From contig CP099848.1 of the NCBI GenBank assembly GCA_030062745.1, forward strand, positions 4,164,685 to 4,228,684: DNA of 64,000 nt, in the 5' to 3' direction. The notes under the pieces were generated by a model, which searched no databases, was not told the origin of the DNA, and saw nothing but the letters and a program-made list of their open reading frames with translations. This document shows, piece after piece, positions 1-64,000 of this stretch; positions within the stretch are counted from its first letter, which is position 1, and every line of letters begins with the position of its first letter. The stretch comes from Capitulum mitella. Its lineage: Eukaryota; Arthropoda; Thecostraca; Pollicipedomorpha; Pollicipedidae. Both the position numbers and the translations under genes were made by a program.

Positions 1-837
1 AGACGTCGTGACTTCTGACGGCTGTTCGGGGCTACGATTCCATAATAAATGTTTTTTTTCTAGAACACAAACTTCTGACGTCACGAAATCATTTTTTATG
101 TATGCATTCAAATGCTACGCCGATACATCGTACAGAACATATGCTGTTTCAGGAGCATTTCCATGGCAACCTTCTGAAAACAGGCCATTACCGCCGGTAA
201 TTGATTTCGCTTTTGTTTTCCATTTCTGTTTTCCTTTTTACCCGGCTGCTTTAACCACAGGTAGAACTGTCATGAGCAAGATATCTGTAGGTAATTTTTC
301 TCATTTTGGTTCTCGGGAGTTCAATGCAATGATTGTTGGCAGCAACGTTATTTCAGTTCTGTTCTTTCAACAGCGATAACAATATACGAAAGCAATTCAA
401 AGTTCCAAGAGTTTGAGAGTGTGAACTGCACGACAAAGGGACCGCAGAAACATTTACGTGGCGTTGCGAACCACATGACCCCTGCTTTGTTTCGGGTTTC
501 CATTATGGGTAAAACGTCGCCTGGTCCTGACGTGAGTAAAATGACGACTCTAGCCGCATGTAGCAGGCCCGGCTCGCCACCGTCACGACCGTCACAGCCG
601 TCACAGCCGTACATGCGATCCAGGCCTGTCCATCGCCCGCGGCTCGGGTGGCGGCTCGGTTCCGGGAAGTCCAGTTTATTGGAAGAGAGGCACTAAGACT
701 CGGTGCGGAAATTGCCCCGTTGATTGGCCGCCGGCCGGGCTCGGGATTCGACGGAGAGGTCCTCTGACCGGACAGCGGTCGATCCAGCGGCGCAGGTGCC
801 GCCAAACGCACCGGCCGACGGTCGGATACTGCGGTCC
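1..837. other. No gene recognised; AT-rich then GC-rich flank
   Basis: I see no convincing exon here. Positions 1-500 are of mixed composition; from about 540 the sequence turns GC-rich with short imperfect CCGTCACAGCCGT repeats (585-615) and runs into the minisatellite that follows. The short open frames carry no recognisable domain. Confidence 0.5.
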
Positions 838-1330
838 AAACTGGTCCAGCGGCCGTACAGAGGTCTGAGCTGGTACAGCAACCAGACACTGCCATTCAGA
901 CTGGTCCAGCTGCCGCACACTGCGAGAAAACTGGTCCGGCGGCCAGACACTACGGTTGAAACTGGTCCAGCTGCCAGACACTGCGGTCCACACTGGTCCA
1001 GCAGTTCGACACTGTGGTTCAAACTGGTCCAGCTGCCGGACGTTGCGGCCCCGCCTGGTACAGCGGCCGAACACTGAGATCCAAACTGGTCCAGTGCCCG
1101 GAGACTGCGGTCCAAACTGGCCCAGCGGTCCGACACCGCGGTCGAAGCTGGTACAGTGGCGGAACACTGGCGTCCAGACTGGCTCAGTGCCCGCACACAG
1201 TGGTGCTAACTGGTCCACAGATTCGACACATCATTCGGGTGCATTTGTCCGGCAACCGGACGCAACGGCACCAATTGGTCTAGTGGCCTGAGGCGTCGAT
1301 ACAAATCGCTCCAGTAACTGGACCGGACCG
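838..1330. repeat. GC-rich minisatellite, ~31-bp unit
   Basis: The core CTGGTCCAGC(T/G)GCC with a following GACACTGCGGTCCAA recurs at 841, 870, 901, 931, 962, 993 and 1024, a period of 29-31 bp, and continues in decayed form to about 1330. Units have diverged by substitutions and small indels. Several frames on both strands stay open across the array, which explains the overlapping open frames here; none looks like a protein. Confidence 0.85.
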
Positions 1331-3051
1331 TCCGAACAGGTCAGTGGGTCGGGCACATGAGTCCGCACTGCTCCGGCGACGAGACACATTGATGTGGTTC
1401 AACCTGATTTGATTGTCGCTTACACCGGTCTGAGCTGGTGCAGCGGTAGATCATAATATCAGTCCACCAGGACTGATCGACCAGGGGAGCTGTCACCATA
1501 ACCAGGGGGTCTCCGGACCAAATCTAGGAAGGTGCCAGCGGGAGGACAAAGCAGAAGGAGGCGTCTGCAGCCTTTCCTCCTCCTGGTGGTGTCCCTGTGT
1601 CACGGCTTTTTGACTAGCCCCGGCGGCCGGCGGCGAGGTCGGCGGGGTCCGGGACTCGGCGCACGGTGCGGTTATTGGCTGTCCGGCGGCCGGCGCGGCC
1701 CCTCCCCGGAACATCGATCACGGCTGATCTGAGGACGAGCCCCACGGGGGCCGTGTACCGAGCCTGGGCGGCGCGACAGCACGGCGCCGCCGCCGCCGCT
1801 CGGTCGCCAAGGAGCCGCCGAGTGGTTGATCACAACCCGCCGGTCAACAATCGCGGAAGAGGACTGTCCGCTTGACACGGGGCTTTCCAGTCATGGCAGC
1901 ACTGAAAGACGGGCATAATGTTTGGATGTATGAATGTGAGTAACGCTGGCGACCTCGCTTGTTTCCGTCCCTGCTTCTCACAGGTCGGTGTTATCAATAA
2001 TGCGTATCAGACATATGTTTCGGAAAGAGATCTGAGTTAGGAAATGAAAGTTCAAGACCTCAGTGCAACCTCAGATTTGAAACTCGACGTTTCCTCTTCA
2101 TTTCGCGCTGACAGGTAGATATGTATGTGTCAATCTGCCTTTGAAAGTAAACAGAAGACATTTTAACAATTTCGAAAAGGAGTTCAGCTATGTGAGATAT
2201 AAAACGAGTGATCAGTGACCATGAAAACAGATAGCCTTGTTTACGCCAGAAGAAGCTTGGTGTTACACGCCGAAGATATCAAGTAATATTCGACTTCAAG
2301 TTTCGGCATTAAAGAGCCCAGGAGCCAATCAGTATCATGTTTGACTTTATGAAGTCGCGAACTGCCAATTCATAAAGATTTAATACCCTAATCTATGGGC
2401 AAATATCGCACAAATTAAACCTGAATGCAAAATGAAATTGCCTGAAAGCACTTCACTGTTCAAACCTTATTGCACCATACTGAATAAAACATTCATATTC
2501 CCAGAACACTCTGGATAATAAAAAATGCAGCATATGGTCCCTTGGCACAGGAGATGTATCTGATGATGGATTTAATGCTAATTTTCGTGCCGGTGCTCAG
2601 CTTTCGGCTGGCCCAAACCAAACTGTGCGACATTGGCCATCGCCGATATGAATAAATGATAAACAGGTCCCAGGAGTCATCCCCAGTGGAGACGACGTCC
2701 TCTATCAGGGCTTGTGAAGCCCCCGCCGTGGCGCAGTCCAATTTACCGCCCCGATAACCTTCCCGGGGACCCTCCCGCCGGCCAGCTTCGTCCACGCCCA
2801 CGCTCACGTCTCCACGGGGGCCGCAGCACGCGTCACCGAGCGGGCCGGAGCGCACGCTGAGCACCACCAGCCGCCGTCCAGGTCCGCGCCGGAGCACGCT
2901 CTCCCGGCGGCGGCCGCTGCCCGGCGCCCGTCGCCCGCCGACGCCGCAGACGCACTACCAGACCGCACCGGTCGGCTGGAGGCAGGGCGGGGCAGCGGCG
3001 CGCGCCACAGGTGGCCGCCGCCCTGGCGGTCAGCGCTGGTAACGGCGCTCG
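1331..3051. other. Gene-poor tract with two CpG-rich islands
   Basis: Islands of high CpG content lie at about 1590-1880 and 2690-3050, separated by an AT-rich stretch (1900-2690) with no recognisable gene. They could be promoter islands or decayed minisatellite. I see no first exon with a good donor that I would defend. Confidence 0.4.
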
Positions 3052-3285
3052 GCAGATTGGTCGACTGACCACGGCAGACTGGCCGACTGACCGCGGCAGA
3101 CCGGCCGAATGACCACGGCAGACCGACCGACCGCGGTAGACTTACCGACCGACCGCGGCAGACCGCCCGACCGACCACGGCAGACTGGCCGACCGGCCAC
3201 GGCAGACTGACCGACCGGCCGCAGCAGACTGACCGACCGACCGCGGCAGACTGACCGACCGACCGCGGCAGACTGTGGGAACATG
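3052..3285. repeat. 22-bp minisatellite
   Basis: About ten units of a 22-bp repeat with consensus CGGCAGACTGACCGACCGAC plus CG. The last two units (about 3240-3285) are nearly identical; earlier ones are more diverged. The minus-strand reading gives a long V-G-R/S-V-C-R-G-like peptide that is a product of the repeat. Confidence 0.9.
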
Positions 3286-3844
3286 ACCAATAGACTAGCA
3301 GACCGGTAATCATGAACCGTCGTCTGTGCAAACTAGATAATGCGTCACGCCGTTTATCATGGCCCAAAAAATGTCGGAATTTGCGAGATTGGCAACGATC
3401 GCAAGCTGGCAGGTCATCAAACTTCGGCGGAATGGTAGCCACAGCCAGAAGCCATACCATGCCCACTCTCTAACCACAGCCGGCAGACTGATCAACCCTG
3501 TCACATGGGCAACCCCAGCAGACGGTCACGCAGGCAGGCGGATCGCCACATGGACAACGGCAGCAGATAAACCGACTGCGTCCCATTAACAAGCGTCTGC
3601 ATAGGATGGATCTGATTGGGACGTTTCTGACATGCACAGTGATTATTGCCTGAGTTTGTGATCAATTGGCATGGCATGCTGTCGCTAATGCCACTTGACA
3701 AGGGTATCACTAGATAAATTACGCCAGGACTTCGCCCTAGAAGGCCGGAGTTTTTCTACCTAAATGTCTTTAACGTTGTCAGGCCCTGAACGGGTTTACC
3801 GCGACAGCTTTGGACCAGTAACCTAAGATATTTTACTGACGGAT
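3286..3844. other. No gene recognised
   Basis: Unique sequence between two GC-rich repeat tracts. No domain, RNA gene or transposon end is visible. Confidence 0.5.
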
Positions 3845-4150
3845 TCAGTCATTCCTTCCGGTCCGACCGGCAGGCTGCCATCCCTGGCAACATTCGCGCC
3901 CCCGCCGGTCTGTTCCATCAGATTCCGCTCTTCCGGTCTGGCGCAACAGACTCTGCTGGCCATCCGGTCCGACCCTGCGGACTGAAGAGTTCCTGCTGGT
4001 CTGACCCGGAAAATTCCGCGTCGATTCCGCCGACCTAATCCGACAGACTCGGCCGTCCCTGCCGGCCTGCTCCGGCAGGCCGAACCGTCCCTGCCGGCCT
4101 GACCCGGCAGACTCTGCCGCCGCCGCCGGCCTGACCCGGCTCACCGTCGG
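3845..4150. repeat. Degenerate GC-rich tandem repeat (CCGGCCTGACCCGGCAGACTC-like)
   Basis: Imperfect repeats of a CCTGCCGGCCTG(A/C)(C/T)CCGGCAG core, clearest at 4050-4140. The unit is irregular, so I give no fixed period. It sits at the edge of another CpG-rich stretch (4150-4350). Confidence 0.6.
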
Positions 4151-5480
4151 CCTGGTAATGGCCTCTCCGACTAATTAGCGGCGGCGGCGCGTGCGGGCGG
4201 GCGTCACGCCAGAGCTGGCGCGGCATTCACGAGTCAGCCCCGTCGGCGCCGATTCGGCCGAGGCGGAGCTCGCGTGGCACCAGGCTGGTCTCACCAGCAG
4301 GTGGGCCGACAAGTAGGCGCGGCAGTGGCTGCGGGTCCCGGCGGTATGCAGTTCATTCCATTAAGCTATATGATGTGCATAGAATACACGGCACGAAATA
4401 GCAACACGACCGAGAATTCACAGGGACTGCGCACCAAGCCAGTATTATAGGCGAGGGTATTTCGTTGAATAATGCCACATCCTTGACGTGAAACCACACT
4501 GATCTGATTTGGAATAGCTTCCGCCGTAGCGCGTAATGCAGGGCTGTCTCCTTTGGGACTGGGAGAGCTTTACCATTTCAATCACACATGTCTGAAAGGC
4601 TAGCTTTCCAGACAGTCCCCAGATCCCTGTGATGTAAAGTGCTAGGGCCTGTTCTGCCGTAAAGGCATTGCCAGAGGACATTTTGTCGACACATGCACTG
4701 AACAACACCAGCCAAGGTAGCGAAGTTCACATTTTTAAAGCCGACTTCTAATTTCAATGGTACATACTGAGGAATAATGAAGCTGAAGCGGGCTACGAAA
4801 AACACCTTGTTTTCACACTTCGCACTGGTTCCAAGGCGCTACCTTGCCAGGATGTTCCAGTGCGTCGAGTCAGAACGCGTCGGCGAACTTCGAAAATCCC
4901 GAGGCCGGCCGTCTGCCATTTCGGCTGGCGTATGGATCCGACGGTCGGCCCGGCTGCTGGTCACGGCGCGTCTCGGTCCGGGACGCCCTCAGGGCGACGT
5001 CTCCCCGGGGCGGCCCGCGGCCTGGCCGACAGCGTCCGCGCTGGACCCGCCGACCCCGCCGCTGTCCGCACTGGACAGCCGGCCTCCAGCCAGGCCGCCA
5101 CGGACGTTGCTGGGGGGTTGGGCGGCGACCACTCGGGGACTTAATGGCCATTTTGCGATGTTGGTGGCAGCCGCGTCCTTTCTTGACCAGTAGTTAGTTG
5201 TCCATTACTGTCCTTTTATCAAATGCTATTTCTATTAATCTGTTAATGTTAGCACTGTCGGACCCATCTGTTATCTAAATATAACTGCATTAACCGTATT
5301 AGTCTAGCTTTAACTGTATAGACCCTGACACGCCCACCTTTAATTCCTTGGATCTAGGCTTCCCTTGGCAGCGCCACCAAAGTCTCTTTCCATTTTATTC
5401 ATATTATTATTTGTATTACTTATTTAACTATTCTCTAATTTGTTTCTTCTGTTCCTTCCACGCCATGAAGAAGGAGACTG
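4151..5480. other. No gene recognised; CpG-rich patches
   Basis: CpG-rich patches at 4150-4350 and about 4880-5130, otherwise unique sequence becoming AT-rich after 5190. The GC-rich patch is open in several frames on both strands, which is a composition effect. Confidence 0.4.
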
Positions 5481-5484
5481 TTAA

Positions 5485-6870
5485 CCCGTCCCCGACTGGG
5501 GGCAGTTGACCCCTAAAGTTTTTCTGGGATTGCGAGAGAACCAAGGAAAACAGAGTCACGAAACTTTGTGTACCTTTTGCTTCATTATTTTTACATCTTG
5601 TGTCAAAATTTTGACCTCAGGTCAGGTCAGGTGCCTGACCTAGATCAGGTCAAACAGACCTATGTCCAAGCGCCCTAATGTGTCCAAGGGTAATAAGTAT
5701 AATGTGTACTATATGTGTATACATATATATTATATGTATATATATACATATATACATATATATATATACATATACATATATATATATATATATGTACGCA
5801 ATGTATAATGTATAATATAACAAGTATAATGTGTAAGCGCCCGAATATGCCCTTAGCGCCCTCTAACTTTTTCGCAAAACAAGATATCTCAATAATACTT
5901 TCAGGGACTAGTGATCGCGATAGATGCCACAGATCTGACATCTTAGATTTTTCGGAATTTTCCGGATCATTGACCTAAGGTCAAGCCCATTTTTAGGACA
6001 TGTCGTTTTTTGAAAATTGGCAGAATATTTCATCACATTTTTAGTGTGGAGTGAAGCAGACATCTAGTTACCGTCATTGGGCAAAGTATCAATGACTTCC
6101 AGCCATTGACCTGAGGTCAGGTCACGAATAACTATAGTGAGCCAAAATGTACCACCGTCAAAATCGACGATGAATTACTCAGAATGGGTAGAAAATGGCA
6201 GAACTAGCTTGCACAGACGTAAGTAATACCAGGAACCTCAAAAAGCTTCAAAAAGTAGCATATTTTGGAAATAAACATGCTCTCGCGAAGAAAGCTCCGC
6301 CAATTGTGTACATTGGTAACTAATGATTTTTTCCCAAATTTAAGCATGAAAAACCATCACAAGAACCACTAACGTCAATAAAATTTACATAGATAGTCTT
6401 ATTCTCGAAAATAAAGGAACGCTAAAATTAGTTCCCGTCAATTTGTTACTGCATACGCCTGCGGCGCACGCCTACAGCTGGCGTGAGAATTGCCGTGTCT
6501 TAAACTCAACGTTTCGGTGTATATATTGAACAAATCTGAGAAATTAGACGTGCATCGGCATCCGCGGACCTTTACTTGTGCGCTGGTGCTTCTACCTATG
6601 CGTTATTAGTCACAGCCCTTGAGATTCAGGCCATTTCTCGGTCTCATTCAGTCGGCTACGAGAAAAAAAACATATATAGGGTGTAAATTGCTTACATATT
6701 ATCTAAAACTAAAAAATGAGACCAGTTTCGAGCTCTACTCGACACAAGCTTTCCAACGGTATGCTTATTTTTTTTTAGTGCGACCAACCGTTCGGGAGTT
6801 AGAGGGGGGCGGCCAACTGCCCCCCTCCCCAGTCACGTATGTTCGAAACCGCCCGACGGTCGTGCGCGGG
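5485..6870 (+). mobile_element. R2 family TTAA-flanked non-autonomous DNA transposon, copy a
   Basis: Flanked by TTAA at 5481-5484 and 6871-6874. It starts CCCGTCCCCGACTGGGGG and ends GTCGTGCGCGGG, so the outermost bases are inverted. Near both ends lies a G-tract/C-tract palindrome (GGGGGCAGTTGAC...CCC), partly decayed in this copy. The interior has several AGGTCA/TGACCT half-sites and a TA-rich microsatellite (5711-5795) absent from copy b. TTAA target duplications and a CCC start fit the piggyBac superfamily; there is no transposase frame. Copy b is at 9638-10856 in the same orientation. Confidence 0.85.
5711..5795. repeat. TA-rich microsatellite inside R2 copy a
   Basis: Interrupted (TA)n/(CATATA)n run. 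The other R2 copy lacks it, so it arose after that copy separated. Confidence 0.9.
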
Positions 6871-6874
6871 TTAA

Positions 6875-7153
6875 CGGAAAATATGAATACATCGCCGGTA
6901 AAATCTGTGATAAAGAAACGTGAGGGGTTGGCTAATCAATGGTCATTTAAATGTTTCTTTTTAAACTAACCCGCCTTTTACGAATCGTCGTACTCACTAA
7001 CTCCCTTTAATATGCTATACCGTCTGTTGCGATCATTGCTCCTCTACCATTCGCCAAAGCTACCAAAATTTGGTGGTACCAAAGTATGAACAATCTATTT
7101 TAGTTTATTTAATGCATTGAAAAATGGCTCTTAAATGCTCCTAGTTTTTAGGC
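6875..7153. other. No gene recognised
   Basis: AT-rich unique sequence between two repeats. Nothing recognisable. Confidence 0.5.
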
Positions 7154-7346
7154 ATTGTATACATCCAATTAACAAACGTATTAAGTATACTGGAAAACCC
7201 TGTATTGTTATATAAATCAGCTACAGATACAAATATATTGGACTCTGTATATTGGAGTCCAATATATTTTTGGTCTGTAGCCGATTTATATAACAATTAA
7301 GTACCTTCCGGTATAGTGAGTCATTTGTTAATCGAATGTATACAAT
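7154..7346. repeat. 193-bp near-perfect palindrome (foldback/MITE)
   Basis: The left arm 7154-7245 and right arm 7255-7346 are reverse complements with scattered mismatches, around a 9-nt loop (7246-7254). The arms match at ATTGTATACAT, ATTAACAAA, TATAC(T/C)GGAA, TTGTTATATAAATC, GCTACAGA and AATATATTGGACTC. It is almost all stem, as expected of a foldback MITE. It lies between the R2 and R1 elements. Confidence 0.85.
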
Positions 7347-7606
7347 ATTTCAGTCTTTGTGAATACCGACGGATGTTGACTAAAAACCCCGTTCGCTGTC
7401 AGGACCGCCAAGATTGCTGCCAAGACGAAGAATTCAAGCGCACATTTGCTATGTGTGCATTCAGAAAAACGACTCCTGCCAATAAAAAACAACATTTTTC
7501 CTTCGTTTCCATCTTAGTCCAAAAGGATAAATTTTGATCTCGGGTGCTGTTTTACTACATCTTCTAGGTAGTCAAGCCAGGCATTCTTTTTCTTGAATAC
7601 TCTTAA

Positions 7607-8814
7607 CCCTATTCCCGGAGGGCTACACGGTATGGCCGATTCCCGGCAGGGGGGGCGGGTTCGGCCCCCCCCTGAGATCTCGAGAACTACTTATCTGATT
7701 TCATCGCAACAAACGGCAATCGATTTGCCGTGACGTGAACTACATTTTTATAAAAAGAAATTTTCAAAATTTTGAAATTTGTGGATACAGGGGGGCAAAA
7801 AAGTCAAAATAGGGGGTACTTTTTGACTTCTTACAACTCCGTTGTTTATGGGCCGATTTCGATGAATCTGGCATGAATCGAGAGATTATGGATAGGGCTT
7901 TTACCATGGGTATGCAAATTTGAAATTTTGAGAAAATTCATGGGCGTTCACAGGGTTTCAAAAATAGGGGGATTAGTTTTCTAATAACGGAATGAACAAA
8001 AGAGGCCAAAACACTTTTTAGCTTCTGCTAGTCATGTTATGCTAAAGAAGTACAAATCGCATTACAATGTTTGTATAATGTTAACATAGGCGGTGCCAGG
8101 GACATAAAAAAGGGGGAACTGTCATGGTCACACGTTCTTTTGATCAACTTGTGACCTTTGACCTTAAATGACCTCCAGTGACCTTGGGGTCACCTGGAAT
8201 GATGTGGTGTGCATTCAGTATTATCTGTAAACGTTTTTAATCGACTGAATTCACTCTATTCCAAAAAATTCATTTTTTGGCTTTTGCGATATAGGGTACG
8301 CGCACTGACATTTTAGGTCATAGCTCCGTGACCCGACCTGATATCAAGCTGAAACTTGGTACACAAGTAGAGGGCACTTTTCTACGTCATATATATTCCG
8401 GGTTTGGGATTTGGAAAAACGGCGCCGAAATTATTGCGAAAAAACAAATTTTGAATTTTGACCTTGACCTGACCTTGTAAAGTGACCTCAGATAAACAAA
8501 ATTATATATGCACATTGCCCAATTATTTAGCTATACATTCATATAAAGTTTTAAGTTCTATCTTAAAAACTCTGTTTTTGGCAAATATTTTCCGTTTACC
8601 CTCAACATGGCCAAAAATGACCTGAGGTGCCTCCGAAAAACGTTGCCTGGCTCCGCCGCTGAGCAAAATAGAATTTCGAAATTTCGTCACGGCGCGTAGA
8701 AGGAATAGCTAGGAAAAGTGACCAAGTTTCGTGAAGCTGCGTTAAAAAGCCTGGAATTGGCAAGCAAAAAACCCGAGGGGGGGCGGATTCCGCCCCCCCC
8801 TGCCGGGAATAGGG
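7607..8814 (+). mobile_element. R1 family TTAA-flanked non-autonomous DNA transposon, copy a
   Basis: Perfect TTAA flanks at 7603-7606 and 8815-8818. The ends CCCTATTCCCGG...CCGGGAATAGGG form a 12-bp perfect terminal inverted repeat. Next to each end is a G/C-tract palindrome (GGGGGCGGGTTCGGCCCCCC on the left, GGGGGCGGATTCCGCCCCCC on the right), and then on the left GATCTCGAGAAC. The interior holds TGACCTTTGACCTTAAATGACC and similar half-site clusters. CCCT plus TTAA matches piggyBac. There is no transposase. The best preserved R1 in the window. Confidence 0.93.
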
Positions 8815-8818
8815 TTAA

Positions 8819-9633
8819 AGCCGCAAAGGTAGAAGGCTTTAATCACCAGAATTTTCCGCCCAAAGTGGTCACGTTTAATTTCACCTAAGTTAAATTAAGA
8901 CTAAGATTTTCAAGATTCCCCGGCTCGACAAAAGGTGAATCCGGACGCCTGTCTGACAAACGTCAAATTCTTTTACGTAACAGGAAGAGCAGCTACCTGC
9001 GTCACATTTGTCACGGGGCAGGCTCAGTTGACAGAGGCCATTGCGGTGAAATCAATCCACCGACGGGTGAAAAGGTCACCACTATGCGTCAGAGGAAGGG
9101 GCCCTTGTGTTTTCCGGACGTTCTTTGCCAGGCCGCAGCGTACGTGGCCGTGACGACCACAAACCGGAAACTACCCGATGATGCAGTTATCAGCAATGGC
9201 AAGGCAGCTAGAGGAAATCCCTAAGGGACTCCGTATTTATTTTTTAGATCTGACCGGGTATTTCGAGTCTAGAGGGCTATGCATCCCACTTCATCGAGCC
9301 GCGCCCAACGTTTCCGCATTTCTTGCCCTGCAAATGATTGACTGTACAGAGCCGTCAGGTAATGACGGGAGAACCAATCCATACGGCAAACAGGACGGCA
9401 TTTCTTCCAGCTTTGCTGCAAAATGACTGAACCACAACAGATTTTAAAATACTTCTACGCCGATGTTGGTAATTACAATCTACCTATCCGTCGCGGTTGG
9501 CGTTTAAAGTCTGTCAAGTAGGCCATGTAAGTCAAAAATAAGCTGTTATTTTCACGGGAACGTTCCCGTTTGATACACATGCATGTTTCTGCACTCGCGA
9601 AACATACATGAAGCAAAAATGAGATCTATACGT
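8819..9633. other. No gene recognised
   Basis: Two open frames (8935-9153 and 9178-9426, +) have mixed composition but no domain I recognise and no supporting splice or promoter signal. A perfect 16-bp palindrome, ACGGGAACGTTCCCGT, lies at 9554-9569. Confidence 0.4.
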
Positions 9634-9637
9634 TTAA

Positions 9638-10856
9638 CCCGTCCCCGACTGGGGGGGCAGTTGACTGCCCCCCCTGAGGTTTTTCTGGCATTGCGAGAGA
9701 ACCAACAAACACAGAGCCACGAAACTTTGTGTACCTTTTGCTCCATCAATTTTACGTCTCGTGTCAAAATTTTGACCTCAGGTCAGGTCAGGTTCCTGAC
9801 CTAGGTCAGGTCAAACAGACCTATGTCGAAAAAAGTTTAGCGCCCTCTAACTTTTTCGCAAAACAAGATATCTCAATAATACTTTCAGGGAGTAGTGACC
9901 GTGATAGATGCAACAAATCTGCCATCTCAGATTTTTTGGAATTTTCCGGGTCATTGACCTAAGGTCAAGCCCATTTTTAAGACATATCGCCGTTTTTCGG
10001 AAATTGACGGAATATTCCATAACATTTTTAGTGTGGAGTGAAGCAGACATCTAGTTACCGTCATTGGGCAAAGTATCAGTGACCTCCAGCCATTGACCTG
10101 AGGTCAGGTCACGAATAACTGTAGTGGGCCAAAATGTACCACCGTCAAAATCGACGATGAACTACTCAGAATGCGTAGAAAATGGCAGAACTAACTTGCA
10201 CAGACGTAATTAATACCAGGAACCTCAAAAAGTTTGAAAAAGTAGCATATTTTGGAAATAAATAGGCTCTCGCGAATAAAGCTCCGCCAACTTTGTAGAT
10301 TGGCAACTAATCAATTTTCCCAAAATTTAAGCATGAGAAACCATCACAAGAACCACAAAGATCAATAAAATTGACATAGATTGTCCTTTTTCGCGAAAAT
10401 AAAGGAACGCTAAAATTAGTTCCCGTCAATTTGGTACCGCATACGGCCGCGGCGCACACTGACGGCCGACCGGGAGAATTACGGTATCTTTAACTCAACG
10501 TTTCGGCGTATATATTGAACAAATCTGAGGAAATTAGACGTGTATCGACATCCGCGGACATTTACTTGTGCGCTGGTTCCTTTACCTATGCGTTATTAGT
10601 CACAGCCCTTGAGATTCAGGCCATTTCTCGGTCTCATGCAGTCGGCTATGAGAAAACATATATAGGGCGTAAATTGGCCTACATATTATCTAAAACTAAA
10701 AATGAGACCAGTTGCGAGGTCTTCTCGTCACAGGCTTTCGAACGGTATGCTTATTTTTATCGTGCGACCAACCGTTCGTGAGTTAGAGGGGGGGCAGTCA
10801 ACTGCCCCCCCCCCCCAGTCGCCGATGTTCGGGACGGACCGACGGTCGTGCGCGGG
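9638..10856 (+). mobile_element. R2 family TTAA-flanked non-autonomous DNA transposon, copy b
   Basis: TTAA at 9634-9637 and 10857-10860. The left end is CCCGTCCCCGACTGGGGGG then CAGTTGACTGCCCCCC. The right end carries the same palindrome, GGGCAGTCAACTGCCCC, about 45 bp in from a CGCGGG terminus. It is closely similar to the copy at 5485-6870 over most of its length, including TGACCTGAGGTCAGGTCACG, and lacks the TA microsatellite. No transposase. Confidence 0.9.
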
Positions 10857-10860
10857 TTAA

Positions 10861-11304
10861 CAGAAGGAATTTCGGGGTGAGGAAAAGAATAGAAAATAAT
10901 AGCGTATCTGACTAAAAGGTTATAACCATGGACGACAAATGCTAAGAAAATTATTCCAAACTGTGATAATTTGTCTCGCACAAAATGTGCTAATTTAAGT
11001 GTTTCAGAAGTGGCATCAGAGCACCACATGACAGTAGATCTGAACGTTCTGAACAACTGGTGGCGTGGTTTGATGCCTGTTTTTTTTTTGTAATCCTTAT
11101 TCCTAAATAAAAAATGCGTCCGTTTAATTCACGTGGTTTACAACAGCAGTACACGATTTTACATTCTGTCTCCCATTTCTTCATACACTTGTTGCCCATC
11201 CACCGGTTTAAACCGGCTGAAATGCATGTCAGAACTACTCTCAGTCGATCCCAAGTGTCAACGCCAAACATCAGGTATCTGATTCGCAACTCCTGTCGCC
11301 GGAG
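10861..11304. other. 5' flank of gene A; nothing else recognised
   Basis: AT-rich intergenic sequence upstream of the first WAP gene. No TATA box that I would defend. The part conserved with gene B starts only at about 11290. Confidence 0.4.
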
Positions 11305-11318
11305 TGACGTTAAGGTCA
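11305..11318 (+). promoter_or_regulatory. Conserved upstream motif TGACGTTAAGGTCA, gene A
   Basis: This 14-mer is identical upstream of gene A and gene B (23152-23165), 81-82 bp before the ATG in both, at the edge of the duplicated block. TGACGT resembles a CRE half-site, and TTAAGGTCA resembles an extended nuclear-receptor monomer site. Function is inferred; recent duplication alone could explain the identity. Confidence 0.4.
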
Positions 11319-11385
11319 GAGTCGACCGAATATGAGGGGCCTGCGTGGAGCCGACAGCTCAGTGCGCTTCAGCGCCGCCGAAACG

Positions 11386-12628
11386 ATGGGAAAGCTGCGG
11401 CTGCTGCTGCTGGTCCTGCTGGGAGTGACCGCCTCCTCTGGAGATGGCGACGTGGGCAAACCGGTGCCGCTGCCGCCTGTTCTGGGTAAGACTGGCTAGA
11501 ACACCTCTGCCGCCTGGTCAAGTTCCCATCTGCGAAGGCACATCAAAGGTGGAAGGGGGGGGGGGGAGAGACGTCGCGCGTTCCTTCCATTAGGAAAAAA
11601 GTTGACAGTGATCACAAAAATTATGGGTTCGGGAGACTAGATAACCATGTCACATATGTTTCACCTCCGTAGCCTCCCGAAATGTCTTAGGTGCGTTATG
11701 TCCAACTGACAAAAGTCCGTTTTCAGTCGCGGAACTGAAGCCGGGGATCTGCCGGAAGATTCTCAGTCCGAACCGGATTTGTCCGTTGAAGACAGACAAA
11801 TGCCAACAGGATTCAGACTGCAAGGGCATCAGGAAGTGTTGCCCACAAGCCTGTGGACTGAGGTGTACATGGGTTAGGCCCATATGTATCCCCAGTTGTC
11901 AGGCAGGACACAGGTGTCGCTGGAGAAGAATGAAATGTGACAAGGCCCCATGCCCACGTAAACCGACCTGCGTTAAAAGGCGGCAGAGACTGAGGGTCAG
12001 AGCCGTGTGCTCCCCGCCCTGTCGGAGGGGCTGGAAGTGTCGCATGAGGAGGACCAGGTGCGGGAAAGCACGGTGTCCCCGTCAGCCGACCTGCGTAAGG
12101 AGGAGGTATGGACTGAGGTGGAGGCTGAGGCCAAGGCCCGTATGTTTCCCCAGTTGTCAGAAAGAACAGGTGTGTCGTTGGAGGAGGACCAAATGTGGTA
12201 AGCTCCGATGCCCTCGCCAACCGACGTGTGTGAAAAGGAGACCGAGGCCCGTATGTTCCCCCAGTTGTCAGAAAGGACAGGTGTGCCGTTGGAGAAGGAC
12301 CAAATGTGGTAAGCCTTCATGCCCTCGCCGACCGACGTGTGTGAAGAGGAGGTCACGACTGAGGTGGTGGCGGAGGTGGAGACGGAGACCAGGGGCCGTA
12401 TGCTCGGCCATTTGTCAGAAAGGACAGGTGTGCCGTTGGAGGAGAATCAGATGTGGTAAGACCTTATGCCCACGCCAACCGACGTGTGTGAAGAGGAGAC
12501 CGAGGCCCGTATGTTCCCCCAGTTGTCAGAATGGAGAGGTGTGTCGCTGGAAGAGGGCCAAGTGCAACAAGACCCCATGCCCTCGCCAACCGACATGTGT
12601 GAAGAGAAGGTCAAGACTGAGGGGGTAG
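11386..12628 (+). CDS. Gene A: secreted WAP-domain protein with six Arg-rich six-Cys modules (2 exons)
   Basis: Exons are 11386-11485 and 11727-12628, with intron GTAAG...TTTTCAG in phase 1. The spliced product is 333 aa. Residues 1-18 form a signal peptide (M-G-K-L-R then a Leu/Val-rich core ending T-A-S-S). About residues 40-83 are a WAP four-disulfide core: K-P-G-x-C, then eight Cys with the family spacing C-x5-C-x5-C-C-x3-C-x3-C. WAP domains are typically secreted protease inhibitors or antimicrobials. Six modules C-x3-C-x5-C-x6-C-x4-C-x5-C follow, each with a C-R-W-R-R-type core, C-P-R-x-P-T-C-V and a K-R-R or R-R-R cluster; spacers are R-P-R-P or longer Arg/Trp-rich. The mature protein must be strongly cationic. 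An in-frame upstream ATG (11332) exists, but in gene B the equivalent ATG is out of frame, so 11386 is preferred. I do not recognise the module family. Confidence 0.88.
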
Positions 12629-13088
12629 CAGGAGGTGGAGACGGGGGCAGAAGCCGGACCCCGCACGTGCCCCCTTCCTGAAACTTCAAAGGTGCAGCTG
12701 GAGGAAGACGGCGTGCAGCGGGGTCAGGCGTCCCCTGAAGCGGACCAGTGTACCGTAACCTGACGTGACCATCACCAGGAGCGCAGCCTGAGGCGATCTC
12801 TGGGGGTGGACGTCGGGTGGAGACGGCAGTCCGGGCCAGAGATGGCCGCGACTCGCCGGGCCACCCGGCTTTTCTGTCCCGGCCGGGCTGAACGGCGGGC
12901 AGTGCGCCGGACCGCCGGACGGGATCACGGACGGGCTTTACCGTCCAGCACGTGACCCGGCCCCTGGACCTGGCCCAGCGGCTGCCACACCGGCAAACGG
13001 CGCCGAAACGGCCCCAGAGCAACGGCGTGTCGTGTGGGGTCTCCGATTCTTGCAGAACAAAACGGGAATGTAGTGCAAATGTAATAAA
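12629..13088 (+). other. 3' UTR of gene A with polyadenylation signal
   Basis: From about 12690 to 13056 the sequence is clearly homologous to the 3' flank of gene B (about 26595-26940), GC-rich, without a conserved reading frame. AATAAA at 13083-13088 is the likely polyadenylation signal, about 455 bp after the stop. The equivalent sequence at B has been replaced beyond 26940. Confidence 0.65.
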
Positions 13089-14001
13089 ATATATGAGCTC
13101 CACCACGTTATGTTCGATATTAGATGATATCTGTACTGTTAAAATTGTTCTCGTTGTTCATGACTGCTGGCTGAGCTATCCAGATTTTCATTGCGTGTTT
13201 ACAATGTGGGATTAACGTGTGCCAATATACAGGTTCTGCGGGTCCACCATTAAAGTTTTTGGGAGAATGGCGTACTCCGTCATTGCGCAAGAAAACGTTT
13301 AATTTTATCAATGTATATCGGAAATCATCGTACTCCGTGTAAGAGTAAAATGGAGACACATTTGCTGAAAATCTGCTCAAGTGAAAAGTACGCATTTAGT
13401 GGACACCGATGAAAATAACTAAGCTGCCCTATTTATTGCTACATTAGCAATTTGTTCATCCGAGAGATCTCGAGAACCCCGTGTCACCCACTGTCACAGG
13501 CTCATGTCCATCAGAAGATAGGTCACCCACCTATTTGACTTTTAATGAATGCATGTCAACAAAAGCTGGAGCGTGTGCCAGTGCTTGTCAAAAAAGGTGT
13601 TGTCAAACAGGCAGCGTTTTTCGAATTCCCAGCTCATTCTCAGCAAAATACTCCCAAATATCGGAAAATTGTCTGACCTGAGTTGAGGTAATCCGTAATG
13701 AGATGCTGTTTTTCGTCTTCTGCCAGAAGTTACCCTGCACAGGAGACTTTCCTCGAAGAAAGAGGATACAGATCATTTGATATGTGTTTTTTTTTTAACT
13801 AGAGGCAAATCGACGAGTTACACGGTTGGCTGGGACCAAAAGCGAAATGTCATACATATCTTTTTCTGCTGTAACTTGTTCTGCAAAAACAGAGGCAACG
13901 TAACACACCTGTTGCATAACACTCCCTGCTTCTTTGACAGACTGTTTATTCCTACTAAACTGCTTCCTTGTCATGCAGGTTGAAAAATAGATTGTGCGCC
14001 T
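13089..14001. other. No gene recognised
   Basis: Downstream flank of gene A. A CGAGAGATCTCGAGAACCC stretch at 13460-13478 resembles the motif found inside the ends of the TTAA elements, but no TTAA or inverted end can be paired with it. Confidence 0.4.
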
Positions 14002-14904
14002 TTACGCAGTCGAAGGATCCCATGTCCAAAAAGCTGCACGTTCACATGGATGGCATCTTGCCACCACTTGTTGGTCCGGGATAGCGTTGTGACTTTGCAG
14101 CCCACCACAATATTTGGCACCTCCAACATAAACAGTTACTGTGTCGAAGGCCTCAATGGCAAAGGGGTACACCTCCCCACGTGCATCTCGCACACACCAG
14201 GCTGAAACTGTTGGCATGCAAAACAGCCACATATATCGAGTGACACGTATCACGAACTCCTACCCCTCCCCCAATTTTCAGCCTCCTAGCCGTTGTAATT
14301 TCCCGGCAGTGAATGAATGGTCTTAATCACTTAAGCACCTTGCGCTTCACGTGCAAGTTGCATCCTCGTTTCGGTCTGAATTTATCGCAGTTCATTGTCC
14401 AGTAGCCCTTCCGCCTTCTCAAGTCAACACTGCCTCAAACTGAGCCGTTCGCATCGCGGCAATTGACCCATAAGAAACAAAGGGGTGTCAAAGGGACGCA
14501 CGCGAGCTGCACGTGACACAAGACTTGGTGAACCCGTTGAACGCTGCTCATCATATGAGGTACCCACGGATAGTCCTGGTGCTGATCCGTTTACCCATAA
14601 AATTTCAGCCGCACAGATCACGGTTTCCGTCACTCGGGGGGTCCCAAGTCCAAATCAAAACACATGCCTGTGGATCGCCACGTGGACTGCATGTGGGTGC
14701 TGACCACAGTAGCGAATACCGGCAAGTCGGGCTCATATTGTCACCAAGTCTTGAGTCAATAACACCCGCCGTTTGACCTGCATCCGTGATTAATTGCATT
14801 CTGCAGAGGTCCGGCTCGCCCCCAGTGGCGCATGTCACACCATGAATCGTTTCGAGACTCACATCATAATTTGTCCGCCGAGGTGGCGCACCTGCTGGCG
14901 CCAC
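14002..14904 (-). other. Possible pair of related exons of an unrecognised gene
   Basis: Two minus-strand open segments, 14002-14253 and 14605-14904, each end in a similar W-T-W-D-P motif after a Cys-containing stretch. The first is preceded by a plausible acceptor (CCAACAGTTTCAG on the minus strand) and reads V-T-V-Y-V-G-G-A-K-Y-C, loosely like the last strands of a fucolectin or F5/8-type lectin domain. The resemblance is weak, and both could be decayed copies or chance. Confidence 0.2.
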
Positions 14905-16343
14905 TTGCGTCGCGCTTGGCAGGCTCGTTCGGGCGCTGGACGTTCAGAAACTTGGACACACTGACAAACACCTCGATCTGAACTTTTCCGGGCGACCGCC
15001 AAGTATGAAATCTCCCTCGTTAAAAGCGTGCAACACAGGTTTTCAGCTCCTATGATTTTCAATGACGTAACCTGCGGTTGTGAGGATTCAATGACCTGAG
15101 GTCAGGTCAGATGGTTACAAAATGTAATGTACGACGAAATGGGTATGGAATACATTTATCATTCACTTCTGGTGAGGCATGATAGTTGTACGTTTCAGTT
15201 TATACTCTTGTGGGCTTTGAAATTGCATGACCTTATGTGGCCTGGCATGACGTGGTATCATTTCAAAGGCCACTTGTCATTTGGGACGCCGTGTAATTTC
15301 ATCAAATGTTTCAAGACAATGCGTGGAGTTGGCCTGGTATCTTTACTTTTCATTGTTTCCGAGATACAGACAATTATTTAATTGACGTAGAATGGCCTTG
15401 CATAGCTGTGTTGACCGTAAGAGCACTTACTTAAGCGACATCAGGCTGTTTTATGACCCCAAACGTGTTTCAATACTTCGTTTTGTTCTGTGTCACCCTG
15501 GTTTTCCGAACAAAACAGACACATTTTTCTTGCTATCGTCCTTGACCTTACCTAGCCTGACTTGACTTGTTCTGGAGTTCCGTGTCATTCAAGAACACAC
15601 CAGCTTAATTCTGACAATAAAATGGTGTTTGTTTAGCACTCACACCTTTGCCCAGTCACGAACTACGAATGTTGTAAGATCTGACCTTAGTTGATCTGAT
15701 ACGACCTTAGATGACCTATATTATGGTTTCCCTGATAAAAGTTGTCCTACGTGTCCAAACATCTGCAATGATGTGTCCAAAACGTATGCAGGCAGTAACA
15801 ATACCTGAGTGCTAAAATCGGTTGTAGTTAATTTCCAGATATGCGCAAGTCAATCAAAGGACATCCACATGAAAGACCACATCCCAATCTAAAACCGACC
15901 GCTTTAATTGCTGCTATGGGCATTGGTCTAGCTACAATCATTTCTTAAAATAAATTCTGAATTTGGGTAATTCCGGACAACGCAGGCTAATTTCAGACGG
16001 CCTTTCAAATATACGCCATCCATGTCTGATACCAGCGGTGCTAGCTGAGGCTAAGCTGAATTTTCCTTGGTCAGTCACAAGCTAGGTATCTACCCGTGTG
16101 CCAGCCTGCCACCGCCTCTGCTATTGACGTCGGTTTGCCGCGTCACCGCTGCTGTTGCTGCCGCCGGGCACCAGAAGTTGCCTGGTCCATTCGTTGCAAT
16201 ACACGCATGCTAGCCAGTTCTTACGTACCACCGCGCATTTCTATTAAAAATGGTTTTAATAAAAATGGATTGCGTTGCACAGATTAAAACGCAGGTTTTC
16301 GAGTATTATCGAACGGCGTCCAATACCACCACAAAGGCGGTCC
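14905..16343. other. AGGTCA/TGACCT-rich tract, no gene recognised
   Basis: From about 15060 (TGACCTGAGGTCAGGTCA) to about 15720 (TGACCTTAGTTGATCTGA) the sequence carries repeated nuclear-receptor-like half-sites, as the R elements do, but I cannot find terminal repeats. It may be an older, end-less relative. 15960-16343 is unique. Confidence 0.4.
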
Positions 16344-16347
16344 TTAA

Positions 16348-17549
16348 CCCTATTCCCGGAAGGCTAGACGGTATGGTCGATTCCCGGCAGGGGGGGGGGC
16401 GGATTCGGCCCCCTGAGATCTCGAGAACTACACATCCAATTTCATCGCAACAAACGGCAATCGATTTTCCACGACGCGAACTACATTTCACAACAAGAAA
16501 TCTTCAAAATTTTGAGAAGTGTGGATACAGGGGGGCAAAAATTTCAAAATCAGGGGTTGGTCTTCTTATGACTCCGTCGTTTATGGACCGCTTTCCAGGA
16601 AACTGGCATGAATCGAGATATTATGGATAGGACTTTTACCGTTGGTACACACATCTGAAATTTTGAGAAAATTCATGGGCGTTCACAGGGTTTCAAAAAC
16701 AGGAGGATTAGTTTTCCAGCAAATGAATGAACAAGACAGGCAAAAACACTTTTTTGGCTTCTGCTAGTCATATTATGTTAAAGAAGTACAAATTGCATTA
16801 CAGTGTTTGTATAATGTTAGCATAGGCGTTGCCAGGGACATGAAAAAAGGGGGAACTGTCATGGTCACACGTTCTTCAGATCAACTTATGACCTTTGACC
16901 TTAAATGACCTCCAGTGACCTTGGGTCACTTGGAATGATCTCGTGTGCATTTAATGTTATCTGCAAACGTTTTCAATCATTTGAATTCACTCTATTGCAA
17001 AAATTTTACTTTATGGTTATTGTGATACAGGCTACGCGCACTGACATTTTAGGTCATAGCTCCGTGACCCGACCTGATAGCAAGCTGAAACTTGATACAC
17101 AAGTAGAGGGCACCTTTCTACTTCATGTATATTCCGGGTTTGGCATTTCAAAAAGAGCGCCGAAATTAATACAGTAAAACCAAATTTTGACTTTCGACCT
17201 TGACCTGACCTTGTAAAGTGATCTCAGATAAACGAAATTGTTACTGCACATTGCCCAACTATTTAGCTATACATCCATATAAAGCTCTAAGTTCTATCTT
17301 AAAAACGTTGTTTTTGGCAGACATTTTCCTTTTACCCTCAACATGGTCAAAAATGGCCTGATGTGCCTCTCAAAAAACGTTGCCTGGCTCCGCCCCTGAG
17401 CAAAAAAGAATTTTGAAATTTTGTCACAGCACGTAGAAAGAATAGCTAGGAAAAGTCACCAAGTTTTGTGAAGCTGCGTTAAAAAGCCTGGAATTGGCAA
17501 GCAAAAAAGCCGAGGGGGGGCGGATTCAGTTCCCCTGCCGGGGATAGGG
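16348..17549 (+). mobile_element. R1 family TTAA-flanked transposon, copy b
   Basis: TTAA at 16344-16347 and 17550-17553. The left end is CCCTATTCCCGG; the right end CCGGGGATAGGG has one mismatch to the inverted repeat. The left subterminal G-tract with CGGATTCGGCCCCC is retained and followed by GATCTCGAGAAC; the right palindrome has lost its C arm. It is collinear with copy a throughout. No transposase. Confidence 0.92.
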
Positions 17550-17553
17550 TTAA

Positions 17554-19815
17554 AAGATAGCTGATGGCGAGGCAAAAGGTCCAGCCATTTGCAGCCACTT
17601 CTAAAATGAAGTGAATGCACAAACAGAGTGTGATATGATGACTGCGCATATTACTACTTGTGCATTGTTCAATGTCACGTAGCAGAAAATCGGAACTTTT
17701 AAAAACAGAAAGAGTGAATTCAAAAAAAAAATATTCGCCTGGGACCTGCAGCTCCTCGTATAACAAGGCAAAAGGGATATTGGATCCTTGCCAATTCCAG
17801 AAATAATATTTTGGACATGATTCTAACCGTGGCGAAGAAATGAGGGTGTATGAAACTATCTTCTGTCCGATATTACCCAAAGCTTCCCCACCTGAGGAGA
17901 AGCAAATTACTTTTTGACAATGGAAACAGTCCTGGCTTTTTTTGGACTGTTCCGCACTCACGATCAGCTTAAAAGACCGTCAGATTTGCTTTCATTGCCA
18001 ACAAATTTTTGGAGGCATCGCATGACCTTGCTTGACCACTCCATCCTATTATACTACCTGATGGTGAAAATACGCGTTCATTATTCATCAGCTTTGACGA
18101 GTTTTCCATTGTTGTCACTCTTATCTCCATAGCTCTCTTAGTTCTTCAGATCAGGAGGCAGAGGTTCTCGAGAACACCTCCTCGCGGTAAGCCATGGGCG
18201 ATTCGGGTGCCCGGGAATAGCCAGGTTAGGTTGCCGGTGCACGTGTCTTCGTCTTGGGATTTTCGAATCGCTGCGTGGCACTTTTGAAACCTCTGGAAAT
18301 ATTCGACATGTGGAGTTGTCTGGGAGTTAAAACAATATCTGGACAACTGCATTTTGTAAAAATGCAATTTTTCAGAGCAAGGTATTGCCGATGTGGATCG
18401 AATTTCTTTTATGATGAACCTGAGTTTAATCCATAGGTCTGTGCAATTCGGGATTCCATCATCCCTAAGCACCGAGACAGTCGACGGAGACGAGTGAATG
18501 AGTTTCAAGAGCTGCAGAGATAAAAATGGTTTTAATAAAACGTGGATTGTTCAGAGATGCACTTTGCAGAGATACATTTTGTGAGACAAGCTCGAACGTG
18601 GAAGTCCGTGGGCGCCACCACCGAGATGCAGTGTCTGAACCAGTGCAAGATCCATTACTGTGTTCAGATCCTGACACGAGTGAGTCGTCGAGTACGTGCA
18701 TGAGTTATCCGTGTCACCGCCCTGGTCCGGCCACATTTCCCAAGATTTCGACGGAAACGCCTCTCTTTGGCGCGTCATTTCTCTAGGTATCGTGTTTATA
18801 CTCCAACACTGCAATAATACTGTTCCGGTCGCAACATCTGTATGTGCAGCGTGCAAAAAAGGACAAAACCATGCCAGGCACGATCAATAAACAACAAAAA
18901 CGAACGGCTGGAATGCGCGCAGTGCTTATCGCAGGCGGAACGTACAGCGGCCGCGCTCGCTAAGAGGGCTAGATCGCCGAGCCAGCGCAAGAGCTCAGCC
19001 GGCCAGACCCGACGTAGCCGTTACAAAAATAGATGCTTTAAACAGGATTTTATTCAATTAAAGGATATCTCGAGATTTTGTTCATCTATTTTCATGCATT
19101 TCGTCTAGTGCATTATCGTTCAGGTATCTGGCCCCTAGGAGTGTTGTGTTTTTGCACATAGCGTCAGGGAAAATGCTAATATGTTTGGTGCGATATAGGT
19201 AAGTTATAGTATGTACATAAAATAAGCGTTAATTTGCTACCAGATGGTAACGTCTTTGCTCAGGAAGGGAAGAAAAGAAGAATTTTCATCACTGTTTGCA
19301 GAAAGCTAGCTTTGATTTGCGCAACATAAATAATCGAATGAATTAGGCATCCATAACCAAGAAATTTCCCCTAATTTCGACCTATACACCTGAATCCCAA
19401 GATCCGTGCCGGTTTTTCCCCGAAAAGGGTGTCGTCACATCGTGAACTGTGCGTAATGCCCGTCCTTGTGGTAACCATCTGTCATAACCATCTGATCATA
19501 ACCGCCAGGGCACCATCCAGTGGCTCGTGCAAGGGCACCGAATGACCTCGAATGACCTCGGTGCGCCCCTTAGCCCCAATAATCAATCTAGTAGTGCGCG
19601 CGGTAATGACTAGTGCTGGAAGTGGCTACCCGCAACCCGAAGACCCCTTCACCTGCCGAGACTTCGACTTTGAACAAACTCATCGGCAACAGAGTACTAA
19701 ATCTAAAGAACACACCAGTGACCGCCACCCCGGCATGTTTCAGTCAGACTCCCCGAGCGATGGTGTTCACGCTCGGATTGACATGGCGGCGGGAAGTCCG
19801 GCCGAGACTAGCTGC
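17554..19815. other. Gene-poor stretch, nothing recognised
   Basis: Mostly AT-rich unique sequence. Open frames at 18146-18508 (-) and 18526-18786 (+) have no domain I recognise. The ~25-bp stretch with GGTTTTAATAAAA at 18524-18540 also occurs at 16249-16264, a short shared repeat. 19500-19815 becomes GC-rich towards the retroelement. Confidence 0.4.
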
Positions 19816-21485
19816 TCAGCATAGTGGGCGGGGCGCGGGCGGCGCTCCGGCGCCGGTGGCGGTGGTTTGCGGTGAGGGAACGGCCGCTCGGGAGGCGGAT
19901 ATGGTGACGGCGATGCGGCCCCGCGTCGGAGACGACACCGTAGCGGTTCCGACGCTTAAAAGCCGGACCTTGGACTGCCACCTGGCTCCCGATGTAAAGG
20001 TCATGCAGGTGACCGGGGTGTCTGTTACAGTGCGATTCGCGTAGTCTTGACGTCTGGACGCCTCCTTCTCGACCTCGTCAGCCGCGCGTTGCCAGCATGC
20101 GGCGGATGATCGCCGGTGAGCTGGGATCAAGTCGTGGGCCGGACAGCCGAAGAGAATCGGGGTGGGCGATCCTCCGTCCGGGCCAGGAACGTTGCAGTGC
20201 AGCAACATGGCTCTGGTCCACGCGTCTGCGCTGAGGGGACCACTGCTCGGCCGCCAGCAGCGGACGATGATTTCCTGAGCCGTTTCGACGGCTGCTTCTG
20301 CTCAGCCGTTAGACTGCGGACAGAGAGGGAAGGAGGCGCGATGTGGGACATCCCACTGGCGCAGGAAGTCACGGAACAGCCAGGACGCGAAATGCGGACC
20401 TCGATCCGACCACGGGACGTCCGGTAGCCCGGTACCCCAGCGGTGTAAAGCATGCTCCGAGTGCTGCTGACGATCTTGCCTGCAGGCGCGCTCGTCCCGA
20501 GGCCGTAGGCCGTCAGGCATCCGATGAGCCTGTCCACTGTAATCAGAAACTTGGGGCCTCCGTAGTCGGCCACGTCCATGGCCACGTGCTGAAACGGCCG
20601 TATTGGCTGTGAACCGGTGGTGACGCTCCTCCCGGAACTGGAATAGCGCATCGGGATGACACGTTTCGCAGCCTGGCGCGTGGCGGCATCAGTGGCACGC
20701 TCCACCTCAGGCCAGTACTCGACGAGGTGTGTGTGGACCTTCGTGGTGATTTCAGTTCGCAGGAACCGGGGCATGACGACGCGACATCCATATAGCACCA
20801 GGTCGTCGTCGATCGGCAATTGATCGTGTCATGCGAGAGTTGCAGGTAGTCACCTGCTACACCCGTCATTACCGCGCGCGCCGCGATAGAAAACAACGCG
20901 GTGCGGAAGCCGTGACGACGCGCAATACACATTGTTCCAGCACTCGACCGTGTGAGAACCTGAGCATGGCATAGGTAGCCGAGACCGTTCGAGTGACTTG
21001 CACCCGTGGTCGGTCGTCGGGGGTCGAAAAATGCATACTTCTCGACTGGCGCTGAGAGACGCAGATACAAGGCACGCCGCCGTCGAGCTGGAGATGCCGC
21101 AGCGGTGGCCTGGGTGTTCCCAAAGCGTCCGCTCTTGTTTTCCGGCCTACCTCATTTCGACCTCCAAGTCGACCACTGCCCATTAGTTCCGATTCTGAAC
21201 TGAAAATCGCTGGACGAGCCGGACAGTCCACGCTTCCAGCGGCTGAAACTGCGCCTGGGTGATGCGCTTTTACGACCCGCTGGACAAAGGAGTCCCAGCA
21301 CCAGGCGGCCGACGCGCTGTCCAGGAACCCTGTGCCACTCTCCGGGGAGGGGGATGAGGTGGCAGAAGAAGGTAAGGTCGCACGCGTGTGTTCAAACATC
21401 ACCTCGGCCGCAGAAACAATCGGGCAGAGCATCCGCCTCGACGAAATGCGGCGGTGAGCCCAGGACGACTCAAAGACGCGTCTCC
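19816..21485 (-). pseudogene. Decayed Ty3/gypsy retrotransposon pol (RNase H tail, integrase, C-terminal tail)
   Basis: Read on the minus strand. Near 21440 V-E-A-D-A-L-P-D resembles the A-D-A-L-S-R that ends gypsy RNase H. Near 20819 D-D-D-L-V-L-Y-G then V-V-M-P-R-F-L-R matches the segment before the integrase zinc region, followed by W-P. Near 20570 M-D-V-A-D-Y-G-G-P-K-F-L-I-T-V-D contains the first catalytic Asp. In another frame near 20440-20300 S-D-R-G-P-H-F-A-S and C-P-Q-S-N-G match the second Asp and the downstream core. A TGA stop replaces the residue after P-Q-S-N-G. Near 20180 G-S-P-T-P-I-L-F-G-C-P continues into the usual tail. At least one frameshift and one nonsense codon show it is dead. 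No LTR identified. Confidence 0.8.
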
Positions 21486-21489
21486 TTAA

Positions 21490-22685
21490 CCCTATTCCCG
21501 GCAGGGGGGCTGAATCCGCCGCCACTCGGGTTTTTTGCTTGCCAATTCCAGGCTTTTCAACGAAGCTTCACGAAACTTGGTGACTTTCTCTAGCTATTCT
21601 TTCTACGTGCGGTGACAAAATTTCAAAATTCTATTTTGCTCAGGGGCGGGGCCAGGCAACGTTTTTGGGAGACACCTCAGGCCATTTTTGGCCATGTTGA
21701 GGGTAAAATGAAAATGTCTGCCAAAAACAACGTTTTTAAGATAGAACTTAGAGCTTTATATGGATGTATAGCTAAATAGTTGGGCAATGTGCATATGTAA
21801 TTTTGTTTATCTGAGGTCACTTTGCAAGGTCAGGTCAAGGTCGAAAGTCAAAATTGTTTTTTTTCGCTATCATTTTTGCGCCGTTTTTTTGAAATGCCAA
21901 ACCCGGAATATATATGACGTAGAACAGTGTCCTCTACTTGTGTATCAAGTTTCAGCTTGATATCGGGTCGGGTCACGGAGCTATGACCTAAAATGTCAGT
22001 GCGCGTACCCTATATCGCAATAGCCATAAAATAAAATTTTTGAAATATAGTAAATTCAGATGATTGAAAACGTTTACAGATAATATTAAATGCACACGAT
22101 TCCATCCCCAGTGATCCCAAGGTCACTGGAGGTCATTTAAGGTCAAAGGTCACAAGTTGATCTGAAGAACGTGTGACCATAACAGTTCCCCCTTTTTCAT
22201 GTCCCTGGCACCGCCTATGCTATCATTATACAAACATTGTAATGCGATTTGTACTTCTTTAGCATAACACGACTAGCAGAATCCAAAAAGGTGTTTTCGC
22301 CTGTTTTGTTCATTCAGCTGTTAGAAAACTAATCGTTTGAAACGCTGTGAACGCCCATGAATTTTCTCAAAAATTCAGACTTGTGTACCCATGGTGAAAG
22401 CCCTATCCATAATCTCTCGATTGATGTCAGTTTCATTGAAATCGGTCCATAAACAACGGACTTATAAGAAGTCCAAAAATACCCCCCATTTTGACATTTT
22501 TGCTCCCCTGTATTCACACATTTTAAAATTTTGAAAATTTCGTTTCATAAAAATGTAGCTCACGTCATGGCGAATCGATTGCCGTTTGTTGCGATGAAAT
22601 CGGATGAGCAGTTCTCGAGATCTCAGGGGGGCCGAATCCCCCCTGCCGGGAATCGACCATACCGTCTAGCCCTCCGGGAATAGGG
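21490..22685 (-). mobile_element. R1 family TTAA-flanked transposon, copy c, inverted, abutting the gypsy fragment
   Basis: TTAA at 21486-21489; the other flank is TCAA (22686-22689), one base from TTAA. The element is the reverse complement of copies a and b: its low-coordinate end is CCCTATTCCCGGCAGGGG with the Gly-tract side, and its high end is CCGGGAATAGGG. The interior is collinear with the other copies, including the nuclear-receptor-like half-site block (TTGACCT-type, here as AGGTCAAGGTC) near 21830. Confidence 0.92.
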
Positions 22686-22689
22686 TCAA

Positions 22690-23037
22690 AGGAACTGTCG
22701 AGACGTAGTTTCCGTCGGCGGTGGACCTTTCCCAGCAGCTGCGTTGGTATTGCGCTGTACTCGAGCAAATGTCGGGCACGCCCCTCTCCGCGGACGGCAA
22801 CCCCTTCTCGATAATTTCTTGCAACAGGCGCATCCCTGAGTCGCTCTGGACTGTCCGACTCACGTCGTCGGGGCGGAGGCTCCGTCCGATTGTTTCTAAG
22901 ACCGGACAAAGGATGGCGTGGTCTAAGGTCCGTTTTATAAATTCATATCTATAAAGAGGAACGTGTGTTTTTAATCCACCCGGATGAGAACAGGAAAACA
23001 AGATTTTGTACTTAAGCTTCCATTTGCTACCACTCAT
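22690..23037 (-). pseudogene. Possible Ty3/gypsy linker fragment
   Basis: Minus-strand frame reading S-D-S-G-M-R-L-L-Q-E-I-I-E-K-G-L-P, then Y-Q and A-D-G-N-Y-V, resembles the spacer between RNase H and integrase in gypsy pol (D-x-x-L-x-x-L-x-x-x-I-x-x-G-x-P). It adjoins the R1 copy that separates it from the integrase fragment, so the R1 could have landed in one retroelement; but the segment order does not fit perfectly, so it may be a second fragment. Confidence 0.4.
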
Positions 23038-23151
23038 ATTTTTCGTTCGGGTGTAAATACGGCTGAAACTGCTGCCACAACTAATGTCAAGCGGTTATGA
23101 GTGTCAAAGCAAAAGCAGGAAGCGTTTGACTCATCGTTCCTGCCCCTGGGG

Positions 23152-23165
23152 TGACGTTAAGGTCA
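23152..23165 (+). promoter_or_regulatory. Conserved upstream motif TGACGTTAAGGTCA, gene B
   Basis: Identical to 11305-11318 and at the same distance (82 bp) from the ATG. See the gene A entry for the half-site reading. The flanks left of about 23137 no longer align with gene A. Confidence 0.4.
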
Positions 23166-23318
23166 GCGTAGACTGGATATGAGGGGCCTGCGTGGACCGA
23201 AACAGCTCAGTGCGCTTCAGCGCCGCCGAAACGATGGGAAAGCTGCGGCTGCTGCTGCTGGTCCTGCTGGGAGTGACCGCCTCCTGTGGGGATGGCGACG
23301 GGGGCAAACCGATGCCGC

Positions 23319-23627
23319 TGCTGCCTGGTCTGGGTAAGACTGGACCGGACACCTCTGCCACTTTGCTGGGTGAGGCTGGTTCGCACGTCTTTGCCGCCTG
23401 GTTCTGGATAAGACCGGCTCGCACGCCTCTGCCGCCTGATCTGGGTAAAACTGGACCGGACACCTCTGCCGTCTGGTCTGGGTAGAACTGGACCGGACAC
23501 CTCTGCCGGCTGGTCTGGGTAAAACTGGACCGGACACCTCTGCCGGCTGATCTGGGTAAAACTAGACCGGACACCTCTGCCGGCTGATCTGGGTGAGACT
23601 GGACCGGGCACCTTTGCCGTCTGCTGT
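23319..23627 (+). repeat. 37-bp minisatellite derived from exon 1 / splice donor of gene B
   Basis: Eight units of CTGCCGCCTGGTCTGGGTAA-AACTGGACCGGACACCT type. The first unit spans the last ~15 bp of exon 1 and the donor. Donor-equivalent GT dinucleotides fall at 23334 (true), 23370, 23445, 23482, 23519, 23556 and 23593; in the unit near 23407 GT is GA. Gene A has one unit plus a partial second (about 11471-11520). So the array grew out of the exon-intron junction in B. Confidence 0.9.
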
Positions 23628-24985
23628 CCAGTCCTGGCGGGGGGCACCTGTTCGCTCGGTCCCCACGGCAGCAGATTTGAGATCGCGATCCTGCCGTACC
23701 TCAAAGGGTGGTCGCCGAATTAGCACGACCCACTCAGTTTTCGGACCACGTCCGTCCCCGGTGCCGCGTTCGAACTACGGTTGAGGACAAAGTCATCAAC
23801 CTTGACTTGAACAATAGCGATACTGGTATGTTGTTAGTTCTAGTTATAAGGTATATGTTCATTAATTTCAAATGACCCTTGGTATTCCATAAGTTTTACC
23901 ACGGAGTATTTTCCCATGCTCCGATAAGGACTTTTCGTCGTATTCCATGCACATGCTGGGAGCGTCTCACAGCCAGCCACAAGCCGATGCCTGTGAACAG
24001 GTGCCAAGTGAATCACCTTAGGCCCCGGTTGTGCGTGTTTAGGGTTTCAGGGTACGTCACAACAACTGGGTCTCGCAAACTAAGCGTTGCTGTTTCCGTG
24101 TCTTCTGTGTGAATGCGTATCCTTTCCCATCACCCTGGACTGCTTGACCGAACGCTCTGTGACTTCTGTATTCTTGTCCATTCATTGTTCATGTGTTTTT
24201 TTCCAGCTATCCGGCCATTTAAGCTCCCGTTGTCTGCATGGCCGTTTTATAGCTGCATGCTGCTTGTAACATGTGGTCATTAGGGAAGATTGGAATCAGC
24301 CGTCTCCACTCAGTTGAGACAATGCTATTTAACCTCTCTTACTATCCTATTGTTAACACCAGCCTGGCAAAAATGCCGCCTTGTGTCGGTTTTTTGAATT
24401 TGCATGTCCAATGGGATTGCAGTCCGTGCCTGCGTAAACGTCAAGACGGATCTTCTGTATACAACAGTTATTCGTTCTAAACCATGTAACACAGACGCCA
24501 GCAATACATGCGACTACTGGCTCGCCACGCACTCCGCGCTGTCCTTGAAATCAATCTCTTGCGATACGTGGCAGAGCCACATTCTGTTTGCCTCGGGCGA
24601 TTGGAAATCGACATTAAGCCAACTGCCCAGTCCGTTTGGGCATTATTTTTTTCAAGGTCCAAACGGCCACGGCGTCGTCTGAATTCCCGATCACGCAAGA
24701 CGAGCGGACGGCGACTTCCAGAACAATCTGGCAATACCCGGACGGCCACGACCTTACGCGACCAGACCTCGAATTTTCCCACGAGCCAACTAATCTCTAA
24801 CACTGGGCCGACATTAAGTGGTCTTGATTGGTGGACCGGATCTGACGTCACGCTTATTTCGCAAACACTGCGATAAATCGGACACGGTGCACAAGACACA
24901 GGAAAGCACGACGTTCACAAAGCACTTCCATTGTCACGTTTGCGATACAAAATGAGTGTTGAGCATCACACGAAAAAGGGGTCGG
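23628..24985. other. Insertion-like segment within intron of gene B
   Basis: This ~1.36 kb is absent from the intron of gene A, where the sequence passes directly from the partial repeat unit to the AAGGCACATCAAA block (11533; B 25000). I see no TTAA, terminal repeat or coding domain in it. Either B gained it or A lost it. Confidence 0.6.
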
Positions 24986-26521
24986 AGTAGCCAGCTGCAA
25001 AGGCACATCAAATGTGGAAGAAGGGGGAGGGGGAGGGCGAAGATCCGGGCTTCTTACAGGAGAAAAAGAGCTACTGATCACAAAAACCGTGGGTGGAGGA
25101 GACTAACTAAATACCACTGTGACATAAGTTTTAGCTCCGCGTGCCTTCAGAAACGTCCTAGGTGCACCCTGTCCAACTGATAAATTACCCGTTTTCAGCT
25201 CCTGGGCTGAAGCCGGGAGTCTGCCGGAAGATTCTCAGTCCGTACCGGACTTGTCCGCTGAAGACGGACAAATGCCAACAGGACTCAGACTGCAAGGGCA
25301 TCAGGAAATGTTGTCCGCGAGCTTGTGGACTGAGGTGTACTTGGGTTAGGCCCATATGTATCCCCAGTTGTCAGGCAGGACACAGGTGTCGCTGGAGAAG
25401 AATGAAATGTGACGAGGCCCCATGCCCACGTAACCCGACCTGTGTAAAAAGACGGCAGAGACTGAGGGTCAGAACCGTGTGCTCCCCGCCCTGTCGGAGG
25501 GGCTGGAAGTGTCGCATGAGGAGGACCAAGTGCGGGAAAGCACGGTGTTCCCCGTCAGCCGACCTGCGTAAGGAGGAGGTATGGACTGAGGTGCAGACGG
25601 AGGAGGAAGCTCGTATGTTCGCCCCGTTGTCGGAAAGGACGGGTGTGTCGCTGGAGGAGGACCAAATGTGGTAAGACCAGATGCCCTCGCCAACGGAAGT
25701 GTGTGAAAAGGAGGTCAAGATTGAGGCGGAAGTGGAGACGAAGGCCAAGGCCGTTGTGTTCCCCCAGATGTCAGAAAGGACAGGTGTGTCGTTGGAGGAG
25801 GACCAAATGTGGTAAGACCCGATGCCCTCGCCAACCGACGTGTGTGAAAAGGAGACCGAGGCCCGCATGTTCCCCCAGTTGTCAGAAAGGACAAGTGTGT
25901 CGTTGGAGGAGGACCAAATGTGGTAAGACCCGATGCCCTCGCCAACTGACGTGTGTGAAAAGGAGACCGAGGCCCGCATGTTCCCCCAGTTGTCAGGAAG
26001 GACAGGTGTGCCGTTGGAGGAGGACCAAATGCGGTAAGCTTTCATGCCCTCGCCAACCGACATGTGTGAAAAAGAGGCGAAGACGGAGACGAAGATGTAG
26101 ACGAAGACCAAGGCCCGTATGTTCGCCCAGTTGTCGAAAAGGACAGGTGTGTCGTTGGAGGAGGACCAAATGTGGTAAGCCTTCATGCCCTCGCCAACCG
26201 ACATGTGTGAAAAAGAGGCGAAGACGGAGGGGAAGATGGAGACGAAGGCCAAGGCCCGTATGTTCCCCCAGTTGTCAGAAAGGACAGGTGTGCCGATGGA
26301 GGAAGACCAAATGTGGCAAGCCTTCATGTCCTCGCCAACCGACGTGTGTGAAAAGGAGGCGAAGACGGAGGCGAAAATGGAGACGGAGGCCACGGCCCGT
26401 TTGCTCCACCCATTGTCAGAAAGGACTGGTGTGTCGTTGGAGGAGGACCAAATGTGGAAAGACCTTATGCCCTCTTCGACCGACCTGTGTGGAAAAGAGG
26501 CGGAGACCGAGACTAAGATAG

Positions 26522-26940
26522 ACACCATGGCGAAGACGGGGGTGAGGGCGGAAGCCAAAGCACGTATGTCTTTAGTAAGGAGGGTCAGAGGTGCCGCCGG
26601 AGAAAGACGGCGTGCAGCGGGGTCAGGCGTCCCCTGAAGCGGACCAGTGTACCGTAACCTGAAGTGACCATCACCAGGAGCGCAGCCTGAGGCGATCTCT
26701 GGGGGTGGACGTCGGGTGGAGACGGCAGTCCGGGACCAGAGATGGCCGCGACTCGCCGGGCCGCCCGGCCGTTCCGTCCCGGCCGGGCTGGAACGGCGGG
26801 CAGTGCGCCGGACCGCCGGACGGGATCACGGAGGGGCTCACCACGTGAGCCGGCCCCGCGGCTGCCATGCCGGCAAACGACGTCGAAGCGGCCTCAGAGG
26901 AACGGAGTGTCGTGTTGAGGGTATCAGACCCCTCGCAGAG
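26522..26940 (+). other. 3' flank of gene B conserved with gene A
   Basis: About 26595-26940 aligns with 12690-13056 at gene A, GC-rich and without a shared open frame, so it is likely 3' UTR. Homology stops where the CAGA-rich simple sequence begins. No AATAAA lies close; the first clear one downstream is at 28181. Confidence 0.6.
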
Positions 26941-27050
26941 CTATCAGAGAATAGCTCAGAAGATCAGAAGAATAATCAGATCAGAAGAAGATAATCAGAA
27001 GAATTATCAGAGCTATCAGAGCTTGCAGAGCAGAGCACTGAAACAGCTAA
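26941..27050. repeat. ATCAGA-rich simple sequence
   Basis: Irregular repeats of (A)TCAGA(AGA)A with TAATCAGA and GAGCTATCAGA variants. It begins exactly where homology to gene A ends and may mark the duplication breakpoint. Confidence 0.75.
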
Positions 27051-27106
27051 GCGCTAGCCGCAGCATGTGAGGTATTAAATGACGGAGCTATCATTTCTAT
27101 TTACAG

Positions 27107-27138
27107 AATTTAGCAGTACAGCTCCGTACTGCTAAATT
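27107..27138. other. Perfect 13-bp stem hairpin
   Basis: AATTTAGCAGTAC, a 6-nt loop AGCTCC, then GTACTGCTAAATT. The stem is perfect. Just downstream of the gene B 3' flank; role unknown. Confidence 0.8.
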
Positions 27139-27139
27139 T

Positions 27140-27403
27140 TTGAAGCGTGGTCGTTATTGGTTGATGTATGAAGGTTTGGGTGCACATTCGCGTGTAATAA
27201 TACACGGCTTTTGTGGGCTCACCAGCAGCGTTTTCTTGGCAGAGTGGCGCACTGCATATGCTGAATGTTGCAAAAATGCCAGTGCTTCGTCCTTTCCAGA
27301 AGATAATTGCTACGACCCAGTAAAAGACGACATTTTCAAAGAGAACTACGGCGGTGCCAAAACACTGGCAATGGTCAAGATCAGAAAAGGGAGAAGTGAC
27401 TAG
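27140..27403 (+). other. Open segment, possible exon, unrecognised
   Basis: An 87-residue open segment. After a possible acceptor (TTTTCTTGGCAG) it reads an acidic, Cys-containing stretch (A-E-C-C-K-N-A, then N-C-Y-D-P-V-K-D-D). The composition is protein-like, but there is no domain I recognise and no partner exon I can prove. Confidence 0.2.
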
Positions 27404-27698
27404 CCTTCCTTCCCCTCAAGTAAAGACAGGCTGCAGGCCAAGTACCGGAGTTGCAAAACATTTAAGAGGTGAGCAAATATATTATGACCTTTCGCGCAAG
27501 AATACGCTCGAATGCAATAACGGATATCCGGAAATGAGCGCTTTACGTGCAAGAGTTAAAATATAACTGTATTTCCCAAAACCAGCTCAGTCTAACTGCG
27601 CATTTGATAGGGGCTTCACAGAATATTTGGCATATACGGAGATATAATATTAATACAGATAATCAGGCTGTCACGCCCATTGCTAAATCAGGCTACCA

Positions 27699-27953
27699 GT
27701 GTTTGGTATCTATTTGCTCCTCGTCGTCGTGGAGCCAGTCTTCTCCCAGGTAACCCGCGTAAAGAACAAACTGAGGTCGCGGATGGGACTGGAGCGACTG
27801 CAGGCCGAGGTAGCCGTCCGTACCAAATGTACAGGGGGAAAGCGCTGCCAGGACTTTTGTGTAGCTCCGTCCATGCTGAGTCGGTCCATGACGAGTACCG
27901 CGTACTCCAGCGCCGAAGAAGAGGACGTGACCGAGCTTCTAGGTAAAATCTGA
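27699..27953 (+). other. Possible exon with signal-peptide-like start, unrecognised
   Basis: The open segment begins F-G-I-Y-L-L-L-V-V-V-E-P-V-F-S-Q, like a secretory signal, then a basic stretch with C-T-G-G-K-R-C-Q-D-F-C-V and an acidic end, E-E-E-D-V-T-E-L-L. A donor-like TCTAG/GTAAAA follows at about 27943. There is no ATG at the start, so an upstream exon would be needed. It could be chance. Confidence 0.25.
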
Positions 27954-27957
27954 TTTG

Positions 27958-28600
27958 AGGCCACCTGTCTGGCCACATGCAGATTAGGCGCAGATTTGAG
28001 CCGGAAGTGCCTGAGAGAGATATCAGAATGGTATCTGTGGATCTGAGATAAACATATCATTGGTGGAGACAGCCGTATATACCGGCCGATACCAGTTCAA
28101 TAGCGACTCGAGTGGCGACTCGGGATTGATAATAACCCCTGAAGCCTCAGTCATATTTTGGGGGATGATCCCCTGACGTAAATAAAGAAATTAAACAGCT
28201 CCGCGACTGAGTAAGAGTGCTAGGGAAAGAGGAAAAGCAGAGACGTGCTCATTGACGGCATTGCGAATATTGGGTAGACGATGCATAGCGGGTAGGCATA
28301 TTGCTGCATTACGGACACACAGGGTCGACCTGAGGAAAGAAAAAATGACGAAACTGCTTCCCCACAGGAAGGCGCTGGCCAAGCCACTGACTGTGAGCAT
28401 ACTACTGAAAATTTGGTAAATTTAAAAAGTCGGTCCCACAGGCAACGCCTTAGGTATTCCAACGTATTCAGTGTTCCGTTGCATACGGCATACCTAACTT
28501 TGTCAAAAATAGCAACAAACGAAGCATTTGCAGTTTTCGTGCAACTTGCCGATGAAACTGGCGATTTTCTGTGCCAACTTGGCGATATGAACGGTCCGGA
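27958..28600. other. No gene recognised
   Basis: Unique sequence; AATAAA at 28181-28186. Nothing recognisable. Confidence 0.4.
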
Positions 28601-28609
28601 ACCTGGCAA

Positions 28610-29500
28610 ACCTGCCACGGACGGCAGGCGGTCGCCTCCTCATCTGCCCCTCCCCCTCGTCGCGTGGCGGCGGGCGCCCCGGCCGTGCGTCAGGCGCCGC
28701 CGGCCGCCGGCGTCGGGCGCCAGGCGCCAGGCGCCAGGCGTCAGGTTACGGCCGGGCGGACCCGCGCCGAGCGGCTGTCGGCCGCCACCAGGCGCACCGG
28801 CGTCATTAGTCGCAGGTCCCGGGACAGGAACTCAATCCGCGGGGTTTTTCGGACCGGTCCGCGTCGAACCAGAGCAATCCGAGCCGGCGGAGGTCGGACC
28901 AGGCCTGTCCGGACTGGTTCAGACCGACGAGCACGATCCTGCCGGCGCGGCGGTGGGACCGAACCCGAGCTAACGGCGGCGAACGCGGGGAGCGGCACAC
29001 AAGGAGCTCCGTATGGCTGGACGGACCGTCCAGGTGGTTGGGAGGACCGTCTGGGCGGTTTTGCGGACCGTCTGGGCGGTTTTGCAGACCATCTAGGCGG
29101 TTGGGCAGACCGTCAAGACCGCTGGACGGACCGTCCGGGCGGTTAGGCGGACTCGAGGAGGTACCTCCTATATCGGACGACCTGCCTGGGCGGCTGGGCG
29201 GGAAGTCTGGACAGTTGGACGTACTGTCTGGGCGGTTGGGCGGACCGTCTGGACGGTTAGACGGTTCGGCAGACGCCGCCAGCTCCGCCTGCGGCCGACC
29301 CGGAGCTCGTTAGCCGTCCGACGGCCCGTGGGTGATCGCTGGCCTGTCGCTAACTCGTGGCATTGATTCGAGTCCGCTTGAGTCCACAGAGAACTGGCTG
29401 CCCACGTGGCAGCGGCTCGGCCGGGGGTCTTGCGCTAATGGCGCAACAGCTGTCAGCCCGAGACGGGGCTGGCGCTTCGAGCCTCCAGCGGAGCGAGGTC
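28610..29500. other. CpG-rich island
   Basis: Strongly GC- and CpG-rich, with CAGGCGCCAGGCGCC short repeats at 28690-28740 and a 21-bp minisatellite at 29020-29265. Frames are open on both strands through composition. It could include a promoter; I cannot place an exon. Confidence 0.5.
29020..29265. repeat. 21-bp minisatellite (GGACCGTCTGGGCGGTTNNGC)
   Basis: About ten units of a 21-bp repeat with consensus GACCGTCTGGGCGGTTGGGCG, interrupted near 29150-29180. Confidence 0.9.
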
Positions 29501-30300
29501 ACGTAATGGCCACAATCGATTTGTTCGTCGTACCGGCGTGGTAAAACCATGTCTTGCTGGCCGCGAATTAGTCGGCAACTTGTTTTCGACGTGTCACGTT
29601 TTATGTTCAACCTTAACATTATGTGTCAGTGCGGCATCGAATCCTGTGCTTTGCGATTCAACAATAGAAGCTCCTGGTTCGCTTACTGCACCGAAGAGGC
29701 GCTGCGTTGCTCTTACGTGGCTGCAGCACCCACTGTCAGTGCGAGGATGACAACTTTTATGCTGTGCACCACAACGTAGCTGACACGAAGTGGATAAGGA
29801 TATTACATGCTAGTTTTAGCTATATCGTAGACGCAAAACAGGGAAACGCTATTACGTTGGGCGTTTTCCATCCCGACATGAAACCTCTCTGCAGTCGGGG
29901 AAGCACCCGCAAAACCGACCATGATATTTGCCGTGTCGGCGCCGGACGGCACTGCAACATCAAATACAGCTCCGCAAACGCTGACTCACCGGTGAGCCCT
30001 GCCAACGACTGACAGGTATCCTCGTGAATCACGGACAACCCCCGCGCCCCACCACAGGTGGGATGATGTACCTCCTGCATGTGACAGGAGCAGCCGGTTT
30101 GAAACGTGGCGGGCTGCATCGGGCGGAGACCGGCCATGTTGTCGGCAGCCATTGCCGGTGACTGTCGCGTATTGGCCAATCATTTTACATCACAGAAAGT
30201 TATCATGATTAACCATGAGCAACATCATCTGCTTAGCAAGCACTTGTGGCCCTATGAGAATTCCACGTACTGGTGGTTGAGGGGGAGGGGCTAGAGGGTT
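29501..30300. other. No gene recognised
   Basis: Overlapping open segments at 29549-29779 and 29707-30012 (+) contain Cys pairs but match nothing I know. Confidence 0.4.
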
Positions 30301-31530
30301 CCACTCTACCTCAGGATCTATTGAACCAATTGGAACGCAATTTTTGCAGAACTATATTAACGTAGGTACGGTGGTAGGTAAGGTAAGGCAGGTAGGTAAA
30401 CTCACGGTGATCTCACAGCCATCACAATCTTAATGGCTTAGATGGAGGAAATCTAGGTCAAACAAGGTCATAAGCGGAATGTGTTATGCTTTTTTCATTC
30501 CCCAGATCTACTAGACTTACCTCAACTAAGTTTTGTGGCAGTGATAAACTTACATGCCATAAAATTGGGTTGATTTAAGTCAAGGGTAATCGAGGTCAAC
30601 CAAGTCAATGGCTGAAAATGCCGCACTTCATCAAAATGCAACATAAAACAATCTGATGGCTTATAATTAGGCATGACGAACTTATATCTCCCTACGTCAA
30701 GTGAGCTTTGTAGATCATCTGAGGTCATGCGAGTGCCTCCGATGTCAACAAAATGCATCCGCACGAAATCTGATGAGATCACTTCGGTAGGTGCGGAGAA
30801 GAGAACATGTTGAATTTTCACCAAATGACCTTAGACAACGACAGTTGACCTAATCTGGCCTGACCAATGCCTGTCTTGAGTTGACCTCGACTGACCTGAT
30901 CCAGTTCATTTGTGTTCGGGATAAACCATTCATCCTGTACACCAATTTCACACAAAACTTTGCTGAGATCCGATGAATAGATCAGATGGAAAAAGACACA
31001 ATGCTTGATCTCAGTCATATGATACTGGATGAATTCGACTGACCTGACCTAAGTTATGTGCTACCTTTGTCCTAAGCTGTAAGTTAATCTTTCATGCTTC
31101 AGTTTCCCTGAAAGTCTTGTGGCTGCCGCCGGCTGACAGCACCTACTTCATACGCATCATAATGTACGTCTTACGACTCGGCATGCATACGGCCGTCCGC
31201 CTTCGGCGATGGATGGGCCGTGAGATCCGTTTCCTGACTTTCACGGATCATTATGGGAAACATTATGAACCGATTTTACGATCTTGAGAGGCAAAATATG
31301 CGCTATGATTACAGAAAATGAATTCGCTCAGAGCAGTGAGTATGATCACCAGCACAACTATTCTCACTTTCGTCGATGATGGCATTCCTTTCGCCTTTGA
31401 ATGTGAGATCCTGATCGTCTGCTGAATGCTGATAACGTGGCACAAGCCCAAGGGTGGTGGAACCGGGGAGGGGGACAGGGGGTAGCTGCCCCCCAACTTT
31501 GGGCAGCATTTAACATTAACCCTATGGCGC
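30301..31530. other. AGGTCA-rich tract, possible decayed TTAA element
   Basis: Carries GGTAGGTAAGGTAAGGCAGG repeats (30362-30401), many AGGTCA/TGACCT-like half-sites (30440-31040) and, at 31463-31490, a palindrome AGGGGGTAGCTGCCCCCC like those inside the ends of R1-R3. TTAA-CATTAACCCTAT follows at 31511-31525. I cannot pair the left end, so boundaries are uncertain. Confidence 0.4.
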
Positions 31531-31999
31531 TGCATGGAAAGAAACGAGGTAAAAATCTCGTTTATCCCCTTCCCCTTCTCCACAGAGGTTCCACCACTCC
31601 TGCACAAGCCTCAGCACCATCGGTGGCGGAACGTACAGATGAAGTGCATGGACGGGCCATTTCTTCATAGTCAACACAACAGTGTTAACGCCAAATTTCA
31701 GCTTTCAGGGGGGAGGGGGGCGGCGGAGCGACCTAGCGTCTCGCCTGGCGGGCTCCACCGCCCATGCTCAGCAATCAGACTGCCTGGCCTTGCCACGGCC
31801 AGAACGGCGTCGGCCGTGGACAGCGCTCCAAATAGTAGGGCTTGATGAGCTCACTAGATGGCAGCACCAAGAAACGACAATAGCCGAATAATTCTTTATG
31901 TGATATTTATTCAAGCAGACAATTGTATATGCTCTTATAACTATTTACTAGGGTATCACCGATATAAATCACGCAGTTCCTGAAACAATGACTCGAAGA
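31531..31999. other. No gene recognised
   Basis: Unique sequence with a short GC-rich patch (31705-31830). Nothing recognisable. Confidence 0.4.
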
Positions 32000-32126
32000 A
32001 TAAAATGCGTGCCAGACAACTGATAAAAATGTCTTTTGCTTGTGGACCTAAGAGTAAAGTAGATAAAACAGGTACAGCTTGACAACTAAAGCTATTGCAT
32101 ACACATGCATGCACACGCACGCACGT

Positions 32127-32160
<34 letters not shown>

Positions 32161-32340
32161 TTATATTCATGCTCTTTGGAAGAATGTTTTGTCTTATACA
32201 TGAGTGATTGAAAACGAACGCTATTTCTACATTAACAAGTTTTTTAATGCATCGCTCAAGGTTCCTAGTTTCTATGTCCGCAGTAGCAGTTAGGTTAAAA
32301 ACCGTTGGGACAAAATCACCCATGTATTCGTCGATATCTT
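32000..32340 (-). mobile_element. Retroelement 3' module, copy 1 (inverted partner of 32870-33048)
   Basis: The minus strand from about 32340 reads D-E-Y-M-G-D-F-V-P-T-V-F-N-L-T, then R-N-L-E-R-C-I-K-K-L-V-N-V-E-I-A. The plus strand at 32915-33045 encodes the same peptide with changes. It is interrupted by a (CA)n(TA)n run. Family uncertain; the companion copy suggests the 3' region of a Penelope-like or LINE element. Confidence 0.5.
32111..32160. repeat. (CA)n(TA)n microsatellite
   Basis: CACACGCACGCACG then pure CA, then (TA)n. Lies inside the repeat module above. Confidence 0.9.
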
Positions 32341-32869
32341 AAAGTCTAGCCTTTCAAGATCGCATCTCATCGCCGAAGTGTTGGTCGGAGGAAACGAACT
32401 AGCAAAATTATCAGTTCCGAATTTTTAAACACAGAAGTTATGCAACTACATCACTATTACATCTTTTGGCATGGAGGAGGAAAATCATCCTATGGTCATG
32501 CAGCTATCGTTCGAAAGCATATAAGATATAAAGGCAATGGGAACGAGTGCAACACACCGACATAATCCAATACATACAGGCACAATCACAAAGTAGTACA
32601 GTACATGTACAATCACAAAGTAGCACAGTCAAAGCAGTACAGTCACTGGACGTTAAGCAGTGTTGATGTGATTGCATTCGTGATTGTATTTGTGGTTGTA
32701 TCTGTGCCTGTTTGATTGCATTTTTGCGTGGTACTCTTCATCATTGCCTATGTATTTTACACGCACTGATTTGCTTTCTCCGCATTTAAAGTTGCGGCAA
32801 TGATGTAGCTGCACAATTTCTGTCCCTAAAAGCTCGAGACTGATAATTTGTGTCATACTCTGACCAAGA
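32341..32869. other. Spacer between inverted modules
   Basis: Contains an ACAATCACAAAGTAG(T/C)ACAGT repeat (32580-32645). The 126-residue minus-strand open frame (32653-33033) overlaps the plus-strand module and is probably its shadow. Confidence 0.4.
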
Positions 32870-33048
32870 CCCCGAGGATGAGACATGGGCTTGAAACGTT
32901 TGACTTTTAGCACCGATGAATATATAAGGGATTTTGTCCGAACAGTTTTTAACTTAAACGATGCTGTAAAGGCAGAAGATAGGAAACTCGAGCGATGTAT
33001 TAAAAAGCTTCTTAACGCAGAAATAGCTGTCATTCTCGTAAATAAATA
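32870..33048 (+). mobile_element. Retroelement 3' module, copy 2
   Basis: CCCGAGGATGAGACATGGGC then TTGAAACGTTTGAC resembles the (G)AGGATGA...CGAAACGT motif common just after the coding end of Penelope-like elements. It is followed by a frame reading D-E-Y-I-R-D-F-V-R-T-V-F-N-L-N and R-K-L-E-R-C-I-K-K-L-L-N-A-E-I-A to a TAA at about 33046. Homologous to 32000-32340 in inverse orientation. Confidence 0.5.
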
Positions 33049-34317
33049 AATATATAGAAATACATATATTTATGTATATTTATATATTTAACGTGAGATT
33101 AGTCCATTCAGGACAACGGCAGTTTTTCTCGTAAAATGCTGCTTATGCATCCAAAAGTAGAGTTATGCATACACTTTCACGGCTGAGTGGGCATAATTCA
33201 AATAATTCTTGTTCCTCTTTTTCGAGATATGATGATTGGGTTTTATACAGCGCTCCGGCTACTGCGTTCTTTTCCCGAGGGATTTCGTTCTTTTTCGAGG
33301 GAGCCGTGTCAAACACCAAACACGCAAATGTTATGATTTATGTCCAATGACTTAATAACATGTGGCCAAGCTCGATGAAAACCGAATCAAGCTGCAAAAT
33401 ATGATTTACAATATGTGTTTTACAATTTACAATAAATGTGGTTTTCAAACGATGCAGGCATTTTTGATACCGAGACAAACAGACACTAGACACTGGACGA
33501 GACTGATAATATTTTTCAGTATAATACAATAAATATAATGCAGTAAAATACAATATAATGTAAAACATTACATCTTGAAGGAAAAGTGTTATCACTTCTT
33601 TCGTTTAATTCAGCATATCAACATGTGCTTCTAGTGTTGTCACAACACATATTTGCAAGCCATTTGGTGCCTGAACAAAAAATGTTCCATGTTTGGAAAC
33701 ACTGCGCAGCATGGCTAAGCTCCGCACACCAAGGTTGTCCAAACGAATATTCCTGTCCTTTAGAACTCTGTAGGTCCATATTTATATAAATCAAAAAAAC
33801 AGTTCCATACATACGCGTTAGTGCCAGTGGGCTAGTTTATTTACGCATTCCACGTGATAATGATGATTTTTCTCTCCCACGCTCAACACTCACCTGAAAG
33901 CAAACAACTGTGGTCAATGGAAACTTAGCAATGTCTACTGGTACAAATTTAGTCTGTTGGAATGAAACCATGAAAATCTGTAAATGAGGACTGTTTTTTT
34001 TGTTGCCATACGTTTGCGTAGTCTTGAAACAAAAAGCCGCTATGAACGTTACTAACTGTAGGCAAATGCTCTTTTTATACTTTTTATAAAAAAACTATGC
34101 AAAACGCCCGTTTCTGTTGCACTGCAAGATGCCTCTCGCGATCTGCCGGGCGTGCCGGATCCAGCTCCGCCTTCCCCGGCTCCAGGGCAAAATCGGCCGG
34201 TTCCGGACTGCGGAGTCGGGACCTTCTTTTTGATGACACATTGCGTCTCGATCACGATACACTAGCTGAAGCCCGGTATTGGCTTCTGAAGTAGAAAGGG
34301 CGAAAGAGCTCGATGTT
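33049..34317. other. No gene recognised
   Basis: AT-rich; nothing recognisable. Confidence 0.4.
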
Positions 34318-34402
34318 GGTGAATGCGATGGGATTTAAACCCACGACTCCGAAAAACCAGTGAACTGTTCTTAGTCTCCACTGAAATGAACCAGAGCGCC
34401 GT
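34318..34402 (-). repeat. tRNA-like sequence (SINE or tRNA relic)
   Basis: The minus strand contains GTGGGTTTAAATCCCAT, a good T-arm with a B-box (GGTTTAAATCC), about 84 nt in all as in tRNA-Leu/Ser. The acceptor arms do not pair and the A-box is poor, so it is not a functional tRNA. Confidence 0.35.
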
Positions 34403-34903
34403 ATTTCAGGCACCTGCGATGCGACGGGCGAGAGTGGGACATTGTGAGTGGGTAAACACCATCTCCTGAGACGGGTGAGAATGCGCGGCTCAGCTTAAGT
34501 GTAACCCTTCAGCGCTGACGAGATTAGTGTGCCGGCCGAGGTTGGCCTCTGCCCGCGCTACTTCGCAATGGCCGCCTCTCACGTTAGTTACGCCGCGTTT
34601 GAACAACAATAACAACAGTCTTCTGGCGCCGACCTGGCACGCTGCCGCCTTAACAGCGACGTCATTCCAGTGCTCAGCCCAGCCGTGAATCTGTCTGTTG
34701 GACGAGAATCTGCCGCGCTCAGCCCGAGGCACACAGGTCTCCACTTGGCTGAGGACAGCGACCTGCTGGCAGGCAGCCGGCCGGACCCAACAGCGGGATT
34801 CACTGACCTGCAGCTTACCTGGCTAGACAGGACCATTGGCATACGTTTCCCGGGACCAGTAGAACACACAGCAGCTTGCATGCAACGTGAATCAATTGGA
34901 AGA
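34403..34903. other. No gene recognised
   Basis: Moderately GC-rich; open frames on the minus strand (34490-34744, 34588-34881) have no recognisable domain. They could be downstream exons of the candidate first exon at 35096-35194, but no splice pair is evident. Confidence 0.3.
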
Positions 34904-35065
34904 ACCTCCGACCTCTGTCCTCTGACCCCCGATTTCTGACCTTACGACCCTCAACCCACTGGCCTCAAACCTCTGACCTCTCGTCCCTCCACCCTCTGAG
35001 CTCTGCCCTAAGGCCGCCTGCCCCCTCACTTTCAACCCTCTGGCCTCCCAGGCCCTCCATCTCTC
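34904..35065. repeat. Degenerate CCTCTGACC-type tandem repeat
   Basis: Recurring (A/C)CCTCTGACC(C/T) and CCTC(A/C)AAC blocks, irregular 8-24 bp spacing. It would lie in the first intron of the candidate gene that follows. Confidence 0.65.
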
Positions 35066-35095
35066 TGCCGCTCCGGCCCCGCGCCCCTGACTAAC

Positions 35096-35194
35096 CTGCA
35101 GCTGCTGCAGCCGTCCCAGCAGCAGGGCGTCCATCTCCCCGCTCTGCGACCTGGCCGAGCCTCGGGCTGCGGGCCGGGCCTGGCTGCGGCTCAT
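35096..35194 (-). CDS. Candidate first coding exon in a CpG island, unrecognised
   Basis: On the minus strand an ATG opens 33 codons ending G-E-M-D-A-L-L-L-G-R-L-Q-Q-L-Q, immediately followed by a donor CTGCAG/GTTAG. It lies at the edge of a dense CpG island (35100-35500), as many invertebrate first exons do, and the amphipathic Leu/Gln end looks like the start of a coiled coil. Beyond the donor the frame runs into repeat. I do not recognise the protein and cannot see exon 2. Confidence 0.35.
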
Positions 35195-36860
35195 GTCTCG
35201 CGCTGCCGCCGGCCGGCAGCGGCACTCAGCGGCGGCCAGCCCGGCGGCCGGTCCGGGCGCCGCGCGGCACCTTCACCTCCTCAGCGAAGCCGCCACGTCG
35301 GCGGCACGCGCCAGCGGCGGAGCGGAGCGCCGCGCAGGGCCGGGTCCGAGCCATGGTGGAGGGCGACGGCGGGCGGAGGCGCGGGACGGGGGTGGTAGGA
35401 GGACGGGACGAACGCACCACAGGCGAGAGAACTGAACGGGTGGGAGGCGAGCGTTGGCGGACGGAGTTCAGCGCGGCTACATGCAGACGCTGATGGGCGT
35501 CCACGTTGCGAGGCCGACGACTGACGACTCTGCGGGCGGAGACGGCGCGTGTTCATGAGCCCCATCTGCGCACCGACACGTCGCTACCGGCCATGAGGCG
35601 GGTGGCGCGGACGTCCTCTCGGCCAACCCGGGCGCGAACGTCCTCTCGCTGCTGAATGACGGTCTGACGGGCGCGCAACATCGTGGCGACTACGGCAGCG
35701 GCTTCCGGGCGCGCGGCACCTTGATTGCCGCTCCTGCGGTCTTCCAGTACGCAGTCACGCGGCAGGCCGCCGCCCTGCGCCCGTGCAGACGGGTCCAGCA
35801 GACTCGGGCTCCTCTCGCCGGGCCAGCCGTCCGAGGTCCAGGTCACACGCCCGCCGTCCCGGCGCAGTCTGTGCGCCGCAGCCGGCGGTGCTCGGCCGGC
35901 AGCTGGTCCGCCGGGCGCCGCTGCCGCAGACAAGGCCGTCGGCCAGCCGCCCAGCAAATGGCACTGAGCGGGATTGCGTCCGGGATGCGGGGAAGGTGGC
36001 GGATATGCAGGAACAGAGACGGGAGGATGCTGGAAGGGGGACGGTCCAGGGCGGTGGACGGTGGACGTGGAGACGGTGGACGGTGGACGGAGACGGTGGT
36101 GATGGGCGAAGCAGGGCCAAGGGCAGAGGATGCAGAGTTGAGGGGAGGGGAGCCGGAACAGTGGACGGGGGGCGCAAAAAGCTTTTCAGCTGCTGTTGAC
36201 GGACGCTGCGCTGCAGACTTCAGTCGAGGCGCTGTGACGCTCCGAGTCCCACTTTTTTGCTCTGTATGGGAACAAGTCAGCAATCAAGGTCCTCTGCTTC
36301 CGGCCGGGGTGGCAGCAGGTCCAGCTAGACAGCCGTCAAGCTGACGTCTGGTGCCGGCAAGACCATCAGTGACCGCCACAGATGCCACTACAGTCCACCG
36401 CGGTGGCGTCCAGCTCCGGTGTCACAGACGGCCGCGAAGGTGGCAGATTCTGCATCTTTAACACAGGCGGGGAGATTCTCGCCTGCAGATGGGTGACGTC
36501 GACTCCAAGCACTCTGTGGCTGATTTCTGGTGGAGAGCAGGGGCGACTTTACAACCAGGTCCTGCGGCATTTGACAATGCCAAAGCGTAGCATCAGTGGC
36601 CAGGACCAAATGGCTCCCAGTGGTCGGCGAGGCGGCCAACAATCCCGGACAATATCAGCCCCCTTGTCGCCGGAGCTGCGAGCGCACAGGGTTCCGCGAA
36701 CTGCTGGAATTGGCTTCCTCGTAGTCGAGGCGGGCGCCCACTCTCCGGGCGGTGGATCCGTGGTCACTGGAGGTGGCACGACCGTGGCTTTGCTTGGTGT
36801 TTCACGTACGTTCCTTGAACGGGTTATAGAACTGTTGCTACACCACAAACATTGTAAATT
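35195..36860. other. Large CpG island with G-rich repeats
   Basis: Strongly CpG-rich to about 36000. GGTGGACGGTGGACGTGGAGACGG-type purine-rich repeats at about 36045-36110. Multiple overlapping open frames on both strands reflect composition. Likely a promoter region for the minus-strand candidate exon. Confidence 0.5.
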
Positions 36861-37470
36861 TCATGGATGACTCATAAGAGGAGGCAGACCTGAGGCGCGC
36901 GGGACTGACTGTGTGACTTCGATGGTTGGCCGGAATCTCAGCTTAATGCAATATCTCGGTTTTATTTCCGCTCTGGTAGTATTCCCCAACTTAGGCTACC
37001 CGAACGTCAATTAGGATATCCCACTTGTGCATTTATAGACAGCGTTATTTCTTGTTTAAATTTTTGTCCGAGGTCTTTAAGCTGACATTACATTTTGGTG
37101 GTCGCCGTCAACCTCCAACAAACGAACGGTACTTTCAAATTTAGAACCGGTATTTTCAAAAAAGGCCAGACAACGTTTTTCTTTCCAGGTGCCTTTTTTC
37201 AAAAGTTTCCAAGGCTTTGTATTGACATATCATCATGTCCAACCTCTTGCTCTCTATTTTTAATGTGATTTGTCACTTTTAGCTTTTGTTCTAGTTTTTA
37301 TGCTTACTAGAGGATAGTAAATCCGCTGCAATGAATAGGCTGATGAGATCGCTACTGAAATCCAAGGAGCGATTGAGTTCGCCTGACCGAGAGCGAGAGA
37401 GAGGGAGAGAGAGAGAGAGAGAGAGAGATGGCCGCAAGATAAAGCTCCTAACTCAATGTTCACACCTGCG
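36861..37470. other. No gene; (GA)n at 37389-37429
   Basis: AT-rich with an interrupted (GA)n microsatellite at 37389-37429. Confidence 0.6.
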
Positions 37471-38160
37471 GCTGGCATCGACGTATCTGGAATATCCTCA
37501 AGGGAGCAGCGAACCTCGGGGAAATCTTCTCTACAACAGGCCTGAAAATGGGGTCGATACGACCACGCAGTGGAAGCCCTCCATATCCCCAATTTAAGAG
37601 ATCGACAAGGCCCCTCAAATAGGTATCCAAGGTCTTCTGAAGGTGCCTCCGAATTCCCCCTGAATGGGTCTCTAAAGTTTGCACAGAGTCGCCTACAAAG
37701 TGGATTTGGGATGCCCGTGGCTCCCTGGAAGTGCCTCGAAATATCCCGGAACGAGCTTCCAAGGACTCCTCGAAGGGGTTTCCTCGGCCTTCCTGAAGAG
37801 AAATGCCTTTGAGACCTCCCCGAAGGAACTTCGAGGAAACCCTTTCAAAAGGCTCGCATCCATGAGCTGTATTATATGCAGTCTTTGCAGTTGAAGCGAT
37901 GGCGCTGATTTTTTTATCGCGTGTTCTCATTTTGACTTGCAAGTAGTGTGGTACTCAGGCTGTCACATTTTACATCTCTTTCATTCTTTTTATCTGCGTA
38001 CCATTGCTTGCATGACAAAGGCCACAGAATAGCCCTTTGTAGTGGATGCCGCCGGTAATTGGTAAATACAATACAGTACAGCACAATACAGGGCCATCGC
38101 CTGAAGGGATCTCCTCGGACTTTCCCTGAGGGGGCCTCCTCAGCTCAGAGTTGGGGAGGT
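37471..38160. repeat. Decayed tandem repeat of (C)CTCGAAGGGG(A/T)TTCCTCGG type
   Basis: Imperfect recurrences of GAAGGN(6)CCTC, clearest at 37600-37860 and again at 38095-38160. Too diverged to give a period. Confidence 0.5.
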
Positions 38161-38179
38161 CGCCTTATCCACATCCCTT

Positions 38180-38645
38180 CTCCTTGATTGCTGAGGTCTC
38201 GGCGGCTGGCGGTCCTGGTGCCCTTTGCGCTGCTGACTGTGTCAACCAGGGCTGCAAAACGCTACAGTTGCTACCGCACGTCATTCAAACACGTCAGCCA
38301 AACGCGCCGGCATGGAGTGCAACTGCTTGTTGTGAATGCGAGAAAGAACGTCGGAGGAATGGTACTTGATTGGCTGGTTGGTTGGTTATGGAGTTATTTA
38401 TTAGCGATCTAGACTGCCAGGGTGGTCGCCAGGGGTCACTCACGCTGCTTGACGCGAGGGATGGCCAAATGTCATAATTGCCCTGACTCGTACCAGGGAA
38501 CATTTGGCAACACAGCCAGCATGGTAACCGCTACACCACGCCGCCCCCGGAGGACAGTTGAATGATATCTGATATTTGAGTGGGCAGCCGGACGAACTGA
38601 CTTCAGACGGTCTTGTCTCGCTGATTAAAACCACGTGTCAAAAAA
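38180..38645 (+). mobile_element. Composite dispersed repeat, copy 1, with SINE insertion
   Basis: Homologous to 43877-44290 in the opposite orientation. Shared blocks: a short coding-like stretch (T-S-F-K-H then G-V-Q-L-L-V, 38270-38340) and a block that reads TTTTGACACGTGGTTTT on the minus strand (38597-38645). A tRNA-derived sequence (38478-38550) lies between them only in this copy. Class unknown. Confidence 0.55.
38478..38550 (-). repeat. tRNA-derived SINE head
   Basis: On the minus strand GGCGTGGTGTAGCGGTTACC is a good A-box, and GGTACGAGTC about 35 nt later is a good B-box, the internal RNA polymerase III promoter layout. The 3' part lacks a tRNA acceptor, so it is a SINE rather than a tRNA gene. 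Confidence 0.65.
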
Positions 38646-39008
38646 CAAAAGCCGGACTGCTTTGAAAAATACTGTTGTCAATAAACGACCGGATTTACGG
38701 AACGATTCACATTGCTGAAACCACTCGTTTTAACCCTCCCCAGACGAAGATGGTGGTTGCCGCATCCCCTCCCCAATGAGACTCTTTTAGACTGCTGGTA
38801 AATGGCCTTTGTCCTGACTCGTGACGTTAGCCTAACGAGAAAAACAATCTGACTATAGCGATCGATGAATTCCAATGGTTTGTCAAGAACGTGCTAAACT
38901 ACTACAGTGACAACGGAGATGGTGAACAACATGCACATTACTTGCACTGCTCTTTGTGGTTCGCTGAAGGGTCACGGGGTAAACTGTGAAGGTGAGATCA
39001 GACATCAT
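38646..39008. other. No gene recognised
   Basis: Unique sequence between two repeats. Confidence 0.5.
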
Positions 39009-39012
39009 TTAA

Positions 39013-40319
39013 CACTCGCACTGGAAGGGAGGTCTTTTTTGGCCCCCACCTGTTTTTCTTCAGAATCTCGAGAACGAATCGGAGCTGGTTGCTGCTACTT
39101 TGTGGCATTCAAGGCAATTCAATCACTCATCGATTGGCGCAGGAAAATCGAAAGCCGGAAATTTTTGAAGTTTCAAGCATTTGAAGTCAAGTAAACATGA
39201 CGAAAATAACGGTTGTTGCTGACAAATGGGAACTTTGTGAAAGGACTAGCGTTCTATCTAAAATTGCCGCTTAACATAATCAGGCCACGTCATTCGGGCA
39301 CAAGTGATGGATGCGCCAAGACCGAAGCTAGGGACAATAAGGGTTAAGGTCATCAAAGGTCAAGGCCAAGCAGCTTTTGACCTGATCCAGATTTGCTTTG
39401 CAACATGTTGGTTGGTATTAAATATGCATTCAGAGAACCTAATAAAACACTTGTACGCAGACTGATACACTTACATATACCAGGGTCAATGAAGGTCAAG
39501 ATCATCAAGGGCTAAGGTCAAATATCTTGTGACCTGGTTCAGATTTACTTTGCGACATGCCAATTTACATGAAATATGCATTCAAAGACCCTAATGAAAA
39601 CACGTATGCGCACATGGATACGCTTATGGATGTATGAGGGTCAGTGCAGGTCAATGTCGTTTAAGGTCAGGGGTAACTATTTTGTGGCCTGGTCCAGATT
39701 TGCTTTGCAATATGTCACTTTGTATGAAATATGCATTCAAAGACCCTACTAAAAACACGTTTGGTACATTGATACCCATATGCATATAAATATACATACA
39801 TAAATAAAAATAAGCATTGAAAGTGATCAAGTGCACCGATGTTGGCTACATTCACTGAAACTACGCCAAAAGATGCGTGTAGCGTCCTCATTTACACTCA
39901 AGCTATCCCGCGTTGCTCGGAAATCTGATTTGCAAAAGATGAAAAATGATGCCACAGGTCAATGACCTGACATGACCTCAACCCGAAATCATCAGTGAAG
40001 ACGCCAAATGAATGGAAATTGTCGTATTCTATGTTTTAACGACCAAACGAACACCCTTTTCCCGTTCCGTTCGAAAAGTTGTACGGAATGGCCTGTACGG
40101 GCCGACAAAGAGTTCAAAGTTGACCTTTCTTGACCCCATTTAAACTTGAAAATATTGACCTAGGATGATGAAAATTACTCACTAATATAAATCGTTATAG
40201 GTTTAATCTGTTTATGAAATTTCAGGTCTCTAGCCCTTTCTGTTTCCGAGATCGGGGGGGACACTTTTGTGCCCCCCTTCTAATGCGCGTTAACGCGAAA
40301 CCCCCCTCCACTACGCGGG
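39013..40319 (+). mobile_element. R3 family TTAA-flanked non-autonomous transposon, copy a
   Basis: TTAA at 39009-39012 and 40320-40323. Ends are CACTCGCACTGGAAGG...CCTCCACTACGCGGG, an imperfect inverted repeat. The right end has a subterminal palindrome GGGGGGGACACTTTTGTGCCCCCC. On the left AATCTCGAGAAC follows the end. The interior holds about three units of a ~152-bp tandem repeat marked by AATATGCATTCA at 39421, 39573 and 39728, each with AAGGTCA-type half-sites. No transposase. Confidence 0.85.
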
Positions 40320-40496
40320 TTAAATCAGAAAAGAGCGAAACTATACAATGAGTTTTGCCTGTGATAGGATAGCCATATGGAGCGGATATCGGCAGATAAC
40401 CCAGCCCACACCGGCCGGTTTGCGGCGCACACCGTGACAGCTTTTTCTCTCGGCGGTCTCGAGCCAGCTGCCGGCCCCGGCCGGGGGAAGATCGTC

Positions 40497-41290
40497 AGGA
40501 CAGAGAGCTGATCCCGTGTCGTCGGCCCGAGGAGCGAGGGCTGATCCCGTGTGACCGGCCTCAGGACCGAGAGTTGATCCCGTGCAGTCGGCCTGAGGAC
40601 CGAGGGTTGATCCCGCGTCGCCGGCCTGAGGGCCGAGAGCTGATCCCGTGTAGTCGGCCTGAAGACTGAGGGCTGATCCTGTGTCGCCGGCACGAGGAGC
40701 GAGGGCTGATCCGGTGCGGCCGGCCTGAGGACCGAGGGCTGATCCCGTGTAGTCGGCCTGAGGACCGAGGGCTTGATCCCGTGTCGCCGGCCCGAGGAGC
40801 GAGGGCTGATCCGGTGCGGCCGGCCTGAGGACCGAGGGCTGATCCCGTGTCGCCGGCCCGAGGAGCGAGGGCTGATCCCGTGTAGTCGGCCTGAGGACCG
40901 AGGGCTGATCCCGTGTAGTCGGCCTGAGGACCGAGAGCTGATCCCGTGTAGTCGGCCTGAGGACCGAGAGGTTGATCCCGGTGCGGTCGGCCTGAGGACC
41001 GAGGGCTGATCCGGTGTCGCCGGCCTGAGGACCGAGAGCTGATCCGGTGCGGCCGGCCTGAGGACCGAGGGCTGATCCCGTATAGTCGGCCTGAGGACCG
41101 AAAGTTGATCCCGTGTCGCCGGCCCGAGGAGCGAGGGTTAATCCCGTGTCGCCGGCCCAAGGACCGAGGGCTGATCTTGTGTCGCCGGCCTGAGGACCGA
41201 GAGCTGATCCGGTGCGGCCGGCCTGAGGACCGAAAGCTGATCCGGTGCGGCCGGCCTGAGGACCGAAAGCTGATCCGGTGCGGTCGGCGG
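40497..41290. repeat. 33-bp minisatellite, about 24 units
   Basis: Unit GGCCTGAGGACCGAGGGCTG plus ATCCCGTGTCGCC. Units are of three main kinds by the variable junction: TGTAGTCGG, TGTCGCCGG and GTGCGGCCGG. Because 33 is a multiple of 3 and units lack stops in most frames, long frames run through on both strands (up to 345 codons on the minus strand, reading G-P-Q-A-(D/G)-(Y/D/R)-T-G-S-A-L). Indels near 40770 and 40970 shift between these open frames without stops, so coding cannot be inferred. Confidence 0.93.
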
Positions 41291-42193
41291 GGTCGGACGC
41301 CGCACCTGGGGTCGCTCGCCGCGGGCCGCGGATTAGCCGCTCAGCCCCGGCCACCTGCCGCCGACGCGGATCGCCCATTTGGCGATTCGCCGGCCCTCTC
41401 GTCCGTCGAGCCGACCGTTCGTTTCAATTTGCCGCGACTGCGCCGCGGATTTGGCCAGCTCGTCTCGGGGCTGATAGCCACGACCCGGCCAGTCTCTCAT
41501 CTCGGAGCCGAGAGCTGCCCGGACGGCTCGCAGGATAGACTGAACGCATTTCAGGCGACGCGTATTTGCACGCGTACATGACAGTGGCCAGGATACATGA
41601 CGGCAATGGTATAAGTTCATGCAATAGTAACGATGAGGTGCTCCTTGTTAAAAGCTAGTTAAACCATCCACGCACGACCTTTGACTATGAATACCACCCT
41701 ATGACATTTTCGCCTTTGTGGGGGCTGGAGACCCCCATAACGAAACTGATGGAGCTGCAGAGATGAAAGTGGCGCCAGTCACAAGTTTTACGTTTAACAG
41801 TCCGCTAACTCGCAGCTTCTGGGGTCCGGAACGAACATGACTGTGGCCTCATAAGTTCGTCTTCTACAAACCTGGCTAAACATCTAGACCTGATGTGAGC
41901 TTATATAGAGGTTGCAAACATTGTTTTTAACCCTCACTGGGCGTGAGGATTTTGCTCCCATCCCGCAACCGGGGAAGGGGGATGCCACCCAACCCATTTC
42001 TATTTCATCCAATATCCAGCGAAGAAACAAAAACTGGCTTTTAGCCCATTCCTTTCTAATTCGAACGATGCCTGGTATAACTCCTTTAGATCGTCTAAAG
42101 GAATTATGCCTCTCAAGGAACCGCATGGGAGAGCCAGATTGTTTGCAGACTCCACTGTTATTTAGTAATTTTGTAGCATTCCGGACAAGCGCA
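41291..42193. other. No gene recognised; possible solo transposon end
   Basis: GC-rich to about 41560, then unique. TTAACCCTCACTGGGCGTGAGG at 41927-41948 looks like a TTAA-element end related to R4 but has no clear partner other than the R4 right end. Confidence 0.4.
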
Positions 42194-42197
42194 TTAA

Positions 42198-43650
42198 TCC
42201 AAGCCCAACCGGCAACTTGACGTGGCCGGCCGGAGCAGGGGGGAGGGGCGTTTCGACTCTCCCCTCTATCTCGCAAACGGAATGTTGTTGAAAAATGAAG
42301 CCTACATTTTCAGAAAGCTGGCCATAAATATCTACCAAAACATTCAAAATTTCTGGAATGTTGTGAAAAATAGTGCGGCTTTTTGGCCTATGTATGTAAA
42401 AACTGGAGTTTTTAAGAAGAACTTTAGGTCGGCTCCTAGTAAAGTTAAAGCAATTCTGTGCGTACCAATAAAGAGATCATAAAATATCCATTCCAGCGGC
42501 ATATAATTAATAACATGCACATGATCACATATGGCATCAGGTGGCCTGGTATCATGTCATTTTTCATTTTTCTACATTTGTGAAGCTTTTGAACGTCGCA
42601 GGGGAGTTGTTATCCATGTATGCTTCCAAAACGGTAGAAATGATTTGTACGAGCATTTTTTAAATGCTGACAAACTAGAACGCCAATGACCCCACGTAAC
42701 CTGGCTTGACCTTGCGACCTGACCTAACATTCAACCGTTTTCTACGTTTTTTTCGTGTGCCGTCGAGGATCAATAACAATGTAAACCAAAGGGCAAACAG
42801 TACTTCTGGACTGAAACTCCCTGGGTTTTGCAGCCGTGATCGATAGGATGTTATATAAGGTCCATCATATGACCTGACCGGACTTAGAACCTTGACCTGA
42901 TTTGAAGAACGCTTGGGTTTCGTCTTTTTGTTCCTAGATCTGCCATTGATTCATAAGGTAAACAAGAGAGATAAAGCTAGACATCTAGATATGAACTCAG
43001 CTTTTACCATGGAGACCTCGTTTGACCTCTTGTGATCTAAGGTTAGTTCTTAGCGTGGAACCATCTTGGTGCAATTTCGGACTGCAAAACGGACTTCATT
43101 ACCTATTTTTACCCCAGGAGTCATAAAAGCGGGGCTTTAGACTTCCTTTTGGTATTTTACCCGAAATGTTGCCTGACCTGACCTCATGACCCTTCAAGTG
43201 GGCCAACAATATTTGTCGTGTTTGTTGACTTCCCTGGTCCAGGAATCCACTTCATGTACCAACAAACCGAAAAAAGTTCAAAACCGGTAGAAATAGGAAA
43301 ATGGAGCAAAAATTAAGGTGACCTCAGGCCACCGACTTTGTCTTTGATGACAATTAGAGACAACACAATGCTTATCATTGTCGTCGACTATTATCCCTCA
43401 AGTTTTAGGGCGATCGATCGCACCGCGTGGTTTGTAGAAGACTTTTTAAAAAATCGGGACATGACCTCTTTTACGTAACCTAGGTCGATGACCCGGTATT
43501 ACTTGAATTCCAAAATTCTACGGGTCATGGAAAAAGGATGTAGGAAAAGGTGCTGAAAATTTCAGCGCACTGCGCGCTCTTTATATTATGCTGTCATCCA
43601 AAGTCCATAGGGAGGGGCGTCGAAACGCACCCCTCCCCGGTGGGCGAGGG
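42198..43650 (+). mobile_element. R4 family TTAA-flanked non-autonomous transposon
   Basis: TTAA at 42194-42197 on the left; on the right TTAG at 43651-43654. Left end TCCAAGCCCAACCGG pairs with right end CCGGTGGGCGAGGG. Matching subterminal palindromes lie inside both ends (GGGAGGGGCGTTTCGACTCT left; GGGAGGGGCGTCGAAACGCA right), and the left one is followed by ATCTCGCAAACGG, the R4 version of the TCTCGAGAAC motif. TGACCT half-sites are frequent. The left border could instead be 41931. No transposase. Confidence 0.6.
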
Positions 43651-43654
43651 TTAG

Positions 43655-43876
43655 CATTGACCAATCGGTAGTCTCATTGTTTTCGTCCGGATTCCAGGGT
43701 CAAGAGTCTAGATGCGGAACGTTCGCCGGCAGTTTAAAAACAGCCTTTGGGAGTGGGAGTGGGAACCAACCTGTTTGTCCGGTGATTGGCGAGGATTGCG
43801 AAACAAAGTGGAGCAATTTCATCTCTTATGAGGGCTGTTTTTTGACAGCATGTTTTTAACGCGCTCCAGCTTTATT
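43655..43876. other. No gene recognised
   Basis: Short unique spacer. Confidence 0.4.
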
Positions 43877-44290
43877 CTTTTGACACGTGGTTTTCATCAG
43901 CCAGACAAGAACGTCTGAAGGCAAGCCCTTCTGGCCACAGGCGAGGGAGCCATGGAGTCAGGGGTGGTTCAACCCCAAATCCTTCTTGAAATTTAACATT
44001 GACCCTTCCGGCGTTAACCGGAAAGAATTGATCCAAAATGCTTCTGTCCTCCCCTCCGCAGTTGAAGAGAAGATCCCGTTCCCCTGCTTCTGACTGTTCA
44101 TTCAAATATGATTCCTGTGACGTTGTTTTTCATATCCACAAACAAGCAGTTGCACTCCAAACCGGTGCGATTGGGTGGCATGTTTGAATGACGTGCTGTA
44201 GCACTGAACAGCTCTGAATTGCAAAAAAAAAAACAGCACAAAGCGCAATGGTGTCACCGGCTCCCAAGGCCTTAGCAAATAAAACAATGG
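43877..44290 (-). mobile_element. Composite dispersed repeat, copy 2
   Basis: Inverse orientation to 38180-38645. TTTGACACGTGGTTTTCATC at 43879 and the minus-strand peptide C-Y-S-T-S-F-K-H, G-V-Q-L-L-V (44140-44200) are shared with copy 1. It lacks the SINE insertion, which dates that insertion after the copies separated. Confidence 0.55.
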
Positions 44291-45860
44291 ATTACAATCA
44301 GACGGTCGCCCAGCTTGGGCTACAGAGGCCCCAGAGGAAGCCCATGGAGGTCCCCTTCTTCCGATGAGGCGATAAGATTGCTAATGTTTCCTGTGGATGG
44401 ATGCAAGCCTATTAAAAGTGACGCCGCGCAGAGATTCGAAACTTGGGCTAACTTTTCATGCACCATTTGTGCATCTGCAGATTTTTAGACTCATGGTCAC
44501 TCCAGGTTATGGACTATGGTCAAGCAAGACCATGTCCGAAACAATGAAAGTGCCGTAACATATTTCAAAACCTATCGATTTACATGAGATCATATTCATA
44601 GAATATGACAAATGGAACGATTGCGCTATCTCGAATGTTTCGGAAATGACCAGGTCACTGACCTTAGGTCAGCTGGCCTTTCGGCGTTTTTGCGTTTGCC
44701 ATTGATATTGTTGGACTAGTTCGACAGCCTTGAAATTTCAATATACATCCTGGCCTCGTGCTTCTAACGTTATTTTCGCGCATAACTGTACCCTTTGACT
44801 CGTGACTTGGGTTTAGGTCATGCTCCATACCGAGTTTTCACACCCGCAACCGAGCATGGTTCTTTCGTTTACAGTCTTGGAATGTTTATTGGTAGTCCTA
44901 TGCCCTTAGGAAGCACTATTATAAGATAAAAACCTACTTGCCAATGGTAACCCAATCCCATTTGACCCAGACTGGTCTGATTTGGCCTTTTGAAATATTA
45001 TGCTTGTTTCCATTGCGAGCAACCTTTGTATGTTTGCTAAGAACTATGCCCATCCTTTCCTTCTATATCCGTTGTACTGCCTCAGTCTTCTTTTTTTATT
45101 GGTTAAATAAAAACCTTGACGTCGCGAAAATAACTTCCCGCAAGATATTAAGCTTTTGCATTGCAGCCGTGTCCGTCGTCCGGCATCTAAGTCTTAAATA
45201 AAAATAGTTTGGGGTACGGGATTTATGATATACAAGGAATACGACAACATCTGATGTTATAGAATTCTATTCTGTACCGTGTTCGATCATTGATGACGTG
45301 ACAACTCAAACAACGGACACCAGAAACGTCCGATGTATAGAGGTCAATGTCTTGACGTAGGTTGACCTTGTTTGACTTAAATATGCCAGTTGCTGACTTC
45401 ATATACATGCCAGACATATTGTTAGTGAATTCTAGCAAACACACATACTTAAACATTCAGAAAAACGAGACTCCTGTTTTTGCAAAAAAGACTTTGTTTT
45501 GTCTCCAAGTGTTATTTTCCGCCCACATATCTAAATCGGGTCTTCTTTTTACAGTTAAACCTTTGAAATCAGGTACAAACTTTGGTTATCAGAGTTTTCT
45601 GGCGAAAATGTCAACAGGGTAATTTTACTTAAGACGACTTCTGGTGACTTTAACAATGACTTCATTAAAAAAATGCGGGTGCGTTCTTTTATTTTCGCCA
45701 AGGCATTTACAACAGTGCTTTTAGAGTTCTTCGGTTTGACATATAGTTCTCGAGATTTTGGGAACCTCATGACCCCCACCCCCGCCTGGCAAAGGTGGAT
45801 CCGGAGACCGGCCCGACCTCCGAGTTAGGAGGCCCATTTCAGAGAAGGCTCCCTCGAGAT
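44291..45860. other. Half-site-rich tract, no gene recognised
   Basis: TGACCAGGTCACTGACCTTAGGTCA at 44648-44672 and similar. AGTTCTCGAGATTTTGGGAA at 45741-45760 beside GACCCCCACCCCCGCC looks like the inside of a transposon right end, but no TTAA pair is found. Confidence 0.35.
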
Positions 45861-46778
45861 TCGCGCCTACCTTGATGAAATTCCGGATACGTCGATGCCA
45901 GCCCCAGGTGCGAACACTGAGTTGGGAGCTTTCTTCGGCGGTTATCGCCCTCTCTCGCTCAGGCAGAACTCAATCGTTCTTCAGGTTTCAGTAGGCGATG
46001 CTACAGATCTATTCAGTGCAGCGCCGTCACTCTCTTCCAGTGAGTATGAAATCCAAAACAGAGGTTAAAATGATAAACGGATCAAAAATAGTGCAGGAGG
46101 GATTAACATAATGACACGTAAATGCAGACTCTCGAAGCCTTTGAAAAAGAAACATTCTGGATGGCTGTCTACCCTCGCCCCTCCAGACGGGTCAGCTGAC
46201 CGGCATTAGCTGGTCCTTTGACCGGCCTTCGACCGCTCGGACCTCGCTGTCTTCCGAAGGCCGCGGACTTTCCTTTGGATCACGGGTCCCGTGTCCGCTG
46301 CGTGGCTTGTCTCTCCGATTCCCTCCCGATCCCGACTCCGAGTCCTGACCCGATTCCACATCCCGAACAAGAGATTTGTGGTGTTAACGGTCTTCGGACT
46401 GTTGCCATCGTCAAAAGTGCCCTTTGTTGCCCTTCGTGCTCTGGCCAGTGGGATTCCAGACCTTTGTCGTGGGTACCCGACACGACATCCAGTACGTGTC
46501 GGGTACAGGATGCTGGGTCGCCTTATGAAAGGTCTGTGGTGACAGCTCGCAGCACAACGTTGCACAGATCGAGATTGAACGGCGTCGAAATTCAGAAATC
46601 ACGAATGTCGGGAAGCCTTCCTTGTCACAGACACTCTTTCAGGCTATATTAAGGTTTGTCCTCACTCCAGGCCAACTTGAAGGATAACAAATCTGGATAC
46701 ATAACAATATCCTAGAAGTGGCGTACAATCTGCCTTTACCAGCACATCGGAACACTAAAGGAACAATGACGTGTGACG
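45861..46778. other. No gene recognised
   Basis: A 144-codon frame (46218-46652, +) has Cys and Pro-rich stretches but nothing I recognise. Confidence 0.35.
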
Positions 46779-47090
46779 TGCAACTGCATTGCGGTGTTCG
46801 TGCAGTGTTGCAGTATTTTACAATATGGGGACTTAGAGATCTCCAATGGAGTTTGAACTCGCGAGCATGCTGGCCATGTCCGTTTGGCGCTCCGGCAGAC
46901 CGCTGCTGAAATATCAGCCCTTGCAGCATTGTGCAACAACAACAAGGGTGAAATTGATGCGCGAGGCCGCCAGCACGCATTTAACGGGCAAGACCAGCAT
47001 GATCGCGAGGACGAACTCCACCAGAAAACCTCAAAATCCCCATATTGCAAAATATTGCAACATTGCACCAACACTGCAGTGCAATTCCAC
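46779..47090. repeat. Diverged ~310-bp inverted repeat
   Basis: Left arm about 46779-46905, right arm about 46965-47090, with matching blocks such as AATATGGGGA(C/T)TT, GGAGTT(T/C)G, CGCGA(G/T)CATGCTGG and (G/C)TGTTG(C/G)(A/T)(G/A)TGTTGCA on opposite strands. The central ~60 bp is unpaired. Probably an old foldback element. Confidence 0.7.
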
Positions 47091-47307
47091 GTTCATCCAA
47101 GTCCCATGTGCTGCATCAGCACACAATAAATGGCATTCGTGCCAGAAATCCCAGGAGACCTTCAAATCCTTTTGCCGCCAACACCAAAGCTTTAACGGTG
47201 CGGGCACGTGGTCTCATGAAAGTGGCTGAACATTCGTGGATCTCAAAGCATGCAGCGCTCGTGCGTTATTCAGTATGATCGTAGTACTATTACAGCATGA
47301 AAGGCAC
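47091..47307. other. No gene recognised
   Basis: Unique spacer. Confidence 0.4.
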
Positions 47308-47586
47308 CTAGCCAGGATTTTCATGGGGGAGGAGGGGGGAGGGCGATGTCGAATTTTGTCATATGCCACTGGCATGTGACGAAATTTATAGGAAAAGCTA
47401 CAATTTTATGCAACTGACCTCATACCTAACTCAAAAGAAAGACATACTTTTACTTTTGAACGTGTATATGGCTATCATTCTGTACTCCTGCGAAATCGCT
47501 AAATATCTAGTATAGACCTGTTGGCTCAGGAAGAGTGAGCGGGCATGGCCCCAATGTCCCCCCTCCCCTCGCTACGTCCATGCATC
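47308..47586. mobile_element. Possible small MITE with G-rich and C-rich ends
   Basis: Begins CCTAGCCAGGATTTTCATGG then GGGAGGAGGGGGGAGGG and ends CCCCCCTCCCCTCGCTACGT-CC. G-rich left and C-rich right arms could pair. Ends resemble dispersed DNA elements seen in many animal genomes, but target duplication is unclear. Confidence 0.4.
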
Positions 47587-48559
47587 ATAACGAAATGACC
47601 CTCAGACAACCGATCAACAGCTTTCGCTGCAAAATGGTACCGAATATGATTTAGAGACTGCGTACAATATGTAAGATTAGATACAGATAAGATAAGGTAT
47701 ACAAAATCTGAAATACATGGCTACATCTTTACCTTTCAGATCTTCTAGCCGCAGATCACTCGAAAGTGGAGGATGGCATTTCGCAATAGCCCGCGAATTT
47801 ACATGTTCAGCCGAGCTTAGCCCCATTGACTTAATAGTAGGCGGATTTTGACACCATGGTCTATTTTCGCGATATCTTAAAACCGAACAAAGGCACCGAG
47901 CTGAAACTTTCAGTGCCCTTTCATATGTCAAATTTGCATGCTTGCATACACAAGTTGTTATCAAGATCATACAAACTGATATCAAAAGGACATAATACTT
48001 CGTTTACGTAAACTTCGTGGACGTAAACTTCGTTTACTATTGTGTTTATATAGCTGGAATCCATTTTCTTGCGTATGCATTTGAGCTGCAAAATGGCGAT
48101 ATGCCGTCGTGCTATTTTTGTGTCATGCTAGGTCAACGTAAATCTTCACCTAGTATTAAGCTGCCAGAGGCCACTTTTGTAAGTCACATGTTTACGCTCG
48201 TATGATAATGCCATCATCACCTTTGCCTGTGGCCATATTCCCCACGAAACACGCATAGGTTTAGGGCTTGAGGTCAAATGTCACAGTCAATGGCGAGTTA
48301 ATATCTCAAACAGTCAAGAATGTACGCCATTTATAGTACGCAAGGAAACAGAAGATCTTCGCGAAAAACACGGGGACAAATGAACAGTTTCAGACACTGC
48401 TTTGGTTCAGACACCTGCGACAAAATAACCTCCAACCGTAGCCAGGTAGTCGAATCTGTTCCATCTGGGATACGATCAAAATTTCTGAGCGAAAAAAAAT
48501 GCGTAACGGCATTGTCACACCAGGGAGCACTTCGAGGCCAATTTACGAGCGCAGCCAGT
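47587..48559. other. No gene recognised
   Basis: AT-rich; nothing recognisable. Confidence 0.4.
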
Positions 48560-49060
48560 TCATAAACCACGCTGAACAGTTTGACACGCGCGACCCCGCG
48601 CCACCTCAGATCTGCCTCTGCCTCCGGCCGGGGACGGGGAAGGACAGGAGGCGCGAGCTCTGCCGTCCGGTCGCGTCCCGGCTCACCGTCCGGCGGCCAC
48701 CGTCGCGGCGTCGCGGCCGCCTGACCTGTCCGCAGTCGGCCGCCCCACAGCACCGGCCGGCCGGCCGACCACTGACTGCAGAGCGGCGCCCGCCGAGTCG
48801 CCGCGGCTGAGCCGGGCCGGCGCGCAACAGGTCGGCCCGGCGGCGGCGGCCGGGATCGATGGCGGCAGATTCTGCCGCGCTCTGCCCGGCAGGCGCCCGA
48901 CAGACTGCGGCTCGCCGGCGCTCATCGCCGCTCAGCCGGCGAGCACCTGCCGCGGATCAACCCCGCTGGACGCCGACGGTGAGCCCGTGCTCGTCAGCCG
49001 GCCACAAGGTGTCGCTCACTGGGTGTACCGAAGACGGGGCAGCTGGGGCTGTCAGTGGTG
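48560..49060. other. CpG island, possible promoter and first exon
   Basis: Very CpG-rich. An ATG at 48859 (GGGATCGATGG) opens about 40 codons of Ala/Arg-rich sequence to a possible donor ACGCCGACG/GTGAGC at about 48978. Equally consistent with non-coding island sequence. Confidence 0.35.
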
Positions 49061-50269
49061 GACAGTGTCGTTTGTTCACCACGTCACGGATCGAGGAAAA
49101 GGTCATGGCCGATCTTGGAGCTGGCATGCCGCACATTTAATGATGCTTCAAATATGGTTGAAAATCGAGCGTGTTTATTGATATGTAGATCCATGATTGC
49201 CGCCTGCTGTGAGACATCTAGGAAATCTACGGAGGAAAATTTTAATTTGTCACAGCAGTTTCAGCACAGTGCTGAGCTGAACTTTGAATAGCGTAGTATG
49301 CAGCATAGTTACCAAGGCAATGATAAGCTCAAACGGAACTGAACGCCAAGCTTATATACATTTAAGGAATGGAAAATACAAGTAGAGAGTAAAGGAATTC
49401 ACGGTAAGCTCACATAAGGTCCCGATATTATTTTTCGTTATTATACCGTCTCGGCTTCCATCATGTTTATAGTCTGGGCAGATCCAGCGGCCCTTGCTTT
49501 CAAGCCTTCTGCGAGAAGAGCTTGCAGACAGCGTATTCCGCACAGATCAAGCAAAGCTGGCGTGCATCCTCGTGGGGAAGGCTGTACAGATCAATAGGCT
49601 CGTTTTCTTCTTCGATGAGCTTTATCGCCGCAGGACATATGTATGCGTCTATCAGCCATGCTACCGTGTATACACAGAAATAAACAGCATTCCTCTATGG
49701 ATTCATGGATATGGATATGGATATGGATGGATATGGATATGGATATGGATCATATGGATTCGTCGTGAGATACGGTACGAATGACAAGTATATGATGGGG
49801 AGTCATGCCATGACCTCATCTGTCTTTGCTGTCTAGGCATAGTTGGTTATTTAAGTTAACCGGCGGACTCTCACAAAGAACATGGGCCTTCAGGATAGTT
49901 TACTGGTTTCGACGTTTAAAACCTTACTTCGCACGCGCCAACTGCGCAACGCACAGCCGTCCGCCGAGCGGCAATGGACAGGGCTGTGGCGTCACCGCAC
50001 TGCTCGAGGTTGTGAGTCACTTCAGACTGGAGCCAGTTAGCGTCGAGGGCAATTGGCTGCCATCTGAGAGAGTCGCATCGGTCGTTAGTTCTGGATTTAC
50101 TCCCGTCTGCCGGGCGCCTAGTTATGTACTCGTACCTATCTACCGCGTAAGAGCTGGTGGTCACGTGGCTGAAATAAGCAAATTGCTTAAACGTTCAACT
50201 GGATAACGACAACAGTTCCTACAGGAGTGCGCGGGCGACGTTAGGCTGTTTGAGGTACTCGAAATAAGC
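49061..50269. other. No gene recognised; (ATGGAT)n at 49705-49750
   Basis: Hexanucleotide microsatellite GGATAT/ATGGAT at 49705-49750. A 126-codon frame at 49826-50206 (+) has no domain I recognise. Confidence 0.5.
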
Positions 50270-51960
50270 TCACGTGTCCTGACTTGTGAAATGCCTGAGC
50301 TGCACTCCAGAGGCAGTGTTCCACTGGTGTGACCGGGCTCCGGTTTTGAGGTGTTTCCATCGGCTGGCTGAGCTCCCGCTGAGACGCTCCAATGCTGCGG
50401 CCGAGCCGTGCTCCTGCTGAGTGTTCCAGTGTTGTGGCGCCGCTGTGTTCCCGCAGCGTTGTTTCAGTTGGCATGCTGAGCTGTGCCCCTGTCGAAAACC
50501 GCCGTGGTGTGGCGGAGCTCAGTTACAGTGTTCCTGTGGTTCGTGTGAAGTGCGCTACCGCTGCGGTGCTGAGGCCGTGCGACTGAACCCCGGCCAGGTG
50601 TCCCCGAGGTGGTTGGCAGATCACGGATGCGTCACGCGCCATGGACTGTCGCAGCCACGGGAGAGACCTGTTGAGGTGGGCATTACCAGAGGCGGCCGAA
50701 ATACGAAGGCCTGGAATAAAGCGGTTCGTGTATGGCGCCCAAAAGCTGAGACGTCCTACATGTAAGGTGCTCCGGCAGTGTGGCCAGACGCAATAACGCT
50801 GAAGCGTTATTACGGCTGGCGGCTCAGATGCGCTGTTGCTGAGGCGTTCCAGTGATGCGGTTCAGACGCGCCGTGGTCAGTGTGCTCCGGCGACGCGTCC
50901 GAACGGCCTTGAAGACTACCCGCGGCGGCACGTCCGCGATAAAGTCAAGCGCGGGCCGCCCTGACCGTGCTGCCGACTCGTCGCGTCGTATCGGAGCCCG
51001 CAGCCGGCGCCGGGGGCGCGCCGGGCGGCGACGCCTCCCACCGCCGGCTGCTGGGCGCCAGATACCTCTGATGAGCTGCGGACCTCGCTGATGAAGTGCG
51101 GGCCGAGCGCTCCGCTCCGCAGCCGTTCCGTTGATGCATGGCGGCAATAACGCACCGTTCGCCGGCCGGCCCGCGGCAGTTCGCGGAACGTCGGGCACCG
51201 CGTCCCGGAGACCAAACATTAAAGCACCGAGCGGTACGCCCGCGCTCGTCGACGGCCTTAGAGCTCAGCGCGTGGTCTTCGGAATAAAGCGCTTCGGAAG
51301 CCACAGTCAAGAGGTGGTTCTTCACTTAACCTTAGGCGCTTACGGAAGACCGAGCGCGAGAAACGGACTGTTCGGGCGCTGCCCGTCAGAGGCGGGTGAT
51401 GGAGCCTCCGGCTGCGGTACGGGAGGGGGGGGGGGGAGAAGCGGACGGTCCGGACCAGCCACTGACCTTGTGGGCGGGCAGGCGGCCGGCCCTGTCGTAG
51501 GATCCCTCGTCCTGTCGCACCACTGTGCAGGCCATGCGGACCGGTGACACCGCCCCACTGCGCAGCACACCGGGGCTCAGCCCTCGCGGCACCTGCAGCA
51601 CTATCCGGCCCAGTGGGCACCCGCGCCACTCACCTCCCCCTGAGGGCACCCGAAACTCTCACTCCACGACCTCGGTCAGAGCTGGCGGACGGCTCTCCGC
51701 GCACCTGACGGGCCCCAGCCAGGACGGCGCCACGCCACAGCCTTAGCCGGATGATCCCCACGCCGCGGCGGTCCCCAGGGCGACACCCTCGGCACGGCTC
51801 GGGCGGCCGCCGGCGCCCCCGCCGCGGGCGGAGTGGGGTCGCTTTGTGTCCGGCGGCGCGTTATTGGCCGCCGCGCTAATTCTCCGCCGACCGCCGCCGG
51901 CCCGCGTCCAGACGCCAAACGACCGGCCCGGCTGCCAATCGCCGCCGCCGTCCGCCTCTA
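50270..51960. other. Long CpG-rich region with decayed GTTCCAGTGNTG-type repeats
   Basis: Imperfect recurrences of (G)CTCC(A/G)(A/G)TG(C/T)TG and GAG(C/G)(T/C)GTG between 50290 and 50930, then dense CpG to 51960 with a G-tract at 51424-51437. Many overlapping open frames, none convincing. Confidence 0.45.
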
Positions 51961-51977
51961 GCGCGTCTCGTTCCCGT

Positions 51978-52165
51978 CACCAGCTGACTGCAGGAGCGCA
52001 CTTTGCGCCGTCAGTAGCTGACTGTAAGAGTAAACCTAGTCTCCCAACAACAGCTGACTGTAAGAGTAAACCAAGTTCCCCATCAACAGCTGACTGTAAG
52101 GGCACACCGTGCTGTCCGTCAGCCAATGACCGGAACGTCTTGTTTCCCGTCGGCCGCTAACCGGA
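51978..52165. repeat. ~36-bp tandem repeat, about 5 units
   Basis: AGCTGACTGTAAGAGTAAAC recurs at about 51982, 52016, 52051 and 52087, with a decayed last unit. Period 34-36 bp. Confidence 0.85.
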
Positions 52166-52681
52166 AACAATCCTTGTTCTTCATGAGCAGGCAAACTGGA
52201 AGGGGGAATCACTTTTGTAACCCCACTTTTTTCTTGAAAATATCGGTAACGGATCGGAGGTGGCCGCTGCGGGGTTGTGACATTTATAATAACTGAAAAA
52301 CTCGTTGACTGACGTAAAGAAATCGGAAATCTTCCGGAAATTTCTCGAATTTTGAAGCATTTCAGGTTAAACGAACCTGACGAAAGGAACGGCTGTCGCA
52401 GACAAATGGGAGTTTTGCGGGAGGTCAAGCGTTCTACGCAAGACTGTCATTTGAACATTATCAGCCGGCACTATTCGGAGATGACTAGGGATGGTGCACG
52501 TACCAAAAAAGCCAGGGTCAGTGAAGGTCAGGGTCATTGAGGGTCAAGGTCGACAACTTGTGACCTGATGTAGATTTGTTTTGCAACATGCCGATTTGTA
52601 TAAAATATGTGTTGAAAGAGCCTAGTAAACACGTGTTTGCGACCTTGAACCTAATGACCCTTACCTTCACTGACCCTGACT

Positions 52682-52686
52682 TATAT

Positions 52687-52723
<37 letters not shown>
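52682..52723. repeat. (TA)n microsatellite
   Basis: Nearly pure TA run inside R3 copy b. Confidence 0.95.
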
Positions 52724-52725
<2 letters not shown>

Positions 52726-52802
52726 ATTTTACTGCTTTTGTCTTTCGAAATAGTTAAGTTCATTATTATTCATCATTATTAAGTTCGTCATTATCAGCTT
52801 CG

Positions 52803-52805
<3 letters not shown>

Positions 52806-52872
<67 letters not shown>
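52806..52872. repeat. (TA)n microsatellite, ~33 units
   Basis: Pure TA run inside R3 copy b. Confidence 0.95.
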
Positions 52873-52875
<3 letters not shown>

Positions 52876-53558
52876 TATATGTATATATGCATCATCTTTA
52901 GGTTTTACAGCAATCAAAACATGTAACTGGGTTTATTATAACGAAAGAACTTTAGTGCAAATGGTTTGCACAGAACTTACTTTGGGTTAAAAACTTGATC
53001 CAAGGTCAATGACCTCTCTTCACTTCATCTGACGTTTCGGAGGTCAGTGCACGCTGAAAATGACTAAATGGACCGATGTTAACTATCTTCACTGAAAATG
53101 CGCTAATTAATGCGTTTAGCGTCCTTATTTACATTCAAGCTGCACTAGTACCCCGTGTTGCTCGAAAATTGGTTTGCTAAAAATGAAAAATGACGTCATG
53201 GATCAAAGACCTGACATGACCTAGATATGAAATCTTCACTCAAGATGCCAAATGAATGGAAATTGTATTGCACGTTTTAGCGCTCTAAAGCACACTATTT
53301 TCTCGTCTCGTTCAAAAAGCTGAACGGAGTGACCTGTACGGGCCAAGAGTGTCCAAAGTTGGCCTTTGCGACCTCATTTGACCTTAGACATACTAACCTA
53401 GGGTCATGAAAACTGCACATGGTGTAACTCTTCAGGACCCTATCCTACTCTTAAAATTTCGTGCTTCTAGCTCTTTCCATTTTTGAGATCGGAGGGGCAC
53501 AAAAGTGCCCCCTTCCAGTTCACGTTAGCGCGAAACCTCCTTCCACTGCGCGAGTTAA

Positions 53559-55340
53559 TAGCTGGTCAAGAGCACACCTTTTTCCGTATGAGCAGATGAG
53601 CAGGAAAACATGTTGCTCCTGTTTACAGCTGGCGAGAGGATCACACCATGCTCGCTCTCAATTGTTGGCGAGAAGAATGCACTTTTCACTCTCACTGGGT
53701 TAGCAGGGCGTCTTACATCTTGTTTGCAATCCCTCAGTAGGCAATCAGGAGAACTCGGTTGCTCCGAACTTTCAAGACATCACAGCTCCCGCGTCCCGGT
53801 TACTTGTTCCGCAGTACTTGGCGATAGACATACTGGTGGTGTATGTACAGTGCGCACACGTCTGTACTGGTGTCGCGGGGACAAAGAGGTGCATTACTGC
53901 CTACTCTGAAAAGAAATGCGATAAAATATGCGCTTCTAGCCGAGTCAGGACTCATTAAATAGTATCAGGCTAGCGGAGAATGCTGGCCTGCGACCAGTTT
54001 ATTTCCACTAGAAATCGTTTGCTTTGCTCACTGGGCGTGACCGGATTTGTCATGCTGTTTGCGATAAGAGCCAATTACCCGGCAGTTTTAGAAATATGCA
54101 ACATTTCAGGACAGCACGTCCTGTTCCAACTTTGTTCACGTCCGTTCATGCGCCGGTTCTGATAGCACCGATAACTGCGCACCGATTCTGGTAACATTAA
54201 CTCGCCTGCCAATTTACCTGTATCGTGCTTCCATGGAAGGAGGGGTAGTGTTGTCTGCGATGTGCAGAATTTGACTAAGACATACCCTGTTGGTGTCTTA
54301 GGCCTGCTTCTAACGTGCATTATCGATAGGCCACAAAAAACTTCTACGATCTATGAATTTTGTAAGGCATAGCCAATTAGGATTTCACCGGCAAAAGATC
54401 GTTGCGAGCAGGACCTTAGGCTGAGTGAGTCTTACTTCAACAAGTAGAAAAAAATAACTGTTGACCCAACCCGACCCATCCGTTGCGTTTTCTGAAGGCC
54501 AACAACTTTGCAACCATCAGGTATCAAATTGAAATGCCATGTCGTTTATTTGCAATGCGTTCACTTGCAAGTTTAGTTTCATAAGGATGCACGACGTATT
54601 CTTAAACGTTAAAAAAAGCAAACTTCTCTTCTTGTTAGAGGATAACTCAGTTCCAGCGGCCACGAGGGAGTTTCCAAAGATACACAAACAGATGGTACCC
54701 ATGCGTCCAACCACTTGTTTTTTGGGTTGGGTTGTCACCGATCCTGGAATCATTCCACTGATGGTTCCAGGACCGGGAGCGCATCTCACCGACTGGCTGA
54801 ACGACTGGATGAGCCTTCATCAGCCAGTCTGGGGACATCTGTGGGAGGCATCTAAAAAACCTGGAGATCCACTCCGTAGAGTAAAAGACTCATATGATAC
54901 ATACGGACACTCATAATCGCCTAGCAGATTGGATCACAGTCATTTTACATGGTGGCTTGAATGAAAGAAGTAGGAGAGCCGTACAGACTGCATGTATTAC
55001 AACGGAGCATCAAATAAACTTACCGAAATGCTTCTTTTTTCAAATCATCGATGTTAGTGGTGCAGATAATAAAGAGTGAATTTTAAAATTAGGATATTAA
55101 GTAGGTGACCGAGAAGGGAGGGGTGGAGTGAATGTGTGCAGCTGCGCGTGCCAAGCCTTGAATTATGCCAGACCTACTCATTTGTAATTTTCATGTCGAA
55201 GTGTAATGTTCTCCTCATGCCGTGATCACAGTTTTGCGCATCGAAAGACAAACTTAAAAATCAGGATTCCTGATGTAGGCAATAATAAAAACGGGACGGC
55301 GATTACTGCTGTTTTCTTTCAAAAAGTTTGGTTCATTTTG

Positions 55341-55342
<2 letters not shown>
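53559..55342. other. No gene recognised
   Basis: A 125-codon frame (54539-54916, +) with protein-like composition (K-I-H-K-Q-M-V-P, W-L-N-D-W-M) matches no family I recognise. The tail of minus-strand sequence opposite it is open too. Confidence 0.35.

Positions 55343-55385
<43 letters not shown>
55343..55385. repeat. (TA)n microsatellite
   Basis: Pure TA run of about 20 units. Confidence 0.95.
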
Positions 55386-55388
<3 letters not shown>

Positions 55389-55489
55389 TTGTTAAAAGCG
55401 ACTGCATTGCTAGCTTTAACCAGCTTTTTTATCGTTTTCTCAATGGAACAAACTATCGTCTTAAGATCGTCCGTTAATCGTGAAATCAG

Positions 55490-55930
55490 GGTCATAAGGC
55501 CACTCTTTTATTAACGTTTCGAAAAATCCATTTTCATCCTCAGAAAGCGGTTACAGCGACGCTACACTATGCGTTTGAACAAAATACATACAAGGCCATG
55601 CGTTTTAAATAAAATATAAAGATATTTTCATTCCTGACATTTCCTAACAGTGCAGAGTTCCACCAGCGGGCTAGTTCAAAGTCATAGCTATTCCTAAATG
55701 GTATGTCACTGGTTATTTCAAAGTTCCAGTGTCACGCACGACTTAATCTGGATGTTCAGTGTCGGTTTATATTTCTGCATTATAAAGGCCTCGTGCACGT
55801 AAAGATCTCGCGTATGCATGTGAGGTAGGACCTGCATCTCATTCTGACCTACATCTGACCTGCTCTGAAATAGGCACCTGACTGGTAATCTTAATCTGCG
55901 ATGTACCAACAAAATCTTTAACAAGCAGTA
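55490..55930 (-). pseudogene. Penelope-like element 3' end (GIY-YIG endonuclease tail)
   Basis: The minus-strand frame 55924-55718 reads L-P-H-M-H-T-R-D, then Y-V-H-E-A-F-I-M-Q-K-Y-K-P-T-L-N, matching the end of a GIY-YIG nuclease domain (the E-A-x-x-I and K-P-x-L-N features) as found at the C-terminus of Penelope-like reverse transcriptases. About 170 bp further down, the minus strand has CTGAGGATGAAAATGGATTT then CGAAACGTTAAT, a motif typical of Penelope 3' ends. The N-terminal GIY-YIG core and reverse transcriptase are missing, so this is a 5'-truncated copy. Confidence 0.6.
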
Positions 55931-56079
55931 TTATAACGGGGTAACTGGATGAGTTTGCGGGCAAAGATTTTGTTCATTTGACAACGAAATAGATGACTTT
56001 ACCGCGTTCAAAAATTCTGAAAACAGTATGTCTTCAGGTCCGAGGACTGTCAGGAATAGGCAAAATTCTGGCTTTGCCA
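55931..56079. other. No gene recognised
   Basis: Short unique stretch upstream of the Penelope remnant. Confidence 0.4.
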
Positions 56080-56600
56080 GCTGACCTAGGTCGTCGCCGT
56101 TCCTTTAGGGCCCCGGTTCCGGTGTTTTCCAGTTCCGGCGGAGGAGGATTCCGTCCTCCTCGTTCTTCCACCTCGGCTTCCGCTGCACCTACCTCGGTCT
56201 CGATCCCTCCGATCCTGGGGTCGGCGACCACCTGAAGCGCCGAGTCCTGCGGCGGCTGCCACGAACTGTCGCCCACGTACATGGCATTCGCGCGGCCGTG
56301 GCGCCAACAGCACAGCCGAGCCGCCTCAGGCTGAGCCGGGCCGGCTCGGGGAGCGCTCTGTCCGGGGACGGGGTCAGGCGCGGGCGCCAAGTGTCTCGCC
56401 GGAGCGGCTCTCCCTCGCGGACCGCGGCCTTTGTCACTGCACGGGCGGGCACGCGGCTGGTGCGGGGGCAGAGACGCGCGTCTGGTCAGCTCGCGTGAAG
56501 ACGCCGTGTCGCGGCGGCCAGGCCAGGGGTTACGGGGCGTTTGAGCGTCCCCCCGAAACGCCGGCCAATCCGCGCCGCTCGCACCGTGACGTCATCGATC
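56080..56600. other. CpG island
   Basis: Dense CpG, possible promoter. Open frames on both strands reflect composition; no first exon stands out. Confidence 0.5.
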
Positions 56601-57429
56601 GTCCGCCGAGGAAAGATCACCACAGGGTCTGTTCGCGTGGGAGCCGACTGGATTCATCTGAGAACAGAATGGAATTAGGACAGGTTGGAATCGTTTTGCG
56701 TCTTGAGCCTGTGTGTTTTTCTCTTGTAAATTTAACAGCTGGATGAAAACAACGGTCTCCGTTCCTTCTTCCTCGGGTTTCGCGGCAGGAGGGTAAGAGC
56801 ATCCAAAAGAGAGTGGGAAGGAGGACAAAGAGATTTTTCCTCGTAGGGCTAATGTTAAAATTTTTGAAAAGCGGGTTTCATGGATCCCCGTTCCCGCTCT
56901 TACGCCTCCAGGGGCAGCGCCAGACGCAGGTGAGATGATCTTGAGGCTAAGCATTTAATTTGTTGCGACGTGGCAGTGTCTCCTGCCAATGTTACCACGC
57001 CGACCCAGAGTCTCAAACGTGAGCTGGTCAAACACCCCTGGACGCTGTCCGGCCGACCGAACTGAACAGGTTGACCACCCCTGTGTGATTGAAGGATGAC
57101 CACGACTGAACGCCCCAGTCGTCCTGGAAAATCGCCAACGGGCGCGGCCAAAAGCCAACGAATAATTGAAACGAAACGGCCAGGAAGCCTGCCAAATTGT
57201 TTTGGGATGACCTCGTGAATGGCATTAGGGGCCATCGGCGATTCGTCCACTATCATAGCACTTTCTAGAGTCCCGCGTTTGCGCTGTATGGTTCCGTGGA
57301 GCCAGGGAATCTAAACTTGGAAAACCTGGATCGGATGAACATAACAAATACGCTTTTGGGGAACGCTTAGCCAGATCACATGGTATCAGACTTGGCAGAA
57401 CATTTTGTTGGCCAGTTTCGCGACTCATT
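56601..57429. other. No gene recognised
   Basis: Mixed composition; nothing recognisable. Confidence 0.4.
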
Positions 57430-57433
57430 TTAA

Positions 57434-58611
57434 CTTTATACCTGCACATGGCGCCAGGGTGCATTCCATATGGGCAGAAGGGCTTATGCCCCCCCCCCCC
57501 GAGATCTCGAGTACTACCCGTCCGATTTCATCGCAACAAACAACAGTCCATTGGACATGACTTAAGCTGCATGCTGATAAAAAAGTTTTGAAAATCTTGA
57601 AGGGAGTTAACACATGGGTGAATAAGTCAGCAAGAGGGTAATTTCTGCTTCTTTAGCTTCAGCTGTTTATAGACCGATTTTGATGCAGTTCGCATACATG
57701 GAGAGCTAAGCAATGGGACTTTTCCCATTGGCCAATGCGTTTAGGATTTTGAAAAACTTCAAATGCGTTCACAACGCTTGCAAATGGGAGGAAGATTTTC
57801 TTTTTAAACAAATTGAAACGAAGGTTAAATAAATATTTTTTAGCTTTTAATGGTAACGTTATACTTAGGTATAAACGTTATACTTAGGTATACCGTATTA
57901 CATCGTTTGGATAATGTTGGCATGAACGGCGCCAGGACATGAAAAAGGGGAGCTGTCATGACCGCATGCTAATCAGGTCTGCTTACTGCCTTCTTAAATG
58001 GTACCAAATGACCTTAGAGTCACAAAGAATGGCCTTAAGTTTATTCAATAGTGTTTGAAAATGTTTCCAGTCATCTAAACTGATTGTATTTCTCAAAGTC
58101 CTGTTTGCAGCCGTCTTGCTATCAAGTACGCCCGATGATATTTTAGGTCATATTTCCGTGACCCGACATAATATTTACCTGAAACTTGGAGCACAGTAGC
58201 ACTGTGCTGAGTTGTACATCCTTCGGATTGGACATTTTGAAAGTTAATGTTAAAAATATTTACGTAAAACCAAATTTTGATTTCCGCCTGACCTTGACCT
58301 GGCCTAGTGAATTGTCCTGAAATCAACAAAAGCATTCTTCCATTTTTTCTCATTTACCTCCTTACACAGCCATATAAAGTTTTAAGTTCCACGTTTAAAA
58401 CCCTGTTTTTGCAACCATTTGTTTTTACCTTCATTGCCAAAAATAGCCTCCGGTGACTCCCACAACTTGGCATGGCTCCGCGCCTGACAAAAAGAAAATT
58501 GCAAAAATTCGGCATAGTTTGCCAAGTTTCGTGAAGCGCCTTCAAAAACCTTAAGAATGTTGAGCAAAAAGCCTGAGGGGGCTCCTGAAGCCGTTCCGTA
58601 CGGGAATAGGG
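57434..58611 (+). mobile_element. R1 family TTAA-flanked transposon, copy d (diverged)
   Basis: TTAA at 57430-57433; right flank TTGA at 58612-58615. The right end GGGAATAGGG is intact, while the left end is decayed (CTTTATACCTGC). The subterminal CCCCCCCC then GAGATCTCGAGTACTAC is present, and the interior is collinear with copies a-c with much more divergence. The oldest R1 here. Confidence 0.8.
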
Positions 58612-58615
58612 TTGA

Positions 58616-59148
58616 TGCACTTCCGAAGCGGGAGAAAACATTTCAAGAGACGAGCGACGAGGACTGAAAAACTCTAAGATGTGCTCCATGGTGGAGCTGT
58701 GACAGACTTACTCAGCTCCGGTGGTAGCCTAGACAAAATGCCTTCGGCTTCCTCCAGCACAGATACCAATGCTACGTTGGAAATAGACTTTGATGCTAAA
58801 CAGAAATTGCAAAGCGTTTAAAGTCCTCCATAATTGGTAGGGCCGTCGTCCTAACTTAATCTTAAGGTCTCTTACCGCTCTAGTTTGTGGACCACAATAT
58901 GAAATGATTGAAACTCCAGTGATGAAAATTAGTTCTATAATGACAGGAAGCGCTTCCACCTTAATTCAGACTAAAATATTCGTTCATCGTTGGGGTTGCT
59001 CTGGTGAATGACTGCAAACACATTGCTAAAAATGGAAGGAAACCTGAACCTAGCCATAACATTAATATAGCATGATTCGTGGAACTTAAGCTCCGATAAG
59101 CAATTTTCGTGTGTTAGAGTGTCGTGGATTCAGAGGTGGAAGTTTGTT
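58616..59148. other. No gene recognised
   Basis: Unique spacer. Confidence 0.4.
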
Positions 59149-59152
59149 TCAA

Positions 59153-60487
59153 CCCGCGCAGTGGAAGGGGGTTTTGCGCTAAAGCGCACTGGAAGAAAGG
59201 GCACAAAACTGCCCCCACCTCAGATCTCGGAAACGAGAGAAACTAGAAACATAGAACTGTTTTGATAGGCTGAGATCATAGCGGTTTACATTGCGTGCAA
59301 TTTTCATGACTCTTGGTTAATATTTTCAAGGTCAAATGGAGTCGAAAAAGTCAACTTTGGACACTTTCTCTGTCCTTACAGGCCATTCCGTACAACTTTT
59401 GGAACGAAACGGGGAAAGGGTGTTTGTTAAAACGTGGAGTACGACAACTTCCATTTATTTGACATCTTTGAGGGTTGCGGGCCGAGGTCATGTCAGGTCA
59501 AAAAATGACCTGTGGCATTATTTTTAATCTTTTGCAGGTCGGATTTCGAGCAACACGGGATAGCTTGAACGTAAATGAGGGCGCCAAACGCATCTTTTGG
59601 CGTATTTTCAGTGAAGGTAGCCAACATCGGCACATTTGATCACTTCCAGCGTTTATATTTATGTATGTGCGTATATGTATATATGTATATACATATGAAA
59701 ATAAATGTGCCAAACGTGTTTTTAGTAAGGTTTTTGAATGCATATTTCATACAAATCGACATATTGCAAAGTAAATCTGGACCGGGTCACAAAATAGGTG
59801 CCCTTGACTTTTGATGACCTTGGACTGGACTGACCCTGGCATATATAAGCGCATCCATGAGCGCATACGTGTTTTATTAGCGTCGTTGAATGCATATTTC
59901 ATACAAATCGGCATGTCGCAAAGCAAATCTGGGCCAGGTCACAAGATATTTGGCCTTGACCCTTAATGACCTTGACCTACACTGACCTTGGTATACATAA
60001 GCGTATCAGTGTGCGCACATGTGTTATTATTAGGTTCTTTGAATGCATATTTCATACAAACTGACATGCTGTAAAGCAAATTTGGATCAGGTCACACGCT
60101 GGTTGACCTCGACCTTTGGTGATCTTTGATGACCTTTGATGGTCACCCTTATTGACCCTGGCTTTGGCCTTGGTACATCCATCACTTATGCCCGAATGAC
60201 GTCGCCTGATTGTGTTTAAACAATAATCTTAGATGGAACGCTAGTACTTTCACAAAGTTCCCATTTGTCAGCGACAACCGTTATTTTCATCATGTTTGCT
60301 TGACTTCAAATGCTTGAAACTTCAAAAAGCTCCGGCTTATTTTTGGTTTTTCTGTGTCAATCGACAACTTATTTAATTACCATAAATGTCGGAAAGTAGC
60401 AGCAGCCAACGCCGATCCGTTCTCAAGATTTTCAAGAAAAACAGGTGGGAGGGGGACACAAATTACCTTTCCCTTCCACTGCGCGTG
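59153..60487 (-). mobile_element. R3 family TTAA-flanked transposon, copy c, inverted
   Basis: Left flank TCAA (59149-59152), right flank TTAA (60488-60491). Ends CCCGCGCAGTGGAAGG...CCTTCCACTGCGCGTG form a ~16-bp inverted repeat with two mismatches. Subterminal GGGCACAAAACTGCCCCC at the low end. Three ~152-bp internal units marked by GAATGCATATTTCATAC at 59736, 59888 and 60041. Confidence 0.88.
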
Positions 60488-60491
60488 TTAA

Positions 60492-61900
60492 TCCGCACGG
60501 GAGTTGTATGCAAAACCTACACAGGTCATGCAGACATTTTGCAGTCCCAGAAATTGGCGCATACTGCGCCTGACATATTTTAAACATCGCCGATTCGGTT
60601 CAATGCCATTCTTGTTAAAACGGGGTATGGGGGATATATCAGCATATGACTCCAATCGCAGTCAGTCGTAACTTGACCACTTTTCGCCTACTTAATTTTG
60701 TGCACATTTTTTCCCGAACTCATTTTACTGCTTAGAACGGCAGAATTGTAACGATATTCCTTAAATGTCCTAGACCGCTTTGAATAATAGCACGTCTCCG
60801 GCACTGGAGCAAACATGAGTTAGCTGTGTGGAAAACACCACCAATGAGTGTAAATGATATCCGTCCGACTACCACCTATCCTGGTCTTTGCAAGAGTACA
60901 GGTCACTTTCAGCTGCTGCTGCCACTCAGCACCACACATCAGCTGCCACTCTCTTCTACATACACGCGTCCTCGCCGCGCACCATTGTCTTATCCCGAGG
61001 TGCGTTGGACCAGTAAGCCCCCCCTCTTCCCCTCCGGGCACGCCGCCACCCCGGGGCGTCGTTAGCGTGAGGGACGAGCTTGTCGCCGGGGGTCAATCGG
61101 CCAGCGGCCGTGTTCAGGCCAGGACGGCGGGACGGATGGCAGAGTGCCGTGTGCCGACCCGGACAAAGGAGTGGCCGGGCTCCATTGTCGCGCCCCAGCC
61201 GGGCCCCTTGTTCCGTGTCCCGTGTCACGTGTGCGGTCTGGACGAAGAGTGGGGGGCCCCGTGTCCTGCCACCCAGACCGGACGACGGGAGCGACCTTTG
61301 TCCATTTCGTCCGTTTCGTCTTTGACCCTTGTCCCGTGTCCCGCTAGCCATGTCCCGGTCTGGGCGGAAATGGTGGCGGTCCCCGTATCCTCTGTCGCAG
61401 CCGGGATGAAAGGAGTGTTTGGGTTTCACGACCCTGCCCCAGTGCGGGCTGGGACACTGTCGGGTCTTACGTCCTGTGATTCCAGTTTCAACAACAGGAA
61501 TAACCGAGTTCTTTTGCCCTATATCCCACGTTTTCTGTCTGAGTCTGCACGAATGACACAGACCACCTTGGTATCCCGTGTCCCGCTCGGGGCGAGGTAA
61601 AGGACCATGTTCTTCTGCCTCGTTTTCCGTGACGCCTAAAGGAATTGTCACCCGTGCAATGAAATCGTGCAATGAAATCGTGCTGGTATTTCGATCTGAC
61701 GATCTTATTATTGATGCCCCATAGCTTTCAGTTTTTGGACTTTGCAATTTCCATGCCATGCGCCCGGGTTGTGGGGCTCCGGAAAGAGGACCCGTTTGTG
61801 CACAGGGAAGGCAGCTGCATTTATTTTGTAACATAATACAATCCTTATGCCGATCAAAGGTACATATACACGATGACTCGACGATGATATCCAAATTTCA
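60492..61900. other. GC-rich degenerate repeat tract, no gene recognised
   Basis: 61000-61600 has recurring TTGTCCCGTGTCCCG-like blocks. A 248-codon + frame (60854-61600) and a 312-codon - frame (60956-61894) overlap antisense; neither has a recognisable domain, and both follow from repeat composition. Confidence 0.4.
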
Positions 61901-62418
61901 GCGCATTATATCGACCTTGGAGGCTTTAGTTTAGTTATGGGGATAGTTCGACATTTTCTGGGTAGTACTGCATTATTTGAAGCAAAATAGTCACGTACCT
62001 AACATTGTGTTACAACGGCATGCCCTGTTTTGGTCGTCTGACCTTGGACATTCATCCTTGTGTGACGTGAAAAAAACATCGGAAAGGAAGGGAGGAGAGG
62101 GAGGCCTCAGAGCCTGGAGGGAGGATGTTAAGGGGAGGGAAGGTGCAGTATGACAGTGACTGAGTTGTCACGCACGATAGATTCGGTTTGCTACGTTTTG
62201 TATGTCCGTGGTAGTCGTCATTCACATAGCAATGACCATTAAAGCCTTTGTAATAGGATTTTAAGTAGCGGGTTCTTCGAATCAGATAAGTTTGAGGAAG
62301 TTTATGATTGTTACACACAGCGTTAGTGTATAATGCTGTGTATTTAGCAATATGATAAGATTGTTATACGCAGCATTAGTGGTACAGTTTGTTGGAAGGT
62401 TGGGGTGATGGGGCTTAC
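61901..62418. other. No gene recognised
   Basis: Unique, with TTGTTA(C/T)ACACAGC(G/A)TTAGTG repeated at 62310-62330 and, diverged, at 62353-62372. Confidence 0.4.
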
Positions 62419-62613
62419 TCACTGGCGGATCCAGGGGTCAAATGGGGCCATGCCCCCCAAGATGGCCAAAATCGAGCAAAAGTTGGCACAGTTCTGGAAT
62501 GTGGCAAAAATTTAAGCAGCTTTTAGAACGAAAAGTCTGAAAATCATTTCATCTTTTTTGGAATTTGCCCCCCCCCCTCTTTCCAAACCGGCGTAAACAG
62601 CGTTCCGGATTCG
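62419..62613. mobile_element. Small MITE with imperfect GGCGGATCC ends
   Basis: Begins CTGGCGGATCCAGGGG and ends CGTTCCGGATTCGTCC; the reverse complement of the end (GGACGAATCCGG) resembles the start. A CCATGCCCCCC block near the start and C-tract near the end are typical of this widespread MITE type. Confidence 0.5.
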
Positions 62614-62997
62614 TCCTTACGCTTACTTCATAGGGTTCCACGTTAAATTCGCAAGTCTTGGGGTGCCCAGCCAGCATTGGAGTGTTGATCAAATATCTTC
62701 GAGAAAAGAAGTCTGCATCCGTATTCACAGGAAAGGAATCAGGATGTTGTCTTGGGCGCGCACAGTGTATTTTCTGTTACGGAGTTCATGGAAGTCAACT
62801 TGCTGAATTTAAACCAATTCTGACTACGCAACAAATCAACAAGACCATCAGACTAACATGAAAACGTCTGGCCTTTGTTGCTGACAGACCACGTTCATAC
62901 GTTATCTGTGTCTTTGCTGATTTTCTCCAATACGCATTTTATAAACAGAGGCAATAAGATAAACTCCTATTACACTCCTATTTACCTGTTGCGTGCA
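62614..62997. other. No gene recognised
   Basis: A 67-codon frame (62658-62861, +) has no recognisable domain. Otherwise nothing. Confidence 0.35.
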
Positions 62998-63000
62998 GGC

Positions 63001-63211
63001 ATGCCTTCTACTTTCACTGCCGCGCGGGAGACATTTGTGACGACTTTTCTGACGGTGTTGTGCGCGCTCGTGCAATCATCATTTCACGTGCGAACCCGGC
63101 TTCTGTGTCATAAGTTGGGCGTGACGGAAGATTGCTGTCAGCCTGTTGTTCAGTGTTCGCCGGTATGGGTGTGGAAGATACCACTGGAGACGGAGAGAAG
63201 CTGTCAAAGAA
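63001..63211 (+). CDS. Candidate first coding exon with signal peptide, unrecognised
   Basis: ATG at 63001 opens a frame with a hydrophobic run (F-V-T-T-F-L-T-V-L-C-A-L-V-Q-S-S), as in a signal peptide, then a Cys-containing segment (E-D-C-C-Q-P-V-V-Q-C). A strong donor GTAAGT follows at about 63212. The rest of the gene would lie beyond the window or in the following 790 bp, where I see no further exon. Without a homologue this is only a candidate. Confidence 0.35.
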
Positions 63212-64000
63212 GTAAGTGGAAAGGAGATGAGGTAGAACGTGATATTTTCGCAATTGTAGATTTCTCATGAGTTATTTGCGTCGTGATCGCCTCAGGCTTC
63301 AGCATATGGTCTTGCAGTTTGTGCTGACTTTACATGAACGCCATCGTGAAAACAAGTGACTGGTGCCTGATAAGACACAAGACTTCACTCAAGATATGGC
63401 TGTTGAACCCAAGAGGTTGTGCATCCTAACCCACAGCAAGCCAACTGATAAACATACCATTATCAAAAGATAAATGAAATAATGTTTGTTTTTTATGTTT
63501 TGCAATCACACCTAAATTCACCAGATGTGGTAAAACTGAAATTATTAGATGACTATGCTGTTTCACATGATTTGTGTTGAGCACATTCATTTTCATTTAT
63601 GCAGGTGATACATTGCCAGGAGTATGGTATGGTTTAAGAGTACAGTAATGCATAATAACATCAAACATGTATGGGCAGGGCCTGTGATGGTTTTGCCAAC
63701 ACAACACCACTTATTCTAAAATTTAGCATTATGTCCATGGCTCAGGGTCTAAAACATGACAGATTCTTATGTATCCCATTGGGGCAGAGTTTGGGCAGGG
63801 TGCTGGGTTTTGGGCAGCTTTAAAAGACTTTGGGACAGAAGTAACAGAATTCTGGCAGCTTAGCCCATTGTGAGGCAGCAGTGTGGGCCAGGGCCCACTT
63901 TACTATAATCTGTCTGTTTCTTCAGTAACAGATGTTCAACAAGTAACAGTAATATGATTATTGTTTCTTGAGACATATTTGTCTCAGATGTGTGACAGGC
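63212..64000. other. AT-rich, no gene recognised
   Basis: Intron-like if the exon at 63001 is real. A TGGGCAG-rich patch at 63780-63900 (GGGCAGAGTTTGGGCAGGGT). Nothing else recognisable. Confidence 0.4.

Follow-up and report, generated by a model that had tools for sequence, protein, structure and literature searches.

Tandem arrays of an arginine-rich six-cysteine module in two WAP genes of Capitulum mitella

Anatomy of the two genes

The window, which is the whole stretch of 64,000 nucleotides analyzed here, harbors two forward-strand genes in which a WAP four-disulfide core is followed by tandem copies of a small module with six cysteines. Gene 1 (11386–12628) comprises two exons and encodes a product of 333 aa with no internal stop, and its WAP domain and six Arg-rich modules are as the first-pass annotation had described them. 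The features of gene 1 and its flanks are listed below.

11291..11385, forward: conserved 95-bp stretch upstream of gene 1, common to gene 2 (blastn; alignment)
11386..11485, forward: gene 1 exon 1; signal-peptide-like start MGKLRLLLLVLLGVTASSG...; donor G/GTAAGA
11727..12628, forward: gene 1 exon 2; WAP and six modules; acceptor TTTTCAG/TC; stop TAG
11750..11866, forward: gene 1 WAP four-disulfide core, C to C (Pfam PF00095, E 4.6e-8; Cys pattern)
11885..11971, forward: gene 1 module 1 (strict six-Cys pattern)
12008..12094, forward: gene 1 module 2 (strict six-Cys pattern)
12143..12229, forward: gene 1 module 3 (strict six-Cys pattern)
12254..12340, forward: gene 1 module 4 (strict six-Cys pattern)
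12401..12487, forward: gene 1 module 5 (strict six-Cys pattern)
12512..12598, forward: gene 1 module 6 (strict six-Cys pattern)
12686..12835, forward: 3′ flank of gene 1 with a relic of one more module (repeat search, alignment; relic read by eye)
13083..13088, forward: AATAAA, possible poly(A) signal of gene 1

The upstream stretch is the 5′ limit of homology between the gene copies, 11291–11511 being 90.6% identical to 23138–23359 (blastn), and when read by eye it suggests a putative promoter with a TATA-like ATATGAG and an Inr-like CTCAGTG. On the 3′ side, the flank at 12686–12835 is 97% identical to 26585–26734 behind gene 2, and the stops of both genes precede a relic of a further module, as read by eye. 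The gene 1 product is extremely basic (97 Arg+Lys, or 29%, vs 9 Asp+Glu in 333 aa; pI 11.4), and its 38.9 kDa precursor with 44 Cys would measure about 37 kDa minus the signal peptide. Signal peptides are predicted solely from a hydrophobic run with a mean hydropathy of 3.0 over 10 residues.

Gene 2 (23234–26521) starts 11.8 kb from the start of gene 1, in keeping with the previously reported spacing of 12 kb, and its intron extends over 1865 nt vs 241 nt in gene 1.

23234..23333, forward: gene 2 exon 1; signal-peptide-like start; donor G/GTAAGA
23318..23623, forward: 37-nt minisatellite covering the gene 2 splice donor and extending into the intron (repeat search)
25199..25674, forward: exon 2 of gene 2 in the assembly; WAP core, a single intact module, frameshift near 25548, premature stop
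25222..25338, forward: gene 2 WAP core (Pfam E 2.8e-8; Cys pattern)
25357..25443, forward: gene 2 module 1, in frame (strict six-Cys pattern)
25520..26521, forward: remaining gene 2 array in a shifted open frame; seven intact modules; stop at 26521

It can be seen from the above features that the nine modules formerly credited to gene 2 are obtained only when a frameshift is disregarded. The WAP core and one module stand in frame, an extra base near 25548 disrupts the second module, and seven further modules lie out of frame (starts at 25616, 25757, 25868, 25979, 26120, 26261 and 26402). As assembled, the gene runs to a stop at 25674 with a product of only 191 aa; reading it as another intact gene, with nine modules, was rejected because of the frameshift. 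The extra base adjoins a short C run and could be an assembly error. Several units of the 37-nt minisatellite contain a donor-like GTAA. The surroundings of both genes in the window are repeat-rich; 20 other open frames chosen from the window gave no Pfam match at E 0.1, and Rfam and tRNA scans of it returned no match.

The six-cysteine module and its relatives

The window contains 14 matches to the strict pattern C-x3-C-x5-C-x6-C-x4-C-x5-C, six within gene 1 and eight within the gene 2 region; 20 sequences of 64 kb drawn from a first-order Markov model contained none. These modules were picked by their Cys pattern; beyond the cysteines, all of them have Arg14 and nearly all have Gly10 and Trp15. 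Their mean column identity is 82%, with a conserved Cys-Arg-Trp-Arg-Arg loop in each. Complete linkers range from 8 to 20 residues, module spacing being fixed by the search pattern itself, and Arg+Lys account for 49% of linker residues in gene 1 and 64% in the gene 2 tail vs 27–29% within the modules. The arrays of both genes were also picked up by a tandem repeat search. The first-pass annotation was right about the Arg-rich nature of the modules and the paralogy of the pair. Each module probably folds as a small disulfide knot with the pairing C1–C3, C2–C4 and C5–C6, and the AlphaFold model of one module was of moderate confidence (pLDDT 77.5, pTM 0.40).

Protein-level constraint is evident between the copies, with a dN/dS of 0.12 in the WAP and 0.38 in modules 1–2, and likewise among the modules (0.18–0.34); exon 1 differs by five amino-acid-changing vs one silent differences (ratio 2.5). 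Some decay is possible, since the assembled gene 2 is disrupted and each of the two stops precedes a module relic.

WAP domains of both genes passed PF00095 (33.7 and 34.3 bits; cut-off 20.8), and WAP was the sole family over cut-off in the window proteins. The module matched no named family in Pfam or NCBIfam, and no curated family was over cut-off for the modules of loci L001, L002 and L012 discussed below. An inhibitor-cystine-knot toxin was rejected, as a tau-theraphotoxin match at E 0.0036 dropped to E 7 with a profile; antistasin, lustrin, TIL and EGF were rejected as well, with no Pfam match and Pikachurin EGF at E 7.3 only.

The organism's own genome (477,042,490 bases in 16 contigs, including the window) was searched for relatives. 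In a non-random sample of WAP cores from fetched loci, a module-type tail (C-x2-4-C-x2-G-x2-C-x5-13-C, no more than 45 residues after the WAP) was found behind 22 of 40 usable cores, two of which are the window genes, and no such module followed the other 18; shuffled tails gave a mean of 0.01 and a maximum of 1 in 200 runs. Judged from sequence, the WAP-plus-module architecture is recurrent within this genome. The first-pass annotation had recognized neither the module nor its combination with WAP and would have considered its view refuted by a match of the module to a named common domain with the same WAP architecture. The module has indeed no name in Pfam or NCBIfam, and the architecture turned out, in spirit, to exist elsewhere, namely within the same genome.

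The window module profile aligned with three modules from a further two WAP genes at a hhalign probability of 96% (E 8.9e-9), a score reached by 0/120 Cys-fixed permutations, and 0/1000 Cys-fixed shuffles scored as high as the module part of L012 against gene 1. Like the window genes, L038, L053, L054, L012 and L018–L022 carry a WAP directly followed by modules of the tail pattern, and a definition coined here, a single WAP then C-x3/4-C-x5-C modules, fits window and own-genome genes. L038 on contig C9 is a second Arg-rich WAP gene with three modules, and L053 and L054 have one six-Cys module each with the exact 3-5-6-4-5 spacing. Unlike the window genes, the relatives that were read have one to three modules per WAP, or modules alternating with several WAPs; save L038, they are not so Arg-rich, and they have no long homogenized array. 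The family is not uniformly cationic, given the Asp-rich tail of L012 (exon limits of L012 and L038 were set by eye). A search of the genome with the gene 1 protein at E 0.001 or better recovered the window genes and L012 only, with L038, L053 and L054 absent, and modules compared one by one resemble those of the window modestly (mean z 2.3–3.6 for L038, L053, L054 and the last L057 module).

A similar six-Cys module lies beside Kazal or Kunitz domains in two bacterial loci, L001 and L002. It shares with the window module six Cys, four of five loop lengths, a Gly between C2 and C3 and a Pro after C5, whereas its first loop is 4 instead of 3 and it is not Arg-rich. Direct homology of the two cannot be taken as proven, as 6/200 and 7/120 Cys-fixed permutations scored as high, and the link passes through L053 and L054, whose first modules resemble the bacterial one at z 4.9–6.9 (0/400 Cys-fixed shuffles each). 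The chain is uneven, the last L057 module giving z −1.4 and −0.1 against the bacterial modules and the last L038 module little similarity (z 1.5 and 0.4). No relative was detected in viral contigs scanned with the window and bacterial profiles, in a collection of genome contigs scanned with gene 1, or in tblastn searches, in which plasmids were queried with both gene 1 and the L001 module and phages with the L001 module; the L054 module matched only complex I subunits in the PDB, taken as chance.

Possible roles of the array proteins

The window genes would most likely encode expanded, strongly cationic WAP-module proteins acting as polyvalent crustin-like antimicrobials, to which we assign a probability of roughly 0.55. 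If expressed, gene 1 and an unbroken gene 2 would yield secreted, disulfide-rich, extremely cationic proteins in which basic linkers join modules bearing the Cys-Arg-Trp-Arg-Arg loop. The first part of the module, C-x3-C-x2-G-x2-C, is common to other WAP-linked modules. An ancestral WAP protein with few modules may have gained Arg-rich linkers and 111/141-nt tandem duplications in this lineage, and many Arg/Trp loops on one rigid chain could attach to the negative charges of microbial surfaces and disrupt membranes. Only tentatively do we entertain a more elaborate form, a lineage-specific "poly-knot" antimicrobial arisen by coding minisatellite expansion. Its chain would start with a WAP and carry on polybasic linkers as many as nine Arg/Trp loops, nearly identical and locked by disulfides; it would work as a single polyvalent fiber that binds membranes or as a precursor from which many six-cysteine peptides are released, and it might pair with acidic-tailed WAP-module partners.

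A structural matrix protein is a somewhat doubtful alternative, in which the polycationic, disulfide-rich array would bind acidic polymers of the shell plate, the cuticle or the cement while the WAP shields the matrix or restrains crystal growth. The acidic-tailed paralogue L012 could serve as its counter-ion partner; however, calcium carbonate matrix proteins are usually acidic, and the conserved Arg/Trp loop resembles the Arg/Trp-rich loops known in antimicrobials. In its favor, published reports place a five-WAP protein in the A. amphitrite shell (PMC4519255), two WAP proteins in A. amphitrite cement (PMC5099703) and WAP plus antistasin-like proteins in limpet shell (PMC3374290). It is unlikely that the arrays are multi-peptide precursors, cut by proprotein convertases in the linkers that follow every C6 (sequences such as Cys-Val-Lys-Arg-Arg) to free six-cysteine peptides: Lys/Arg pairs adjoin the last Cys in 14/14 strict-pattern modules, and variable linkers between near-identical modules would suit such processing, but in so basic a protein dibasic pairs occur within the modules too (CRWRRTKC) and the sites are therefore not specific.

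Still less probable is a decaying pair, with gene 2 a pseudogene, gene 1 a poorly expressed remnant and the arrays persisting as minisatellite-like repeats only. The frameshift, the stops ahead of relic modules, the detection of the arrays as tandem repeats and the repeat-rich surroundings with 20 Pfam-less open frames are consistent with it, yet the frame of gene 1 is open throughout and its splice sites are conserved, seven intact modules stay in an open frame behind the gene 2 break, the low dN/dS in the WAP and among modules argues for constraint, and the break itself could be an assembly error. A role as a serine protease inhibitor, exerted by the WAP loop with additional inhibition by the modules, seems improbable by a wide measure. 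A relationship of the WAP to elafin (E 6e-4) speaks for it, as do similar modules adjoining bacterial Kazal and Kunitz inhibitor domains; on the other hand, the modules match no inhibitor family, and the residue behind the second WAP Cys, corresponding to P1 of elafin, is in both copies Pro (CPLK) and not Met or another residue accepted in elafin-type inhibitors. Met at this position is said to mark inhibitors in a study of the barnacle protein PpCrus-SWD1, which itself inhibits alkaline proteases of two bacteria (PMC11678330).

Under the preferred reading of a crustin-like antimicrobial, the locus would supply a candidate from an animal group with few characterized ones and a clear case of a WAP protein growing into a long Arg-rich array through tandem duplication. 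The apparent orphan module is better regarded as a recurrent, unnamed small disulfide module behind many WAP domains of the same genome, resembling a bacterial inhibitor-linked one, and building a curated model for it would bring annotation to many proteins.

Comparison with known cysteine-rich proteins

Perlwapin, lustrin A and the limpet WAP-antistasin shell proteins are extracellular proteins with WAP or other Cys-rich domains like those of the window, but they have several WAPs or other partner domains, and Pfam found no antistasin or lustrin match in the window proteins. A C-x4-C-x5-C core in small disulfide modules is seen singly in centipede RhTx and in tandem in the CREMP eggshell membrane modules, which are built of C-X4-C-X5-C-X8-C repeats (PMC3068167). 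Both differ from the window module in having four Cys per module and no WAP, and CREMP also in its last loop; with six Cys in 3-5-6-4-5 spacing, the window modules fall outside the CREMP/SP75 repeat definition. The bacterial module profile matched RhTx (PDB 2mva) at E 7e-6, and the window profile matched neither CREMP nor RhTx at E 10.

Crustins are defined as cationic proteins of 6–22 kDa with twelve conserved Cys and a C-terminal WAP (PMC11678330). The gene 1 product is cationic, and its size, Cys count and N-terminal-side WAP do not fit. PpRcys1 of Pollicipes was rejected as a family member, having a net charge of +4.5 and, to judge by its description, not being of the WAP-module type.

The closest characterized protein found is PpCrus-SWD1 (XP_037090548.1), a type III crustin termed "atypical" from the barnacle Pollicipes pollicipes. 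It has 138 aa and a pI of 8.1, with a signal peptide, one WAP and a Cys-rich C-terminal extension, and the recombinant protein has a MIC of 16–64 uM, binds bacteria and PAMPs and damages the bacterial barrier (PMC11678330). A published antibacterial barnacle protein of this composition, together with the similar modules in two bacterial loci, runs against the first-pass view that the combination is unrecognized. It resembles the window genes in its signal peptide and single WAP followed by a Cys-rich C-terminus; its Cys 117, 122, 128 and 137, by residue numbers and unaligned, spell C-x4-C-x5-C-x8-C with pairs C1–C3 and C2–C4, the spacing class of many WAP-linked modules in the genome studied here. 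Unlike gene 1, it has at most one or two irregular modules, no array and only a mildly basic character. Overall, the window proteins appear to be related to, but larger than, antimicrobial proteins already known from crustaceans, and not to be a new kind of protein.

Anatomy of the gene pair

Gene 1 and its neighbouring paralogue gene 2 are laid out as follows.

11386–11485: gene 1, exon 1; canonical splice sites
11727–12628: gene 1, exon 2; canonical splice sites
23234–23333: gene 2, exon 1
from 25199: gene 2, exon 2

The 333-residue product of gene 1 begins with a hydrophobic stretch; a short spacer then leads to a single WAP domain (Pfam, 33.7 bits against a cut-off of 20.8), and six modules follow. 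Arginine and cysteine make up 20.4% and 13.2% of its residues, and its pI is 11.4. The strict module pattern, C-x3-C-x5-C-x6-C-x4-C-x5-C, occurs 14 times in the window, always within the two genes, and was absent from 20 window-length Markov sequences. The first-pass annotation had counted six or nine module copies per gene; the six of gene 1 were borne out, but the gene 2 array is frameshifted inside module 2 by one extra base at about 25548. As assembled, gene 2 yields a product of 191 aa ending at 25674, while downstream of the frameshift an alternative frame stays open to 26521 and carries seven intact modules. On this single sequence gene 2 may equally be a pseudogene of recent origin or the result of an error in assembly.

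A 37-nt minisatellite (23318–23623), of which gene 1 has about one unit, spans the gene 2 splice donor and carries a donor-like GTAA in several units; splicing at these alternative donors would move the reading frame by one with each unit. On the minus strand, an antisense open frame of 484 aa covers the gene 2 array (25371–26825), probably as a by-product of its codon composition. Broken minus-strand frames between the genes (20127–21567) resemble by eye a gypsy/Pao-type retrotransposon integrase and had no Pfam match. Elsewhere, a minisatellite with a 33-nt unit and about 24 copies (40497–41280) contains minus-strand antisense open frames of up to 360 aa.

Divergence and constraint

Homology between the genes extends over 11291–12937 and 23138–26838, interrupted by surplus intron sequence of about 1.6 kb in gene 2, of which the 37-nt minisatellite forms part. 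The WAP part differs with dS 0.46 and dN 0.06, and modules 1–2 with dS 0.07 and dN 0.03. Over its 33 codons exon 1 has five differences that alter the amino acid and one that is silent, and the 3' flank of 150 nt shows 97% identity. Such uneven divergence suggests gene conversion. An apparent truncated relic of one more module lies behind each stop (12628–12760 and 26521–26665), their 97%-identical flank being closer between the copies than WAP synonymous sites are; the relics lack an intact cysteine pattern.

The modules repeat in units of 111 nt and 141 nt (once 147 nt), the difference being the length of the Arg-rich linker. Across the 14 aligned modules Arg14 never varies and Gly10 and Trp15 hardly do, the invariance of the cysteines being partly a selection effect as the modules were picked by that pattern. 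Values of dN/dS among modules range from 0.18 to 0.34 and are rough because the gene copies are homogenised. Module conservation and dN/dS set against the decayed relics indicate protein-level constraint, which is not seen in exon 1.

Relatives of the module in the same genome and in bacteria

The module had not been recognised in the first-pass annotation, and it matched no Pfam or NCBIfam model and had no significant relative in a PDB sequence search. Its combination with WAP, also taken to be unfamiliar, proved to recur in the same genome (477,042,490 bases in 16 contigs; the window is C10:4164685–4228684). A search with the gene 1 protein gave eight matches, seven in the window genes and one on C7, and the gene 2 tail gave five, all inside the window. 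The C7 gene combines a WAP with two four-Cys modules and a tail rich in Asp, and its module part outscored all 1000 cysteine-fixed shuffles against the gene 1 modules; it is possibly an acidic counterpart of the Arg-rich pair.

L012 1225–1911 (C7 near 5.83 Mb), minus strand: WAP-plus-module paralogue, tail DVDD...DDDDDDD

A WAP family search gave at least 100 matches from 143 candidates scored. The loci examined were a non-random sample, comprising the best 30 matches and 14 places chosen partly for long open frames; loci L005–L061 held 48 WAP cores distinct by pattern, and removal of eight with fewer than 20 open residues after the core left 40 usable. The pattern C-x2-4-C-x2-G-x2-C-x5-13-C followed within 45 residues in 22 of these (20/38 without the window genes), counting several near-identical paralogues, against a mean of 0.01 and a maximum of 1 in 200 tail-shuffled rounds.

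Two such genes, L053 and L054, carry a six-Cys module of exactly the window spacing directly behind the WAP. The window profile matched three modules from these two genes, aligned by hand on cysteines, with an hhalign score of 35.5 (probability 96%, E 8.9e-9), which none of 120 permutations of non-cysteine columns reached (maximum 28.7). Single modules of L053, L054, L038 and L057 compared modestly with the window (mean z 2.3–3.6; 0.3–4.6% of cysteine-fixed shuffles as high). A further Arg-rich member, L038 on C9, has a WAP and three basic modules, with a signal-peptide-like start in an upstream open frame; its gene structure was read by eye. Gene pairs that join three WAPs to four-Cys modules in a single long open frame of 442–507 aa (L018, L019, L020, L022) were seen on C13 near 12.76 Mb and C2 near 4.65 Mb; the very similar C13 copies lie about 10 kb apart on opposite strands.

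Four bacterial loci (L001–L004) were found with a hand-written module pattern. Two from Deltaproteobacteria MAGs, with a Kazal domain (L001) and three Kunitz domains (L002), carry a six-Cys module of spacing 4-5-6-4-5 for which Pfam has no family name; L003 and L004 have only shorter or irregular cysteine motifs. The L001/L002 module matched the first L053/L054 modules with z 4.9–6.9 (0/400 shuffles as high, each), another L054 module with less consistent scores (z 2.8 and 4.7) and the window module only weakly (7/120 permutations as high). This therefore looks like a recurrent unnamed module of animals and bacteria, to which the window module is tied via the other WAP genes.

The two-module bacterial profile also matched the centipede peptide RhTx across the first four cysteines (E 7e-6). 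For PpCrus-SWD1, described as an atypical crustin, the disulfide pairs given are Cys117-128 and Cys122-137 (PMC11678330). AlphaFold predicts two strands in one module, residues 11–17 and 27–33, with moderate confidence. The PpCrus-SWD1 pairs, together with the RhTx pairing, suggest module disulfides C1-C3 and C2-C4, leaving C5-C6 by elimination.

Putative function and comparison with crustins

An antimicrobial role is our best bet for the window proteins. The main rival is a matrix role, WAP proteins having been reported from barnacle shell (PMC4519255) and cement (PMC5099703). A canonical WAP inhibitor appears unlikely because in both copies the residue after the second cysteine of the WAP is proline. 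In the portions of literature available, mostly outside subscription journals, no WAP protein was found that is Arg-rich and bears six-Cys modules in tandem, and the papers matched by a text search for the module spacing, PMC5577568 among them, look unrelated.

Among characterised proteins the closest one found comes from the barnacle Pollicipes pollicipes: PpCrus-SWD1, described as an atypical type III crustin in which a WAP is followed by a long ten-cysteine C-terminal region (PMC11678330). The recombinant protein is described there as inhibiting nine tested bacteria at 16–64 uM, binding bacteria and PAMPs, damaging the bacterial barrier and, for two species, inhibiting alkaline protease (PMC11678330). 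Going by the residue numbers, the spacing of four cysteines near its C-terminal end is C-x4-C-x5-C-x8-C. Gene 1 lies outside the usual crustin definition (6–22 kDa, WAP at the C-terminus) and is not a standard crustin; compared with PpCrus-SWD1, the window genes look like the same plan enlarged, strongly cationic and array-bearing.
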